A stretch of DNA of 64,000 bases, taken from assembly GCF_003568845.1 (NCBI RefSeq), contig NZ_CP030126.1, positions 2,073,001 to 2,137,000 of the forward strand, written 5' to 3'. Source of the DNA: Indioceanicola profundi. Lineage in GTDB: Bacteria > Pseudomonadota > Alphaproteobacteria > Azospirillales > Azospirillaceae. Both the position numbers and the translations under genes were made by a program. Shown one piece after another: positions 1 to 64,000 of this stretch (positions are counted from its first letter, which is position 1; the number at the start of each line of letters is the position of its first letter). The notes beneath the pieces are model-generated. The model was given only the letters and a program-made list of their open reading frames with translations. It did not search any database and was not told the DNA's origin.

Positions 1-502
1 GGACGCCCTGACCATCCGTCGCCACAAGGGCAGCCTGAAGGGCCTGACTGTAGCGATCTGCGGCGACATCCTGCACAGCCGGGTAGCCCGGTCGAACATC
101 CACCTGCTGAACATCATGGGCGCCAACGTCCGCGTCGTCGCCCCGCCCACTTTGGTGCCGTCCGGGCTGGACCGGCTTGGAGTGGAGGTCCACCACTCCA
201 TGAAGACCGGCCTGAAGGATGCGGATATCGTCATGATGCTGCGCCTCCAGCTTGAGCGCATGCAGGGCCAGTACCTGCCCAGCCAGCGGGAGTATTTCCG
301 CTTCTTCGGCCTGGATTACGAGAAGCTGACCGTGGCGAAGCCCGACGTGCTGGTGATGCATCCCGGCCCCATGAACCGCGGGGTGGAGATCGACAGCCTG
401 GTAGCCGACGACATCCACCGCAGCGTGATCCTGGAGCAGGTGGAGCTTGGCGTGGCCGTGCGCATGGCCTGCCTGGACCTCCTGACCCGCACGCGGAATT
501 GA
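1..502 (+). CDS. pyrB: Aspartate carbamoyltransferase catalytic subunit, C-terminal part
   Basis: The gene enters from the left edge. An open frame runs from base 2 to a TGA at 500-502 and gives 166 residues, about the last half of the usual ~310. It shows the family pattern [10 protein letters not shown] at the edge, [18 protein letters not shown], and near the end [12 protein letters not shown], a conserved active-site segment of the aspartate domain. The enzyme condenses carbamoyl phosphate and aspartate in the committed step of pyrimidine synthesis. It is followed 15 bp later by a dihydroorotase-like gene, as in many alphaproteobacteria. Internal ATG codons such as 116 are not the start, because conserved sequence continues upstream of them. 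The identification is firm; only the N-terminal half is missing. Confidence 0.95.
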
Positions 503-517
503 GGAGCGGTGACCGCC

Positions 518-1816
518 ATGACCAATCGCACCGCCTACACCAACGCCCGCCTGCTGGACCCCGCGACCGGGTTGGACGCCATCGGGGGGCTGCTGGTCGA
601 GGGGACGAAGATCGCCGATTTCGGCCCTGCCCTGTTCCGTGACGGGGTGCCAGAAGGCGTGGAGCGCATCGATTGCGGCGGCGCCTGCTTGGCGCCGGGC
701 CTCGTCGACCTCCGCGCCGATGTGGGGGAGCCGGGGTTCGAGCATAACGAGACCCTGCTGACCGCCAGCCGCTCGGCCGCCGCGGGCGGCATCACGGCGC
801 TGGCCTGCCTGCCCAACACGGACCCGGTGCTGGACGATGTGGCCGGGCTGGAATTCATCGCCCGGCGCGCCCGCGAGGTGAAGCTGGTCAAGATTTTCGC
901 CTACGCCTCCGTCACGCGGGAGACGGCCGGGCGCGAGATCGCCGAGATGGGCCTGCTGGCGGAGGCCGGGGCGGTGGGCTTCACCGACGGCACTAGCCCG
1001 GTGACGGATGCCGGCGTGATGCGCCGGGCGCTGTCCTATGCCAAGACCTGGGGCCGGACCATCTTCCAGCATCCGGCGGAGCCGTCACTGGCCGCCGGCG
1101 GCGCGATGAATGCCGGCGAGGTCGCGACGCGCCTGGGGCTGAAGGGCATCTCCCCCATGGCCGAGATCATCATGCTGGAGCGTGATCTGCGGCTGGTGGA
1201 GATGACCGGCGGGCGCTACCACGCCGCCAACATCTCTACCGCCGAAAGCGTGGACGTGATCCGGCGGGCGAAGCGCAAGGGGCTGAAGGTCACCTGCGAT
1301 ACCGCCCCGCCCTATTTCTCCCTGACGGAGGTGGATGTCGGGGACTACCGCACCTTCTTCAAACTGTCTCCACCATTGCGCGGGGAGATGGACCGCCGCG
1401 CCATCATCGACGGGCTGGCGGACGGCACCATCGACGCCATCGCGAGCGATCATGCCCCGCGCGACCAGGATGTGAAGCGTGTGCCGTTCGGGCAGGCCGC
1501 CTTCGGCTCCGTCGGGTTCGAAACCCTGCTGCCCCTGGTGCTGGAACTTGTGCACAAGGAGCATCTCTCCCTGCTGGGTGCACTGGATACGGTGACCCGC
1601 AGGCCGGCGGATATCCTGGGGCTTAAGGGCATGGGGCGGCTTGCCAAGGGCGGTGCCGCCGATCTGGTGCTGTTCGATGCCGAGCGGCCCTGGAAGGTCG
1701 AGGCGGAGAAGCTGGCCTCAAAATCCAAGAACAGTTGCTTCGACCGCCGCCCTGTCCAGGGTATGGTGCTGCGCACCGTCGTCGATGGCCGCACCGTCCA
1801 TTCCAAGGCCGATTAA
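518..1816 (+). CDS. pyrC: Dihydroorotase-like protein lacking zinc ligands (PyrC', pyrB partner)
   Basis: An amidohydrolase-fold protein of about 432 residues, clearly homologous to class I dihydroorotase (PGLVDLRADVGEPG, LPNTDP, ASDHAPR). The metal-binding signature is degraded. The usual HxH after PGLVD reads R-A-D, the usual HVS reads NIS, and the usual PHH reads PPY. It therefore looks like the inactive PyrC' or PyrX form that, in organisms such as Pseudomonas, is needed as a structural partner of PyrB. That role is inferred from family knowledge and from its position 15 bp behind pyrB. The ATG at 518 is preferred because GAGGAG at 501-506 is well spaced for it; the GTG at 509 lies almost on the same Shine-Dalgarno. 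A functional dihydroorotase should exist elsewhere in the genome. Confidence 0.88.
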   Translation: MTNRTAYTNARLLDPATGLDAIGGLLVEGTKIADFGPALFRDGVPEGVERIDCGGACLAPGLVDLRADVGEPGFEHNETLLTASRSAAAGGITALACLPNTDPVLDDVAGLEFIARRAREVKLVKIFAYASVTRETAGREIAEMGLLAEAGAVGFTDGTSPVTDAGVMRRALSYAKTWGRTIFQHPAEPSLAAGGAMNAGEVATRLGLKGISPMAEIIMLERDLRLVEMTGGRYHAANISTAESVDVIRRAKRKGLKVTCDTAPPYFSLTEVDVGDYRTFFKLSPPLRGEMDRRAIIDGLADGTIDAIASDHAPRDQDVKRVPFGQAAFGSVGFETLLPLVLELVHKEHLSLLGALDTVTRRPADILGLKGMGRLAKGGAADLVLFDAERPWKVEAEKLASKSKNSCFDRRPVQGMVLRTVVDGRTVHSKAD

Positions 1817-1828
1817 GAGCCGATCCCC

Positions 1829-2536
1829 ATGCCCGATCCGATCAGCTGGGAACTGTCCTGGCCCTATCTCCTGGCCGCCTTCGCGAGCGGGTACCTTCTG
1901 GGCTCCATCCCCTTCGGCCTGGTTCTGACCCGGCTGGCCGGCTATGGCGATATCCGGAAGATCGGCTCCGGCAATATCGGCGCGACCAACGTGCTGCGCA
2001 CGGGCAACAAGCTGCTGGCGTTGGCAACGCTGCTGCTGGACAGCGGCAAGGGCGCTATCGCGGTCGGTATCGCCTGGGCTCTGGCGGGTCAGGAGGCGGC
2101 GGTGCTGGCCGCTGCCGGGTCCATGCTGGGCCACAGCTTCCCGGTCTGGCTGGGGTTCAAGGGCGGCAAGGGCGTCGCAACGGCGCTGGGCGTGTTGCTG
2201 GCCATCTCCTGGCCGGTAGGCGTCCTGGCCTGCCTGACCTGGCTGCTGGCCGCCGTGCTGTTCCGGATCTCGTCCCTGTCCGCCTTGCTGGCCTTTGCCG
2301 TGGCGACGGCCTATGCCGCCTGGATCGGCTGGCTGCAGGGGGCCGGGCGGGTGGGCGGCGCCTGGGCGCCGCCCGTCCTCGCCGGCGACGTTGCCCAGGC
2401 CGCGGTTGCCCCCGGCCTGTGGCAACTGATGCTCTTCATCACCGTGCTGGTCTATATCCGGCACAAGGACAATATCCGCCGTATCCTGAACGGAACGGAG
2501 CCGCGGATCGGGGCGAAGAAGAAGCAGGAGGCCTAG
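1829..2536 (+). CDS. plsY: Acyl-phosphate glycerol-3-phosphate acyltransferase PlsY
   Basis: An integral membrane enzyme of 235 residues that transfers the acyl group of acyl-phosphate to glycerol-3-phosphate, the first acylation in phospholipid synthesis. The PlsY signatures are visible: a first membrane segment ending GSIPFGL, then KIGSGNIGATNVLR, the GHSFPVWLGFKGGKG loop, and several later hydrophobic segments. It starts 12 bp after the pyrC-like stop, so it is probably cotranscribed with the pyrimidine genes. It ends in a lysine-rich tail (GAKKKQEA). Length and topology fit the family. Confidence 0.95.
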   Translation: MPDPISWELSWPYLLAAFASGYLLGSIPFGLVLTRLAGYGDIRKIGSGNIGATNVLRTGNKLLALATLLLDSGKGAIAVGIAWALAGQEAAVLAAAGSMLGHSFPVWLGFKGGKGVATALGVLLAISWPVGVLACLTWLLAAVLFRISSLSALLAFAVATAYAAWIGWLQGAGRVGGAWAPPVLAGDVAQAAVAPGLWQLMLFITVLVYIRHKDNIRRILNGTEPRIGAKKKQEA

Positions 2537-2539
2537 GCC

Positions 2540-3190
2540 TCACGCCACCGGCAGCGCCGCAGCCGCATGGGCCATGTTGTCCAGCCCCTGCTGGAACATC
2601 GCGGCTTCCGCATCCCGGCGCTTCTGCAGACCGGCCACGGTGGGCCACAACCGCTTCATGGCCCGGAACTGGTCGGGCACGCCTTCAGGCTTTCCGGCGG
2701 CGATCATGTCATGGATGGCCTGCATCTCCGTCCGGCTGCTGCCCACGAGACTGGTGCCCCGGTTGTAAACCAGGCTGACCATCGCGCCGATGCAGAGCCC
2801 GTCCAGCTTCTCCAGCCCAGGGAAGGCCGCAAGGGTCCGATCGATATAGGTCGGCAGAACATGTTGGCTGAAGACGGCATTCGCCGCAGCCCAGGAGATC
2901 GTCAGGTCGGCGAACTCCGTGACAAGGGACTTGCACTTCGCCTCCCCATCCGGAGTTGAACCATGCGCGCCGATGGCGGAGGCGAGTCGCTCGATCGCGG
3001 CGGAGTCGATCTGCCCGGTCCAGGCTGCCTCGAACGCCTGCGCCGTGGTCTGTCCCAGATCGTAGCCCACCCCGATCGTGACGCCGGAAGCGCCGCCGGG
3101 CCATGTCGGTCGGCAGGCGAACTTGGTGTAATAGGCCTGACCACCCGTCTCTTCACTCACGATGAAATCGATGCACGACTGCGGAATCAT
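2540..3190 (-). CDS. Pesticin/T4-type muramidase-like protein
   Basis: A protein of 216 residues resembling the lysozyme domain at the C terminus of pesticin (T4-lysozyme fold, glycoside hydrolase). The N terminus has an acidic pair followed by the typical glycine-rich strand (IVSEETGG near residue 10, then GVTIGVGYDLG near 36-46), consistent with the catalytic Glu and the E-D/T arrangement of this fold. Further on is SLVYNRGTSL, like the NRR/NRG segment of phage lysozymes. No signal peptide or membrane segment is visible, so export would need a holin, a secretion system or lysis. It is a lone gene on the minus strand, convergent with plsY and 3 bp from its stop. No phage genes surround it. 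The fold assignment is fairly secure; the role is unknown. Confidence 0.7.
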   Translation of the reverse strand: MIPQSCIDFIVSEETGGQAYYTKFACRPTWPGGASGVTIGVGYDLGQTTAQAFEAAWTGQIDSAAIERLASAIGAHGSTPDGEAKCKSLVTEFADLTISWAAANAVFSQHVLPTYIDRTLAAFPGLEKLDGLCIGAMVSLVYNRGTSLVGSSRTEMQAIHDMIAAGKPEGVPDQFRAMKRLWPTVAGLQKRRDAEAAMFQQGLDNMAHAAAALPVA

Positions 3191-3314
3191 CGGACCCTTC
3201 CCTTCACCGCCTTATGCGTGCCGCATCATACGATCTGACGCGACATGATAGCGATACAGGAAAGTTCCTTTATCAGCAGTTGACGCAGGGATAGAATTGC
3301 ATAAGCATTCTTGT

Positions 3315-4448
3315 ATGCAATCGACCCGCCGCCTTTTGACCCCGCAGGAACGTCTCGACTGGCTCCGCCTCACCAGATCGGAGAATGTGGGACCTGTCAC
3401 CTTCCACCGGCTGCTGGAGCGGTTCGGCACGGCCACCGCTGCGCTGGCCGCCCTGCCCGACCTGGCACGCCGCGGCGGCCGGGCGAATCCCCTGCGCATC
3501 CCGTCCAAGGCGGAGGCGGAGCGGGAGCTGACGGGGCTGGAACGGATGGGCGGCCGCATGGTCGCCTCCTGCGAGCCGGACTATCCGCGGGCCCTGGCCG
3601 CCATCGACGATGCGCCGCCGGTGCTCTCGCTGCTGGGCCATCCGCAACTGCTGAAGCGGCCGGCGGTGGCCATCGTGGGTGCGCGAAACGCCAGCATCGC
3701 CGGCCGCAACATGGCGCAGAAGCTGGGACGGGAGCTGGCCGCGGCCGGATTCCTGGTCGTTTCCGGCATGGCGCGCGGCATCGACACCTCCGCCCACCAG
3801 GGCGCGCTGTCCGACGGCACCGCCGCGGTGGTGGCCGGCGGGGCGGATATTGTCTACCCGGCGGAGAATGCCGGTCTGCATGCGGAGCTGCGGCACCGCG
3901 GCGTGATCATTGCCGAGTCGGCCCTGGGAACGGAGCCGCAGGCCCGCCACTTCCCCCGCCGCAACCGCCTGATCTCCGGCCTGTCGCTGGGCGTGCTGGT
4001 GGTGGAGGCGGCGCTGAAGTCGGGAAGCCTGATCACCGCCCGCATGGCGAACGACCAGGGCCGTGAGGTGCTGGCCATACCGGGCTCCCCAGCCGATCCG
4101 CGGGCGCAGGGCTGCAACCGCCTGATCAAGGACGGCGCGACGCTGGTGGAAAGCGCCGAGGACGTGGTCGAGGTGCTGAAACGCCTGACCGGCCAGCCTT
4201 TCGGTGAGCGGGACCGCGACCTGTTCAGCATCGCAGCCATGCCGTCCCCCGCCCCCGTCCACGGCGAAGCCGACCTGGAGGAAGCCCGTACCCTGATCGC
4301 GGCCAGCCTGTCGCCCACCCCTGTTCTAATTGACGAAGTGGTCCGGGGCTGCCAATTGTCTGCCGGAGTGGTCCGGACCGTCCTGCTGGAGTTAGAGCTG
4401 GCCGGCCGAGTCCAGATCCACCCGGGCGGACGGGTCAGCCTGATCTGA
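3315..4448 (+). CDS. dprA: DNA-processing protein DprA
   Basis: A protein of 377 residues with the DprA/Smf Rossmann-like core: VAIVGARNASIAGRNMA, VSGMARGIDTSAHQGAL, the GGADIVYPAEN loop, HFPRRNRLISGLS and GSLITARMANDQGREV. A short HhH-like N-terminal region and a C-terminal winged-helix-like part (residues ~315-377) flank it. In transformable bacteria DprA loads RecA on incoming single-stranded DNA; it is widespread also where competence is unknown. The ATG at 3315 is chosen; a TTG at 3297 would add six residues (HKHSC type) with no better ribosome-binding site. It lies 46 bp upstream of topA, the usual dprA-topA order. Confidence 0.94.
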   Translation: MQSTRRLLTPQERLDWLRLTRSENVGPVTFHRLLERFGTATAALAALPDLARRGGRANPLRIPSKAEAERELTGLERMGGRMVASCEPDYPRALAAIDDAPPVLSLLGHPQLLKRPAVAIVGARNASIAGRNMAQKLGRELAAAGFLVVSGMARGIDTSAHQGALSDGTAAVVAGGADIVYPAENAGLHAELRHRGVIIAESALGTEPQARHFPRRNRLISGLSLGVLVVEAALKSGSLITARMANDQGREVLAIPGSPADPRAQGCNRLIKDGATLVESAEDVVEVLKRLTGQPFGERDRDLFSIAAMPSPAPVHGEADLEEARTLIAASLSPTPVLIDEVVRGCQLSAGVVRTVLLELELAGRVQIHPGGRVSLI

Positions 4449-4494
4449 AATCCGCCCCGTAGTCGTTTTCACGGTTCCGAAAGGCGGGTTTCCC

Positions 4495-7167
4495 TTGCCT
4501 GGCAGCAGCGTCGTCATCGTCGAGTCCCCGGCGAAGGCCAAGACCATCAACAAGTATCTGGGCTCCGACTACACGGTCCTGGCCAGCTACGGCCATGTCC
4601 GCGACCTCCCGCCCAAGGACGGCTCCGTCCGTCCGGAGGAGGATTTCGCCATGGACTGGGAGCTTGGGGAACGCTCCAAGCGCCATGTCGATGAGATCAG
4701 CCGGGCCGTGAAGTCCGCCGACCGCGTCTATCTCGCCACCGACCCGGATCGCGAGGGGGAGGCGATCGCCTGGCACGTCAAGGAGCTGCTGGCCCAGAAA
4801 CGCCTGCTGGGCAAGGTCGACTGCAAGCGCGTCACCTTCAACGAGATCACCAAATCCGCCGTCCAGTACGCCATCGCCCATCCGCGCGACGTGAACCAGG
4901 AGCTGGTGGACGCCTATCTGGCCCGCCGCGCGCTGGATTATCTGGTGGGCTTCACCCTGTCGCCGGTGCTGTGGCGCAAGCTTCCGGGCTCCCGCTCGGC
5001 CGGCCGCGTCCAGTCGGTGGCGCTGCGGCTGGTCTGTGAGCGCGAGTCGGAGATCGAGGATTTCCGTCCGCAGGAATACTGGACCATTGAGGCGGAGTTC
5101 AAAACCTTCGACGGCCAGACCTTCACCGCCCGGCTGACCCAGTTGGACGGCAAGCGGCTGGAGAAGTTCTCGCTTGGCGACAAGGGCGCCGCGGAGGCTG
5201 CCCTGGCCCGCATCCGCCCCATGACCTTCCGGGTCGGCCGGGTGGAGCGCAAGGAGGTACGGCGCAACCCCTACGCCCCCTTCACCACCTCGACCCTCCA
5301 GCAGGAGGCCAGCCGCAAGCTGGGCTTCGGCGCCACCAAGACCATGCGCACGGCCCAGAAGCTGTATGAGGGCGTGGATATCGGCGGCGAGACGGTCGGC
5401 ATCATCACCTATATGCGTACCGACGGCGTGACGCTGAGCGCCGAGGCCATCGACGGCGCCCGCCGCATGATCGGCCAGAGCTACGGCGACAACTATGTCC
5501 CGGAGAAGCCGCGCATCTACAAGGTGGCCGCCAAGAACGCCCAGGAGGCGCACGAGGCTATCCGCCCGACGGACCTGTTCCGCCGGCCGGAGCAGCTTTC
5601 CCGCTACCTGGACAAGGATGAGCTGCGCCTCTACGAGCTGATCTGGAAGCGCACCATGGCGTCGCAGATGGCGAGCGCCATCCTGGACCAGGTCACCGTC
5701 GACATCGCCTCCAAGGGAGCGGAGGCCGTGTTCCGCGCCACCGGCTCCGTCGTCCGCTTCGACGGCTTCCTGAAGGTCTATCAGGAGGACCGCGACGACG
5801 ATCAGGAGGATGAGGAGAACCGCCGCCTTCCCAACATGAAGGACGGCGACGACCTCACCCGCGGCAAACTGGACGCCAACCAGCACTTCACCCAACCCCC
5901 GCCCCGCTATACCGAGGCGAGCCTCGTGAAGAAGATGGAGGAGCTCGGCATCGGCCGCCCCTCCACCTACGCCTCCATCCTGCAGGTGCTGCAGGACCGA
6001 AACTATGTGCGGCTGGAGAAGCGGCGCTTCGTTCCGGAGGATCGCGGCCGGCTGGTCACCACCTTCCTGGAGAGCTTCTTCCGCCGCTATGTGGAGTACG
6101 GCTTCACCGCTGCGCTCGAGGAGAAGCTGGACGACATCTCCGGCGGGCGGATCGACTGGAAGCAGGTCCTGCGCGAGTTCTGGATGAGCTTCTCCACCGC
6201 GGTGGACGGCACCAAGGACCTGACCATCACCCAGGTGCTGGACGCGCTGGACGAGGCGCTGGGGCCCCACTTCTTCCCCAAGAAGGTCGGGGAGAACGGG
6301 GAGGAGATCGATACCCGCGTCTGCCCGACCTGCGGCACCGGCCGGCTGTCGCTGAAGCTGGGCCGCAGCGGCGGCTTCATCGGCTGCTCCAACTATCCGG
6401 ACTGCCGCTACACCCGCCCGCTGTCGGTCGGGGACGAGGGGGATGGCGGCGACCGGAACCTGGGCCAGGACCCGGAAACCGGCCTGCCGGTCTGGGTCAA
6501 GAACGGCCGCTTCGGCGCCTATGTCCAGCTCGGCGAGGCGGAGGGCAAGGACGGGGAGAAGCCGAAGCGCGCCTCCCTGCCCAAGGGCATGAACCCGGCC
6601 GACATCGACCTGGACGCCGCTCTCGGCCTGCTCTCCCTGCCGCGCCTTGTCGGCCCGCATCCGGAGACGGGGGAGGAGATCCTGGCCGGCATCGGCCGCT
6701 TCGGCCCCTATCTGAAGCACGGTTCCGCCTACAAGAACCTTGGCGCCGACGACGACGTTCTGACCATCGGGCTGAACCGGGCCGTGCATCTGCTGGCGGA
6801 AGCCCCGGCCAAGAAGGCGGTGGCCGGGCGCGAACTCGGCACGCATCCCAAGGACGGCAAGCCGATCAAGGTGGGCTCCGGCCGCTTCGGCCCCTATGTC
6901 CAGCACAACAAGCTGTTCGCCAGCATCCCGAAATCCATGAATGCGGACGAGGTGACGCTGGAACAGGCGCTTGAGCTGCTGGCCGCCAAGGCTGCCAAGG
7001 ACGGGACCAAGAAGGGCGCCACAGCCAAGGCGGACGATGAGGAGAAGCCGGCCGCCAAGAAGGCCGCCGCTCCGAAGCGGGCCGCAACGGCCAAAAAAGC
7101 CGCCGCGCCCAAGGCTGCCGGCACGGCAAAGAAGGCGCCGGCGGCAAGGAAGAAGGCCAGCGCCTGA
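4495..7167 (+). CDS. topA: DNA topoisomerase I
   Basis: A type IA topoisomerase of 890 residues that relaxes negative supercoils. The Toprim start VVIVESPAKAKTI is at residues 6-18, and the catalytic tyrosine is Y306 in GIITYMRTDG. A single four-cysteine zinc finger near residue 605-635 (CPTCG, CSNYPDC) is followed by three C-terminal GRFG-type repeats (GRFGAYVQLG, GRFGPYLKHG, GRFGPYVQHN). The last ~55 residues are a lysine/alanine-rich, histone-H1-like tail, a common DNA-binding extension in GC-rich bacteria. Translation appears to begin at a TTG (4495), because no ATG or GTG precedes the conserved MPGSSVVIVESPAK start. It lies directly downstream of dprA. Confidence 0.96.
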   Translation: MPGSSVVIVESPAKAKTINKYLGSDYTVLASYGHVRDLPPKDGSVRPEEDFAMDWELGERSKRHVDEISRAVKSADRVYLATDPDREGEAIAWHVKELLAQKRLLGKVDCKRVTFNEITKSAVQYAIAHPRDVNQELVDAYLARRALDYLVGFTLSPVLWRKLPGSRSAGRVQSVALRLVCERESEIEDFRPQEYWTIEAEFKTFDGQTFTARLTQLDGKRLEKFSLGDKGAAEAALARIRPMTFRVGRVERKEVRRNPYAPFTTSTLQQEASRKLGFGATKTMRTAQKLYEGVDIGGETVGIITYMRTDGVTLSAEAIDGARRMIGQSYGDNYVPEKPRIYKVAAKNAQEAHEAIRPTDLFRRPEQLSRYLDKDELRLYELIWKRTMASQMASAILDQVTVDIASKGAEAVFRATGSVVRFDGFLKVYQEDRDDDQEDEENRRLPNMKDGDDLTRGKLDANQHFTQPPPRYTEASLVKKMEELGIGRPSTYASILQVLQDRNYVRLEKRRFVPEDRGRLVTTFLESFFRRYVEYGFTAALEEKLDDISGGRIDWKQVLREFWMSFSTAVDGTKDLTITQVLDALDEALGPHFFPKKVGENGEEIDTRVCPTCGTGRLSLKLGRSGGFIGCSNYPDCRYTRPLSVGDEGDGGDRNLGQDPETGLPVWVKNGRFGAYVQLGEAEGKDGEKPKRASLPKGMNPADIDLDAALGLLSLPRLVGPHPETGEEILAGIGRFGPYLKHGSAYKNLGADDDVLTIGLNRAVHLLAEAPAKKAVAGRELGTHPKDGKPIKVGSGRFGPYVQHNKLFASIPKSMNADEVTLEQALELLAAKAAKDGTKKGATAKADDEEKPAAKKAAAPKRAATAKKAAAPKAAGTAKKAPAARKKASA

Positions 7168-7265
7168 TCTTCCGGCTGGCCTGTTCCGGGGCCGCTCCAA
7201 CCACCCGGCTTGCCGGTGGTGCGAAGAATTCGTACCATCCACCGGCAGAACCGAAGGAGCGGCCC

Positions 7266-7547
7266 ATGTCCTCCGTTGAAAAGCTCAGCATCGCCCTCAC
7301 GCCGGAGATCGCATCCGCCGTGCGCGAGGCGGTCGATACCGGCGACTATGCCTCCTCCAGCGAGGTGATCCGCGATGCGCTCCGCCAGTGGAAGGCGCGG
7401 CGGGATCTGCACGGCCATACGGTCGAGGAATTGCGGGCGCTCTGGGACGAAGGTGCCGCCAGCGGCTCCTCCATCGACTCCGAAGCGGTGATGGCGCGGC
7501 TGAGGGCGAAGTATCAGGCCTTGGCCGATAAGGGGCAGGGCCGCTGA
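7266..7547 (+). CDS. parD: ParD-family antitoxin
   Basis: A protein of 93 residues with a ribbon-helix-helix N terminus (KLSIALTPEIASAVREAV, then DYASSSEVIRDALRQW), typical of ParD/CC2985-type antitoxins. These bind their own promoter and neutralise the partner toxin through the C-terminal half. A strong Shine-Dalgarno (AAGGAG, 7 bp before the ATG) precedes it. The stop codon overlaps the toxin start (ATG inside TGATG at 7545-7549), giving translational coupling. The pair lies between topA and rnr with ordinary composition. Autoregulation is expected for the family but was not demonstrated here. Confidence 0.88.
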   Translation: MSSVEKLSIALTPEIASAVREAVDTGDYASSSEVIRDALRQWKARRDLHGHTVEELRALWDEGAASGSSIDSEAVMARLRAKYQALADKGQGR

Positions 7548-7831
7548 TGCGCTGGCGCCTGTCGCCAAAGGCTGCTGAAGACCTTGAGGCGCTCGGCGAT
7601 TTCATTGCAAAGGACGATCCCGTCGCGGCGATCCGGTTCATCGACCGGATACATGAACGCTTGCAGGCCCCCACCGCCGTTCCGGAATCAGGAGCCCGGC
7701 GTGACGACATCCGGCCAGGGCTGCGCATGATCCTGGTCGGCCGATACCTCATCCTCTACCGCGTGGCGGAAATGGTGGAGGTGATCCGCATCGTGCACGG
7801 CCATCGCCGCATCACGTCCGACGACGCCTGA
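7547..7831 (+). CDS. parE: ParE/RelE-superfamily toxin
   Basis: A protein of 94 residues of the RelE/ParE superfamily. It starts with the usual strand and helix (MRWRLSPKAAEDLEALGDFIA), continues through AAIRFIDRIHERLQ, and ends with the core strands GLRMILVGRYLILYRV and VEVIRIVHGHRRI. ParE toxins generally poison DNA gyrase, while RelE toxins cut mRNA; the partner being ParD-like favours ParE. It overlaps the antitoxin gene by one base. All parts of the fold appear present, so the toxin is probably intact. Confidence 0.88.
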   Translation: MRWRLSPKAAEDLEALGDFIAKDDPVAAIRFIDRIHERLQAPTAVPESGARRDDIRPGLRMILVGRYLILYRVAEMVEVIRIVHGHRRITSDDA

Positions 7832-7912
7832 TCTTCCATATCCCCTTCTCGCGTGACTGGAGCCGGCGCAGTACTGTTGCAGCCTGACTGCGACCAGAAG
7901 GACGAAGCGCCC

Positions 7913-10201
7913 GTGCCCCGGACCAAGAAAGATGCCCCCTTCCCCACCAAGGACCAGGTCCTGGAGTTCATCAAGGACAGCCCCACGCCCGTGGGCAAGC
8001 GGGAGATCGCGCGCGCTTTCCATATCACGGGCGAGAACCGCGTGCTGTTGAAGCACCTGCTGAAGGAGCTGGAGGGCGAAGGGCAGGTGGAGAAGGGCGA
8101 GGGGCGGAGGCTGGCCCCGCCGGCCGCCCTGCCCCCGGTGGGCGTCGTGGTGGTCACCGACATCGATTCCGACGGGGAGACCATCGCCCGGCCGCAGAAC
8201 TGGCCGCACGAGGACGAGCCGGCGCCGAAGATCTTCATGCGGCCGGAAAAGCGCGGCCATCCGTCCCTGGCCGTGGGCGACCGTGCGCTGGCGCGGTTGT
8301 CGCGCCTGTCGGACGGAACCTATGCCGGCAGCACCATCCGCAAGCTGGATGGCGGCCCCCGGGAAGCGCAGATCGTCGGCACCTACGAGCTGGCGCGCGA
8401 TGGCGGGCGGCTGCGCCCGGCGGAGCGGCGGGCCAAGGCCGAGTTCGCCATCACGCCCGAGAATGCCGGTGGGGCCAAGCCCGGCCAGATCGTGCTGGCG
8501 GAACTCCTCCCCTCCTCCCGCATGGGGCTGAAGCAGGCGCGAGTGGTGGAGGTGCTGGGCAGCCTGGAGGAGCCGCGCACCGTCTCCCTGATCGCCATCC
8601 ACCAGAACGGCATCCCCACCACCTTCCCCCGCGCCGCCATCGAGGAGGCCGAAGCGGCGGAGGAGCCTTCGCTGGAAGGCCGTACCGACCTGCGCGACTT
8701 CCCGCTGGTCACCATCGATGGGCCGGATGCCCGCGATTTCGACGATGCCGTGTTCGCGGAGGCGGATGCCGATCCGAACAATCCGGGCGGTTGGCATCTG
8801 CTGGTCGCCATCGCGGACGTGTCCTTCTATGTCCGCCCCGGTTCGGCGCTGGACCGGTCGGCCTTCGACCGGGGCAATAGCTGCTACTTCCCCGACCGTG
8901 TCGTGCCCATGCTGCCGGAGCAGCTTTCCAACGAGCTGTGCAGCCTGAAGCCGCAGGTGAACCGCGCCTGCCTGGCCGTGCATATGTGGATCGACAAGGA
9001 CGGGAACCTGAAGCGGCACAAGTTCGTGCGCGGCCTGATGCGCTCCGCCGCACGCCTGACCTACGAGCAGGTGCAGGCTGCCCGGGACGGCCAGCCGGAC
9101 GAGACCACCGGCCCGCTGATGGGGAATGTGATCGACCCGCTCTACGGCGCCTTCGAGGTGCTGGCACGGGCGCGGGCGCAGCGCGGAACGCTGGAACTGG
9201 ACCTGCCCGAGCGGAAGGTGAGGCTGGACGAGGCCGGGCACATCGTCGAGATCAGCGTGCGGGAGCGCCTGGACAGCCACCGGCTGATCGAGGAGTTCAT
9301 GATCCTGGCCAATGTCGCGGCGGCCGAAGCGCTGGAGGCCCGCAGCGCCCCGGTCATGTACCGCGTCCATGCCGAGCCGGCGCGCGACAAGCTGGAGCCG
9401 CTGTCGGAGTTCCTGAAGACCATGGGATACAGCCTGCCCCGCGGGCAGGTCATGAAGCCGGAGAACTTCACCCGCATCCTGGAGAAGGCCGCCGGCAGCG
9501 CGGAGAGCGAGCTGATCAGCACCGTGATCCTGCGCGCCCAGGCCCAGGCCGTGTACCAGCCGGAGAACATCGGGCATTTCGGCCTGTCCCTGGTCCGCTA
9601 CGCCCATTTCACCAGCCCGATCCGGCGCTATGCCGACCTGGTCGTCCACCGGTCCCTGGTCCGCGCCTACAAGCTGGGCGACGGCGGGCTGACGGATGAG
9701 GAGGCCGGGCGCATGGACGGCATCGGCGAACACATCTCCATGACCGAGCGGCGGGCCGCCACGGCGGAGCGGGACGCCATGGACCGCTACGTCGCCGCAT
9801 ATTTGTCGGAGCGCGTCGGCGCCATCTTCACCGGCAAGGTCGGCGGGGTGACCCGGTTCGGCCTGTTCGTGACGCTGAGCGAGACCGGGGCCGACGGGCT
9901 GGTGCCGGTCAGTTCCCTGCCCGACGACTTCTATGACCACCACGAGGCCATGCACTGCCTGATCGGGCGGCGCACCGGCCGAACCTTCCGGCTGGGCACG
10001 CAGGTGAAGGTGCGGCTGATGGAGGCGGACCCCATCGCCGGCTCCATGGTCTTCCATCTGGTGGACCCGGAAGCCGCGGCCCTGCCGCCGGGGGAAGCGC
10101 CCGCCTTCAGCCCGTTGCGCACGGGAAAGGGAAAGCGCCGGTTCCAGGCGCCGATGCCGGAAGGGCTGAACCGTCCGAAGCCGGCACGACGCCGTCGGTA
10201 G
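7913..10201 (+). CDS. rnr: Ribonuclease R
   Basis: A processive 3'-5' exoribonuclease of the RNB family that degrades structured RNA and takes part in tmRNA-linked quality control. Domains in order are a winged-helix-like N terminus (KREIARAFHI), cold-shock/OB domains, the RNB catalytic centre with metal-binding aspartates (DGPDARDFDDAVFAE near residue 268), and a C-terminal S1 domain (GAIFTGKVGGVTRFGLFV) followed by a basic tail (KPARRRR). The GTG at 7913 is chosen because AAGGACG lies just upstream and the family starts MPRTKK/MARTKK. An upstream GTG at 7853 would add 20 unconserved residues. About 762 residues result. Confidence 0.95.
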   Translation: MPRTKKDAPFPTKDQVLEFIKDSPTPVGKREIARAFHITGENRVLLKHLLKELEGEGQVEKGEGRRLAPPAALPPVGVVVVTDIDSDGETIARPQNWPHEDEPAPKIFMRPEKRGHPSLAVGDRALARLSRLSDGTYAGSTIRKLDGGPREAQIVGTYELARDGGRLRPAERRAKAEFAITPENAGGAKPGQIVLAELLPSSRMGLKQARVVEVLGSLEEPRTVSLIAIHQNGIPTTFPRAAIEEAEAAEEPSLEGRTDLRDFPLVTIDGPDARDFDDAVFAEADADPNNPGGWHLLVAIADVSFYVRPGSALDRSAFDRGNSCYFPDRVVPMLPEQLSNELCSLKPQVNRACLAVHMWIDKDGNLKRHKFVRGLMRSAARLTYEQVQAARDGQPDETTGPLMGNVIDPLYGAFEVLARARAQRGTLELDLPERKVRLDEAGHIVEISVRERLDSHRLIEEFMILANVAAAEALEARSAPVMYRVHAEPARDKLEPLSEFLKTMGYSLPRGQVMKPENFTRILEKAAGSAESELISTVILRAQAQAVYQPENIGHFGLSLVRYAHFTSPIRRYADLVVHRSLVRAYKLGDGGLTDEEAGRMDGIGEHISMTERRAATAERDAMDRYVAAYLSERVGAIFTGKVGGVTRFGLFVTLSETGADGLVPVSSLPDDFYDHHEAMHCLIGRRTGRTFRLGTQVKVRLMEADPIAGSMVFHLVDPEAAALPPGEAPAFSPLRTGKGKRRFQAPMPEGLNRPKPARRRR

Positions 10202-10365
10202 CACCGATTTCGGCGGGGTGGACGGTGCGTTCATTCGTGATTAGCATGGAGCGATGATCGGCCACCGCCCGCCCCGTTTTTCCCGGATGTCCGCCACGTA
10301 CCGTGTGGCCGCCATCCCGCGGACGCGGACAGGATTTCCTCGACCGACGCCGGGGTATTGAGCGA

Positions 10366-11961
10366 ATGCTGCGCCGCCTGACGCCCGCCGTCCTGTCTCT
10401 TGCGCTGATCGTCGGATGCGCGGCTGACTATGTGCCCGGGTCGGGTGCCCTCTCGGCGCGGGAGCGCATACTGGGGGAGCACATCTTCTCCGTCGGCTAC
10501 AGCCGGATCGCGGACTACTACCTGGCCCCGGTGGATCTGCGCCAACTTACGCTGGATGGGCTTCAGGGGCTGGTCGAGCGCGATCCCGCCATCGGCATGG
10601 AAACCTCCGGCGGCGTGCTGCGCCTCACGGTCCGCGGCCACAGGGTGGGAGAGATCGCGCTTCCCGACCGGAACACGCCCGGCCCTTGGGCGGAGGTTAC
10701 CTCCCGCGCGATTGAGCGGCTGCGGGCCCATTCCTCGGCTCTGGCTGCGCTGGGTCGGGAAGAGACATACCAACTCGTCTTCGAATCCATCGTCCGCGAT
10801 CTGGACGAGTACAGCCGCTACACCTCCGCCGAACGGGCGACCTACGAACGCTCCCAGCGGGAGGGATATGGCGGTGTCGGCCTCGCCCTGCAGCAGGAGG
10901 ACGGCCGGCATATGATCGCCGAGGTAACGCCCGGCGGCCCGGCGGCGGAAGCGGGAATCCGGAGCGGCGAGCTGGTTCTGGCTATCGACGGGGATCTCAC
11001 CGACGGGCTGAGCGCGGACAAGGTCGGCGAGCTTCTGCGCGGCCATGCCGGATCGGTGGTGATGCTGACGGTGGGCTCCACCCTGGCGGAAAGCCGCCGC
11101 CTGCCCGTGCGACGGGACTGGATCGTGCCAAACACCGTCGAGGCCAGCCGGGACGGCCATATCGGGATCGTCAGGATCGACCGCTTCAATGCTGCGACCG
11201 AGCGGAACCTGCGCGATGCGCTGCTGAGGATGGCGCGCGATCCCGAGGGCGCGCCCAGCGGCTATGTGCTGGACCTGCGCGGCAATCCCGGCGGCAAGCT
11301 GGATCAGGCTATCGCGGTGGCCGACCTTTTCATGCGGACCGGGCGCATTCTGGACACGCGCGGCCGCCACCCCGACAGCATGCAGCATTTCGAGGCTGCG
11401 CCGGACGACGTTCTCAACGGCGCGCCGATGGTGGTGCTGGTCGATGGCCGGTCGGCTTCGGCGGCGGAGATCGTGGCGGCGGCCCTGCAGGACTCGGCCC
11501 GCGCCGTCATCGTGGGCGCCAGTTCGTTCGGAAAGGGCAGCGTCCAGACCGTGACCCAACTGCCCAACGATGGCGAGCTGTTCCTCACCTGGTCGCGCTT
11601 CTACGCGCCCAGCGGCTACACCCTTCACCGGCAAGGCGTTCAACCGACTGTCTGCACCAGCAAGGATGCGCGGTCGGCCGATGAGGTGCTGTTGAGCATG
11701 GTGGCCGGCGCCATACCGCCGGCGGCAGCCCTGGCGCTTTGGCGCACCCGCGCGCCAGAGGATGAGGAGGCGCTGACCCGGCTGCGGGAATCATGTCCCT
11801 GGAAGGAGCACGCGCCGGAGATCGACCTGGACGTCGCCAAAGCCCTGCTGGAAACGCCATCGCTCTACCGCCGTGCGCTGGGTATGACGCAGACCAACAT
11901 CGCGGAGCGGCAGGCCTCCGCACCGTCCCCGGAGGGGGTGGCCGGCGCATTCGTCCCTTGA
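10366..11961 (+). CDS. S41-family (C-terminal processing) peptidase, predicted lipoprotein
   Basis: A protein of about 531 residues of the CtpA/tail-specific protease family. The chosen ATG gives a lipoprotein signal with lipobox IVGC (cysteine at residue 18), so the enzyme is probably anchored in the periplasm. A PDZ domain ([11 protein letters not shown] to [10 protein letters not shown]) precedes the peptidase domain. The catalytic serine is in [16 protein letters not shown] and the lysine in [14 protein letters not shown] at 10303 would extend the protein by 21 residues and bury the signal peptide, so it is rejected. Substrates cannot be read from the sequence. It is followed by rpmG, whose promoter overlaps its stop codon. 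Confidence 0.88.
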
Positions 11962-11985
11962 CATGCCGCCGCGAGCGGTTATGTT
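11958..11985 (+). promoter_or_regulatory. Predicted rpmG promoter
   Basis: A perfect TTGACA (11958-11963) is followed after 16 bp by TATGTT (11980-11985). The -35 box overlaps the stop codon of the S41 peptidase gene. It would give rpmG a leader of about 100 bases. Pattern match only. Confidence 0.5.
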
Positions 11986-12091
11986 GCCGCGCTACGCCGC
12001 CACTGTGCGGCACGTTTTGTTTGTCGGCCGCGCGTGGTGCGGTGGCCGCGCGTTTCAGGCCGCAGCTTGGCCCCAGGGTGGGATTTGGATC

Positions 12092-12259
12092 ATGGCGAAG
12101 CAGAATACCGTGCTGATCAAGATGATCAGCTCCGCTGATACCGGGTACTTCTATGTGAAGAAGAAGAACCCCCGCAAGACGACCGAGAAGCTTGAGTTCA
12201 ACAAGTACGATCCGGTCGCGCGCAAGCATGTTCCGTTCAAGGAATCCAAGATGAAGTGA
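12092..12259 (+). CDS. rpmG: 50S ribosomal protein L33
   Basis: A protein of 55 residues starting [16 protein letters not shown] and ending FKESKMK, the full length of L33. It carries no cysteine, so it is the zinc-independent (C-minus) type. L33 sits near the E site of the large subunit. The ATG at 12092 gives the family N terminus; longer upstream readings are not conserved. It is a monocistronic unit with its own promoter and a strong terminator. Confidence 0.97.
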
Positions 12260-12285
12260 TCCGCCCCATGGCGATCATCTCATGG

Positions 12286-12318
12286 AAAAGGCCGCCTCTT
12301 GGGCGGCCTTTTGCTTTT
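12286..12318 (+). terminator. Rho-independent terminator of rpmG
   Basis: Hairpin AAAAGGCCGCC-tctt-GGGCGGCCTTTT followed by GCTTTTT. It sits 26 bp after the rpmG stop codon. Confidence 0.9.
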
Positions 12319-12433
12319 TGGCGAAGCGTGGCGGGCGGGGAAGGTAGAACAGACTTAGGCCTCGCTTCGGCGGCTTTCCCTATTGAGCGCCGCACGATCC
12401 GGCCCGCGCCTTTCAGCCGATCGTGAAGTTGTC

Positions 12434-13879
12434 TCAGGCTGTCTGCGGGTTGGGAGCGGCATCGCTCCCCGGCATGGCCGCCTCGGCATCCTGGTCGCAG
12501 ATGACCAGATTGCGGCCAGCGCGCTTGGCCTGGTACAGCGCCATATCGGCACGGCGCAGCAGGCTGTCGCCGGTTTCCGGCCGCCCGTCTGGTCCCGGCC
12601 TGCCATCGGCGACGGCAACGCCCATGCTGACCGTCACCTGGATTTCCCCAACCGGGGCGGAGACCTTGAAGGGCTCGTCCGCGATACGCCGGCGCAGCCG
12701 CTCCGCCACCATGGAGGCCTGGGCCAGGTCCGTGTCGGGCATGATCACCACGAATTCCTCCCCGCCCAGGCGGGCGACGAGGTCGAAATTGCGCAGGTTG
12801 CGGCTGGCGCGGTTGGCGACGTCCTTCAGCACCTCGTCGCCGACGCCATGCCCCCAGCTGTCGTTGACCACCTTGAAGTGGTCGATGTCGAACAGCAGGG
12901 CGGCCACGGGCTTGTTGTTCCCGCCCCCCCTGTCCAGCAGGCGCGGCAGGTGGGCGGACAGGTAGCGCCGGTTGAACAGTCCGGTCAGGCTGTCGGTCAG
13001 CGCCAGCGACAGGGACTGCTCGTAATTCGCGCGCAGCCGGTCCTGGTAGCGCTTGCGGCGAACCTGCGTGCGGGTGCGGGCCAGCAGCTCGTTCCGGTCG
13101 ATCGGCTTGATCAGGTAGTCATTGGCGCCCAGCTCCAGCCCCTTGGCCACCCGGTCCATGTCTGCCTCGTCGGCCAACAGCAGGATCGGCACCTGTCGAG
13201 TCCGCTCCTGGCTGCGGAGCTGGGAGCAGAGGCGCAGCCCGTCTTCCCGCATCAGGGTGAGGCTGATCACGACCAGCTCGAACTCCTCGGCCAGCGCCAG
13301 CTCCAGCCCGGCAGCACAGCTCTCGGCCGTCTTGACCAGCGCGCGGTCGCGGCCCAGCGTCTCGGTGAGCTTGTCCAGATCGATGGCGCTGTCCTCAACC
13401 ACCAGGACACGGGCGCCCTCGGCGCTCTGGTTCTGCATGCTGTCGGTGGAGACGAGCATGCCGAGCTGCCCGGACGTGCTCTCCCGCAGGCGCCATTCGT
13501 CCATCATCATCTTCAGGCGAACGAGTGAGCGGACGCGGGCGAACAGCGCCACGTCGTTGACCGGCTTGGTCAGGAAATCGTCGGCTCCGGCCTGAAGGCC
13601 GCGCACCCGGTCGGAGACGTCGGACAGCGCCGTGACCATGACCACCGGGATGTGCATCGTCGCCGGGTCGGAACGGATCTTCTCGCAGACCTCGAACCCG
13701 TCCATGCCGGGCATCATGACGTCCAGCAGCACGATATCCGGTGCATGGCTGCGAATCCGCTCCAAAGCTTCCGGCCCGCTGTTAGCCGTAACAACGTCAA
13801 AGTACTCGCGCGTCAGCTTCGCCGCGAGCAGCTTCACGTTGGGCAGTACGTCATCTACGACCAGAACCCGAGCCGACAT
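12434..13879 (-). CDS. pleD: PleD-type diguanylate cyclase response regulator (REC-REC-GGDEF)
   Basis: A protein of 481 residues. The first receiver domain has the acidic pocket VVDD (8-10) and phosphoacceptor D53 in IVLLDVMMPGMDG. The second receiver is degenerate: the acceptor position reads S in VVISLTLMREDG, as expected for the PleD adaptor domain. The GGDEF domain carries GGEEF, and an allosteric inhibition site RxxD (RNFD) lies five residues upstream, so it is probably an active, product-inhibited cyclase making c-di-GMP. In Caulobacter PleD drives the swarmer-to-stalked transition. It lies 40 bp behind divK, the conserved alphaproteobacterial pair. Confidence 0.95.
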   Translation of the reverse strand: MSARVLVVDDVLPNVKLLAAKLTREYFDVVTANSGPEALERIRSHAPDIVLLDVMMPGMDGFEVCEKIRSDPATMHIPVVMVTALSDVSDRVRGLQAGADDFLTKPVNDVALFARVRSLVRLKMMMDEWRLRESTSGQLGMLVSTDSMQNQSAEGARVLVVEDSAIDLDKLTETLGRDRALVKTAESCAAGLELALAEEFELVVISLTLMREDGLRLCSQLRSQERTRQVPILLLADEADMDRVAKGLELGANDYLIKPIDRNELLARTRTQVRRKRYQDRLRANYEQSLSLALTDSLTGLFNRRYLSAHLPRLLDRGGGNNKPVAALLFDIDHFKVVNDSWGHGVGDEVLKDVANRASRNLRNFDLVARLGGEEFVVIMPDTDLAQASMVAERLRRRIADEPFKVSAPVGEIQVTVSMGVAVADGRPGPDGRPETGDSLLRRADMALYQAKRAGRNLVICDQDAEAAMPGSDAAPNPQTA

Positions 13880-13919
13880 GTCACCATCTATCCTGCGGCC
13901 CGGCGATGGAAACCCGGGC

Positions 13920-14333
13920 TCATCCTAGGAACTGCTTGACGGTCTGGAGGAAGTTCGCCACCGAGATCGGTTTGGCGATATAATCCTCACAGCCGCCTTC
14001 GCGGATTTTTTCCTCATCCCCCTTCATGGCGAAGGCCGTGACGGCAATGACGGGAATCGTGCGGAGCTCCTCATCCTCCTTGATCCATTTGGCAACCTCC
14101 AGGCCTGATATGCTTGGCAGCTGGATGTCCATCAGGATCAGGTCGGGACGATGTTGCCGCGCCAAGCGCAGAGCGTCCATTCCGTCCTTCGTCTGCAGGG
14201 TCGTATAGCCGTGCGCCTCCAGAAGATCATGAAAAAGCTTCATGTTCAGCTCGTTATCCTCGACGATCAGCACCCGCTTGGAGGGGGCGATCACGCCGCC
14301 GAAAGAGCCTACCACTATCGTCTCGGCACACAT
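13920..14333 (-). CDS. divK: DivK single-domain response regulator
   Basis: A single receiver domain of 137 residues matching DivK closely ([20 protein letters not shown], acceptor D69 in [14 protein letters not shown], conserved T in [15 protein letters not shown] in YIAKPIS). DivK transmits PleC/DivJ signals to the CckA-ChpT-CtrA pathway that controls cell-cycle progression. The ATG at 14333 is preceded by AGGAG with 7 bp spacing. A GTG nearer the conserved core would remove about 13 residues. It is upstream of pleD on the same strand. Confidence 0.94.
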
Positions 14334-14433
14334 TACGATGCTCCTGCCGGGCATACAACCGGCATCGCGGCCCAAGGCATCGCAGACCATGCGTTGGGAG
14401 GTTGGAATCCAGGGAGATTCTCAGCGGCAAAGA

Positions 14434-14448
14434 TTAAGCTCGGGTTAC
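14434..14448. promoter_or_regulatory. CtrA-like site, TTAA-N7-TTAC
   Basis: The bases TTAAGCTCGGGTTAC fit the CtrA consensus TTAA-N7-TTAA with one mismatch. It lies between the divergent divK and dinB starts, about 100 bp from each. In Caulobacter, divK is CtrA-dependent, which makes the position meaningful, but a single near-match can arise by chance. Confidence 0.35.
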
Positions 14449-14569
14449 TCCATTTCGTGTAAGGGAAGCACAAGAACTCCGCCGCCTGTCCGAAGGTGAT
14501 ACATTGGAACTATCGAAAGGGGCAAGAGGCGAAACAAGCAAGAATGCTGCCGCAGACCGGGCAGAGGGC

Positions 14570-15877
14570 ATGAATGCGAACGGAATTCCGACGCCCGGCC
14601 TGTGCCGCGATTGCGGAGCGCTCGTACCGGGCGAAGGACGCCGCTGTACGGCCTGCCGCTCGGCCCGGTTGGTGCGTCATGTGGAGCTGCACCGGCTGGG
14701 AATCGCACACATCGATTGCGACGCCTTCTATGCCAGCGTGGAGAAGCGGGACAATCCCGCCCTGGCCGACAAGCCGGTGATCGTGGGCGGCGGGCAGCGC
14801 GGAGTCGTGTCCGCCTGCTGCTACATTGCACGGATGTATGGCGTCCGTTCGGCCATGCCCATGTTCAAGGCGCTATCGGCCTGCCCCGACGCGGTGGTGA
14901 TTCCCCCGAACATGAAGAAGTACAGTGCCGTGGGCCGGCAGGTGGCCGCCCTGATGGAAGAGGCGACGCCCCTGGTGGAGCGGCTGTCCATTGATGAGGC
15001 CTTCCTGGACCTGACCGGTACGGAAGCGCTGCATGGCGGCAGCCCGGCCCGAACCCTGGTCAAGCTGGTGCGGCGCATAGAGCGGGAGGTAGGCATTACC
15101 GCCTCCGTCGGACTGTCCTACAACAAGTTCCTGGCCAAGATCGCCTCCGACCTGGACAAGCCCCGCGGATTCGCGGTGATCGGACGGGCCGAGGTGCTGG
15201 ATTTCCTCGGCCCCCGCTCGGTCGGGCTGATCTGGGGCGTGGGCAAGGCGCTGCAGCAGAAGCTGGAGGCGGACGGCATCCGCACCATCGCGCAGTTGCG
15301 GGAGGTTCCAGACATTCTTCTGGCCAAGCGCTATGGCGCCATGGGGCTGCGGCTTGCGAAGTTCGCTCGCGGCGAGGACAGCCGCGTCGTGACGCCCAAT
15401 GCCCCGCCGAAGAGCGTGTCGGCGGAGACCACCTTCAACACCGATCTCAACCAGATGGACCCGCTGGAGCGGGCGCTCTGGCCCCTGTGCGAGACCGTGG
15501 CACGGCGGCTGAAGGCGGACGGCTATGCCGGCGGCAGCGTCACGCTGAAGCTGAAGACGTCGGATTTCCGGCTGCGCACCCGCACGCGCCGCCTGCCCTC
15601 CCCCACCCTGCTGGCCGACCGCATCTTCCGTCTCGGGCGGGATCTGCTGGCGGAGGAGTTGGCGGAAGAGAAGGAGAGTGGCACCCGGTTCCGGCTGATC
15701 GGAATCGGCTGCGCCGACCTGCGCGATCTCGCCGACGCGGACCCGCCCGACCTGCTGGACCCGGGCCTTGCCCGCCGCGCCAAGGTAGAGCAGGCCATGG
15801 ATGCCGTCCGCGCCAAGCTGGGTGCAGACGCCATATTGAAGGGCCGCAGCCTACCGATCGACGAAGACGAGAATTAG
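14570..15877 (+). CDS. dinB: DNA polymerase IV with N-terminal zinc-ribbon-like extension
   Basis: A Y-family translesion polymerase of 435 residues. The catalytic start [17 protein letters not shown] and the palm carboxylates [10 protein letters not shown] are intact, as are the HhH region and little-finger domain. An extra ~40 residues at the N terminus hold two cysteine pairs (LCRDCG and RRCTACRS), a probable zinc ribbon known in some alphaproteobacterial DinB proteins. The ATG at 14570 keeps this extension; a TTG at 14504 would add 22 more residues. The gene is divergent from divK. No complete GTTC-N7-GTTC SOS box was found in front of it. Confidence 0.93.
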
Positions 15878-15891
15878 AGGCTCCCTTGAAC

Positions 15892-16722
15892 TCAGCAGCG
15901 CGGCGCGGGCACGGATTGCAGTTCGTCCAGGGTCACATCCACCTGGAAATCGCCGTAGTCGATCACCATGGATTGGACCACCCCGTTCCGCTGCACCAGC
16001 ATCGAAGTCTCATAATCGGGAAGCGCCGCCTGGGGATCGCTGGGGAAGAAGGCCAGATGAACGGGCCAAGCCTCGTCGCTCCGCAACTCGTCGCCCCCCT
16101 TGCCGCCTGCGGATGACTTTCTGGCATTGGCGATCACCGCGCTCACAGGGGTGGCGCCTTCCTGCTCGCTGCCGTCGAACACCGTGGCGGCGAAGAAGGG
16201 CTCGCCCGACGCGGCGACCTCCAACAGGCGGAGGGTGTGGGCCGTCGGGAACATGGCGCCCGGCCGCAGCTCGACCTCCTTCTGCTCCGGCCGGTTGAAG
16301 GTGACGGTGCCGCCGGAGCCGCCGCTGAGCGATGCCTCGCCCCGCAGTTCCTCCTCCACCTGACCGTTGACGAGCTTACGAACATTGAAGCGGTAGCTTT
16401 CGCCGTCCTTGGCCTCCCAGGTCACGTAGCTGTTGTCGAAGCTCACCTCCTCCCCTTCCTGATAGGTGAAGCGCACTTCGAACCTCTGCTCAATGGTCCA
16501 GCCATCGCAGGCATCCTTCCAGGCGAAGCTCATGCGGCCCTGGACATCGGCCACGGGGCTGCGCGCCCGCGCATTGGACAGCTTCATGGAATAGGTGGCC
16601 GTATGGGGCGCAACCTCCGATTCCGCTCCGGCCGGCGGGGCACAGGCGGTAGCGGCCGTGAGGCCGAACAGGGTGGCGAGAACAAGACTGGTGAGCCTTG
16701 CAGGTGGCAGGATCGATTGCAC
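15892..16722 (-). CDS. EipB-family (DUF1849) periplasmic cell-envelope protein
   Basis: A protein of 276 residues with an N-terminal signal peptide ending near AGA (about residue 33). The family pattern is visible: HTATYSMKLSNARA, VQGRMSFAWKDACDGWTIEQRF, and a C-terminal beta-rich part. Two cysteines, C72 in KDACDGW and the final residue C276, match the conserved disulfide described for Brucella EipB, a beta-spiral periplasmic protein needed for envelope integrity. It is convergent with dinB (14 bp apart). The family assignment is good; the molecular activity is not known for any member. Confidence 0.85.
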   Translation of the reverse strand: MQSILPPARLTSLVLATLFGLTAATACAPPAGAESEVAPHTATYSMKLSNARARSPVADVQGRMSFAWKDACDGWTIEQRFEVRFTYQEGEEVSFDNSYVTWEAKDGESYRFNVRKLVNGQVEEELRGEASLSGGSGGTVTFNRPEQKEVELRPGAMFPTAHTLRLLEVAASGEPFFAATVFDGSEQEGATPVSAVIANARKSSAGGKGGDELRSDEAWPVHLAFFPSDPQAALPDYETSMLVQRNGVVQSMVIDYGDFQVDVTLDELQSVPAPRC

Positions 16723-16938
16723 GCGTCACCAGCGGTCTGCGAAAGGAAGCGCAATTGTCTCCCTAAATCATGGCGAAGCAAGGGCCTTAACGTTCAAGGC
16801 CATGTCCGGAACAGACGGCACTCTTTTCCGGACCACCGGGATGGACTGGGCAGTTCCTGCCGGTAGGTAGCAGGCGGCCATACCCGCAAAATATATAAAA
16901 TTAAGGATAAGTTGTTGAGCCGGCAGGGCGGAGGTGGA

Positions 16939-16954
16939 TGGCACAAAGCTTGCC
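16939..16954 (+). promoter_or_regulatory. Sigma-54-type promoter of the diguanylate cyclase gene
   Basis: TGGCAC-N5-TTGCC with the invariant GG (16940-16941) and GC (16952-16953) exactly 10 bp apart, as in -24/-12 promoters read by RpoN. The expected start of transcription near 16965 leaves a leader of about 30 bases with AAGGAT before the ATG at 16994. An AT-rich stretch lies at 16887-16912. No activator-binding site was identified. Confidence 0.6.
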
Positions 16955-16993
16955 TTAGTGGGGCAGATGCAATCCTGAAAAGGATATCCGTTC

Positions 16994-17686
16994 ATGAGCC
17001 CGCTCGACATCGCGCTGCCTGCCCACGCCGCACTGGAATTCCAGCTTCCCATTCCGATCCGCGCATCGCGCCTGCCGGACGGGTATGAGGCCATGGGCGC
17101 ACAGCTTCTGCTGCTGCAGGAAGCGCAGGACAGGCTGCGCGCGGCGGAGCGGCTGATCGCCGAGCAGCAGGCCCGTATTGAAACCTTGGAGGCGATGAGC
17201 ATGACCGACGAGCTTACCGGACTGCTGAACCGCCGGGGCTTCATGGATGCTTTCCATCGCGAGCTGGCGGCGGGCAGCCGGCTCGGGACCGGAGGCGTGC
17301 TGGTGATGGTGGACCTGAACGGCTTCAAAGCTATCAACGACACCTACGGCCATCTGGCTGGCGACCACTATCTGCAACAGGTGGCTCGGGCACTGAAAAA
17401 TGCCGTGCGGGCCCATGACATCGTCGCCCGCCTTGGCGGCGACGAGTTCGTGGTGCTGCTGACCCGGATCGATGCCGAGCAGGGCATTGCCCGTGCAAAG
17501 GCGCTGGAGGAGCGCATCAACGCCGAGCATTGCACATGGCAGCGCCGCCGCCTGCCGCTGCGCGCCAGCTTCGGGGCAGAGCCGTTCGGGCCGGATGAGG
17601 ACCAGGATGAAATCCTGCACCGCGCCGATATCCGGATGTACGCCGCCAAGGCGGCCTGGAAGAAGGTCGTGCTCGCCGTGGCCTGA
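16994..17686 (+). CDS. Diguanylate cyclase (coiled coil-GGDEF)
   Basis: A protein of 230 residues without membrane segments. Residues ~35-68 form a heptad-like coiled coil (LLLLQEAQDRLRAAERLI), leading into a GGDEF domain starting MTDELTGLLNRRGF. The active-site motif GGDEF is at 148-152, and the inhibition site RxxD (RAHD, 139-142) is five residues upstream, so the enzyme should make c-di-GMP and be product-inhibited. The coiled coil is the likely dimerisation element; no sensory domain is visible. A sigma-54-type promoter lies directly upstream, and a shared terminator with aspS downstream. Confidence 0.92.
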   Translation: MSPLDIALPAHAALEFQLPIPIRASRLPDGYEAMGAQLLLLQEAQDRLRAAERLIAEQQARIETLEAMSMTDELTGLLNRRGFMDAFHRELAAGSRLGTGGVLVMVDLNGFKAINDTYGHLAGDHYLQQVARALKNAVRAHDIVARLGGDEFVVLLTRIDAEQGIARAKALEERINAEHCTWQRRRLPLRASFGAEPFGPDEDQDEILHRADIRMYAAKAAWKKVVLAVA

Positions 17687-17713
17687 GCGCCGCGATCCCA
17701 CCCGCTTCAAACG

Positions 17714-17746
17714 AAAACGCCGCCCAGGAGCTCCCGGGCGGCGTTT
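17714..17746. terminator. Bidirectional terminator between the GGDEF gene and aspS
   Basis: Hairpin AACGCCGCCC-aggagctc-ccGGGCGGCGTT, with AAAA before and TTT after, between two convergent genes. The T-run is better on the minus strand, downstream of aspS. Confidence 0.85.
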
Positions 17747-17768
17747 CGCATTGTATCAGACCTTGGGG

Positions 17769-19574
17769 TCAGCCCGCGGTCTTGGCCTTTGGCAGGTCCA
17801 ACTTGATGTGCAGTTCGCGCAGCCGTTCCGGCGCGACGCTGTTCGGCGCCTGCATCAGCAGGTCCTCCGCCCGCTGGTTCAGCGGGAAGACGATGACCTC
17901 GCGGATGTTCGGCTCATCGGCCAGCAGCATCACCATGCGGTCGATGCCGGGAGCGGAACCACCGTGCGGCGGGGCGCCCAGCTTGAAGGCCGACAGCATG
18001 CCGCCGAACTTTGCTTCCAGCTCCTCAGCCCCGTAGCCGGCGATCTCGAAGGCCTTGTACATGATCTCCGGCCTGTGGTTCCGGATCGCGCCGGAGGACA
18101 GTTCGACGCCGTTGCAGACGATGTCGTACTGGAATGCTTTGATCGTCAGCGGGTCCTGGTTCAGCAGCGCATCCAGACCGCCCTGCGGCATGCTGAACGG
18201 GTTGTGGCTGAAATCGATCTTCTTCCGCTCCTCGTCGTACTCGTACATCGGAAAGTCAACGATCCAGCAGAACTTGAAGGTGTCCTTCTCGATCAGGTCG
18301 AGCTGGTTGGCGATTTCCGTGCGGGCCTGACCGGCCAGCTTGGCCGCCGGACCGACCTGGTCGCAGACGAAGAACACGGCGTCGCCGTCCTGGCAACCGG
18401 TCAGCTCGCGCAGCACCGCCTGGGCGGCTTCCGGCACGAACTTGGCGATCGGACCCTTGCCGGCCCCGCCCTCGAAGACGATGTAGCCGAGGCCCGGCGC
18501 GCCGAGGCCGCGGGCCCAGTCGTTCAGCTTGTCGAAGAAGCTGCGCGGACGGTCGCCCACGGACGGGGCGCGGACGGCGCGGACCACGCCGCCCTTGTCC
18601 AGCACGCCCTTGAACGCCTTGAACTCCACGTCCTCGCGGCGGAACACCTCGCTGACATCGACGATGACCAGCGGGTTGCGCAGGTCCGGCTTATCCGACC
18701 CGTACTTCAGCATCGCCTCGTCGAAGGGGATGCGGACGAACGGGTACGGGCTGACGGACTTCTTCACGCCGGTGAAGCCGCTGAACTCCTCGAAGATGCC
18801 GTGGATCACCGGCTCGATGGCCGCGAACACATCCTCCTGGGTGACGAAGCTCATCTCGAAGTCGAGCTGGTAGAACTCGCCCGGGCTGCGGTCGGCGCGG
18901 CTGTCCTCGTCGCGGAAGCAGGGAGCAATCTGGAAGTACCGATCGAAGCCGGACACCATGAGCAACTGCTTGAACTGCTGCGGCGCCTGCGGCAGGGCAT
19001 AGAACTTGCCGGGATGGATGCGCGACGGCACCAGGAAGTCGCGGGCACCCTCGGGGCTGCTGGCCGTCAGGATGGGAGTCTGGAACTCCGTGAAGCCCTG
19101 ATCGATCATGCGCCGGCGGACGGAGGCGATGACGTGGGAGCGCAGCAGGATGTTCCGCTGCATCTTCTCGCGGCGCAGATCCAGGAAGCGGTAGCGCAGG
19201 CGCAGCTCCTCGCCGGAATCCTGCTCGGAATTGACCTGGAGCGGGACCTGCTCGGCCGCGCTCTGCACCTCCAGCTCCTTGATCTGCACTTCGATCCGGC
19301 CGGTCGGCAGCTTGTCGTTGATAGTCTCCGCCGAGCGGGCGACGACCTTGCCGGTCACGGTGATAACCGACTCAAGGCGAAGGGATTCGGCCGTCTTGAA
19401 ATTCGGGCTGGAGGTATCGACCACGCACTGGGTGATGCCGTAATGGTCGCGCAGGTCGATGAACATCAACTGCCCATGATCGCGCTTGCGGTGGATCCAG
19501 CCCGAGAGGCGGACGGTGTCCCCGGCATTCTCCTGACGGAGCTGGCCACAGGTATGGGTGCGGTACTGGTGCAT
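17769..19574 (-). CDS. aspS: Aspartate--tRNA ligase
   Basis: A class II aminoacyl-tRNA synthetase of 601 residues. The N-terminal OB fold for the anticodon starts [18 protein letters not shown] and [20 protein letters not shown]. Motif 2 lies at [19 protein letters not shown] and motif 3 at [14 protein letters not shown]. The GAD insertion of bacterial AspRS is present (residues ~290-420). The ATG at 19574 gives the family N terminus; longer open reading upstream is unconserved. Whether it is discriminating cannot be judged here. Confidence 0.96.
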
Positions 19575-19830
19575 GGGCTCGGACCTTGGGTCGATCTGGT
19601 TGCTTCCGGCGCGACAACGGCATGCGCGGCGGCCCCGCAGAGGGGACCACCGGCGGGGCGCAACACCGCACGGAAACAGGCGCGCTGTCAAGGTGGCGGG
19701 CAGCGCTTCCCGCTGAATTGAAAAGCGGCATCCGGAAAACTGGACGGTCCCGTGGGGCGGCCTTGCCAGGACGGAGGGCACGGACCTATCGTCCGCCCCG
19801 CAGACACACCCATCTCGAGGACCCAGTAGA

Positions 19831-20400
19831 ATGAAGGCCGCCCCGAACGCCGCCCGCACCGCCCTTCCCTTCCGGCCCCGGTCCGTACTGGCGAAGACCG
19901 GTTTCGTCCTGCTGGGAAGCTGGCTGGTCGCCGCTTCGTCCTGGATCGAAGTGCCGATGGTGCCGGTGCCCATGACCATGCAGACCTTTGCGATCGTCGT
20001 CATCGGCGCGCTGGCCGGCTGGCGCATCGGTCTGGCGACGCTGCTGGCCTATCTGGCCCAGGGGGCGGCCGGGCTGCCGATGTTCGCCGGCGGGGCCGGC
20101 GGGCCGATGGTCTTCGCCGGACCGACGGCCGGCTATCTCCTGGCTTTCCCGCTGGCCGCCGCCCTGACCGGATGGCTGGCGGAGCGGGGCTGGAACCGGA
20201 GCCTGCCGCTGCTGTCCCTGTGCATGCTGGGCGGTCATGTCGTAATCCTGGCGAGCGGCGTCGCCTGGCTGGCAGTCCTGGTCGGACCTGCCCAGGCCGT
20301 GGGCGCGGGTCTTGTTCCATTCCTCGCCGGCACCGTCTTGAAGTCCGCCCTGGCGGCAGCTTCCATCATCGCCGTCCGGAGCCGGATGCGGCAGGGCTGA
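19831..20400 (+). CDS. bioY: Biotin transporter BioY
   Basis: A membrane protein of 189 residues with about six hydrophobic segments and BioY signatures ([52 protein letters not shown]). BioY is the substrate-binding S component of an ECF biotin transporter and can work alone in some alphaproteobacteria. No bioM or bioN gene is adjacent. A DUF1284 gene follows 22 bp later and may be cotranscribed. Confidence 0.93.
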
Positions 20401-20422
20401 GCCCAGCGGGCGGAGGACGGGC

Positions 20423-20839
20423 ATGGCTGTACGGCTCCGCCCCCATCACCTGCTTTGCGTACTGACCTATTCCGGCAAGGGCTATTCGCCGGCCTTCACT
20501 GAAAATTTCGACCGGATCGCCGCCCGTCTCGCGGGCGGCGAGGCTGTGTCGCTGGTACAAGGGCCGGACGACGTCTGTGCCGGCTTGGCCGACGCACCCG
20601 AGGCTCATTGCCGCAACGCCTCGATCACCGTGCGGGACGAGGCCGCCATCCAGGCGCTTCAACCTCTATTAGGGCCGCTGAAGCCGGGTGCTGCCCTTCT
20701 CCTCTCTCCAGCGCTGGTTACCGCCCTCCGCTCTGCCTTCCAGGCCGGAGCGATCCGCAGGGCCTGCCATGGCTGCGAATGGGCTGATTTCTGTACCGCC
20801 ATAGCTGACAGCGGATTCGGGGATGCCCGCCTGCCATAA
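20423..20839 (+). CDS. DUF1284 family cysteine-rich protein
   Basis: A protein of 138 residues with the family start LRPHHLLCVLTYSGKGYSPAF, then GPDDVC, EAHCRNASITVRDE and CHGCEWADFC. The six or so cysteines spread along the chain have led to its annotation as a predicted iron-sulfur protein; that is unproven. No function is established. It is 22 bp downstream of bioY on the same strand. Confidence 0.85.
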   Translation: MAVRLRPHHLLCVLTYSGKGYSPAFTENFDRIAARLAGGEAVSLVQGPDDVCAGLADAPEAHCRNASITVRDEAAIQALQPLLGPLKPGAALLLSPALVTALRSAFQAGAIRRACHGCEWADFCTAIADSGFGDARLP

Positions 20840-20971
20840 CGGCACAAAACAACCATAGCGCTAATTTTACAGGAGAGTACTTCTAATTAACCGTTTGGTC
20901 ACGATCCACATGGTAGCACTGCGGGTAAGAGTGAGCCGGAATTCAGCCGGTTCCGCAGGAGGGGCACAGTC

Positions 20972-21139
20972 ATGTTGATCAGGAATCTGGACGATCTTCG
21001 CCGCGACATGAGGGCACGCACTCAGGACATGCGGAAGGAAGCAGCCAAGCTGGCCACGCTGAAGCCTGAGAATGCGCACACGCTCCGTCTCATAGCCGAC
21101 CGGCTGGACGCCCACATGCGCGACTATCTGCGGGGTTGA
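20972..21139 (+). CDS. Small charged hypothetical protein (55 aa)
   Basis: The ORF starts MLIRNLDDLRRDMRARTQD and ends DYLRG. A very good Shine-Dalgarno, AGGAGG, stands 9 bp before the ATG. The product is rich in Arg, Asp and Leu with an amphipathic helical look, without membrane segment or cysteine. No family was recognised. It lies alone between the DUF1284 gene and the tRNA-Lys pair. The ribosome-binding site and clean codon structure make it likely to be real. Confidence 0.6.
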   Translation: MLIRNLDDLRRDMRARTQDMRKEAAKLATLKPENAHTLRLIADRLDAHMRDYLRG

Positions 21140-21167
21140 TCCACGACGCCGGCCGCGGCGGAGAGGT

Positions 21168-21243
<76 letters not shown>

Positions 21244-21273
21244 AACCTCTTCAGGCGGTCATATAGGCGGGAG

Positions 21274-21349
<76 letters not shown>

Positions 21350-21408
21350 TACTTCCCGTCCAGCAGAACCGCGCTGGCCCCAGAACGTTACCGCCCCTGG
21401 AGGCGCGC

Positions 21409-21437
21409 GGTATAGCAAAGCATTTCGGGCTTGTCGA
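21409..21437 (-). promoter_or_regulatory. Predicted promoter of the tRNA-Lys pair
   Basis: Read on the minus strand: TCGACA, 17 bp, TATACC. The -10 box lies 60 bp upstream of the first tRNA. Pattern match only. Confidence 0.5.
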
Positions 21438-21478
21438 TAGGCTTTTGACATGCTCGCCGGAGCAGCCGCGAATAGCTG

Positions 21479-22633
21479 CTAGAAGTCGCCCATCCCCCGC
21501 CGGCTCATCCGCACGTCCCGATGCACATGCACGGACAGCAGCAGGCCGAAGCCGATCATCACTGTCAGCGTCGCGGTTCCGCCGTAGCTGATCAGCGGCA
21601 GCGGGATGCCCACGACGGGGATCAGGCCCATATTCATGGCGCAGTTGATGAACAGATACAGAAACAGGTTAACCGTCAGTCCCAGCGCCACCAGCCGGCC
21701 GAACTGGTTGCGGCAGCGCATGGCGATGATGAAGCCGTACAGCAGCAGCAGGCAGTAGAGGCCAAGGAAGCCCGCCGCCCCCACCAGCCCGAACTCCTCC
21801 GCCAGCATGGTGAAGATGAAGTCGGTCTGCTTCTCCGGCAGGAAGTTCAGGTGACTCTGCGTTCCCAGCAGGAAGCCTTTGCCGAACAGCCCGCCGGACC
21901 CCAGCGCGATCTTCGACTGCATGATGTGGTAGCCGGTGCCGAGCGGATCGTTCTCCGGATAGAGGAACGTCAGCACGCGGTTCTTCTGGTAATCGTGCAG
22001 AAACTGCCAGGCGATGGGAATTGCCGCCAGGGCGGAGCCGATGACCAGGCCGAACTTCCACCAGCGGACGCCCACGAGGAACAGGATCGCCCCCGATACC
22101 ATGATGAGGATCAGGGAGGTGCCGAGGTTCGGCTGCATCAGCACGAGTCCGACCGGCGCCAGCGTCATCAGGATCGGCGGCGTGATGAACAGGATACGCC
22201 CCGTATCCTCAACCGACGCGCCGTGGAAATAGCGGGCCAGCGCCAGGATCAGGGTCACCTTCATCAACTCGGACGGCTGGAGCTGGATGAAGCCGAGGTC
22301 GATCCAGCGCTGCGCGCCCATGCCGATCTGCCCGACCAGTTCCACCGCGACCAGCAGCACGAAGGCTACCGCATAGAGCGGATAGGCCAGCTTCATCCAG
22401 ATGCGGATATCCACCATGGCGATGACCAGCATCATCACCACGGATACGGAGAATCGGACGGCTTGGCGGGACGCCCACGGGTCCCAATTGCCGTTCGCCG
22501 CGGAATAGAGCATGGCGAAGCCGACGCTCGCCACCAGGATGATCAGCAGGACCAGGCTCCACGTCACCTGCCCCAGCTTCTCACCCAATGTCATGTTGTT
22601 GGCGTGATCGGCACCGAGATCCCAGCCGCTCAT
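21479..22633 (-). CDS. rodA: Rod-shape peptidoglycan polymerase RodA
   Basis: A SEDS-family glycosyltransferase of 384 residues with about ten membrane segments. Recognisable parts are GAQRWIDLGFIQLQPSELMK, MQPNLGTSL and GLIPVVGIPLPLISYGGT. RodA polymerises glycan strands during elongation together with PBP2. Its ATG overlaps the mrdA stop (ATGA at 22630-22633), the usual coupling of these partners. It is the last gene of the mre operon. Confidence 0.96.
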   Translation of the reverse strand: MSGWDLGADHANNMTLGEKLGQVTWSLVLLIILVASVGFAMLYSAANGNWDPWASRQAVRFSVSVVMMLVIAMVDIRIWMKLAYPLYAVAFVLLVAVELVGQIGMGAQRWIDLGFIQLQPSELMKVTLILALARYFHGASVEDTGRILFITPPILMTLAPVGLVLMQPNLGTSLILIMVSGAILFLVGVRWWKFGLVIGSALAAIPIAWQFLHDYQKNRVLTFLYPENDPLGTGYHIMQSKIALGSGGLFGKGFLLGTQSHLNFLPEKQTDFIFTMLAEEFGLVGAAGFLGLYCLLLLYGFIIAMRCRNQFGRLVALGLTVNLFLYLFINCAMNMGLIPVVGIPLPLISYGGTATLTVMIGFGLLLSVHVHRDVRMSRRGMGDF

Positions 22634-24543
22634 AGCGACGTTCCCCTGGCCGGTGTGCCGGAATCGGCGGCGCGCTCCGGCGGCCGTTCGGCCTGCTGTG
22701 CCGACAGGCGGGCTGCGTCCAGCATCTGGCATTCCAGCAGGATGTCGCGGGCAATAGGGGCGGCGAACTTGCCGCCGCCGCCATGCTCCACCACCACCGA
22801 GCAGGCGAAGCGCGGCGCGTGGACGGGCGCGTAGCCCACGAACAGGCCGTGGTCCCGCTCCTTCCAGGGCAGGTCCTCGTTCTTCTTCACGCCGGTGGCG
22901 CGCTCCGCCATGGTGATCCGGCGGACAAGACTTGAGCCCGTCTTGCCGCCCATCTCCATTCCGGCCTGCATGATGCGCGCCGAATAGGCCGTGCCGCCCG
23001 GCTCCGTCACGACGCGGTTCATGGCGTTGATCATGACCTTGAGATGTTCCGGCTTCACGCCGACCTCCGGCCAAGCGGTCGGCGCTTCGTAGAGTCCCTC
23101 CACCTCGCTGGTCAGGTGCGGTTTCACCGCATAGCCCCCATTGACCATGCGCGCTGTCATGACGGCGAGCTGGATCGGCGTGGCCAGCACATAGCCCTGG
23201 CCGATGGCCGCCACCAGCGTCTCACCCGGATGCCAGACATCCTTGAAGGTGGCCTTTTTCCAGGCGCTGTTCGGGATCATGCCCGGCCGCTCGCCGGGCA
23301 GATCCAGCTCCGTCCGGCCGCCCAGGCCGAACCGCCGCGCCATCTCGGACAGCCGGTCGATGCCGAGGCGCCGGGCCATCTCGAAATAATAGACGTTGCA
23401 GGAATGCTTGATGGCGTCCGACATGTTGACGCCGCCGTGCCCGCCCTTTTTCCAGCAATGGAAACGATGACCGCCCAGTTCCAGATGGCCCGGGCAGAAG
23501 ACGCGGGTGTCCGGGGTGGCGATGCCTGCTTCCAGCGCGGCCAGCCCGACGATCATCTTGAAAGTGGAACCCGGCGGATATTGCCCCGCCACCGCCTTGT
23601 TGGTGAGCGGCCCGGTTTCATCGGAAGTCAGCCGGCTCCAGAGATCCTGGCTGATACCTGTGGCGAACTGGTTCGGATCGAAGCTGGGGCTGGAGTTCAG
23701 GGCCAGGATGCCGCCGGTCTGCACATCCATGACAACAGCGGCGGCGCTGCGCTCGGCGGAAAGACGCTGCTGCACATAATGCTGCAGCTTCGCATCCAGT
23801 GTCAGCGTCACCTGCCGGCCGGGCTGTCCAGGCTCCCTCGACAGCTCGCGCACGACGCGGCCGACGGCGTTGACCTCCAGCTGCTGGGTTCCGGACGTCC
23901 CACGAAGGGCGAGGTCATGGTGCCGCTCCACCCCGTTCTTGCCGATGCGGAAGCCCGGTAGGGACAGGAGCGGGTCCTCCGACCCCACCAGCTCCTTCTC
24001 AGACACTGCGCCGACATAGCCCAGTACATGGGCCGTCGCCTCGCCGAACGGGTAGCTCCGTACCTGCCCCACATCAATGGAGGAGCCGGGAAGGTCGGGG
24101 AGATTCACCTCGATGGCGGAGACCTGATCCCAGGTCAGATTCTCCTTGAGGGTCACGGGCGCGAACCGGCGTGAGCGCTGCAAGTCGCGCAGGATGCGCC
24201 GATGCTCCGTCTCGCTTACCGGAATGAGCTGGGCGACCTTGTCCAGAACCTCCTGCGGGTTGCCGGCCTGCTCCGAGACCAGGACCAATCGGAAATTCTG
24301 CTCATTGACTGCCAGCGGAACGCCGTGGCGATCCACGATCAGTCCGCGCGGCGGGGCGAGCAGCCGCAAGGAAATGCGGTTGTCGTCCGCCATCGTGGCG
24401 TATTTGTCGCTCTCCACGATCTGCAGATAGTAAAGGCGCGCAAGAAGGGCGGAGACGGCACCCGCCTTCAACCCGCCAAGCACAAGCATGCGGCGGGTAA
24501 GCAGGCGCTGGCGTTCTGCGTCGCGGTCGAAGGCGGATAGCAT
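22630..24543 (-). CDS. mrdA: Penicillin-binding protein 2 (elongasome transpeptidase)
   Basis: A class B PBP of 637 residues. A single membrane anchor (LVLGGLKAGAVSALLARLYYL) is followed by the pedestal domain (LLAPPRGLIVDRHGVPLA). The transpeptidase domain has the serine motif STFK in YPPGSTFKMIVGLAA, SCN in IKHSCNVYYFEMA, and KTGS in MGGKTGSS. It crosslinks peptidoglycan on the lateral wall with RodA. The start at 24543 gives the family N terminus. It lies 5 bp from the mreD stop. Confidence 0.96.
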   Translation of the reverse strand: MLSAFDRDAERQRLLTRRMLVLGGLKAGAVSALLARLYYLQIVESDKYATMADDNRISLRLLAPPRGLIVDRHGVPLAVNEQNFRLVLVSEQAGNPQEVLDKVAQLIPVSETEHRRILRDLQRSRRFAPVTLKENLTWDQVSAIEVNLPDLPGSSIDVGQVRSYPFGEATAHVLGYVGAVSEKELVGSEDPLLSLPGFRIGKNGVERHHDLALRGTSGTQQLEVNAVGRVVRELSREPGQPGRQVTLTLDAKLQHYVQQRLSAERSAAAVVMDVQTGGILALNSSPSFDPNQFATGISQDLWSRLTSDETGPLTNKAVAGQYPPGSTFKMIVGLAALEAGIATPDTRVFCPGHLELGGHRFHCWKKGGHGGVNMSDAIKHSCNVYYFEMARRLGIDRLSEMARRFGLGGRTELDLPGERPGMIPNSAWKKATFKDVWHPGETLVAAIGQGYVLATPIQLAVMTARMVNGGYAVKPHLTSEVEGLYEAPTAWPEVGVKPEHLKVMINAMNRVVTEPGGTAYSARIMQAGMEMGGKTGSSLVRRITMAERATGVKKNEDLPWKERDHGLFVGYAPVHAPRFACSVVVEHGGGGKFAAPIARDILLECQMLDAARLSAQQAERPPERAADSGTPARGTSL

Positions 24544-24548
24544 GTGGC

Positions 24549-25082
24549 TCAGCCCTCCTCGTTCAGGAAGGCCCGGTGGATGCGCATGAGAATCCATGCG
24601 GGTGCTGGAAATATGGCTATGGCGACCAGCGCCTGGAAGACCGCGGGCTTCACATCCAGCACGGTTGCCTCCATCAGTGAGTAGGCCGCCCACTGCACCA
24701 GCGAGGCCGCTCCGGCCACCATGGCGAAGCCCCACCAGAGCAGCAGGAAAGAGCTTCCCAGGAAAAAGCGGCGCTGGGTGATCAGCACCCAGTAGCACAA
24801 GGTGAGAACCAGCGGCGTCATCCCCAGCGGCGCACCGCTGAGAAGGTCCTGCAACAATCCGATCAGGAACGCGATGGAGGGGCGGAGCAGATCCGGCCGG
24901 TGGATCGCCCAGTAGAACACGGCAATCAAGGTCAGCGGCGGGGCGACGGTGGAGAAGCCGGGCAGGCGCATGGGCGCCATCGACACCAGCATCATCGCCA
25001 CGGTGATCGCGAAGGGCAGCAGATTGCGCCCTGTCTGGTCGAGCCTGTGCCACATGCCCACGGCCATGGCCGGGGTCCTCAC
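24549..25082 (-). CDS. mreD: Rod-shape-determining protein MreD
   Basis: A membrane protein of 177 residues with about five hydrophobic segments (ITVAMMLVSMAPM, LTLIAVFYWAIHRPDLLRP, FLIGLLQDLLSGAPLGM). The conserved GLLQD segment is present. MreD is a scaffold of the elongasome. It appears to start at a GTG overlapping the mreC stop (GTGA at 25079-25082), so it is translationally coupled. An in-frame ATG lies five codons further on. Confidence 0.92.
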   Translation of the reverse strand: MRTPAMAVGMWHRLDQTGRNLLPFAITVAMMLVSMAPMRLPGFSTVAPPLTLIAVFYWAIHRPDLLRPSIAFLIGLLQDLLSGAPLGMTPLVLTLCYWVLITQRRFFLGSSFLLLWWGFAMVAGAASLVQWAAYSLMEATVLDVKPAVFQALVAIAIFPAPAWILMRIHRAFLNEEG

Positions 25083-25957
25083 TGCATGCCGCCGGGCTGA
25101 ACAGCTTCGGCGGCAAGTCCGCCGGGGATGCCGAAATCAACCAACTGTACGTGCTCGATGCGGGCAGGGTCCACCATGGGAACGACGCGCACCGTGCCGT
25201 CTTCGCCGGTGGCCACGACGCCGACCGGCAGGCCGGCCGGGAACAGCCCGCCATGGCCGGAGGTAAAGACCCGTTCGCCGGGCGTGACCTCCACGCCGCG
25301 GGGCATGTAAAGCAGCTTCGGCCGATCGGAGTTGTCGCCGCTGAGCATGGCGCGCTGACGGGTCGTTTCCAGGATCACGGGAATACGGGCATTCAGGTCG
25401 GTGATCAGCATCAGTCGGGACGACCATTCGCCGACCTGGACCACGCGGCCGACCAGCCCCTGCCCTGCCATCGCCGCCTGCCCTCGCTGCACCCCGTCGC
25501 GGCGGCCGGCCGTCACGACCAGCGTGCGGACCCAGGCTCCGCCCGGATCGGCGACCACACGGGCCGTGACGAAGCTGGCCGCCGGGTCCGGCTTGTAGGC
25601 CAGAAGGCCACGGAGTGACTTGTTCTCCGCCTCCAGCCGCAACGCCGCCTGTTGCCAATGCAGCAGGCGCGCATTCTCCTCCCGCAGCCGCTCATTCTCG
25701 ACATGCAGGTCGGAGAGATTGCGCGCATATTCGATGGAGGTCGCGACGATGTTCGCGGGCCGCGAGATGACGTTCAGGATCGGCGTGAAAGCGTCCGTAA
25801 CACGAGCGCGGGCCTGATCCACCCGCAGCGTGTCGATCTGGCTGACCAGCATCAGGGCTATGGCGGCCATGACCAACAACAGGAAATAAAACCGGTGAAC
25901 CAGCGCCCAGACGGGCGCTGCGATCCGAACGACGGTTCCGCTGTTGCGTGTCTTCAC
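25079..25957 (-). CDS. mreC: Rod-shape-determining protein MreC
   Basis: A periplasmic elongasome protein: short cytoplasmic N terminus, one membrane segment (FYFLLLVMAAIALMLVS), a coiled coil (HVENERLREENARLLHWQQA) and the beta-barrel domain (VVADPGGAWVRTLVV, VGRVVQVGEWSSRLMLITD). The GTG at 25957 (MKTRNSG type N terminus) is preferred on family resemblance; an ATG at 26065 would add 36 residues without obvious similarity. About 292 residues. It follows mreB. Confidence 0.9.
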   Translation of the reverse strand: MKTRNSGTVVRIAAPVWALVHRFYFLLLVMAAIALMLVSQIDTLRVDQARARVTDAFTPILNVISRPANIVATSIEYARNLSDLHVENERLREENARLLHWQQAALRLEAENKSLRGLLAYKPDPAASFVTARVVADPGGAWVRTLVVTAGRRDGVQRGQAAMAGQGLVGRVVQVGEWSSRLMLITDLNARIPVILETTRQRAMLSGDNSDRPKLLYMPRGVEVTPGERVFTSGHGGLFPAGLPVGVVATGEDGTVRVVPMVDPARIEHVQLVDFGIPGGLAAEAVQPGGMQ

Positions 25958-26125
25958 GTGGCCGATTCCGCTGAATCCCGGTGATGACGACGGCCCGGAA
26001 AGCCGGCCCGACCGCGACATCCGAAGCGCCGCTGCAGGCCCGGTCTCCGGGGCTCCGCCATTCACCGAAAGAATAGCGGAAGACCCTTAATGAAATAACC
26101 CTACTGGACGCTTCATCACGACCGA

Positions 26126-27600
<1,475 letters not shown>

Positions 27601-29160
27601 TCAGGCGCTCATGGCGGCCGGAGCCGTCTTCTGTCGCTTCACCAGCAGCTTGTTGAGGGCATGGATATAGGCGCGGGCGGTCGCGACCAGCGTATCCGCG
27701 TCGGCGCCCTGGCCGTTGACGGTCTTGCCGTTCTCCTCCAGCCGCACCGTGACTTCGGCCTGCGCGTCGGTCCCGGCGGTGACGGCATGCACCTGATAGA
27801 GCTGGAGCCGCGCCTCGTGCGGGAAGGCGCTGCGGATGGCGTTCAGTACGGCGTCCACCGGGCCGTTGCCGAAGCTGACCACCGGCGGCAACGCCTTGCC
27901 GTCCACCTCGATCTCCAGCACCGCATGCTGCGGCCCGCGGGAGCCGGCGACGACCTGGAGCGCCAGGAACTTCACCCGATCATGCTGGCGGCCGACCTCG
28001 TCATCCACGAGGGCGACAATATCCTCGTCAAAGACATCCTTCTTGCGGTCGGCCAGATCCTTGAAGCGGCGGAACGCATCGTTGATGGCGTTGTCCCCCA
28101 TATCCTCATAGCCGAGCTCCTTCAGCTTGGCCCGGAAGGCGGCGCGGCCGGAGTGCTTGCCCATGACGAGGGTTGAGCGGTTCAGGCCGACCGACTCCGG
28201 CGTCATGATCTCATAGGTCTGGGCGTTCTTCAGCATCCCGTCCTGGTGAATGCCGGACTCATGCGCGAATGCGTTCGCCCCGACGATGGCCTTGTTGGGC
28301 TGTACTGCGAAGCCGGTGACGGTGGAGACAAGGCGGGAGGCGCGGGTGATGTGCTCCGTCCTGATGCCGTTGGCATAAGGCATGACGTCGCTGCGGGTGC
28401 GCAGCGCCATCACGATCTCTTCCAGCGCGGCGTTGCCGGCGCGCTCACCAAGGCCGTTGATCGTGCATTCAATCTGCCGAGCGCCGTTGGCAACGCCGGA
28501 GAGGGAATTGGCGACTGCCAAGCCGAGATCGTTGTGGCAGTGAACCGAGAAAATAGCCTTGTCGCTGTTCGGCACCCGCTCGATCAGGGTGCGGAACAGG
28601 GCCCCGTACTCCTCCGGCACGGCGTATCCGACCGTATCGGGGATGTTGATGGTGGTGGCGCCGGCCTTGATGGCGGCTTCCACGCAACGGCAGAGGAAGT
28701 CGATCTCCGTCCGGCTGCCGTCCTCGGCGGACCACTCCACATCCTCCACAAGATTGCGGGCGTGGGTCACGCTGTCGGTAACCGCCTGAAGCACCGCTGA
28801 CGGCTCCATCTGGAGCTTGTACTTCATGTGCAGCGGGCTCGTGGAGATGAAGGTATGGATGCGTTTGCGCTCGGCATACTGGAGAGCCTCCGCCGCACGG
28901 TCGATATCCATGCGGGCGGCGCGGGCGAGGCCGGCGACGGTGGAATTCTTCACCACGCGCCCGATCTCACGCACGGATTCGAAGTCACCGTTGGAAGCGA
29001 TGGGGAACCCGGCTTCGATCACGTCGACGCCCATCTCCTCCAGCGTCGCGGCGATGCGCAGCTTTTCCTCCAGATTCATGGAGGCGCCGGGGGACTGCTC
29101 CCCATCGCGCAGGGTGGTGTCGAAGATGATGACGCGGTTGGCTTCGCGGCTGATGGTCAT
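27601..29160 (-). CDS. leuA: 2-isopropylmalate synthase
   Basis: A protein of 519 residues catalysing the first step of leucine synthesis (acetyl-CoA plus 2-oxoisovalerate). The catalytic TIM barrel has [18 protein letters not shown] at the start and the metal site [14 protein letters not shown]. The C-terminal LeuA dimer (allosteric) domain covers about residues 395-500, with the usual variation in [14 protein letters not shown]. The ATG at 29160 gives the family N terminus; 21 extra codons upstream are unconserved. It is separated from the ilv genes by about 1.6 kb. Confidence 0.95.
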
Positions 29161-29287
29161 GGCGCTGTCCGGTATCTGATCCTGGATTTCGGCTTGGGTC
29201 GGCAGGCCTGGATACGGGCGCAATATGCTGCGCCGACGTTCCGGGCGGGTCCCCCCTGAACGCTTCTCCCGAATAGGGCGTGTGCGC

Positions 29288-29434
29288 TCAGGGGCCGATT
29301 AGTCGAAGGGTCAGGCCAAGGCCGGCGGCAAGCGCCAGAGCTAGGCTCGCAGACAGGCCCAGGGACAGAATGGCATCCTGCCGGGCGCTGGCCCGGGCGG
29401 CGATGGCTTTGCTCTGTGTCCTGCGGGCGGTCAC
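29288..29434 (-). CDS. Putative small single-pass membrane protein (48 aa)
   Basis: A GTG-started frame ([20 protein letters not shown], then about 25 hydrophobic residues rich in Leu and Ala, ending LTLRLIGP). The basic N terminus followed by one helix is the layout of a small membrane protein. AGGA stands some 10 bases upstream. It lies 127 bp before leuA on the same strand. No family was recognised, and a chance ORF in GC-rich DNA is possible. Confidence 0.35.
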
Positions 29435-29462
29435 TGGGGTCCAGTCCTGTCCGGCTGTTCGG

Positions 29463-29521
29463 AAAAATCACGCAAGCGATTGCCGATCCGCAAGGGCACA
29501 CAAACCGGCAATCGCATTGCG
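29463..29521 (-). terminator. Rho-independent terminator or attenuator upstream of leuA
   Basis: On the minus strand, a 15-bp stem with one bulge (CGCAA/TTGCG outside, GCGATTGCCG/CGGCAATCGC inside, 20-base loop) is followed by TGATTTTTCC. It lies about 100 bp after the stop of the 71-residue gene at 29623 and 300 bp before leuA. The simplest reading is terminator of the former. Confidence 0.65.
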
Positions 29522-29622
29522 CACCTTCAAGTTAGGACGCAAGGGCATTAGCGGCAAGGGGTTTGGCGCGCAATGAACATTCCGTATCCGCATGCCTCCC
29601 CCCGGCATAACGGTCAGCGGCA

Positions 29623-29838
29623 TCAGGCCGGGACGGTCACGGGACTATCGTCCATATCGGCCCGCTCCGCATAGGGCACGTTGTAGCGGGCGACCAGATG
29701 CTCGATCCGGCGGCCGGTCTCATCATCGGGAGCAACCCGGCCCAGATCGTCCAGATGTCGCCGGAGACTGTGGGTCATGAACCCGTCCCGGCAGACCTGC
29801 GCTTCGATCCTGTCGAGGTAATGGGTGATCGCATCCAT
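29623..29838 (-). CDS. Hypothetical protein (71 aa)
   Basis: A small acidic-basic protein starting MDAITHYLDRIEAQVCRDGF and ending DDSPVTVPA. A Shine-Dalgarno-like GGACAGG stands before the ATG at 29838. No membrane segment; one cysteine. It reads as two helices and a flexible tail. No family was recognised. A good terminator follows about 100 bp downstream, which supports a real transcript. Confidence 0.55.
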   Translation of the reverse strand: MDAITHYLDRIEAQVCRDGFMTHSLRRHLDDLGRVAPDDETGRRIEHLVARYNVPYAERADMDDSPVTVPA

Positions 29839-30000
29839 AGCCTGTCCTCCCATCCGCCTGCTGCACATCATCTAAACGCATTCACACGGATGGCCGGAAC
29901 AGAAGAAGCGAAGACGAGCTGTGATAAAAATAGGGCGCTCATTGTAACCGCGCCGTCATGCTTGCCTGTGCCGCGCCGGCAACACCGGCTGGAGAAGCTG

Positions 30001-30630
30001 TCAGGCGACGGCCTGGAAAGCTGTGGCAGGGGCCGACGGATCAAGGGCGGCGATGCGCTCATAGGCCTGTGTGGCACGCCGGGCCGCTTCCTGCGCCCGC
30101 TGGTCGGGCTCGCCATCGGAAACTTCGCCCTGGTCGGTGGACTGCGCCTTCATCCGCTCGCGGGCAGCCTCCCGCCCGGCTTGCTGCGCCTCCCGCTCCG
30201 CTTCGCGCAGTTCGGATAGGCGCCCCTGGGCTTCCATGGCCTGCCGGGTGGCCTGGGCCGCGACCTTGCGGTCCTGGGGCGACGGTTCCGCCGGGGCCAA
30301 GGCGGCGCGGCGGACGACCTCCATGTTGGCGATCGTCTTCTCCGGGTCCTTTTCGGGGGAGGCGTCGATCTTCACCTCGCCGCCGATGGCATAGCGCCGC
30401 CCGTCGGGACCCTTCTGGTAATCGTAGGTCGGAGCGCCGGCATGCTGGCCGCCAACGGACTGGTGCGTCCGCTCATGCGCGCGCACCTCGGCATCGCGGC
30501 GGCGGAGTTCATCCACCTGCTTCCGCTCGTCTTCCGTCAGCCCGTCCGGCCCCTCCCCCGCCTTTCCGCCCTGGCGGAACTGCGACGGATAGGCGGCAAA
30601 GCCTGAAGCGCCTGATATGCCCGCCACCAT
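30001..30630 (-). CDS. SprA-related (CJM1_0395-type) putative metalloprotease
   Basis: A protein of 209 residues. The family core is complete: LRRRDAEVRAHERTHQSVGG with an HExxH zinc motif (H52, E53, H56), PTYDYQKGPDGRRYAIGGEV, IDASPEKDPEKTI and RRAALAPAEPSPQDRKVAAQA. The C-terminal half is a long charged helix rich in Ala, Glu and Arg. There is no classical signal peptide. Proteolytic activity is predicted from the motif only, and substrates are unknown. It stands alone between leuA and ilvC. Confidence 0.8.
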   Translation of the reverse strand: MVAGISGASGFAAYPSQFRQGGKAGEGPDGLTEDERKQVDELRRRDAEVRAHERTHQSVGGQHAGAPTYDYQKGPDGRRYAIGGEVKIDASPEKDPEKTIANMEVVRRAALAPAEPSPQDRKVAAQATRQAMEAQGRLSELREAEREAQQAGREAARERMKAQSTDQGEVSDGEPDQRAQEAARRATQAYERIAALDPSAPATAFQAVA

Positions 30631-30713
30631 GGCACGCTCCGCCCCGCATCACGCGTGAAGGTAGTTCAGGCTCAATAATCCGTAAAGCCGGTTCCGCCCA
30701 GGGCCGGAACGCA

Positions 30714-30745
30714 GACCGCCCGGCACCTTGCGGTGCCGGGCGGTC
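30714..30745 (-). terminator. Strong hairpin downstream of ilvC
   Basis: A perfect 14-bp stem GACCGCCCGGCACC-ttgc-GGTGCCGGGCGGTC, 37 bp after the ilvC stop. There is no T-run on either side, so it may be a processed 3' end or a Rho-assisted terminator. Confidence 0.6.
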
Positions 30746-30782
30746 CAGCCTGGGCGTTGCCTCGATTATGTGGCGTGCCGGA

Positions 30783-31832
<1,050 letters not shown>

Positions 31833-31871
31833 TCAGCAAGTTGACTGCACAGGGTGCGGTTGGTCCAGGTA

Positions 31872-32384
31872 TCAGAGCCCGCTTGTTCCGCGGCTCATGG
31901 CGACGGAGCCGGTGCGGCTCACATCCACCATGCCGAGCTGGGACATCAGGTCGATGAAGCGGCCGAGATCCTCGGCAGTGCCGGTGATCTCGAAAACAAA
32001 GCTGGTGATGGTGGCGTCCACCACGCGGGCCTTGAAGATGTCGGCGATGCGTAGCGCCTCCACCCGCTTCTCGCCCGTGCCGGCCACCTTCACCAGCGCC
32101 ATCTCGCGCTCGATGAAGGGCCCCTCCATGGTCAGGTCCTTGACCCTGTGCACGGGCACCAGCCGGTCGAGCTGCGCCTTGATCTGCTCGATGATCATCG
32201 GGGTGCCGGTGGTGCAGATGGTGATGCGGGAAAGCTGCTGCTCCGCATTCACCTCCGCCACCGTCAGGCTCTCGATGTTGTAGCCGCGGCCGGAGAACAG
32301 GCCGATGACGCGGGCCAGCACGCCGGGCTCGTTATCCACGAGCACGCTGATCGTGTGGCGTTCGATAGCTTCCTGCACGGGCAC
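31872..32384 (-). CDS. ilvH: Acetolactate synthase small (regulatory) subunit
   Basis: A protein of 170 residues with an N-terminal ACT domain (HTISVLVDNEPGVLARVIGL, FSGRGYNIESLTV) that binds valine, and a C-terminal domain (RVVDATITSFVFEITGTAE). It activates the catalytic subunit and confers feedback inhibition. It lies 68 bp downstream of ilvI. Confidence 0.96.
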   Translation of the reverse strand: MPVQEAIERHTISVLVDNEPGVLARVIGLFSGRGYNIESLTVAEVNAEQQLSRITICTTGTPMIIEQIKAQLDRLVPVHRVKDLTMEGPFIEREMALVKVAGTGEKRVEALRIADIFKARVVDATITSFVFEITGTAEDLGRFIDLMSQLGMVDVSRTGSVAMSRGTSGL

Positions 32385-32452
32385 GGGAGTGGTTCCTTCG
32401 TTTCTTGTTATTCGCGATGGTCTGGTTGGCAGGCCGGCGCCGACCTACACCT

Positions 32453-34270
32453 TCAGACCAGCACCATCCCCTCCTCCGGGGTGGCCTGTCCGACCTCATC
32501 GCTGGGGCCCAGCAGGATTTCATTGTGCGCCTTGCCGCCCGGAATCATGGGGAAGCAGTTCTCCTTGGGATCGACGCGCATGTCGACGATCACCGGGCGG
32601 TCCACCGCCAGCATCTCGCGGATGACATCATCCACCTCGCCGACCTGGCTGGCGCGCAGGCCCACCGCGCCATAGGCCTCCGCCAGCTTCACGAAGTCGG
32701 GCAGCGCCTCCGAATAGCTGTGGGAGTAGCGGCTGCCATGCAGCAGCTCCTGCCACTGGCGCACCATGCCCATCCATTCATTGTTCAGGATGAACACCTT
32801 GACCGGAAGCTTGTACTGGATGGCGGTGGACATCTCCTGGATGTTCATCTGGATGCTGGCCTCGCCGGCGATGTCGATGCACAGCGCCTTGGGATTGGCG
32901 ATTTGCGCGCCGATAGCGGCCGGCAGGCCATAGCCCATGGTGCCCAGCCCGCCGGAGGTCAGCCAGCGGTTCGGCTTCTCGAACGGGATGAACTGGGCGG
33001 CCCACATCTGGTGCTGCCCGACTTCGGTGGAGACGAAGACATCGTCGCGGCCGGCGATGGCGGCGCGCAGCCGCTCCAGCGCGTATTGCGGCTTGATCAC
33101 CTTGTCGGTGCGGTCGTAGCGCAGGCAGTCGCGGGCGCGCCAGACCTCGATCTGCTTCCACCATTCCGCCAGGGCCGGCTGGTCCGCCCGCTTGCCGCGC
33201 GCCTTCCAGATGCGGATCATGTCCTCCAGCACATGGGCGGCGTCGCCCACGATGGGGATGTCCACGGCCACGTTCTTGTTGATGCTGGACGGGTCGATGT
33301 CGACATGGATCTTCTTGGAGCCCGGCGCGAACTCGCTGATCTTACCGGTCACCCGGTCGTCGAAGCGGGCGCCGATGTTGATCATGACGTCGCACCCATG
33401 CATGGCGAGGTTCGCCTCGTAGGTGCCGTGCATGCCCAGCATGCCCAGGAACTGCTTGTCGGACGCCGGATATGCCCCCAGCCCCATCAGCGTGGCCGTG
33501 CAGGGATAGCCCGTCATCCGCACGAACTGGGCCAGCAGCCGGCTGGCGATGGGGCCGGAATTGATGACGCCGCCGCCGACATAGAAGATCGGGCGCTTGG
33601 CGTTCGCGATCAGCTCCACCGCCTCCTCCACCCGTGACAGGTCCGGCTTGACCTGCGGGCGGTAGGATTTCGGCTGGCTCTCGCCCGGCGTGCGGTAGGT
33701 CCCCTCGGCGAACTGCACATCCTTCGGGATGTCGATCACCACCGGGCCGGGACGACCGTTGCGGGCGACGTAGAAGCCCTCATGGATGGTGCGGGCGAGG
33801 TTGTTGACGTCCTTGACCAGATAATTGTGCTTCGTCGCCGGGCGGGTGATGCCGGTGGTGTCGCACTCCTGGAAGGCGTCGTTGCCGATCAGGTGGGTGG
33901 GCACCTGCCCGGTCAGGCAGACGATCGGGATGCTGTCCATCAGCGCATCCACCAGGCCGGTCACGGCATTGGTGGCGCCGGGGCCGCTGGTGACCAGCAC
34001 CACGCCGACCTTTCCGCTGGACCGGGCATAGCCCTCGGCGGCGTGGACGGCCGCCTGCTCATGCCGGACCAGGATGTGCTTGATGTCGTTCTGCTTGAAC
34101 AACGCGTCGTAGATGGGAAGTACGGCGCCGCCCGGATAGCCGAAGATCGTATCTACGCCCTGGTCCCGCAGCGCCTTCATGACGATCTCGGCCCCGGTCA
34201 GGCGGGAGCCGGAAACCACGGCGCCGTTCTGGGCGGCGGCGGTCTGGGCGGTGGTGTCGGCGGTGGGCAT
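32453..34270 (-). CDS. ilvI: Acetolactate synthase large (catalytic) subunit
   Basis: A ThDP- and FAD-dependent enzyme of 605 residues. GYPGGAVLPIYDAL with the following RHEQAAVHAAEGYAR carries the catalytic glutamate. The ThDP motif spans GDG-type to N (IAGEASIQMNIQEMSTAIQY then ILNNEWMGM). It makes acetolactate or acetohydroxybutyrate, the first common step to Val, Leu and Ile. A consensus-like promoter lies just upstream, with a hairpin in its leader. Confidence 0.96.
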   Translation of the reverse strand: MPTADTTAQTAAAQNGAVVSGSRLTGAEIVMKALRDQGVDTIFGYPGGAVLPIYDALFKQNDIKHILVRHEQAAVHAAEGYARSSGKVGVVLVTSGPGATNAVTGLVDALMDSIPIVCLTGQVPTHLIGNDAFQECDTTGITRPATKHNYLVKDVNNLARTIHEGFYVARNGRPGPVVIDIPKDVQFAEGTYRTPGESQPKSYRPQVKPDLSRVEEAVELIANAKRPIFYVGGGVINSGPIASRLLAQFVRMTGYPCTATLMGLGAYPASDKQFLGMLGMHGTYEANLAMHGCDVMINIGARFDDRVTGKISEFAPGSKKIHVDIDPSSINKNVAVDIPIVGDAAHVLEDMIRIWKARGKRADQPALAEWWKQIEVWRARDCLRYDRTDKVIKPQYALERLRAAIAGRDDVFVSTEVGQHQMWAAQFIPFEKPNRWLTSGGLGTMGYGLPAAIGAQIANPKALCIDIAGEASIQMNIQEMSTAIQYKLPVKVFILNNEWMGMVRQWQELLHGSRYSHSYSEALPDFVKLAEAYGAVGLRASQVGEVDDVIREMLAVDRPVIVDMRVDPKENCFPMIPGGKAHNEILLGPSDEVGQATPEEGMVLV

Positions 34271-34339
34271 GGTACGAACTCATCCGAAATCTGCTGAAAT
34301 TCCCGTCCTCTCGCAGTCGCGAGAGCGCGGCGGATCGGC

Positions 34340-34368
34340 AAACTAGTTGGATAAGTTCAAGGCGTCAA
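34340..34368 (-). promoter_or_regulatory. Predicted ilvIHC promoter
   Basis: On the minus strand: TTGACG, 17 bp, TAGTTT. The -35 overlaps the miaA stop codon. The leader of about 60 bases contains a 7-bp hairpin CTCTCGC-agtc-GCGAGAG at 34308-34325. No leader peptide rich in branched-chain codons is visible. Confidence 0.5.
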
Positions 34369-35387
34369 CCCGGTTTGGAAATCTTCATTCCAATTCGGGC
34401 CGCAATCCTATTGCAAAATTTCATGGCGGCTATGCGATCCGTTAACTCTGCCGGATCGGTGCGCGGCGCTGCCGCAAGCTGGTTGCGGAACCAGGTGGAC
34501 TGGCGCTTGGCATAGTTCCTGGTGAACTGCTGGGCCTTTGCGGTGGCGGTGGGCAGGTCCCAGTCACCGTGCAGATGGGCGCGCAACTCGGGCACGCCAA
34601 GCGCTTTCATGGCGGGAAGCATCGGATCGAGGTTCATGGCTTCCAGCGCCCGCACCTCCTCCAGCGCGCCCTGATCCAGCATGGCGAGAAAGCGGGAGTC
34701 GCATTGGGCGTACAAGCGTTCCCGCGGCGGCTCCACGACAAGCGGGTGGAAGGCCAGATCCGCCGGTACATCGTGGCGGCCGGTGCGCTGCCATTCGGTG
34801 ATGCCCTGCCCGGTCGCCCGGACCACCTCAAAGGCCCGGACCACTCGCGTGGTGTCCGTCGGGTTCAGCCGGGCCGCCGTCTCCGGGTCCAGCGCCGCCA
34901 GTCGGGCATGCAAAGCGGGTGTGCCGATTTCCTGCTGAAGCTCCAGCGCCTCGCGTCGGATATCATCCGGGATGTCCGGGATCTCGACGATCCCCTGCAT
35001 CAGGGTGCGCAGATACAGGCCGGTGCCGCCCACCACGATAGGCAGCCGACCTTCGGCATGGCTTCGGCGGATTTCCTCAATCGCCAGATCGCGCCAGCGC
35101 GCGGCGCTCATACGTTCCGATGGCGGAACGATCCCGTAAAGCCGATGCGGGACCCGCACCTCCTCCGGCCCCGGCCGGGCGGTGACGACGCGCAGCACCT
35201 GGTAGACCTGTATGCTGTCGGCGTTGATGACGGTTCCGCCCAACCGCTCCGCCAGCATCAGCGCCAAGCCCGACTTGCCGCTGGCGGTCGGGCCGCCAAC
35301 CACCAGTACGGGGAGCACAGCGCCGGCTTGCGCGCCGCCCTCATCACCCGCATAAAGCCCCCGTTCCGTTCCCGACCTCTCGGACAT
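34365..35387 (-). CDS. miaA: tRNA dimethylallyltransferase
   Basis: A protein of 340 residues that adds the dimethylallyl group to A37 of tRNAs reading UNN codons. The P-loop GGPTASGKS (residues 32-40), the INADSIQVY segment and GTGLYLRTLMQGI are typical. The ATG at 35387 is the likely start, 5 bp from the divergent serB start; the first ~24 residues are unconserved and a later GTG start is possible. Its stop overlaps the ilv promoter. Confidence 0.93.
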   Translation of the reverse strand: MSERSGTERGLYAGDEGGAQAGAVLPVLVVGGPTASGKSGLALMLAERLGGTVINADSIQVYQVLRVVTARPGPEEVRVPHRLYGIVPPSERMSAARWRDLAIEEIRRSHAEGRLPIVVGGTGLYLRTLMQGIVEIPDIPDDIRREALELQQEIGTPALHARLAALDPETAARLNPTDTTRVVRAFEVVRATGQGITEWQRTGRHDVPADLAFHPLVVEPPRERLYAQCDSRFLAMLDQGALEEVRALEAMNLDPMLPAMKALGVPELRAHLHGDWDLPTATAKAQQFTRNYAKRQSTWFRNQLAAAPRTDPAELTDRIAAMKFCNRIAARIGMKISKPG

Positions 35388-35392
35388 CCCCG

Positions 35393-36307
35393 ATGACCTC
35401 ACTCGCCCTGTCCCATGTCCTGACCCTGATCGCCGATCCGGCGAAAGGCGGGCTGGACGATAGCACGGCGCGGCTGGCGCGCACCGCCCTGACGGAGCTT
35501 GGCGCCTCCACCACGCAGCCGGACTGGCTTGCTCCCGGCGTTGCCTGCGACATCGGCTTCGACCGGCTGAATGCCGATCAAGCCCAGGCCGCCGTGGCCC
35601 GCGCATTGGCGGGACGGCCCGTGGATGTGGTGGCGCAGGAGGCGGCAAGACGGCGCAAGCAGGTGCTGGTCGCCGACATGGAATCCACCATCATTCGGCA
35701 GGAGATGCTGGATGAACTGGGCGAGTTGGTCGGTGCGCGCGACCGCATCGCGGAGATCACCGCCCGCGCCATGAATGGGGAGCTGGACTTCAAGGCCGCC
35801 CTGCGGGAGCGGGTCGGCCTGCTGCAAGGGCTTCCGGCCACGGTGCTGACAGACATGATCGGGCGCGTCACCCTGATGCCGGGAGCGGAAAGCCTGATCG
35901 CTACCCTGCGCAGACATGGCTGCTACTGCGCCCTGGTTTCAGGCGGCTTCAAGACCTTCACCGCCCATGTACGCGGCCTGCTTGGCTTCGATGAGGATCA
36001 GGCGAACGATCTGGAGGCGGCGGATGGCAAGCTGACCGGCCGCCCCGTTGAGCCGATCCTGGACAAGGATTCGAAGCTCCAGGCCCTGATCCGCATCTGC
36101 TCGGCCCGTCAGGTGGCGCTGGACGCCGCCATGACGGTGGGCGACGGTGCGAACGACCTGCCCATGCTGCAGGCCGCCGGTCTGGGCGTTGCTTACCATG
36201 CCAAGCCCACCGTGGCGGCCCAGGCCCGTGCCCGCGTGGATCATGGCGATCTGACCGCCCTGCTCTACATCCAGGGTTACCGCGCGGGGGAGATCGTGAC
36301 GGCGTAG
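35393..36307 (+). CDS. serB: Phosphoserine phosphatase SerB
   Basis: A HAD-superfamily enzyme of 304 residues performing the last step of serine synthesis. Motif I reads VADMESTII, where the second acidic residue is E97 instead of the usual D of DxDxT. Motif II-like CALVSGGFKTF and the Mg loop GDGANDLPML are intact. An N-terminal ACT-like region (~1-85) precedes the HAD domain. It is divergent from miaA with only 5 bp between the starts. Confidence 0.94.
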   Translation: MTSLALSHVLTLIADPAKGGLDDSTARLARTALTELGASTTQPDWLAPGVACDIGFDRLNADQAQAAVARALAGRPVDVVAQEAARRRKQVLVADMESTIIRQEMLDELGELVGARDRIAEITARAMNGELDFKAALRERVGLLQGLPATVLTDMIGRVTLMPGAESLIATLRRHGCYCALVSGGFKTFTAHVRGLLGFDEDQANDLEAADGKLTGRPVEPILDKDSKLQALIRICSARQVALDAAMTVGDGANDLPMLQAAGLGVAYHAKPTVAAQARARVDHGDLTALLYIQGYRAGEIVTA

Positions 36308-36370
36308 TCGCGCCATCCTTTCAAGCCCCCTTCCCGGCCCCCGGCATTCGCCGCGCCCCTGGACCAACAA

Positions 36371-36421
36371 GAGCCGCCTCGACCGTGCCAGCCTCCGCTG
36401 GCGGCGGCCTACAGGCGGCTC
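36371..36421. repeat. Nested inverted repeat between serB and the TauE gene
   Basis: An outer perfect 9-bp pair GAGCCGCCT/AGGCGGCTC (36371-36379 and 36413-36421) encloses a second hairpin GCCAGC-ctcc-GCTGGC (36387-36402). It could end serB transcription or structure the leader of the next gene, whose start is 20 bp further on. There is no T-run. Confidence 0.5.
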
Positions 36422-36440
36422 ATTTCCCGCCGGTGCAGAA

Positions 36441-37178
36441 TTGCTCTCGCTTCTTCCTTCAGCATCCGTACTTGCCGGCCTTGTGCTGGTCGGACTCTTT
36501 GCCGGCGTGATCCGCGGGCTGACCGGCTTCGGCGCGGCCCTGGTGATCGCGCCAGGATTGACCCTGTTCATGTCACCGGAACTGGCGGTCCCGACCAACA
36601 TGGTGGCGATCTGCGCCACCAACCTGCCGCTGGTCGTCGGCGCACGGCGGGAGGCCGATTATCATTCGGCCGGCTGGTTCTTCGCCGGTTCCGCCATCGC
36701 CCTGCCGTTCGGCGTCTGGTTGCTGGCGACGCTGCCGCGGGAGACGCTGGAATGGGCCATCGGCCTGTCCGTCATCGTGGCCGCCCTGCTGCTGGCCCGC
36801 CCGAAGTTCCGGCTTACCAACGTCACCCGCCCGTTCAAGGTCGGGGCTGGCATGATCGCCGGGCTGATGAACGGGTCCGTCGGGATGGGCGGGCCGCCGG
36901 TGATCCTGACCCTGCTGGCCTCCGGCGTTCCCCCGGTCACCAGCCGGGCGACGTTGATCGTCTATTTCACCGCCATGAATGCCGTCAGCGTGGCGATCAT
37001 GGCGATTGGCGGCCTGATCGACACTCGGATTCTGATCTGGGCCGCCATCATCGTTCCCCCGCTCGCCCTGGGACAGCGAGGCGGCGAAATCCTGTTCCGC
37101 CGCGGCTGGTCAAACCATTTCCGCCCCATCGCCATCGGCCTACTGGTCGCGACCGGCGTGGTGGCTCTGCTCCATTAG
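36441..37178 (+). CDS. TauE/SafE-family (sulfite exporter-like) permease
   Basis: A membrane protein of 245 residues with about seven or eight hydrophobic segments. Family features are GVIRGLTGFGAALVIAPGLTL in the first repeat and GMIAGLMNGSVGMGGPPVIL in the second. Members move sulfonates, sulfite or related anions; the substrate here is unknown. It seems to start at a TTG (36441), since no ATG or GTG precedes the first membrane segment in frame. Confidence 0.85.
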   Translation: MLSLLPSASVLAGLVLVGLFAGVIRGLTGFGAALVIAPGLTLFMSPELAVPTNMVAICATNLPLVVGARREADYHSAGWFFAGSAIALPFGVWLLATLPRETLEWAIGLSVIVAALLLARPKFRLTNVTRPFKVGAGMIAGLMNGSVGMGGPPVILTLLASGVPPVTSRATLIVYFTAMNAVSVAIMAIGGLIDTRILIWAAIIVPPLALGQRGGEILFRRGWSNHFRPIAIGLLVATGVVALLH

Positions 37179-37211
37179 GCGGGAAACCCAGCCGCCCCTC
37201 CCCAAACACAG

Positions 37212-37246
37212 AACCGCCGCCCGGCAAGGGGCGGCGGTTTTGCTTT
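37212..37246. terminator. Terminator between the TauE gene and degP
   Basis: AACCGCCGCCC-ggcaa-GGGGCGGCGGTTTT followed by GCTTTAT. It lies between convergent genes; the T-run favours the plus strand. Confidence 0.85.
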
Positions 37247-37269
37247 ATGGCAGGGCAGAGGATCGGGGT

Positions 37270-38826
37270 TCACCCCTCAAGGGACAGGGCCACGAACAGC
37301 AGCTCGCCCTGGCGTTCCACCAGCATAAGCAGCGCCTTCTGGCCGTTCTCCTTCGCCTTGGCGACACGCTCACGCACGTCGGCGGGGCTGGAGACCTCCT
37401 GCTGGCTGACCTCCACGATCACGTCGCCGGGCTGCAGCCCGCGTTGGGCAGCCGGCGTGTTCGGCTCCACTTTCGTGACGGCCACACCCTTGACCTGATC
37501 CGACAGTTCGAACTGCTGACGCACATCAGGAGTGATGGCGGCGAGGGAGACGCCCACCTCGGCGATGACTTCCGGCCCCTGCTCCGGCGCAGGCTGGCTC
37601 GGGCCGCCCGGCAGGGCAGCCTGCACCACCTCGGGCTGGAGTTCGCCGAGCGCGATTTTCAGGTCCTGCCGCTTGCCGCGGCGGAACACCTCCACATTCA
37701 CGACTTTGTCCACCGCGGTCTCCGCCACCATGCGGGGCAGCGAACGGCTGCTCGTCACCGCGCGTCCGTCGAACTGCAGGATCACGTCGCCGGGCTTGAT
37801 GCCGCCCTTCTCCGCGGGGCCGCCGGCAGTCACCATGGCGACCAGCGCGCCCTTGGTGTCGGGAAGCTGCATGCTGTCCGCGATCTCCGGCGTGACCGGC
37901 TGGATCTGCACGCCCAGCCAGCCGCGCCGCACTTTCCCGGTTTCACGGAGCTGGGCGATGACGTTCTTGGCCATGGCCGACGGAATGGCGAAGCCGATGC
38001 CGACCGAGCCGCCGGTCTGGCTGAAGATGGCGGTGTTGATGCCGATCACCTCCCCCTTCAGGTTCACCAGCGGGCCGCCCGAATTGCCGCGGTTGATGGC
38101 GGCGTCGGTCTGCAGGAAGTCGTCATAGCTGCCGGCATTGATGTCGCGGGAGCGCGCGGAAATAATGCCGGCGGTGACGGTGCCGCCCAGACCGAACGGA
38201 TTGCCGATGGCGACCACCCAGTCGCCGACCCGGATCGTATCGCTGTTGCCCCAACCGAGCGTGGTCAGCTTCGCATTGGTCTCGACCTTCAGAAGGGCGA
38301 GATCGGTGGCCGGATCGGTGCCGATCAGCTCGGCGGTGAGTTCCGTCTGCTCCTCATCCTGGAAGATGACGGTGATCTCGTCGGCGCCCTCGATCACATG
38401 GTTGTTGGTGACGATATAGCCGGTGGCGTCGATCACGAAGCCCGAGCCCAGGGATGTAGCCTGGCGCGACGGAGCGCCGGGATCACGCTGCTGGCGCTCG
38501 AAGAAGTCGCGGAAGAACTCCTCGAACGGGGACCCCGGCGGGAATTCCGGCATCGGCACGGCCGGATGTTCGCCCCCTGCATTGGGCCGCTGACTGGTCG
38601 AGATATTGACCACGGCCGGCAGAATGCGCTCCGCCAGATCCGCGAAACTTTCGGGGGCAGCGCGCTGAGCCTGGGCCTGACCGGCCATCAGAAGTGCCGC
38701 GATCAGCGGCAGCGCCAGCACCCAGCCGAGCCAACGCTGGGCCGGCGGCACCACGGCGACAACCGCCTGACGCGCCCGCGGGCCGGTGGTGTGGGAGCGC
38801 ACGGAATGGGTCACGTCTCTCTCCAT
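37270..38826 (-). CDS. degP: Do-family periplasmic serine protease DegP/HtrA
   Basis: A protein of 518 residues. An N-terminal hydrophobic export signal (residues ~31-54) precedes a trypsin-like domain with catalytic H143 (TNNHVIEGAD), D175 (ATDLALLK) and S249 (NRGNSGGPLV), then two PDZ domains. It degrades misfolded periplasmic proteins and may act as a chaperone. It is downstream of hflK, hflC and a DUF2065 gene, the usual alphaproteobacterial order. Confidence 0.95.
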   Translation of the reverse strand: MERDVTHSVRSHTTGPRARQAVVAVVPPAQRWLGWVLALPLIAALLMAGQAQAQRAAPESFADLAERILPAVVNISTSQRPNAGGEHPAVPMPEFPPGSPFEEFFRDFFERQQRDPGAPSRQATSLGSGFVIDATGYIVTNNHVIEGADEITVIFQDEEQTELTAELIGTDPATDLALLKVETNAKLTTLGWGNSDTIRVGDWVVAIGNPFGLGGTVTAGIISARSRDINAGSYDDFLQTDAAINRGNSGGPLVNLKGEVIGINTAIFSQTGGSVGIGFAIPSAMAKNVIAQLRETGKVRRGWLGVQIQPVTPEIADSMQLPDTKGALVAMVTAGGPAEKGGIKPGDVILQFDGRAVTSSRSLPRMVAETAVDKVVNVEVFRRGKRQDLKIALGELQPEVVQAALPGGPSQPAPEQGPEVIAEVGVSLAAITPDVRQQFELSDQVKGVAVTKVEPNTPAAQRGLQPGDVIVEVSQQEVSSPADVRERVAKAKENGQKALLMLVERQGELLFVALSLEG

Positions 38827-38978
38827 AGGACCGGTTATGGCCGCCCGACTCCTGTAAATCCGGCGGCGAACAGAGGCGATCCGGCGGACGAGCCTCTCTC
38901 TTTGAACAATATAGGCTGAGGCTCAAACGTGGCGAAGCACTCGTTTGTGCTGGCTCTTCCTGAATCCGGAGCAGTGGA

Positions 38979-39164
38979 TCAGGGCCGCAGCAACCAGACA
39001 AGGGCCACCCCGACAATGGCCGCGACAAGTCCCGCAGTGCGCAGGGTGGAGGATGGGGTTTCCGCGGCCATGGCGGCCATGCGCCTCATGCCGTCCGGCG
39101 CGGCGGCGTAGAGAAGGCCTTCGATCACCAGGACGAGGGCCAGTGCGGTCAGCAGGTCGATCAC
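38979..39164 (-). CDS. DUF2065 small membrane protein
   Basis: A protein of 61 residues with two hydrophobic helices (MIDLLTALALVLVIEGLLYA and TAGLVAAIVGVALVWLLR) joined by PDGMRRMAAMA. This is the complete DUF2065 pattern. The family is found next to hflKC, so a link with FtsH/HflKC quality control is suggested by context only. A strong terminator separates it from hflC. Confidence 0.85.
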   Translation of the reverse strand: MIDLLTALALVLVIEGLLYAAAPDGMRRMAAMAAETPSSTLRTAGLVAAIVGVALVWLLRP

Positions 39165-39226
39165 GTACGGTTCCGTTGCAGGCCGGCCTATCCGCCCGGG
39201 ATTGCGCGGATAAGGGTCCGGACAGG

Positions 39227-39262
39227 AAAACGGCCGGGCCGGGGAAAGGCCCGGTCCGGCCG
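39227..39262 (-). terminator. Terminator downstream of hflC
   Basis: A 13-bp stem with one G-U pair (CGGCCGGGCCGGG/CCCGGTCCGGCCG on the plus strand). On the minus strand it is followed by TTTTCC. It splits hflKC from DUF2065-degP. Confidence 0.8.
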
Positions 39263-39296
39263 CACTGGAGGGAAAGGGTTTCAGACGCCGCCCGGA

Positions 39297-40268
39297 TTAC
39301 TGGCCCGGCGGCACCTCGGCGCCCTGCGCAGCGGGCGGAAGGGCAGCCTGCCCTTCCGGCGCCGGGGTGGGACCGCCGCCCTGCGCCGGCGGAGTCTGCG
39401 GGGAACGCACGGCCCCGGTATCTCCGAAGAAGCGGAAGAATTCGCTGTCCGGCGACAGAACCAGGGAGGTGTTCTCGTCCTTGAGCGCCTGCCGGTATGC
39501 CTCCAGCGAGCGGTAGAACTGGTAGAACTCCGCGTTGCGCCCAGCCGATTCGGCAAGAATGCGGATCGCCTGATTGTCGCCTTCGCCGCGCAGGACCTGC
39601 GCATCACGCTGCGCCTCGGCCAGGATGACCGTGCGCTCGCGCTCGGCGCGGGACCGGATCTGCTGCGCCTGCTCCTGACCCTGCGCACGGGCCTCGCGGG
39701 CCTCGCGCTCACGCTCGGACCGCATGCGCTCATAGACCGCCTGGGAGGTGGCTTCGGGCAGGTCGGCCCGGCGGATGCGCACATCGACGATGTCGATGCC
39801 CAGCGCTCGCGCCTCGTCATTCACCTGATCGCGGATGTTGGTCATTACCTTCGACCGCTCCTCCGACAGCACGGCCAGCAGGGTGACCGAGCCGAGCACG
39901 CGGCGGAGCGAGGAGTTGACGATGGTCGAGAGGCGCTGCTCCGCCGCCAACTCCGTACGCACCGACTGGTAGAAGCGGAGCGGGTCGGAGATGCGGTAGC
40001 GGGCGAAGGCGTCGACTTCCAGCCGCTTCTGGTCGGCCAGGATCACCTCTTCCACCGGCGGGTCCACGTCGAGGACGCGCTTTTCGATCATCACCGCGTC
40101 CTGCCAGGGCAGCTTGGCCTTCAGGCCGGGCTCCTGGATGGTCCGCTTCCACTCGCCGAACTGCAGCACCAGCGCCTGCTGGGTCTGCGCGACGGTGAAG
40201 AGCGAGGAGGACGCCAGGATGGCGACCGCCAGCACGACGATGCCGAGGATTATGAGCTTTCTGTTCAT
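39297..40268 (-). CDS. hflC: Membrane protease modulator HflC
   Basis: A SPFH/prohibitin-domain protein of 323 residues with one N-terminal membrane helix (IILGIVVLAVAILASSSLF). The SPFH core includes TQQALVLQFGEWKR and RRVLGSVTLLAVLSEERS. A long charged coiled coil follows (REREAREARAQGQEQAQQ), then an unusual Pro/Ala/Gln-rich tail. HflC with HflK forms a ring that encloses FtsH. It starts 13 bp after hflK. Confidence 0.95.
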   Translation of the reverse strand: MNRKLIILGIVVLAVAILASSSLFTVAQTQQALVLQFGEWKRTIQEPGLKAKLPWQDAVMIEKRVLDVDPPVEEVILADQKRLEVDAFARYRISDPLRFYQSVRTELAAEQRLSTIVNSSLRRVLGSVTLLAVLSEERSKVMTNIRDQVNDEARALGIDIVDVRIRRADLPEATSQAVYERMRSEREREAREARAQGQEQAQQIRSRAERERTVILAEAQRDAQVLRGEGDNQAIRILAESAGRNAEFYQFYRSLEAYRQALKDENTSLVLSPDSEFFRFFGDTGAVRSPQTPPAQGGGPTPAPEGQAALPPAAQGAEVPPGQ

Positions 40269-40281
40269 GTGAGCGCTCTCC

Positions 40282-41466
40282 TCAGCGCGACTGGGGCGCT
40301 GGCTGGGCCGGCCCGCTGGCCGGACCCTGCTGCCGCAGGCGGTTGGTCAACTGATCCAGCGGAAGATACGGCAGGACGCCGTTCGTACCGTTCTGGCCGC
40401 CATCCATGATGATCTTGTTGGTGCCGCCCAGAACGGCCTCCATCGTCTCCAGATACATGCGCTTGGCAGTCACTTCCGGATTGCTGTTGTAGGCCTCCAG
40501 CACCGAAACGAAACGCTGCGCATCACCCTGCGCCAGGCTGACCACCTCCTCGCGATAGGCGCTGGCCTCCTGGATCAGCCGCTCGGCCTCGCCGCGGGCG
40601 CGCGGGATGATGTCGTTGCGGTAGGCCTCGGCTTCGTTGCGCAGACGCTCGCGGTCCTGCCGGGCGCGCTGCACGTCGTTGAAGGCGTCCACCACCGCGG
40701 AGGGCGGGTCCACCTTCTGCAGCTGCACCTGCGTGACCGCGATACCGGCGTCATAGCTGTCGAGCATGGCCTGGAGGATTTCGCGGGTGCGGGTCTCGAT
40801 CTGCTGGCGGGCTTCGGTCAGCGCCGGCTGGATGTCGGTCTGGCCGATCACCTCGCGCATGGCGCTCTCCGCGGCCTTCTTCACCGTCTGCTCGGGATCG
40901 CGGATGTTGAAGAGGTAGTCGGCGGCGGCGCCGGCCTCCTCCTTGACCTTCCAGAATACGGTGAAGTCGATGTCGATGATGTTCTCATCGCCGGTGAGCA
41001 TGAGGCTCTCGTCCTCGACGTCCCGCTCGCTGCCGCCGCGGCGATTATCCCCGACGGAGCGGAAGCCGATCTCCATCCGGTTCACCGTGGTGACCTGGGG
41101 CGTGTAGACCGTCTCGATCGGCGATGGCAGGTGCCAGCGCAGGCCGGGCAGTTCCGTGCGGACATATTCGCCGAAGCGCAGCACCACGCCCGCCTCGTCC
41201 TGCTGGACGCGGTAGATGCCGCTGGCCATCCACAGGCCGCCGACAACCAGCAGGGCGAGCGCGATGCCCTTGCCGCTGCCGAACCCGCCGGGCATCACCC
41301 GCTTGAAGCGATCCTGACTCCTGCGCAGCAACTCCTCCAGGTCCGGACCCGGAGGCTGCGATCCGCCGCCGCCGCTCGGCCGGCCCCACGGATTGTTGTT
41401 GCCGCCTCCCGGAGGGGAGCCCCACGGGCCACCGCCCCCACCGCCGCTCTGATTATTCCAGGGCAT
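40282..41466 (-). CDS. hflK: Membrane protease modulator HflK
   Basis: A protein of 394 residues. A glycine/proline-rich cytoplasmic N terminus (MPWNNQSGGGGGGPWG), one membrane helix (GIALALLVVGGLWMASGIY), the SPFH domain and a helical region (ERLRNEAEAYRNDIIPRARG) match HflK. It regulates FtsH. The ATG at 41466 with AAGGG upstream gives the family N terminus; a longer open frame upstream overlaps the divergent mrp leader and is rejected. Confidence 0.95.
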   Translation of the reverse strand: MPWNNQSGGGGGGPWGSPPGGGNNNPWGRPSGGGGSQPPGPDLEELLRRSQDRFKRVMPGGFGSGKGIALALLVVGGLWMASGIYRVQQDEAGVVLRFGEYVRTELPGLRWHLPSPIETVYTPQVTTVNRMEIGFRSVGDNRRGGSERDVEDESLMLTGDENIIDIDFTVFWKVKEEAGAAADYLFNIRDPEQTVKKAAESAMREVIGQTDIQPALTEARQQIETRTREILQAMLDSYDAGIAVTQVQLQKVDPPSAVVDAFNDVQRARQDRERLRNEAEAYRNDIIPRARGEAERLIQEASAYREEVVSLAQGDAQRFVSVLEAYNSNPEVTAKRMYLETMEAVLGGTNKIIMDGGQNGTNGVLPYLPLDQLTNRLRQQGPASGPAQPAPQSR

Positions 41467-41615
41467 TTCGACCGACCCTTCGTTTTCGTTCCTTGGACCC
41501 GAGCCCGGTGCTTTCAACGGGACCCCGGCCACCGTATATAAGCCGGAGACCGTGGGGAAGGAGTTCCGCCGCGGTCTACCGTCCGGATATTGGGAATCGC
41601 TTGGAGTTTTCAACC

Positions 41616-42767
41616 ATGGCCGACATCACCGAGGCACAAGTTCTGGACGCGCTGAGGACGGTAAAAGACCCCGACCGCGGCCAAGATATCGTCGCTCTCG
41701 GCATGATTTCCGGATTGGTTATCAAGAACGGAAATGTCGGCTTCTCAATCGAGGTCGATCCGAAGCGTGGAGCTGCGCTCGAACCGCTTAGACGCGCCGC
41801 AGAACAGGCGGTCGACAATATTCCGGGGATCACCTCGGTGACTGCCGTTCTGACGGCCCATCGCGCCGGCCCGCAGATGCCTACCCGCGGCGCATCGGGC
41901 GGCCATTCCCACGATCACGGGCATGGCCACAGCCATGCACCGGCCCAGGGACAGGCGCAGAAGCCGATGGTTCCCGGCGTGAAGGCGATCATCGCCGTCG
42001 CCTCCGGCAAGGGCGGCGTCGGCAAATCCACCACCGCCGCCAATCTGGCGCTAGGGCTGGCCGCCAACGGCCAGAAGGTGGGGCTCCTGGACGCCGACAT
42101 CTACGGCCCGTCCATGCCGCGCATGCTGGGCATCAGCGGCAAGCCGAACAGCCGTGACGGCAAGACGCTGGAGCCGATGGAGAATTACGGCATCAAGGTA
42201 ATGTCCATGGGCTTCCTGGTGGCCGAGGACACGCCGATGATTTGGCGCGGCCCCATGGTGCAGTCGGCGCTGCAACAGATGCTGCGCGACGTCAACTGGG
42301 GCGAGCTGGACGTGCTGGTGGTGGACATGCCGCCGGGCACCGGCGACGCCCAGCTCACCATGGCGCAGCAGGTTCCGCTGGCCGGCGCCGTCATCGTCTC
42401 CACCCCGCAGGACATCGCCCTGCTGGACGCCCGCAAGGGGCTGAACATGTTCCGCCGCGTGGACGTGCCTGTACTGGGCATCGTGGAGAACATGTCCTAC
42501 TTTTGCTGCCCCAATTGCGGCCATCGCTCGGACATCTTCAGCCATGGCGGTGCGCGGGCAGAGGCGGAGAAGCTGGGGCTGGACTTCCTGGGGGAGGTGC
42601 CGCTGCACATCGCCATCCGTGAAACCAGCGATGCCGGCCAGCCCATCGTGGTGGCCGACCCGACCAGCGAACACGCCAAATCCTACCGCGCCATCGCCGC
42701 CCGCATCTGGGAAAAAATCGGCGGCACGAGCGCCCGCCGCGCCGGCCCCCGGATCGTGGTGGAATAA
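41616..42767 (+). CDS. apbC: Iron-sulfur cluster carrier Mrp/ApbC
   Basis: A protein of 383 residues. The N-terminal FSCA (DUF59) domain (VLDALRTVKDPDRGQDIVAL) is joined to a MinD-like P-loop ATPase (VASGKGGVGKSTT, residues ~129-141) by a linker with six alternating histidines (97-107). The CxxC that holds a bridging [4Fe-4S] cluster is in FCCPNCGH. It delivers Fe-S clusters to apoproteins. TGGAG stands nine bases before the chosen ATG. It is divergent from hflK. Confidence 0.95.
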   Translation: MADITEAQVLDALRTVKDPDRGQDIVALGMISGLVIKNGNVGFSIEVDPKRGAALEPLRRAAEQAVDNIPGITSVTAVLTAHRAGPQMPTRGASGGHSHDHGHGHSHAPAQGQAQKPMVPGVKAIIAVASGKGGVGKSTTAANLALGLAANGQKVGLLDADIYGPSMPRMLGISGKPNSRDGKTLEPMENYGIKVMSMGFLVAEDTPMIWRGPMVQSALQQMLRDVNWGELDVLVVDMPPGTGDAQLTMAQQVPLAGAVIVSTPQDIALLDARKGLNMFRRVDVPVLGIVENMSYFCCPNCGHRSDIFSHGGARAEAEKLGLDFLGEVPLHIAIRETSDAGQPIVVADPTSEHAKSYRAIAARIWEKIGGTSARRAGPRIVVE

Positions 42768-42804
42768 GGCCGGCCGCAGCCTCCATCTCCAGGCCTGAAT
42801 AAGC

Positions 42805-42835
42805 AAAACCGCCCGGTCAAAAGCCGGGCGGTTTT
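42805..42835 (+). terminator. Rho-independent terminator of apbC
   Basis: AAAACCGCCCGG-tcaaaag-CCGGGCGGTTTT, 38 bp after the stop. Confidence 0.9.
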
Positions 42836-42940
42836 CGTTGATGCGGCGAAATGCTGCGCCGCGCAAAGCGCATGGGTCTTTTTCTTTCCAATCCTGTTCA
42901 GCAATGATACATAATATGCGCGATCCGCTGAGGGACGGAC

Positions 42941-43240
42941 ATGATGTATCAGAACGAACCGATCAAAGTTGCATATGCGTTCCGCGATGGAAGCCACAGC
43001 TTCCGCGCCACCGACCCGCGCACGGGCGATCTGGTCGTAAGCCACGGCGTGCCGGAAGTCGCCTATGAGCAGGTCACCCGGACGCTGAGCGAGCGTATCG
43101 CGGCCCAGCTCGGCGCTTATGCCCAGGCCCGTCCCCAGCTACCTTTCAGCGATTTCTGGACCTGGCTGCAGATGAATCCCATCGCGGCCATGCCCAACGC
43201 GCCCTGTCATGTGGAGTTCGCGTGGGAGATTCGGCACTGA
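42941..43240 (+). CDS. Hypothetical protein (99 aa)
   Basis: A soluble-looking protein starting MMYQNEPIKVAYAFRDGSHS, with a helical middle (TRTLSERIAAQLGAYAQAR) and an aromatic C-terminal part (SDFWTWLQMNPIAAM). It has one cysteine and no membrane segment. No family was recognised. An AT-rich run (CATAATATG near 42911) precedes it and a terminator follows, so it looks like a complete monocistronic gene. Confidence 0.65.
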   Translation: MMYQNEPIKVAYAFRDGSHSFRATDPRTGDLVVSHGVPEVAYEQVTRTLSERIAAQLGAYAQARPQLPFSDFWTWLQMNPIAAMPNAPCHVEFAWEIRH

Positions 43241-43277
43241 GACCAGGCCCCCATCCTATAGCCTCGTGCCGAACCTG

Positions 43278-43310
43278 AAGGCGCCTGGGAAACCAGGCGC
43301 CTTCTTTTCT
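43278..43310 (+). terminator. Terminator downstream of the 99-aa gene
   Basis: AAGGCGCCTGG-gaaa-CCAGGCGCCTT followed by CTTTTCT, 37 bp after the stop. It is also near the end of the convergent GNAT gene. Confidence 0.9.
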
Positions 43311-43324
43311 GTCGAGGTTCGGCC

Positions 43325-43795
43325 CTATGCCGGCGCGTGAAGGCGCTTTCCCATGAACAGGCTGCCGCCGCAGCTCGGATAGTCGCCGAAGCGCTCGCAG
43401 CGGGTGAAGCCCTGCCGCTCATAAAGCGCCACGGCCTCCTTCTGCTGCGGGCCGGTTTCCAGCCGCACCAAGGGCTGGCCCAGCGCCAGGGCCTCTTCTT
43501 CCAGCCTCTGGAGCAGCCTCAACGCAACATGCCGGCCCCGCATCTCCGGCCGGACATACATCCGCTTCAGCTCCGCATAGCCGTCATAGAGGCGGATCGC
43601 GCCGCAGCCGACGGCCCGGTCCCCGTCCAGGGCCAGCAGGAACACCGCGCCAGGCCCGGCCAGTTCCTCCACCGGGACCAGATGGTTGTCCTCGGGGCTG
43701 TACAGCGTGCCGAGATAGGCGTCCAGTTCCGCCACAAGGGCGCGGGCCTCGTCACAGCGCGGATCGGCCCTGGTGATTCTCAGCCCGTCGCCCAT
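43325..43795 (-). CDS. GNAT-family N-acetyltransferase
   Basis: A protein of 156 residues. The acetyl-CoA-binding motif A reads LKRMYVRPEMRGRHVALRLL, and the C-terminal beta-strand and helix are present (VRLETGPQQKEAVALYERQGF). These are typical of small GNAT enzymes that acetylate amines of amino acids, peptides or drugs; the substrate is unknown. It starts 4 bp after the cystathionine lyase/synthase stop, so it belongs to that transcript. Confidence 0.87.
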   Translation of the reverse strand: MGDGLRITRADPRCDEARALVAELDAYLGTLYSPEDNHLVPVEELAGPGAVFLLALDGDRAVGCGAIRLYDGYAELKRMYVRPEMRGRHVALRLLQRLEEEALALGQPLVRLETGPQQKEAVALYERQGFTRCERFGDYPSCGGSLFMGKRLHAPA

Positions 43796-43799
43796 TGCC

Positions 43800-44966
43800 T
43801 CACCCCAGCGCCTGTTCGAGATCGTGGCGGAGATCGTCCAGATCCTCGATTCCGACGGAAAGGCGCACCAGCCCGTCGTCGATGCCCAGCGCCGTGCGCT
43901 GATCCACCGGGATGCTGGCATGGGTCATGATGCCGGGATGCTCGATCAGGCTTTCCACCCCGCCCAGGCTTTCGGCCAGGCTGAACAGCTCGCACCGTTC
44001 CAGCATGCGGCGCGCCGGCTCCAGCCCGCCCTTCAGATGAATGGTGATCATGCCGCCGCCGGCCCGCATCTGGCGCTTCGCCAGATCGTACTGAGCATGG
44101 CTCGGCAGGTGGGGATAGCGGACCTTGGCGACGGCGGGATGCGCCTCAAGCCACTCCGCCAGCGCCGCCGCATTCTCGCAGTGCCGCTCCATCCGGACCG
44201 CCAGGGTCTTCAGGCTGCGCATCACCAGGAAGCTCTCGAACGGCCCCTGGATGCTGCCCACGGCATTGTGCAGGAAGGCCAGCTTGTCCGACAGCTCCCC
44301 CTGCTCCCGCGCAACCACGACGCCGCCCACCATGTCGGAGTGGCCGTTCAGGTACTTGGTGGCGGAGTGGCTGACGATGTCGAAGCCCAGCTCCAGCGGG
44401 CGCTGCACCCAGGGGCTGGCGAAGGTGTTGTCGCAGACCGTGATGATGCCGCGGCGGCGGCCGATGGCGGCCACAGCCTCCAGGTCCGCCAGCTTCAGCA
44501 GCGGGTTGGTCGGCGTCTCCACCCAGATCATCCGGGTTTCCGGCCGGATCGCAGCCTCCACCGCCGCCGGGTCCGCCATATCGACGAAGCTGAAGCTCAG
44601 CCCCGCGGTACGCTTGCGCACCCGCTCGAACAGCCGGTAGCTGCCGCCATAGAGGTCGTCCATGGCGATGACGTGGCTGCCGGCATCCAGCAGTTCCAGG
44701 GTCGTCGCCTGCCCAGCGAGGCCGGAGGCGAAGGCGTAGCCGCGCGCACCGCTCTCCAGGTCGGCCACGCACCGCTCATAGGCCATGCGGGTCGGGTTCT
44801 GGCTGCGGCTGTATTCATAGCCCTTATGGACGCCGGGGCTTTCCTGGACGTAGGTGGAGGTCGCGTAGATCGGCACCATGATGGCGCCGGTCGTGGGGTC
44901 CGGCTCCTGCCCGGCATGGATGGCGCGGGTGGAGAAACCCTGGCGGTTGGGGCGGTGGGTGGTCAT
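43800..44966 (-). CDS. Cystathionine gamma-lyase/synthase-type PLP enzyme
   Basis: A Cys/Met-metabolism PLP enzyme of 388 residues. The N terminus FSTRAIHAGQEPDPTTGAI, the PLP-phosphate site ASGLAGQATT, the Asp-containing ITVCDNTFASPW, and the Schiff-base lysine in SHSATKYLNGHSDMVGG are present. Next to cystathionine beta-synthase it most likely acts as cystathionine gamma-lyase, completing reverse transsulfuration from homocysteine to cysteine; a gamma-synthase role cannot be excluded from sequence. Its ATG overlaps the preceding stop (ATGA). Confidence 0.88.
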   Translation of the reverse strand: MTTHRPNRQGFSTRAIHAGQEPDPTTGAIMVPIYATSTYVQESPGVHKGYEYSRSQNPTRMAYERCVADLESGARGYAFASGLAGQATTLELLDAGSHVIAMDDLYGGSYRLFERVRKRTAGLSFSFVDMADPAAVEAAIRPETRMIWVETPTNPLLKLADLEAVAAIGRRRGIITVCDNTFASPWVQRPLELGFDIVSHSATKYLNGHSDMVGGVVVAREQGELSDKLAFLHNAVGSIQGPFESFLVMRSLKTLAVRMERHCENAAALAEWLEAHPAVAKVRYPHLPSHAQYDLAKRQMRAGGGMITIHLKGGLEPARRMLERCELFSLAESLGGVESLIEHPGIMTHASIPVDQRTALGIDDGLVRLSVGIEDLDDLRHDLEQALG

Positions 44967-45625
44967 GAAGTCCCTTCCAGCATGGCCGCCGAAGCGGGGC
45001 GCCGGGCCGCGGCCATGGCCGCCAGCTCCCCCATGATCTCTTCCAGGCGGGCGATGAAGCGATGGATGTGGAGACCATCTACCAGCCCGTGATGGGCCTG
45101 GACGGCGATGGGAAAGCGCAAGCGGCCATCGGCATGGGCGAACTTGCCGACGGCGATATTGGGAATGGAGCAATCGCCGAAGCGCGCCATCGGGTGCTGG
45201 ATCGCCGTGAAGCGCAGCCAGGGCAGGCAGGTGACGAACAGATAGTCGCGATCCGTCAGCGGCGTCAGCCGCAGCTCCACCGCATCGCGCGCCAGCTCCC
45301 GGTCGGCCAGATAGGCAGCGAGGTAGGCATCGAAATCATCCGTATGGTCCAGGGTGGAGAAGTTCAGGTTCTCCCCCCTGCCCAGCACGGTGTAGGACAG
45401 GCGCAGCCGCTCCACCCGCGACACCTTGCCGTCCAGCAGGCGGAGGCGGAAATTCTCCACCTCCATGCTGGCCCGCCCGATGCCGTGCAGCAGCAGGGCG
45501 AAGGGCGGGATGCCGGCCGCCTTGGCCGGGGCGGTGAAATCGATGCACTCCGCCTCGGCCGTGATGTTCACGGCCGGCTGGTCATAGGTGCCGAACAGCG
45601 CGATCTGCGCCTGCCGGTCGATCAT
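44963..45625 (-). CDS. Chloramphenicol-acetyltransferase-like enzyme
   Basis: A protein of 220 residues, the normal length for CAT, with the catalytic motif AHHGLVDGLHI (H178-H179, D183-G184) corresponding to HHxxxDG, and FVTCLPWLRFT matching the conserved PWxxFT strand. CAT enzymes transfer acetyl from acetyl-CoA to a hydroxyl. Here the gene is locked between cystathionine beta-synthase (21 bp) and the gamma-lyase (4-bp ATGA overlap), which suggests a role on a small hydroxyl substrate of sulfur amino acid metabolism, perhaps serine or homoserine, rather than drug resistance. That role is inference. Confidence 0.82.
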   Translation of the reverse strand: MIDRQAQIALFGTYDQPAVNITAEAECIDFTAPAKAAGIPPFALLLHGIGRASMEVENFRLRLLDGKVSRVERLRLSYTVLGRGENLNFSTLDHTDDFDAYLAAYLADRELARDAVELRLTPLTDRDYLFVTCLPWLRFTAIQHPMARFGDCSIPNIAVGKFAHADGRLRFPIAVQAHHGLVDGLHIHRFIARLEEIMGELAAMAAARRPASAAMLEGTS

Positions 45626-45646
45626 GATGGTTCTCCCAGGGCCCGA

Positions 45647-47038
45647 TCAGCCCATCTGCCGTCGCAGATAGTTCAGCAGGTCCATCCGGGTCAACAGGCC
45701 AAGGAAACTGTCCCCATCCACCATGATGGCCACCATGTTGCGGTCGAACAGGTCGGTCAGGGTCTTGATATCCGCCGTTACCGGCACGGTCACCAGCCGG
45801 TTGACCATGGCGGTATAGACCTTGTCCTTGAAGCGCGTGGGGTCCTTCTGGACGTGCAGCAGCAGATCGCTTTCATCCAGGATGCCGACCACCCGATCGC
45901 CATCCATGACGGGAAGCTGGGAAACCTCGCTGATCCGCATGCGCTTGTACGCCGTGAGCAGCGTGTCCTCCGGCCCGACGGAGACGACCTGGCCCTTATC
46001 GTAGCGGCGGGTCATCAGGTCGCGCAGATCGTTGTGCCGCTCCTGCTCGATGAAGCCCTGGTCGGCCATCCAGGCATCATTGAACATCTTGGACAGGTAC
46101 TTGTTGCCGGTGTCGCAGACCAGCGTGACCACGCGCTTGGGCTCCGTCTGGTCCCGGCAGTACTTCAACGCGCCGGCCAGCAAGGTGCCGCTGGAGGAGC
46201 CGCCGAGGATGCCCTCCTTGCGCAGCAGCTCACGGGCGGCGTTCAGGCTCTCCGCATCGGTGACGTAATAGGCGGCCTTGGCGTACTGCAGGTCGCAGTT
46301 GGGCGGCACGAAATCCTCGCCCACGCCTTCCACCACCCAGCTTCCCGGCTCCTCATGGGTGCCCTTGTTGACCAGGTCGGCGATGATGGAGCCGGCGGGA
46401 TCGGCGATCACCATTTCCGTCTTGGGGCTGGCCTTGGCGAAGAAGGCGCCCAGCCCCGTCATGGTGCCGCCGGAGCCCACGCCGCAGACCACGGCATCCA
46501 CATCCCCGCCCATGTCGCGCAGGATTTCCGGGCCGGTCCATTCCTCATGCGTCCTGGGGTTCACCGGGTTGGCGAACTGGTTGACGTAGAAGCTGCCCGG
46601 GATCTCCTTCGACAGCCGCTCCGCGATGTCTTGGTAGTAGTCGGGATGGCCCTTGCCGACGTCGGAGCGGGTGATGCGCACCTCCGCCCCCAGGGCGCGG
46701 AGATGGTTGATTTTCTCCACCGCCATCTTGTCGGGGATGACCAGGATCAGCCGGTAGCCCTTGGCGGCACAGATCAACGCCAGCCCGAGACCCGTATTGC
46801 CGGCCGTGGCCTCGATCACCACCCCGCCCGGCCCCAGCCGCCCATCGGCCTCCGCCGCCTCGACCATTTTCAGGGCGATGCGGTCCTTGATGCTGCCGCC
46901 GGGATTCTGGTTCTCCAGCTTCAGGTACAGCTCGCACGGGCCGGTATCGAATCGGGTGACCCGGACCAGCGGCGTGTCGCCGATCATGGACAGGATGGCG
47001 GGCGTCGCAGTGGTCTGCGGCATGGCGGTGTCAGGCAT
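45647..47038 (-). CDS. Cystathionine beta-synthase
   Basis: A fold-type II PLP enzyme of about 463 residues. The lysine is K51 in NQNPGGSIKDRIA, the phosphate loop GVGSGGTMTGLG, and EATAGNTGLGLAL is the substrate loop. A pair of CBS domains (residues ~330-463, DLMTRRYDKGQVVSVGP and LVTVPVTADIKTLTDLFD) forms the regulatory C terminus; the heme-binding N terminus of the human enzyme is absent. It condenses serine with homocysteine. The ATG at 47038 is preceded by GGGGAGG; an ATG ten codons upstream is less likely. Confidence 0.92.
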   Translation of the reverse strand: MPDTAMPQTTATPAILSMIGDTPLVRVTRFDTGPCELYLKLENQNPGGSIKDRIALKMVEAAEADGRLGPGGVVIEATAGNTGLGLALICAAKGYRLILVIPDKMAVEKINHLRALGAEVRITRSDVGKGHPDYYQDIAERLSKEIPGSFYVNQFANPVNPRTHEEWTGPEILRDMGGDVDAVVCGVGSGGTMTGLGAFFAKASPKTEMVIADPAGSIIADLVNKGTHEEPGSWVVEGVGEDFVPPNCDLQYAKAAYYVTDAESLNAARELLRKEGILGGSSSGTLLAGALKYCRDQTEPKRVVTLVCDTGNKYLSKMFNDAWMADQGFIEQERHNDLRDLMTRRYDKGQVVSVGPEDTLLTAYKRMRISEVSQLPVMDGDRVVGILDESDLLLHVQKDPTRFKDKVYTAMVNRLVTVPVTADIKTLTDLFDRNMVAIMVDGDSFLGLLTRMDLLNYLRRQMG

Positions 47039-47119
47039 GATCCTCCCCTGGATCTTATGGATTTGCATCCAGGAGAACGCAGAACAAGGGCCTCGGCAAC
47101 CGCCTTCCGAGCCGCGAAA

Positions 47120-47761
47120 TCAAGCTGCGCGGCGCACTCCCGCGGCGAACGATTCCGGCGGAATCGGACGGCCGGCGGCATCGATCAGTCCGCGCCCGTG
47201 CAGGCGCTGGACATTCTCGGCCAGATTCGCCGCGCAGGAGGGCCGCTCCCACCCCTCCAGCCAGTTCTGCTCCAGGAACGCCAGGATGGCCGGCTGGCCG
47301 AGTTCAGCCTCCCACAGGATGCCCAGAAGGCTGGCCAGAGCCTCCTCCTCGATTTGGGTTTCCTGGTCGACGGACAGGACGGCATTGGCCTCGTCGATCC
47401 GACCCGTCTCCGGCCCGGCTCCGAGGCCGAAATCCTTCAGGCCGCGCCGCTCCGGCGGGGCGACCAGCCAGTGCGCCACCTCATGGATCAGCACATAGGC
47501 TTCCGACCGGGTGCGGATGGCGCGGCCATCATAGGAATAGGCGTCCTGCGGCGCTTCATCGATCGTCTCGATCCCGAAACGATGGCACAGCTCCACGGCC
47601 TGCGCCCGGTGCGCAGGCGTGTCGTAGCCCTGCGGCACCAGCTCCAGCGTCGCCGCGATCCGATCGAACACCTGCCGCGCCAGGGTTCCGGGGGCGAGAT
47701 GGCCCCGGACGGCGGCGATGGCGGCAGGCAGTTGGTCTTCCGGGATGTGGGTCAGTTGCAT
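47120..47761 (-). CDS. HExxH-containing hypothetical protein (possible metalloenzyme)
   Basis: A protein of 213 residues with VLIHEVAHWLVA (HEVAH at 93-97), followed by ERRGLKDFGLG and a glutamate-rich helix (QIEEEALASLLGIL). The order HExxHW, RR..DFG and a later E-rich helix recalls elongation factor P hydroxylase EpmC (HEISHWCIA, RRELVDFGYW), but overall similarity is weak. No signal peptide. It overlaps the folA stop by 10 bp and so is cotranscribed with thyA-folA. Function unknown; a metal-dependent hydroxylase or peptidase are the two options. Confidence 0.75.
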   Translation of the reverse strand: MQLTHIPEDQLPAAIAAVRGHLAPGTLARQVFDRIAATLELVPQGYDTPAHRAQAVELCHRFGIETIDEAPQDAYSYDGRAIRTRSEAYVLIHEVAHWLVAPPERRGLKDFGLGAGPETGRIDEANAVLSVDQETQIEEEALASLLGILWEAELGQPAILAFLEQNWLEGWERPSCAANLAENVQRLHGRGLIDAAGRPIPPESFAAGVRRAA

Positions 47762-48264
47762 CGATCAAGCACCAGGATTCGATAGGCCGGGCTGTCCGGC
47801 CCTGCCGCCTCCGCCCGCTCCAACTCATTTTCCTGGAAGGCAGCGCGGCTGAAGTCGGGGAAATAGGCATCGCCGGCCGGTTCGGCATTGACCTCGGTCA
47901 AATAGACGCGGTCCGCCACCGGCAGGGTCTCGCGGAACAGCGCCTCCCCGCCGATCACCATGATCTCGTCCAAGCCGGCGTCCGCCGCCAGCCGGCGCGC
48001 TTCGGCCAGTGCGGCATCCAGCTCATGGACCACCGTGGCCCCTTCGGCGCGGTAATCCCGGTCACGGGTCAGCACCAGATGCGGCCGCCCCGGCAGCGGC
48101 CTGGCCCCGAAGCTCTCCCACGTCCGCCGGCCCATGACCATGGGCTTTCCCATGGTGGTGCGCTTGAAGAACTTCAAATCGCCGGGCAGCTTCCAGGGCA
48201 GGCGGCCATCCACCCCGATGACCCCGTTCCGGGCCACCGCCGCGATCAGGCACAGCTTGGTCAT
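47752..48264 (-). CDS. folA: Dihydrofolate reductase
   Basis: A protein of 170 residues reducing dihydrofolate with NADPH. LIAAVARNGVIGVDGRLPW, LKFFKRTTMGKPMVMGRRTWES and IMVIGGEALF are the standard motifs. Its ATG overlaps the thyA stop (ATGA at 48261-48264), coupling the two enzymes that consume and regenerate folate. Confidence 0.96.
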   Translation of the reverse strand: MTKLCLIAAVARNGVIGVDGRLPWKLPGDLKFFKRTTMGKPMVMGRRTWESFGARPLPGRPHLVLTRDRDYRAEGATVVHELDAALAEARRLAADAGLDEIMVIGGEALFRETLPVADRVYLTEVNAEPAGDAYFPDFSRAAFQENELERAEAAGPDSPAYRILVLDRCN

Positions 48265-49160
48265 ACCGCCACCTCCGCCTTGATGGCGGCATGGGGCTCA
48301 TAGCCCGACATCTCGAAATCCTCGATCCGGTAGCCGTCGATGCTGTCCGGCCTGCGCAGGAGCCTCAGGGTCGGGAATGGCCGGGGATCGCGGGTCAATT
48401 GCAGCTCCGCCTGCTCGAAATGGTTCGAGTAGAGATGGACATCGCCGCCGCTCCAGACCAGCTCCCCCGGTTCCAGCCCGGTCTGCTGCGCCAGCATATG
48501 GGTCAGGACGGAGGCGCCTGCGATGTTGAAGGGCAGTCCCAGCAGCACGTCGGCGGAGCGCTGGTAGAGGAGGCAGGACAGCCGCCCGCGCGCCACATGG
48601 AACTGGTAGACCATGTGGCAGGGCGGCAGGGCCATCCCCTCCACCTCCGCCACGTTCCAGGCGTGGAACAGCAGCCGGCGGCTGGCCGGGTTGGTGCGGA
48701 TGCCCTGGATCAGGCCCGCGATCTGGTCGTGCTCCCGCCCGTCAGGCCCCAGCCAGCGCCGCCACTGCTTGCCATAGACGGGGCCGAGATCGCCCCATTT
48801 CTCAGCGAAGTCCGGCTCCTCCACGATGCGACGCTCGAACGCCTCCATCGTGATCCGGTCGCCGGTGGCCTCGCGATAGGCCTTCAGCGGCCAGTCGGTC
48901 CAGATCTTCACGCCTTGGGCGACCAGCGGTCGGATGTTGGTCCCGCCGGTCAGGAACCACAGCATCTCGCGGAAGCAGGTCTTCCAATAGACCCGCTTGG
49001 TGGTCATCAGCGGAAAGCCGGCCCCGAGATCGAACCGCATCATCCAGCCGAACACGCTTTTCGTGCCCACACCGGTGCGGTCCATGCGCTCGTCCCCATG
49101 GTCCAGGATGTGGCGCAGCAGATCGAGATATTGCTGTTCGGGATGGGGGAGCATCGTCAT
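48261..49160 (-). CDS. thyA: Thymidylate synthase
   Basis: A protein of 299 residues, somewhat longer than the E. coli enzyme because of an insertion around residues 90-125. The catalytic cysteine is in LPPCHMVYQFHV, and YQRSADVLLGLPFNIA and HLYSNHFEQAELQL bind dUMP. It makes dTMP from dUMP and methylene-tetrahydrofolate. It heads the thyA-folA run. Confidence 0.96.
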   Translation of the reverse strand: MTMLPHPEQQYLDLLRHILDHGDERMDRTGVGTKSVFGWMMRFDLGAGFPLMTTKRVYWKTCFREMLWFLTGGTNIRPLVAQGVKIWTDWPLKAYREATGDRITMEAFERRIVEEPDFAEKWGDLGPVYGKQWRRWLGPDGREHDQIAGLIQGIRTNPASRRLLFHAWNVAEVEGMALPPCHMVYQFHVARGRLSCLLYQRSADVLLGLPFNIAGASVLTHMLAQQTGLEPGELVWSGGDVHLYSNHFEQAELQLTRDPRPFPTLRLLRRPDSIDGYRIEDFEMSGYEPHAAIKAEVAV

Positions 49161-49203
49161 ACACCGGCTGGGTTCGCGATCCCCAACGTGCCAATCTGGG
49201 CGG

Positions 49204-49238
49204 AAAAAGGAAAGGCCCGGCGGTTTCCCGCCGGGCCC
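49204..49238 (-). terminator. Terminator of the TonB-dependent receptor gene
   Basis: GGCCCGGCGG-tttc-CCGCCGGGCC; on the minus strand it is followed by TTTCCTTTTT. Confidence 0.88.
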
Positions 49239-49265
49239 CTGCCCTCAAAGGCTTACGCCGACCGG

Positions 49266-51509
49266 TCAGAAGGTGACTCGGGCAGTGACGCCGTAGGTGC
49301 GCGGCTCGATGACGAAGCCGGTCAGGTTGTTGAAGTCGATGCCGCCCTCGAGCTGCTCCTCGTCCGTGATGTTGCGGACGTAGGCGGAGATGTCGAAGCG
49401 GTCAAAGGCGTAGCCGACCCGCAGGCCGCCCAGCCAGTAGGAGTCGTTCTGGAATTCCACCGACTCGTACAGGAAGAAGTTGGCGTTGTCCTTATAGGAC
49501 CAGTCGGTGAAGGCATAGAGCTCGCCCCCGCCCAGCTGGATGCCGTAACGGGCCGTGGTGCTGAAGATCCATTTCGGCGCATGCGGGAACGGATTGCCGT
49601 CGATGCTGGCCAGGGTTGAGCCGTCGCGCGTCACCAGCGGATCGGTCACCGTGCAGCTCCGGCAGAAGGCGACGAACAGGTCGTCGTCCTTGATCTCCGT
49701 GTCGTTGTAGCTGAGGCCCGCAGTCAGGAACAGGTTCTCGACCGGGATCAGCTCCAGCTCCGCCTCGAAGCCCTTGCCGACGCCCTTTTCGGCGTTCAGC
49801 AGGGTGTTGGCGTTGCCGATGCCGCCCACGGCCGTGAACTGCTGATCCTTCACCTCGTAATAGAAGGCGGTGAGGTTCACGCGGGCGCGGTTCTGGAACA
49901 GATCCGACTTCACGCCGACTTCATAAGACTGGATCTTCTCCGCCCCTGCCGTGGTGCTGGGGGTGCCGGCCAGGCTGCGCGGCTGGATGGACGGGGCACG
50001 GAAGCCGTTGGCCACGCGGGTGAACAGCAGCACGTCGTCCGTCACCGCGTAGTCCAGGGCCACGTCCCAGGTGATCCGGTCGTCCGAGACCTCGACCAGC
50101 GGGTCGGTGACGACGCTGGCGACCGAACCATCGACCGCGCTGTAGTTGGTCGTGAACTTGGTCAGCTCACGCTTGTCATCCGTGTAGCGCAGACCGCCGG
50201 TGACCGTCAGCGCCTCGGTGATGTCGTAGCTGGCCTGACCGAACACCGCCCAGGCCTCGTTCTCCTGGTTGGAGGTGGCGACCGACGCCCAGCCCAGCGG
50301 CTGCGCGGCATTGCCGTAGTTGATGTTCTGGAAGTCGAGATCATCGTTGAAGTAGTAGACGCCGGCCTGCCAGCGGAGCGGGCCGCTGCCGTTGGAGGAT
50401 ACGCGGAACTCTTCCGACCACTGGGTCACGCCGGGCACCTTGCTGGCGGACTCGACCGGGAACGGGATCGAGTCCTGCCCGCCATCGAACTGGAAGTTGG
50501 CAACGCCGCCATCCACGTCGCCGCGGGAGAACACGTCGCCATGCTCATAGGCGGTGATGGAGGTCAGGGTGACGGCATCCAGGTCGTAGCTCACCTTCAG
50601 CGAGGCGCCGCGCTGGTTCACCTCCTGCACGTTCTCCCCGTCCAGGGCGACCTTGTCGATGTCGAAATTGTCGCGCAGGTTGTTGGTGCCCTGCTCGATG
50701 ATGTTGGCGCGGAAGACGCGCGCCGTGCCGTTGGCGGAACGGAAGTGGCCGTTCGCCAGGATGCTCAGGCGGTCGTTCGGCGTGAACAGCACCTGGGCGC
50801 GGCCGGCAGTATCGTCATAACCCTCCAGATCGTCCTCGACGCCGGTGAAGGTGTTGTCCACCCAGTCGTCGCGGCGCTGATGCAGGAAGGAGATGCGGGC
50901 CGACACCTTGTTCTCGACGATGGCTCCGCCAACCGCGGCTTCCATGTCGATGCTGTTGAAGCGGCCATAGCTCACGCTGGCATAGCCTTCGGTCTCTTCC
51001 GTCGGCTTCTTGGAGACCAGGCTGATGATGCCGGCCGGGGTATTGCGGCCGAACAGGGTGCCCTGCGGCCCGCGCAGAACCTCGACCCGCTCCACGTCGA
51101 ACACCGGCAGACCCTTCAGGATCGGGTTCTCCAGCACGACCTCGTCATAGACCAGGCTGACCGGCTGGGAGGCGTTGAGGTCGAAATCGGTGTTGCCGAG
51201 GCCGCGGATATAGAAGCGCGGGAAGGTACGGCCGAAGGACGACTCCGCGGTCAGGCTGGGCACGCGGGCGGAGAGGAAGCGGATATCCTGGCCGCCGGTG
51301 GCATAGTTAGACAGCCGCTCACCGCTGACCGTCGCCACGGAGACGGGAACCTGCTGCTGGTTCTCCTGGCGCTTCTGCGCCGTGACGATGATTTCCTCAA
51401 GAGCCGGCGCATTCTGCGCCAAGGCGGGCGCCGCGGCCCCTGCAATCATAGCAAACGCGCCGCAGCTTGCGCGCAGCAAGCCCTTCATGCGCTCCGACCC
51501 GACCTTCAT
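49266..51509 (-). CDS. TonB-dependent outer-membrane receptor
   Basis: A protein of 747 residues. A signal peptide ending near ALAQ (residue ~32) is followed by a TonB box EEIIVTAQ, the plug domain (FYIRGLGNTDFDLNA, EVLRGPQGTLFGRNTPAGII) and a beta-barrel ending in FVIEPRTYGVTARVTF with the terminal aromatic. Receptors of this type import siderophores, vitamins, glycans or aromatic compounds; the substrate cannot be told. No transporter, FecI or FecR gene is adjacent. The first ATG (with GAAGGG) is used; a second ATG seven codons on is also possible. Confidence 0.92.
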   Translation of the reverse strand: MKVGSERMKGLLRASCGAFAMIAGAAAPALAQNAPALEEIIVTAQKRQENQQQVPVSVATVSGERLSNYATGGQDIRFLSARVPSLTAESSFGRTFPRFYIRGLGNTDFDLNASQPVSLVYDEVVLENPILKGLPVFDVERVEVLRGPQGTLFGRNTPAGIISLVSKKPTEETEGYASVSYGRFNSIDMEAAVGGAIVENKVSARISFLHQRRDDWVDNTFTGVEDDLEGYDDTAGRAQVLFTPNDRLSILANGHFRSANGTARVFRANIIEQGTNNLRDNFDIDKVALDGENVQEVNQRGASLKVSYDLDAVTLTSITAYEHGDVFSRGDVDGGVANFQFDGGQDSIPFPVESASKVPGVTQWSEEFRVSSNGSGPLRWQAGVYYFNDDLDFQNINYGNAAQPLGWASVATSNQENEAWAVFGQASYDITEALTVTGGLRYTDDKRELTKFTTNYSAVDGSVASVVTDPLVEVSDDRITWDVALDYAVTDDVLLFTRVANGFRAPSIQPRSLAGTPSTTAGAEKIQSYEVGVKSDLFQNRARVNLTAFYYEVKDQQFTAVGGIGNANTLLNAEKGVGKGFEAELELIPVENLFLTAGLSYNDTEIKDDDLFVAFCRSCTVTDPLVTRDGSTLASIDGNPFPHAPKWIFSTTARYGIQLGGGELYAFTDWSYKDNANFFLYESVEFQNDSYWLGGLRVGYAFDRFDISAYVRNITDEEQLEGGIDFNNLTGFVIEPRTYGVTARVTF

Positions 51510-51622
51510 GAGTAGACCCTTCAGCAGTGATTTTTATGGGTTGCCCGAAGTAGGCGTCCCTCCCATCCCGCTGCGCGGGTCACGGCGCGCAACATCGGCT
51601 GCCGGATTTTTTTGTTACGGCA

Positions 51623-51651
51623 TCGTTATTGGGGGCCATGCCGGCTGTCAA
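51623..51651 (-). promoter_or_regulatory. Predicted promoter of the TonB-dependent receptor gene
   Basis: On the minus strand: TTGACA, 17 bp, TAACGA. The leader is about 105 bases. No Fur-like box was recognised. Confidence 0.45.
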
Positions 51652-51796
51652 TCGAACCCCTCTCCCGCAGGCGTAAACTCTTCGCGACCGTTGCGCAAAG
51701 TCTTCACTCCATTTGGGGGCTCCTCTTCCGGAGCAGACCGCGGACAATCGCCTGAAACCTCTTCCACCCCGGCGCGCCAGTCCCTATATTCGGTGG

Positions 51797-52045
51797 GTCG
51801 GGTTCGCCCGACTATGGCGATAAACGCTATGCGGAATAAGCGTTGCGGACCCGGGGGCGGTACCCGGCGCCTCCACCATCTCCCGTCGTTGTCAGCGGGC
51901 ATGGGGGCGAAACAGGATCGACGCGCGTGGTAAAGGCATGGTTTTCGCTCGGCATGGTTCCGCCGTTACCGGGCCATTTTCATAGATGCCAACGACAACT
52001 CGGCGTCTGACCTGCGCATGGCTGCCTAACACTCCCCCTTAAGGG
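51797..52045 (+). ncRNA. ssrA: Circularly permuted two-piece tmRNA
   Basis: The acceptor piece comes first, ending in GGCGGTACCCGGCGCC TCCACCA (CCA at 51876-51878). The coding piece starts GGGGGCGAAACAGGATCGACG at 51903. GGGGGCG pairs with CGCCTCC to close the acceptor stem. The tag frame at 51988-52029 reads ANDNSASDLRMAA and a TAA. The 24-base spacer between the pieces would be removed on maturation, as in other alphaproteobacteria. A GTCGGG-ttcg-CCCGAC hairpin (51797-51812) and a TATATT -10-like box (51785-51790) mark the likely 5' end. Outer ends are approximate. tmRNA rescues stalled ribosomes and tags the product for ClpXP. Confidence 0.9.
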
Positions 52046-52155
52046 ATGTTGGTAGTTAGCTAAGGTCGGGGTTCGGGGGGCACCCGGCAACAGAAGCCCC
52101 TCACCTGATTTTCCGGCCATACCGGCCGGTTCCGTCACGGGGTGTCACGGCGCGC

Positions 52156-52629
52156 ATGTCCAAGGATCAGCTTCGGTACGACCGGATGGTGGAAGGGGCG
52201 CTGCGCGGCGTCGTCCGTGAGGCATTGTCCGAGGTGGCGGAACACGGCCTGCCCGGCGAGCATCATTTCTACCTAACCTTCCGGACCCATGCGCCCGGCG
52301 TGGATATCCCGGACTTCCTGCGGACTCAGTATCCCGGGGAGATGACCATCGTTCTCCAGTACCAGTTCTATGGGCTGGAGGTGACGAAGGACGGATTCGG
52401 GGTGACGCTGTCCTTTGGCGGCAAGCATGAGCGGCTGACGGTTCCCTTGTCCGCCATCACCACCTTCGCCGATCCGTCCGTGAACTTCGCCCTCCAGTTC
52501 CAGCCCGTGGTCGACACCACGGAGGAGGAGGCGGAGCCGGCCGCGGAAGAAGCCAAGCCCGAGCCGGAAGAGCAGAATGAGACCGGCAGCGCCACAGTCG
52601 TGGCCCTGGACGCCTTCCGCAAGAAGTAA
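52156..52629 (+). CDS. sspB: ClpXP adaptor SspB (alpha type)
   Basis: A protein of 157 residues. The tag-binding domain (LRYDRMVEGALRGVVREALS, HHFYLTFRTHAPGVDIPDFL) is joined by a long acidic, flexible linker (Glu/Pro/Ala, residues ~118-142) to a C-terminal ClpX-binding motif TVVALDAFRKK. SspB delivers ssrA-tagged proteins to ClpXP. It is 110 bp downstream of the ssrA tag, a striking pairing of the tagging RNA with the adaptor that reads the tag. Confidence 0.93.
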   Translation: MSKDQLRYDRMVEGALRGVVREALSEVAEHGLPGEHHFYLTFRTHAPGVDIPDFLRTQYPGEMTIVLQYQFYGLEVTKDGFGVTLSFGGKHERLTVPLSAITTFADPSVNFALQFQPVVDTTEEEAEPAAEEAKPEPEEQNETGSATVVALDAFRKK

Positions 52630-52718
52630 GCTTCTGCGTTGCGGCCGCGCCGCAGCCCCTTCCCGTTCCATCAAACCCGCGCCATCCTCTCCGGACCTTT
52701 ATCGTCCGGAGATTTCCC

Positions 52719-53081
52719 ATGTCCGCATCCCGCGATTACGTGAACTACCTGCTGGAGCTTCTGGCTCCCCTGGGCGAGGTGAAGGCCCGGGCGATGTTTG
52801 GCGGATACGGCCTGTCCCTGGACGGTCTGACCTTCGCGCTGGTCGCGGACGACGTGCTCTATTTCAAGGTGGATGAGGCGAATCGCCCGGCCTACACGGC
52901 CCTGGGCCTGAAGCCGTTCGTGCCCTTCCCCGATAAGCCCGATCAGACCATGGGCTATCACCCGCCGCCGGAGACGGTGTTCGACGACACCGACGAGCTG
53001 CTGTCCTGGGCGCGCCCGGCACTGGAAGCGGCGATGCGCGCGAAGGCGAAGACGAAGCCCCGAAAGGTCCGGGCCACCTGA
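52719..53081 (+). CDS. TfoX N-terminal domain protein
   Basis: A protein of 120 residues consisting of one TfoX/Sxy N-terminal domain (YLLELLAPLGEVKARAMFGG, GLSLDGLTFALVADDVLYFK) and a basic tail (KAKTKPRKVRAT). In Haemophilus the full-length Sxy activates competence; single-domain versions like this are common and uncharacterised. It is 89 bp downstream of sspB and convergent with rpoD. Confidence 0.88.
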   Translation: MSASRDYVNYLLELLAPLGEVKARAMFGGYGLSLDGLTFALVADDVLYFKVDEANRPAYTALGLKPFVPFPDKPDQTMGYHPPPETVFDDTDELLSWARPALEAAMRAKAKTKPRKVRAT

Positions 53082-53122
53082 GAGATTTGACGAACTCCGC
53101 ATTCCCAGAGCCTGAAACGAAG

Positions 53123-53155
53123 AACGCCCGGAGGCTGGAGCCTCCGGGCGTTTTC
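53123..53155. terminator. Bidirectional terminator between the TfoX gene and rpoD
   Basis: AACGCCCGGAGGC-tgga-GCCTCCGGGCGTT with a T-run on the plus strand and TTCTTCGTTT on the minus strand. Confidence 0.9.
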
Positions 53156-53177
53156 TCGTGCAGGCCTCCGATACCGC

Positions 53178-55136
<1,959 letters not shown>

Positions 55137-55376
55137 TCGCTGGATGCCCCCGCACTCACTCGGCTGGTGCCCTCGGAAACCGCACAGGCGCGAGTCCCGA
55201 AAGGCGCTTGTCGTAAACGCAACTGGCCGACTCGAGCAACAGCTCGGTCGTCCTGTCCCCTATCCCTGTGCCATATAGTCCGTGGTCTGGCATCCGGCTG
55301 TGTTCTTTAAGACACACTTATGCCGGAGTGGCGGCCCGTTGCGCCCGGGCCACAGGGACCAAGGCGTGAACAGCAC

Positions 55377-57275
55377 CTACTCCTCCAGTTCCGTCAGCCC
55401 GGCCGCATGCCCCCTCCGGTGCAGCACCTCCTGGCGTAGCGCTTCGAGTCGGGCCAGATTCTCCTCGCTGAATTCATCAACGAGACGCCGTTCCGCCTCC
55501 CGCAACTCCGCCTGGAGCGCCAATTCCTGGGACGCCAGCCAGACTTCCTGCCAACCACTCCTCGCAGCTTCGATGGACGCTCCTGGTTGCGCGAATTTCG
55601 GCGCGTCTGCACTCAGCAGACCTTCCAGCGTCCCGAGAAAGCCACGGCCAGACAAGTGGCGACGCAATTCATCGGCGTCAAGTCCGGAATTCATGGACAG
55701 GCAGGCGAGCAGTTCCCCGCGCAACCTTTCAAGTTCCGGATCGCTGAAATTCACCTGTGCCAGCGTTTCCCCAATATCCTCGAAAAGTTCGGGATGATTC
55801 AGCAGCGGCAGGATCAGCAGCCGTTCGCGCCAGCGCGGTTCCGTCCGCACCACGCCGGAACGGAAGCGCGGGTCCCAGTGCCGGCTGACCGGCAATACCA
55901 CCCCGATCACCCCGCCGGCATCGATGGGCCGGCGCGCGCCGCCGAAGCCGCCGCCTCCGGCCGCCCCGCGCCCGCCGGCCGCGTTGTTCCTACGGGACTG
56001 CCGGGTGAACTGGTACATGCGGTCGCGCATGTCCTGTTCGTACGCGCGGCGCACGCCGGGATGCTGAATCTGCTTGCAGCGCTCGCCCAGCGCCGCTTCC
56101 AACCCCGCGCGTTCGTCGGCCAGGGTCAGGTCGCGCCCCTGGGCCTCCATGTCCCACAGTACCTCGGCCAGGGGCTTCGCCCGGTCCAGCACGATCTGGA
56201 AAGCGGAGGCGCCGCCGGCGCGGATCAGGCTGTCCGGGTCCTCCTTCTCCGGCAGGAAGGCGACGCGGGCCGAATGGTCGGGCTGCAGCAGCGGCAGCAG
56301 CCGCTCGATGGCGCGGAAGGCGGCCCGGCGGCCGGCATTGTCGCCGTCGAAGCAGAGGATGGGGGTGCGCCTGCCCTCCGGCGCCAGCTTCCACAGCTCC
56401 TGGATCTGCGTCTCCGTCAGCGCCGTGCCCAGCGGGGCCACCGCCCCACCGAACCCGGCCAGGACGCAGGAGATCACGTCCATATAGCCCTCGGTGACGA
56501 CCAGCGCCTGCCCGTCGCTGGCGGCCTGCCGCGCCCGGCTCATCCCATAGAGCAGCCGTCCCTTGTGGAAGAGCGGATTGTCGGCGGAATTGATGTATTT
56601 CGGCCCCGTCCCTTCCAGGATGCGAGCGCCGAAGGCCACCACCTGCCCCCGGCGGTCGGTCACCGGGAACATGACCCGGTTGCGGAAGAAGGCGAAGGGC
56701 GAGCGGCCGTCATCCGGGCGCTTGAACAGTCCCGCCTCCACGAGCTGCGCCTCGGAGAAGCCGGCGGAGATCAGCTCATGGCGCAGCCCCGCCCCGTCCT
56801 GCGGCGCATAGCCGAGACGGAAGCGGGAGATCGCCTCCTCCTCCAGCCCGCGGCCCTTCAGATAGTCCAGGGCGGCGCGGCCGGCGGACGTGCGGAGCTG
56901 CGCCTCGAAATAGCGGCAGGCCCGCTCCACCAGGTCGAACAGGGTCTTCTGCCGCTCGAACTTCTGCCGCTCCTGCGGGGTCGCCTTGGGAACCTGGAGA
57001 CCCGCCTCCCCGGCCAGCAGCTCCACCGCCTCCATGAAGGAGAGGTTGTCGTGCCGCATGACGAAGCCGATGATGTCGCCATGCGCCCCGCAGCCGAAGC
57101 AGTGGAAGAATCCCTTCTGGTCGTTGAGGTAGAAGCTGGGCGTCTTCTCATTATGGAAGGGGCACGGCGCCTTGAACTCGCGGCCGGCGCGGGTCAGGCG
57201 CATGCGCTTGCCCACCACGTCCGACAGGCCGAGGCGGGAGCGCAACTCTTCCAGAAACTGCGGTGGCAGGGCCAT
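55377..57275 (-). CDS. dnaG: DNA primase
   Basis: A protein of 632 residues making RNA primers for replication. The CHC2 zinc finger is C38-H41-C59-C62 (CPFHNEK and FHCFGCG). The Toprim core has VVTEGYMDVI and ILCFDGDNAGRRAA. The C-terminal DnaB-binding region is present, joined by a Gly/Ala/Arg-rich stretch (NNAAGGRGAAGGGGFGGARR). The ATG at 57275 gives the family N terminus; a start seven codons upstream is possible. The gap to rpoD is 240 bp. Confidence 0.96.
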   Translation of the reverse strand: MALPPQFLEELRSRLGLSDVVGKRMRLTRAGREFKAPCPFHNEKTPSFYLNDQKGFFHCFGCGAHGDIIGFVMRHDNLSFMEAVELLAGEAGLQVPKATPQERQKFERQKTLFDLVERACRYFEAQLRTSAGRAALDYLKGRGLEEEAISRFRLGYAPQDGAGLRHELISAGFSEAQLVEAGLFKRPDDGRSPFAFFRNRVMFPVTDRRGQVVAFGARILEGTGPKYINSADNPLFHKGRLLYGMSRARQAASDGQALVVTEGYMDVISCVLAGFGGAVAPLGTALTETQIQELWKLAPEGRRTPILCFDGDNAGRRAAFRAIERLLPLLQPDHSARVAFLPEKEDPDSLIRAGGASAFQIVLDRAKPLAEVLWDMEAQGRDLTLADERAGLEAALGERCKQIQHPGVRRAYEQDMRDRMYQFTRQSRRNNAAGGRGAAGGGGFGGARRPIDAGGVIGVVLPVSRHWDPRFRSGVVRTEPRWRERLLILPLLNHPELFEDIGETLAQVNFSDPELERLRGELLACLSMNSGLDADELRRHLSGRGFLGTLEGLLSADAPKFAQPGASIEAARSGWQEVWLASQELALQAELREAERRLVDEFSEENLARLEALRQEVLHRRGHAAGLTELEE

Positions 57276-57412
57276 GGGCACACGAAACCAGGTCACGGGA
57301 CGCGGAGCATGGGACCGGCTGGAAGCCGCCCGCCCGCACAGGGACCGTTCAAGCCTGTGATGCTAACGCACCTTCCGGCCCGTTTTCCACGCCGCGCACC
57401 GGCATCGCGAAC

Positions 57413-57440
57413 TTATCCCCAGGATACCCACTTATCCACA
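57413..57440. promoter_or_regulatory. Two DnaA boxes upstream of dnaG
   Basis: TTATCCACA at 57432-57440 is a perfect DnaA box, and TTATCCCCA at 57413-57421, in the same orientation 19 bp away, differs by one base. They lie in the 208-bp gap between yqeY and dnaG, about 140-165 bp before the primase start. Confidence 0.55.
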
Positions 57441-57483
57441 GCCCCGCCGGAAAGCGGCGCTTCCGGACGCCTCCAGCGCCTGC

Positions 57484-57942
57484 TCAGCAGGCCAGCTTCT
57501 CACGCACGTAGCCGGAGGCCTTGGCGAAATCCATCTGGCCGGCGTAGCGGCTGCGCAGCTCGGCCATCACGCGGCCCATGTCCTTGATGCCGGTGGCGCC
57601 TGTTTCCTCGACCAGCGCCGAGATGGCGGCGCGGGTTTCCGTCTCGTCGAGCTGCTTCGGCATGAAGCCCTCGATGACGGCGATCTCCTCCTGCTCCTGC
57701 TGGGCAAGTTCCAGCCGGCCGCCCTGCTCGTAGAGCTGGATGCTCTCGCGGCGCTGCTTCACCATGGTCTGCAACATGGACAGTAGCTCGGCATCGTCGA
57801 TGCCTTCGGTGACGCCCCGGCCGCGCGCGGCGATGTCCCTGTCCTTCAGCGCGGCCAGGATCAGGCGCAGCGTGGCCGTGGCCCGCTGGTCCTTGGCGCG
57901 CATGGCCTCTTTCAGGGCCTCGTTCAACCGTGTGCGGAGCAT
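57484..57942 (-). CDS. yqeY: GatB/YqeY domain protein
   Basis: A protein of 152 residues with the YqeY pattern (LRTRLNEALKEAMRAKD, TLRLILAALKDRDIA, FMPKQLDETE, GIKDMGRVMAELRSRYAGQMDFAKAS). The domain resembles the tRNA-binding tail of GatB; the cellular role is unsettled. It sits in the conserved yqeY-dnaG-rpoD neighbourhood, 208 bp upstream of dnaG. Confidence 0.93.
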   Translation of the reverse strand: MLRTRLNEALKEAMRAKDQRATATLRLILAALKDRDIAARGRGVTEGIDDAELLSMLQTMVKQRRESIQLYEQGGRLELAQQEQEEIAVIEGFMPKQLDETETRAAISALVEETGATGIKDMGRVMAELRSRYAGQMDFAKASGYVREKLAC

Positions 57943-58091
57943 GATCAGGGGTCCTCACTCGTGTAGTTGCGCCAACCCTACGCAGATTTTCGCGTCTGCG
58001 GAAGTCCTCCGGGCGGGCGGCGGTGAATGGCTTAACACGCTGTGGACTGTCATGTGCTCTGGACCCTGCCCTGCCATGTCCGCGCATCGGG

Positions 58092-58120
58092 TTGACCCGG
58101 CGGGTCGGCTTGTCTATCTG
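58092..58120 (+). promoter_or_regulatory. Predicted carA promoter
   Basis: TTGACC, 17 bp, TATCTG, giving a leader of about 95 bases before carA. Pattern match only; no PyrR or attenuator structure was recognised. Confidence 0.45.
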
Positions 58121-58221
58121 GACCGGTTAACCAGATCGGCCCGCGACCGGGGACGCCTGACGGCCATGGCCGTCCGGGCGTTCTTGCCGCGACTGGGCCG
58201 CCCCCTTCTATAAGGTGCCGC

Positions 58222-59388
58222 ATGACCGAGACGACGTTCAGCCCGCAGCCCGAGGGCGCCACCGGCGCACTGGTCCTGGCCGATGGAACAGTCGTCTGGG
58301 GCCGCGGCATCGGCGCCGCCGGCCACCGGGTGGGCGAGGTGTGCTTCAACACCTCCATGACCGGGTACCAGGAAATCCTGACCGACCCCAGCTATGCCGG
58401 CCAGATCATCACCTTCACTTTCCCCCATGTCGGCAATGTCGGCGCCAATCCAGAGGATATCGAGACCGTGACGCCGGTGGCGCGCGGGCTGATCCTGAAG
58501 GCGGACATCACCGACCCGGCCAACTGGCGCGCCACCCGGAACCTGGACGAGTGGCTGAAGAGCTACGACCTGATCGGCCTGTCGGGTGTGGACACCCGCA
58601 AGCTGACCCGCCGCATCCGCGATGCCGGCGCGCCCACCGGCGTGGTGGCGCATGCGCCCGACGGGAAGTTCGACATCCCGGCCCTGATCAAGGTCGCCCG
58701 CGAGTGGCCCGGCCTGACCGGCATGGATCTGGCCAAGGAGGTGTCCTCCCGCCAGTCCTACAGCTGGAATGAGACCACCTGGACCATCGGCGACGGTTAC
58801 GGCGTCCAGGAGAATCCGAAGCACCATGTCGTGGCCGTGGATTTCGGCGCCAAGCGCAACATCCTGCGCTGCCTGGCCGCCGCCGGCGTGAAGGTCACCG
58901 TGGTGCCCGCCACCGCCACGGCGGACGAGGTTCTGGCCCACAAGCCGGACGGCGTCTTCCTGTCCAACGGTCCCGGCGACCCGGCCGCCACCGGCCAGTA
59001 TGCCGTTCCGATGATCCGGGGCGTGCTGGACGCCGGCGTGCCGACCTTCGGCATCTGCCTCGGCCATCAGATGCTGGCCCTGGCGCTGGGTGCGAAGACC
59101 GAGAAGATGCACCAGGGCCACCGCGGCGCGAACCACCCGGTCAAGGACCTGGCCACCGGCAAGGTGGAGATCACCAGCCAGAACCATGGCTTCGTCGTGG
59201 TTCCGGACAGCCTGCCCACCGATGTGGAGCCGACCCACGTTTCCCTGTTCGACGGCACGAACGAGGGGCTGCGGGTGAAGGGCAAGCCGGTCTTCTCCGT
59301 CCAGTACCATCCGGAAGCCAGCCCCGGCCCGCAGGACAGCCACTATCTGTTCCAGCGCTTCGTGGACGCCATCGAAGGGCGGTATTGA
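58222..59388 (+). CDS. carA: Carbamoyl-phosphate synthase small subunit
   Basis: A glutaminase subunit of 388 residues feeding ammonia to CarB. The N-terminal domain (VGEVCFNTSMTGYQEILTDP) precedes a class I glutamine amidotransferase with the catalytic cysteine in FGICLGHQMLALALG and the His/Glu pair in QYHPEASPGP. AAGGTG stands 5 bp before the ATG. carB is not next to it: the following gene is on the other strand. Confidence 0.96.
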   Translation: MTETTFSPQPEGATGALVLADGTVVWGRGIGAAGHRVGEVCFNTSMTGYQEILTDPSYAGQIITFTFPHVGNVGANPEDIETVTPVARGLILKADITDPANWRATRNLDEWLKSYDLIGLSGVDTRKLTRRIRDAGAPTGVVAHAPDGKFDIPALIKVAREWPGLTGMDLAKEVSSRQSYSWNETTWTIGDGYGVQENPKHHVVAVDFGAKRNILRCLAAAGVKVTVVPATATADEVLAHKPDGVFLSNGPGDPAATGQYAVPMIRGVLDAGVPTFGICLGHQMLALALGAKTEKMHQGHRGANHPVKDLATGKVEITSQNHGFVVVPDSLPTDVEPTHVSLFDGTNEGLRVKGKPVFSVQYHPEASPGPQDSHYLFQRFVDAIEGRY

Positions 59389-59408
59389 GTCTGCACCCGT
59401 AGGGTACC

Positions 59409-59493
59409 GTCCTGCCCTGGCCGCCTGCGGCAACGACAGGCTCAGGGCGGGGCGAGAGCATCGCGTAGGTCGGTCGGGCATGGCCCGGCCGAC
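59409..59493. repeat. Extragenic palindromic element between carA and the UdgX gene
   Basis: Two hairpins in the 129-bp convergent gap. The first pairs CCTGCCCTG (59411-59419) with CAGGGCGGG (59443-59451) and contains CGACAGGCTCAGGGC, which resembles a known family of repeated intergenic palindromes in proteobacteria. The second is an 11-bp stem with one G-U around the loop ATG (59469-59493). It may act as a shared 3' end. Confidence 0.55.
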
Positions 59494-59517
59494 ATTCCAG
59501 AACGATGCGGGCCCTGC

Positions 59518-60912
59518 CTACGCAGGTCCGACCTGCGCCGCCATCCTCAAATCCTCCACGAACCTCGCATATTCCCGCACCTTGGCGGCCTCGTCCGGCA
59601 GGCGCAGCAGGTAGGAGGGGTGGACGGTGAGCAGCAGGCGACGCCCCTCCCCGATCTCCATCATCCGCCCGCGCTCCTGCTGCACCTTGACCTCACGGCC
59701 CAGCAGGGCGCGGCCGGCGGTGGCGCCCAGCGCCACGATCAGGCGCGGCCGCACCGTGCGTATCTCCTCCTCCAGCCACCAACGGCAGCTTTCGATCTCG
59801 CCGGCATCCGGCTTCTGATGGATGCGGCGCTTGCCGCGCGGGGTGAATTTGAAATGCTTGACCGCGTTGGTCAGGTAGGCGTCCGCCCGCACGATGCCGG
59901 CCTCCGCCAGCGCCCTGTCCAGGACCTGCCCCGCCGGCCCGACGAAGGGGCGGCCGGCCAGATCTTCCTGGTCGCCCGGCTGCTCCCCCACCAGCATCAG
60001 CGCGGCATTCGGCGGCCCCTCCCCCGGCACGGCCTGTGTCGCCGGCTGCCAGAGCGGGCAGCGGCGGCAGGCCTGGAGCCCGCCTTCCGTCCCGCTTCGA
60101 TCCGGCATCGCCCCGCAGCCCCAGCGCTCCGCCCGTGCGGCGGGCAGGCTGGGCACAGTCGCGACCATCTCCGCCGCCCGTGCGGCGGCACCGCGCACCA
60201 GGGGCGTGATGAGCTGGGCCTCCGGCAGGTTGCGCCAGTACTTCTTCGGCATCTCCGACCGCATGGCGGCGACCTTCAGCCGGGCGGGATTGAAGATGCT
60301 GGCGTAGTAGCTCTGCCAATAGGCTTCCAGCGCGTCCTCGTCCGGCACGTCCGCCCGGCGGGCGCCGGGCGTGAAGTGCAGCGTGTCGCCGTCCCAATGC
60401 GCACTGCGCTCGGGCGTCAGGATGGACCAGCGCATGGAGGCGAAGCGGCGGGCGAAGAAGGGCGCGGCACGCTCGACGATGTGGTGGTCCGGCTCGAACC
60501 AGGCGAGATAATGCCCGTCCCGCTCCCGGAAGCGCACGAAGGCATGCATCTTGTGCTCGTCACGCCGCACGGCCTTTTCCAGCGCCATGGCCCGATGGAC
60601 GTCCCGGTCGGAGGATATCTCCAGAAGTGCCGGCTCTTCCTTCGCCAGCCGCCAGAGCAGCCGGTAGAGCAGGCCGAACCGCTCCGGATCGCGGTGGCAG
60701 ACCACGGCATCGGCCAGTTCCAGGAAGCGTCGCGGCACGGTGAAGCCGCCGGCCGCGGTCGGTTCCGGCGGCAGCGCATCCCCGAACAGCCCGGCGCCGC
60801 CATCCGGCCGCCAGTCCACCGCCGCCGGCTCGACCCCGGCCAGGACCAGCCGCCGCGCGGCGGTGCGCCATCCGGCGAGATCGACCGGCCCGTCCAGGGG
60901 CACCGCGTACAT
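59518..60912 (-). CDS. DUF4130 (TIGR03915)-UdgX fusion, uracil-DNA binding protein
   Basis: A protein of 464 residues. Residues ~1-250 are a DUF4130/TIGR03915 domain (probable DNA metabolism protein linked to a radical SAM partner). Residues ~265-464 are a UdgX-type uracil-DNA glycosylase domain: CRRCPLW for the Fe-S cluster, GEQPGDQEDLAGRPFVGPAG at the active site, and the diagnostic loop KRRIH (361-365), whose histidine crosslinks covalently to the uracil site in Mycobacterium UdgX. HPSYLLRL closes the pocket. GAGGGGGT stands before the ATG at 60912. It follows the radical SAM gene by 10 bp. Confidence 0.9.
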   Translation of the reverse strand: MYAVPLDGPVDLAGWRTAARRLVLAGVEPAAVDWRPDGGAGLFGDALPPEPTAAGGFTVPRRFLELADAVVCHRDPERFGLLYRLLWRLAKEEPALLEISSDRDVHRAMALEKAVRRDEHKMHAFVRFRERDGHYLAWFEPDHHIVERAAPFFARRFASMRWSILTPERSAHWDGDTLHFTPGARRADVPDEDALEAYWQSYYASIFNPARLKVAAMRSEMPKKYWRNLPEAQLITPLVRGAAARAAEMVATVPSLPAARAERWGCGAMPDRSGTEGGLQACRRCPLWQPATQAVPGEGPPNAALMLVGEQPGDQEDLAGRPFVGPAGQVLDRALAEAGIVRADAYLTNAVKHFKFTPRGKRRIHQKPDAGEIESCRWWLEEEIRTVRPRLIVALGATAGRALLGREVKVQQERGRMMEIGEGRRLLLTVHPSYLLRLPDEAAKVREYARFVEDLRMAAQVGPA

Positions 60913-60922
60913 CGCCACCCCC

Positions 60923-62146
60923 TCAAGCCGCCAGATCGAGGCTGAGCTGCTCCGGCTTCGGGGCCAGGCGCTTGCGCAGGTCCAACCGGTCCAGGGGGGA
61001 GCGGCCGATCTGCCTGTCCGCGGTGACGATGAAGGGCGCCACCTTGGCCAGCGGCACCCGCAGCCGTCCCAGATCCTCCATCCGCACGGCCTTGTGCCGC
61101 CGGATGGACAGCAGCTTGTCCACCGTGCGGACACCCAGCCCCGGCACCCGAAGCAGAAGCTCCCGGTCGGCCAGATTCACATCCACCGGAAAGCGGTCGC
61201 GGTTGCGGAGCGCCCAGGCCAGCTTGGGATCGATCTGCAGGTCGAGATTCCCCGATTCGGGCACGATCTCCGCCACCTCGAAACCATAGAAGCGCATCAG
61301 CCAGTCCGCCTGGTAAAGCCGGTTCTCCCGCACCAGCGGCGGGGCCTGGAGCGGCAGGGCGGCGCTGCTGTCCGGGATGGGGCTGAAGGCGGAGTAGTAG
61401 ACGCGCCGCAGCCGGTATCCGGCATAGAGGGTGGAGCTGGTCGCCAGGATGCCGCGGTCGTCGGTGCCGTCCGCCCCTACGATCATCTGCGTGCTCTGCC
61501 CGGCCGGGGCGAAGCGGGGAGCCTTGGGACCCTCCTTCGCCTCCTCGATCCTCAGGCGCAGATTGCCCATGGAGCGGCGGATGGCGCGAGCATCCTTCTC
61601 CGGGGCCAGCCGCCCCAGCGACGGTTCCGCCGGCAGCTCGATATTGATGCTCAGCCGGTCGGCATAGCGCCCGGCCTCCGCCAGCAGCTCCGGGGCGGCG
61701 TCCGGGATGGTCTTCAGGTGGATATAGCCGCGGAACCCGTGCTCCTCCCGCAGCAGCTTCGCCACCCGGACCAACTGCTCCATCGTGTAGTCCGGCGACT
61801 GGATGATGCCGGAGCTGAGGAACAGGCCCTCGATATAGTTGCGGCGATAGAAGCCCAGCGTGAGCTTCACCACCTCCTCCGGCGTGAAGCGGGCGCGGCG
61901 GACGTTGCTGGAGCGCCGGTTCACGCAGTAGAGGCAGTCATAGATGCAGAAGTTGGTCAGCAATATCTTCAGTAGGGAGATGCAGCGCCCGTCGGGCGCG
62001 TAGGCATGGCAGATGCCCATCCCCTCGGTGGAGCCGATGGCGCCCATGGCCCCGGCCGAATTCCGCTTCTCCGTCCCGCTGGACGCGCAGGAGGCGTCGT
62101 ATTTGGCGGCATCCGCCAGCACCTCCAGCTTTTCCCGCAGCTCCAT
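60923..62146 (-). CDS. Putative DNA modification/repair radical SAM protein (TIGR03916)
   Basis: A protein of 407 residues. The radical SAM cluster motif is C67-x3-C71-x2-C74 (NFCIYDCLYC). Further cysteines at 20, 46 and 55 might hold a second cluster. The C-terminal part has a helix-hairpin-helix DNA-binding look (LLRVPGLGVRTVDKLLSIRR). The family is defined by its co-occurrence with UDG-like and TIGR03915 genes; the reaction is unknown. An exact alphaproteobacterial LexA box lies 25-39 bp upstream of the start. Confidence 0.9.
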   Translation of the reverse strand: MELREKLEVLADAAKYDASCASSGTEKRNSAGAMGAIGSTEGMGICHAYAPDGRCISLLKILLTNFCIYDCLYCVNRRSSNVRRARFTPEEVVKLTLGFYRRNYIEGLFLSSGIIQSPDYTMEQLVRVAKLLREEHGFRGYIHLKTIPDAAPELLAEAGRYADRLSINIELPAEPSLGRLAPEKDARAIRRSMGNLRLRIEEAKEGPKAPRFAPAGQSTQMIVGADGTDDRGILATSSTLYAGYRLRRVYYSAFSPIPDSSAALPLQAPPLVRENRLYQADWLMRFYGFEVAEIVPESGNLDLQIDPKLAWALRNRDRFPVDVNLADRELLLRVPGLGVRTVDKLLSIRRHKAVRMEDLGRLRVPLAKVAPFIVTADRQIGRSPLDRLDLRKRLAPKPEQLSLDLAA

Positions 62147-62170
62147 CCCCGGCCCCGTTCCCGCTCACTG

Positions 62171-62185
62171 GTTCGCTGTATGTTC
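62171..62185. promoter_or_regulatory. LexA (SOS) box, GTTC-N7-GTTC
   Basis: GTTC (62171-62174), seven bases, GTTC (62182-62185): an exact copy of the alphaproteobacterial LexA operator. It is centred about 32 bp before the radical SAM start codon, where it would cover the promoter (a TATATG-like -10 on the minus strand lies next to it). Confidence 0.75.
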
Positions 62186-62292
62186 CATATAGTGCGCGGG
62201 TAGGATCGGGAAACCGGGTGCGACAGGAAACACCCCGCGGGCCGGAAGCCCGCGGGGCGCTTTTACGTCAGTTGCCCAGGTTCGACAGATGC

Positions 62293-63615
62293 TCAGGTGC
62301 GGTCCTTGCCGGTGGAGCCCGGAAGGTCGGTGCCGAGACCGCCGAAGCGCTTGGAATTGTCCGTCATCGGCGTGCCCGGCCCGGTGGTCCCGGTGGAGGA
62401 ACCGTCGCCCTCGAAGGCCTTGGCGGCGCCCGCCGCCTTCTCACCCGACCGCTGGGTTCCGACCAGCTTGTCCGCATCGACGGAGCTGGAGGACGAGGTC
62501 GAGCTGCCGGCCGTGCCCGAGGCCGGATTGCCGGTGGACGTGCCCAGACCGACCGTGCCGGCGGACATGCCGGAACCGGTGGTGCCATCCGACGTGTTGG
62601 TCGCCAGCCTGCCGGTGGAGGACGGCGTCGATCCCGTCGTGCCGGTAGACATGCCGGTGGACGTGCCCGAACCCGTCGTGCCGGTTGAGGAGCCGCCCGG
62701 CTCGAACGCCTTGGCGGCGTCGGACGCCTTCTCGCCGGACCGGTTATAGCCGGTCAGCTTCTGCGGGTCGGGGGAGCTGGAGTTGCTGTCCGTGCCGGAC
62801 ATGAAACCGGTTGCAGAGCCCGTGGAAGTCCCTGCCGCGCCGGTGGAGCTGGAGCCGCCGCCGGCCAGCGCGCCCATTCCGGCCCCGGTGCTGCCCGCAC
62901 CCGTGCTGCCGGCAGAGCTGCCCGTACCGGTCATTCCGGCGCTGCCAGCCGCGCCTGCGGTGGTGCCCAGGTTGGAGGCCGGCTTCGGAGCCGCAGGAGT
63001 TACGGAGGGGCCGTAGCCGGGTCCGCCCGGCTCACCCGCTCGTGGGAAGCTGGTGGAGCCGCTACGCAGGCCCGTCGGACGATAGGGGCCGGTGCCGGTG
63101 ATGCCGGAGGTGGAGATGCCGGAGGTGGAGCTGCGGCCGCCATTGCCGCCCATGCCGGTTCCGCGGTCGGTGTCCCGGAATGCCTCTGCCGCCTGCGCGG
63201 CACTCTCCGTACCACGGCGATAGCCGACCAGCGTCTCCGGGTCGGGGGAGCCGCCATAGGCGCTGCTGCCGCCATCCTCCACATGCATGTGGTGGCGCTC
63301 AGCCGGGAAGTTCGGCCCCAGCCGGTCGCGCATCGGGCGGTAGCGCCCGGCGCTCCGACGTCCGCCGCCGGCGATCTCCCAGGCCAGCCAGCCCAGCCCG
63401 ATGCCGATCAGCACAACGGGCAGCGGATTGCGCGCCACCACCTCGGTCACATCATCCACCAGGGCGCGGCCCTTCGGGTTGTCCCGCAGCCAGGACATCG
63501 CTCCGTCCATCATGCCGTCCGGAGACAGGCGGCGTTCGATTGCGCTGACGGTACGGGTCATGTCGCGGCGGGTTTCCTCTATCTCCCGCTCGATTTCCTC
63601 GGAACGCGTCGCCAT
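62293..63615 (-). CDS. DUF3618 protein with long Gly/Ser/Thr tail and three internal repeats
   Basis: A protein of 440 residues. The N terminus is a DUF3618 domain (RSEEIEREIEETRRDMTRTV, ERRLSPDGMMDGAM) with one short hydrophobic segment (PLPVVLIGIGLGWLAWEIAG, ~65-83). After a basic patch, residues ~115-440 are low-complexity Gly/Ser/Thr. Embedded in this are three similar 24-residue units at about 125-148, 283-306 and 380-403, sharing D-x-x-L-x-G-x-x-R, E-x-A and AA-x-AF. DUF3618 proteins are thought to be membrane-associated; function unknown. The tail looks like a flexible or surface-exposed spacer. Confidence 0.75.
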   Translation of the reverse strand: MATRSEEIEREIEETRRDMTRTVSAIERRLSPDGMMDGAMSWLRDNPKGRALVDDVTEVVARNPLPVVLIGIGLGWLAWEIAGGGRRSAGRYRPMRDRLGPNFPAERHHMHVEDGGSSAYGGSPDPETLVGYRRGTESAAQAAEAFRDTDRGTGMGGNGGRSSTSGISTSGITGTGPYRPTGLRSGSTSFPRAGEPGGPGYGPSVTPAAPKPASNLGTTAGAAGSAGMTGTGSSAGSTGAGSTGAGMGALAGGGSSSTGAAGTSTGSATGFMSGTDSNSSSPDPQKLTGYNRSGEKASDAAKAFEPGGSSTGTTGSGTSTGMSTGTTGSTPSSTGRLATNTSDGTTGSGMSAGTVGLGTSTGNPASGTAGSSTSSSSSVDADKLVGTQRSGEKAAGAAKAFEGDGSSTGTTGPGTPMTDNSKRFGGLGTDLPGSTGKDRT

Positions 63616-63764
63616 GGAAACTCCTCCTGGTCCAATGTTCCCCTTTCAACTGCCGAGCCACCGAAAGAGTTTCATCCTCCATGCCGCCCGCCCATGGGGC
63701 GCAGCCATTGGAGCAGCGTGCGCCCTGGTCTAGACTGGCCGGGACTTGAGGCTGGAGGGCGGGA

Positions 63765-64000
63765 ATGTGGCGGTGGGCACGGGGCTTGACGCTGGCGGTG
63801 CTGGCGGGGACGGCCTGCCTTTCCACACCCGCCCCTGCCGCTGACGTCCGCCCGCCCGATCAGGTTCCCTCCCCCGCAGTCCCCCAGGCGCCGGGGTCTC
63901 CGCCCATCGACCGGGAGCTGAAGCGCGAGGTGCCGCCGCCCAGGCCTTCCTGGCGTTCGCGGGATCGCATCGTCTATGCCTTCGACCGGCCGGCCGCCGA
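63765..64000 (+). CDS. Exported hypothetical protein, N-terminal part
   Basis: The first 78 residues of a gene running off the right edge. A signal peptide (MWRWARGLTLAVLAGTACLS, cleavage likely after PAPA) is followed by a proline-rich stretch and SRDRIVYAFDRPAA. GGAGG stands nine bases before the ATG. A cysteine at residue 18 is not in a convincing lipobox. The family cannot be told from this part. Confidence 0.6.
   Translation, partial: MWRWARGLTLAVLAGTACLSTPAPAADVRPPDQVPSPAVPQAPGSPPIDRELKREVPPPRPSWRSRDRIVYAFDRPAA

Follow-up and report, generated by a model that had tools for sequence, protein, structure and literature searches.

What does an operon do that joins a radical SAM protein to a fusion of DUF4130 and UdgX, and does it answer to LexA? 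The question is raised by two adjoining genes, both read on the minus strand, in a stretch of 64,000 nucleotides of the Indioceanicola profundi genome (contig NZ_CP030126.1, positions 2,073,001 to 2,137,000; the window hereafter). The upstream gene (60923..62146, minus strand) codes for a protein of 407 aa (P0001) that matches TIGR03916 with 562 bits (cut-off 343.5) and also Pfam Radical_SAM. After only 10 bp (60913-60922) it is followed by a gene for 464 aa (P0002; 59518..60912, minus strand), in which TIGR03915 and TIGR03914 were both found over their cut-offs. The DUF4130 domain spans residues 11-232 (60217..60882, minus strand; TIGR03915 225.4 bits, cut-off 112.25; Pfam DUF4130 144.8 bits) and the UdgX domain residues 234-457 (59542..60213, minus strand; TIGR03914 320.6 bits, cut-off 189.95; Pfam UDG). 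These matches confirm the gene pair and the fusion as given in a preliminary description of this DNA, and the KRRIH R-loop reported there is intact at residues 361-365 (59818..59832, minus strand, placed by sequence position). The GEQPG motif of the UdgX domain (residues 309-313) and the HPS motif are present as well. The UdgX of Mycobacterium smegmatis excises uracil and then bonds to the abasic site. The His of its KRRIH loop is the cross-linking residue (PMC10359453), and it is kept in 60/62 of the sequences having that column (the window's own included), indicating that the domain is probably of the cross-linking type, as had been proposed.

A LexA operator (SOS box) of the form GTTC-N7-GTTC, GTTCGCTGTATGTTC, is found as an exact match at 62171..62185 on the plus strand (gene-strand reading GAACATACAGCGAAC). 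The start codon being at 62146, it lies 25-39 bp before the radical SAM gene, exactly where it had been placed; such distances hinge on the start codon, which was chosen across loci as the one nearest to the start of the window gene. Taken alone, this box is no proof of SOS control, because two exact boxes were observed in the window against 1.0 expected, and 27/100 shuffles also reach two. The genome as a whole contains 116 exact sites, compared to 67 for the reversed control pattern. One of these stands directly in front of lexA (box at C1:1380149-1380163, with the lexA match beginning at 1380224), and further exact boxes precede what we take, from reading, to be uvrA/ssb and an imuA-like gene. 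On a matrix built from 59 orthologous alphaproteobacterial boxes, with the window's own box left out, the operator scores 18.4 (the mean of the 59 being 21.2), and the second exact site of the window, at 36677, scores 1.5.

Clearer evidence comes from the survey of orthologous operons that the preliminary description had called for, from which the window's own locus (L004) was left out and hits below the cut-off (L008-L011) were dropped. The exact GTTC-N7-GTTC box was found upstream in 58/58 other alphaproteobacterial loci; these upstream regions contain 59 sites in 6,380 bp, compared with 6 in 235,088 bp of other sequence. Among 29 loci from other Pseudomonadota, CTGTN8ACAG was exact in 19 (19 sites in 3,190 bp upstream against 4 in 119,893 bp elsewhere), five had the box only with one mismatch, a level that the control pattern reached in 2/29, and the remaining five had no recognised box. 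The Xanthomonas-type LexA motif was not seen by eye in three loci (L047, L048 and L052). In 82 loci mostly from Bacteroidota, GGAN5TCC was present in 17 and CTAAN5TTAG in 22, so that 39/82 have a LexA motif there and 43/82 have neither of the two. The operators conserved among relatives, together with the same pattern before lexA, argue for the LexA control that had been suggested, and DNA damage very probably switches the operon on in this way. That the operon is under SOS control has been reported before. The published work refers to COG1573 and COG4277, the latter of which we take to be the TIGR03916 radical SAM family. A passage of PMC8565304 describes a two-gene COG1573-COG4277 "UDG base excision repair" operon as SOS-regulated in Bacteroidetes, and cites a Verrucomicrobia paper of 2016 and a Caulobacter paper of 2008. 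A LexA-bound radical SAM protein of Streptomyces also appears in PMC9380542, in a passage that does not give its family.

If the operon is damage-inducible, what is its constant content? The radical SAM and DUF4130 genes were found together in 84/84 and 84/87 genomes, the DUF4130 partner being present in 84/84, and in a few loci other genes intervene between them. Both families were also detected in the control genome of Caulobacter vibrioides. UdgX is a different matter. In 21/84 Pseudomonadota genomes with the pair it was not found over the cut-off (in one of these, G512/L070, a degenerate UdgX-like domain without the His is still fused). Among the mostly Bacteroidota relatives it was found in 0/82 loci, and over the cut-off in 0/50 genomes with the pair (50 of 80 loci were taken). 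As a general rule, then, UdgX was rejected as the reason for the operon. The reverse situation also exists, since 15 genomes (12 of them fetched) have UdgX and no radical SAM gene; DUF4130 itself is present in two of these 15, and a remnant of it in another two (L191 and L197). A second UdgX gene, apart from the operon, is present in the I. profundi genome itself. Of 11 UdgX loci that lie apart from a radical SAM gene, all (11/11) retain the loop His and none (0/11) has the exact box. As these loci lack the exact box and the pair occurs without UdgX, the box follows the radical SAM-DUF4130 pair and not UdgX. A quick tree of 107 radical SAM proteins, with 28/104 inner branches open and long-branch warnings, implies that UdgX has come or gone at least 10 times; four labels (L002, L044, L045 and L050) were set by hand as having UdgX and the degenerate copies (L030 and L070) scored as present. 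A relative is encoded in two viral contigs and in 10 phage records (eight of them unannotated); we see no case for a phage origin of the gene.

These distributions bear directly on the pathway proposed in the preliminary description, namely that UdgX covalently marks uracil or abasic sites and the radical SAM enzyme then modifies the site or frees the UdgX-DNA adduct. The DUF4130-UdgX fusion beside the radical SAM gene in 49/58 alphaproteobacterial and 11/29 other Pseudomonadota loci would fit such a pathway, as would the near-invariant loop His, and the first of these rates may reflect a tighter tie to UdgX in the Alphaproteobacteria. However, a resolving enzyme found without UdgX in 21/84 and 50/50 genomes, a UdgX with its cross-linking His that lives without the enzyme in 15, and boxes that do not track UdgX alone are difficult to reconcile with it. 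As a general mechanism the proposal found no support, and we consider it improbable, although in fused systems the radical SAM enzyme may also act on UdgX adducts. With UdgX dispensable, it is the radical SAM-DUF4130 pair, and no longer uracil repair, that calls for an explanation.

The radical SAM protein has the CxxxCxxC cluster site (Cys67, 71 and 74; 61925..61948, minus strand), invariant in 170/170 sequences, and before it three further cysteines, Cys20, Cys46 and Cys55 (61982..62089, minus strand), that are equally invariant (170/170). The count comes from 171 rows minus one blank (L222, read apart), a sequence at a contig end (L007) and a partial one (L183) having been left out. The three extra cysteines are absent in one Gemmatirosa relative without DUF4130 nearby, a single contrast sequence. 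Their invariance suggests a second Fe-S cluster, a proposal that rests on conservation because four of the six cysteines (Cys20, 46, 71 and 74) fall in parts of the structure model with pLDDT <50. They also offer a handle for a direct biochemical test. At the C-terminus, residues about 331-351 (LRVPGLGVRTVDKLL; 61094..61156, minus strand) form a helix-hairpin-helix with a conserved RxPGxG, which NCBIfam HhH models match weakly in the relatives (RuvA 13/68, ComEA 9/68) and which probably binds DNA.

The DUF4130 partner gave an AlphaFold2 model with a pLDDT of 83.6, and nearly all the top rows of the fold searches belong to the RecJ/Cdc45 DHH superfamily (8a8k, Z 8.8, 5.8 A over 185 residues; RecJ 2zxr, Z 8.0, 4.2 A over 168 residues). 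This weakly points to a RecJ/DHH-like fold. Homology to RecJ was not borne out by profile comparison, hhalign against 20 RecJ sequences giving a probability of 0.1%. The catalytic D/DHH motif is missing from the conserved positions, as the 19 positions conserved at >=90% in 163 DUF4130 sequences include one His and no Asp, and a Pfam search of 67 DUF4130 proteins at E values up to 10 found no other family in more than four members.

With regard to the reaction, two proposals derive from the literature, in which we found no open-access assay of either TIGR03916 or DUF4130. A passage of PMC3765255 takes the DUF4130-associated radical SAM proteins for SplB-like photolyases, in a set that might modify thymines. 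Direct reversal of a pyrimidine photoproduct in the manner of spore photoproduct lyase (SPL), itself a radical SAM enzyme, would agree with SOS control, but SPL does not stand among the matches listed for P0001: its 11 NCBIfam matches include no SPL model, and an SPL chain appears neither in the PDB sequence search nor among the best 50 matches listed of either fold search. Moreover, this genome has a separate gene with its own box (L097) that we take, from reading, to be SplB/PA0069-like, and the photoproduct reading seems to us distinctly unlikely. The other proposal, an SOS enzyme that changes bases or aids mutagenesis and does not restore them, draws on the NCBIfam title of TIGR03916 ("DNA modification/repair") and on PMC3765255, a part of which lists DUF4130 as a predicted mutagenesis-related enzyme. 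Against it, neither a modified base nor a mutagenesis phenotype was found for it in the open-access literature, and we regard this proposal, too, as having little chance of being right.

The reading towards which we lean, if only slightly, is that the operon supplies a radical enzyme for damaged DNA, induced in the SOS response, and that UdgX serves as an accessory anchor at uracil or abasic sites. LexA would repress the operon and DNA damage derepress it, as the conserved operators imply, releasing a two-part enzyme whose substrate is presumably damaged DNA. The radical SAM protein, with its canonical cluster, a probable second one at Cys20/46/55 and the C-terminal HhH, would act together with DUF4130, the constant partner, which probably assists in nucleic-acid binding or presentation. 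By means of the 5'-deoxyadenosyl radical the two would undo a DNA lesion or convert it. Where UdgX is fused, it would most likely pin the complex at uracil or abasic sites, or shield them. A bolder version, which we put forward as a rather doubtful possibility, makes TIGR03916-DUF4130 a UdgX-independent, two-cluster SOS enzyme with a radical reaction unlike those of known repair enzymes, such as a hydrogen-atom or cluster-sulfur chemistry like that of lipoyl synthase or MiaB. In this version DUF4130 would be a catalytically dead, RecJ/Cdc45-like clamp on nucleic acid, with UdgX as a module that has come and gone repeatedly and that fastens the complex to uracil or abasic sites. In either version radical SAM and DUF4130 make up a widespread SOS gene pair without a known reaction.

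Among the closest known parallels of the radical SAM protein are lipoyl synthase and MiaB, in which a set of three cysteines also stands N-terminal to CxxxCxxC. Lipoyl synthase heads the VIA fold list of the P0001 model (8trw, Z 13.5, 3.9 A over 221 residues), where HydE is tied with it (Z 12.6), and MiaB appears in the Foldseek list. However, the barrel behind this likeness is common to many radical SAM enzymes and the P0001 model is weak there. The auxiliary cluster of lipoyl synthase has the spacing CX4CX5C, whereas P0001 has C-x25-C-x8-C and in addition the HhH tail. In contrast to the published COG1573-COG4277 operon, called a uracil-DNA glycosylase system, the Bacteroidota relatives found here have DUF4130 and no UdgX. 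The label was presumably carried over from the fused proteins, and the published reading in Bacteroidota may rest on a domain missing from the proteins found here. As to the fused domain itself, the UdgX of the window matches the crystal structures of M. smegmatis UdgX (6ajo, 6io9 and others) down to E 4e-53, but differs from it in being fused behind DUF4130, in an SOS-boxed operon with a radical SAM gene.

The operon is on the minus strand of the window. Its first gene (62146-60923, 407 residues) codes for a radical SAM protein of family TIGR03916 (562 bits, cut-off 343.5), followed after a gap of 10 bp by a gene (60912-59518, minus strand, 464 residues) whose product fuses DUF4130 (TIGR03915, residues 11-232) to UdgX (TIGR03914, residues 234-457). 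The UdgX part matched UdgX crystal structures with E values down to 4e-53 and carries the motifs GEQPG (309), KRRIH (361-365) and HPSYLLR (431). With an exact GTTC-N7-GTTC box at 62171-62185, 25 bp upstream of the radical SAM start codon, the operon, box and KRRIH loop of the preliminary description were borne out.

Taken alone, the number of exact boxes in the window (2 sites, 1.0 expected) is no more than chance. The operon box scored 18.4 on a matrix of 59 alphaproteobacterial boxes (mean 21.2), and its spacer begins with ATA, the commonest start among them; the other site (36677-36691), with 1.5 on the ortholog matrix, is probably a chance occurrence. Over the whole genome there were 116 exact sites versus 67 for the reversed pattern. 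One of them (contig C1, 1380149-1380163) directly precedes lexA (match from 1380224), and among nine sites picked by spacer, where genes were named by reading translations, others were found by uvrA with divergent ssb (L095), an imuA-like gene (L099) and a PdeM-like gene (L101). Named in the same way, a SplB/PA0069-like radical SAM gene has its own box (position 1209 of locus L097, C1:66100-68600), and the genome therefore seems to hold two SOS-boxed radical SAM genes.

Conservation in orthologues is a better test of the box than these counts. In all 58 other alphaproteobacterial loci compared, from 13 family groups, the 110 bp upstream of the start of the radical SAM gene contain an exact box (59 boxes in 6,380 bp, versus 6 in the remaining 235,088 bp of these loci). 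Judging from the upstream sequences, the form of the LexA control motif varies with lineage. In 29 loci of other Pseudomonadota, CTGTN8ACAG was exact in 19, had one mismatch in five and was missing from five (19 sites in 3,190 bp upstream versus 4 in 119,893 bp elsewhere); the one-mismatch loci are weaker evidence, since 2 of the 29 also matched a similarly built control pattern with one mismatch. One of the five boxless loci (L012) belongs to a near relative of Psychrobacter; the Moraxellaceae are not known to have LexA. Three loci of one family group (L047, L048 and L052 of f168), free of known LexA motifs, share by eye a GGTCTCATCCAATGAGACC-like inverted repeat or a variant of it.

For Bacteroidetes, PMC8565304 gives as SOS motifs GGA-N5-TCC and a second whose name starts with CTAA. 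We scanned 200 bp upstream in 82 mostly Bacteroidota loci (80 from genome contigs, two viral). GGAN5TCC was present in 17 (50 sites in 16,400 bp upstream versus 132 in 639,413 bp) and its control pattern in four; CTAAN5TTAG was present in 22 (22 sites versus 20) and two control patterns in none; neither motif was found in 43, and the alphaproteobacterial pattern occurred in five. In several Chryseobacterium loci (L107-L118) a TTTTGGAAC...TTTTGAAC-like direct repeat, seen by eye, takes the position that the SOS box has in other lineages and may represent a LexA motif not yet described. At L182, on a contig filed as viral, a relative has an alphaproteobacterial-type box about 20-40 bp before the radical SAM start. 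The conserved operators of the orthologous loci thus support well the predicted LexA control of the operon.

We searched 398 Pseudomonadota genomes, the window's own included, with curated cut-offs, and found the radical SAM protein in 84, DUF4130 in 87 and UdgX in 78 (Fisher p values for their co-occurrence ignore relatedness). DUF4130 was present in all 84 radical SAM genomes and in only three others (G330, G346 and G415), whose loci (L188, L189, L190) kept box and DUF4130, shortened in two of them, with no radical SAM match; decay seems to hit the radical SAM gene first. UdgX accompanied 63 of the 84 pairs and occurred in 15 genomes without the radical SAM protein. Among the 21 pairs with no UdgX over the cut-off, one (L070 of G512) has a degenerate fused UdgX-like domain without the loop His. 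DUF4130 was found in 78 of the 82 mostly Bacteroidota loci and UdgX in none; 50 such genomes searched whole gave no UdgX over the cut-off and weak matches (26 bits at most) in five. On a quick tree of 107 radical SAM proteins, UdgX presence needs at least 10 changes. The loop His was kept in all 11 UdgX genes studied away from radical SAM, and no exact box was found in their loci. Because UdgX is often missing beside the pair and stand-alone UdgX genes are boxless, the distribution ties the SOS box to the radical SAM-DUF4130 pair, with UdgX as a module that comes and goes. One stand-alone gene is in I. profundi itself (C2:1037584-1038222, L184; open frame of 283 aa, loop KGKRRLH), with no exact box in its 3-kb locus. 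Other genes, named by reading, separate radical SAM from DUF4130 in L185, L186 and L187 of one genus group (hemerythrin-like) and in L046 (nucleoside-deaminase-like).

These frequencies bear on the pathway first proposed, in which UdgX marks or protects the site and the radical SAM enzyme modifies the base or resolves the adduct. UdgX is fused in 49 of the 58 alphaproteobacterial loci, so that a closer tie to the pair may hold in that class and such a pathway is possible in fused systems; however, with UdgX over the cut-off missing from a quarter of the Pseudomonadota pairs (21/84) and from all 50 mostly Bacteroidota genomes, it would not be the general purpose. With slightly more confidence than doubt, we favor instead a damage-induced radical SAM enzyme, probably with two clusters, that in partnership with DUF4130 would act on damaged DNA, UdgX serving as an optional anchor at uracil or abasic sites.

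The AlphaFold2 model of DUF4130 (mean pLDDT 83.6) gave fold matches mostly in the DHH superfamily, Cdc45 and the C-Ala domain among them. The comparisons with PAP phosphatase 8a8k (Z 8.8, 5.8 A, 185 residues) and RecJ 2zxr (Z 8.0, 4.2 A, 168 residues) stand near Z 8, a level often reached by models without a clear match; Foldseek gave no match at E < 0.001, and profile comparison with 20 RecJ sequences a probability of 0.1%. A DHH-superfamily fold is thus no more than a lead. Across 163 DUF4130 sequences, 19 positions are conserved at 90% or more (among them H120, R127, R156, W199, R211, W226 and E231); they include no Asp and one His, hence no DHH catalytic motif, and look more like a binding surface.

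The radical SAM protein has its CxxxCxxC motif at Cys 67, 71 and 74. Three further cysteines (Cys20, Cys46, Cys55) are present in every one of the 170 sequences compared; many of these are closely related to one another, and a Fusobacterium copy is included. A Gemmatirosa relative (39% identity, same C-terminal HhH) lacks equivalents of all three, and no DUF4130 match was found in its 7.2-kb locus; this one case suggests that the extra cysteines occur in company with DUF4130. RuvA and ComEA HhH models gave weak matches in 13 and 9 of 68 relatives, which fits DNA binding.

A Bacteroidetes COG1573-COG4277 operon has been predicted to be under SOS regulation, and such a system reported in Verrucomicrobia and Alphaproteobacteria (PMC8565304); CC2333 is one of four Caulobacter COG1573 genes (PMC1839093). 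DUF4130 has been described as an enzyme with a predicted link to mutagenesis that is associated with uracil-DNA glycosylases and with radical SAM proteins of SplB-like type (PMC3765255). Our literature search found no paper assaying TIGR03916 or DUF4130. The present analysis adds a division of the system into core and accessory parts, the three additional cysteines and, for DUF4130, a weak DHH lead.

For the AlphaFold2 model of the radical SAM protein (mean pLDDT 73.6, below 50 at Cys20, 46, 71 and 74), Foldseek found similarity to HydE, viperin, MiaB and lipoyl synthase, while VIA-align placed lipoyl synthase (Z 13.5, 3.9 A, 221 residues) level with HydE (Z 12.6). Since a second cluster held by three N-terminal cysteines is a mark of lipoyl synthase and MiaB, we propose by analogy that Cys20, Cys46 and Cys55 would hold a second Fe-S cluster.
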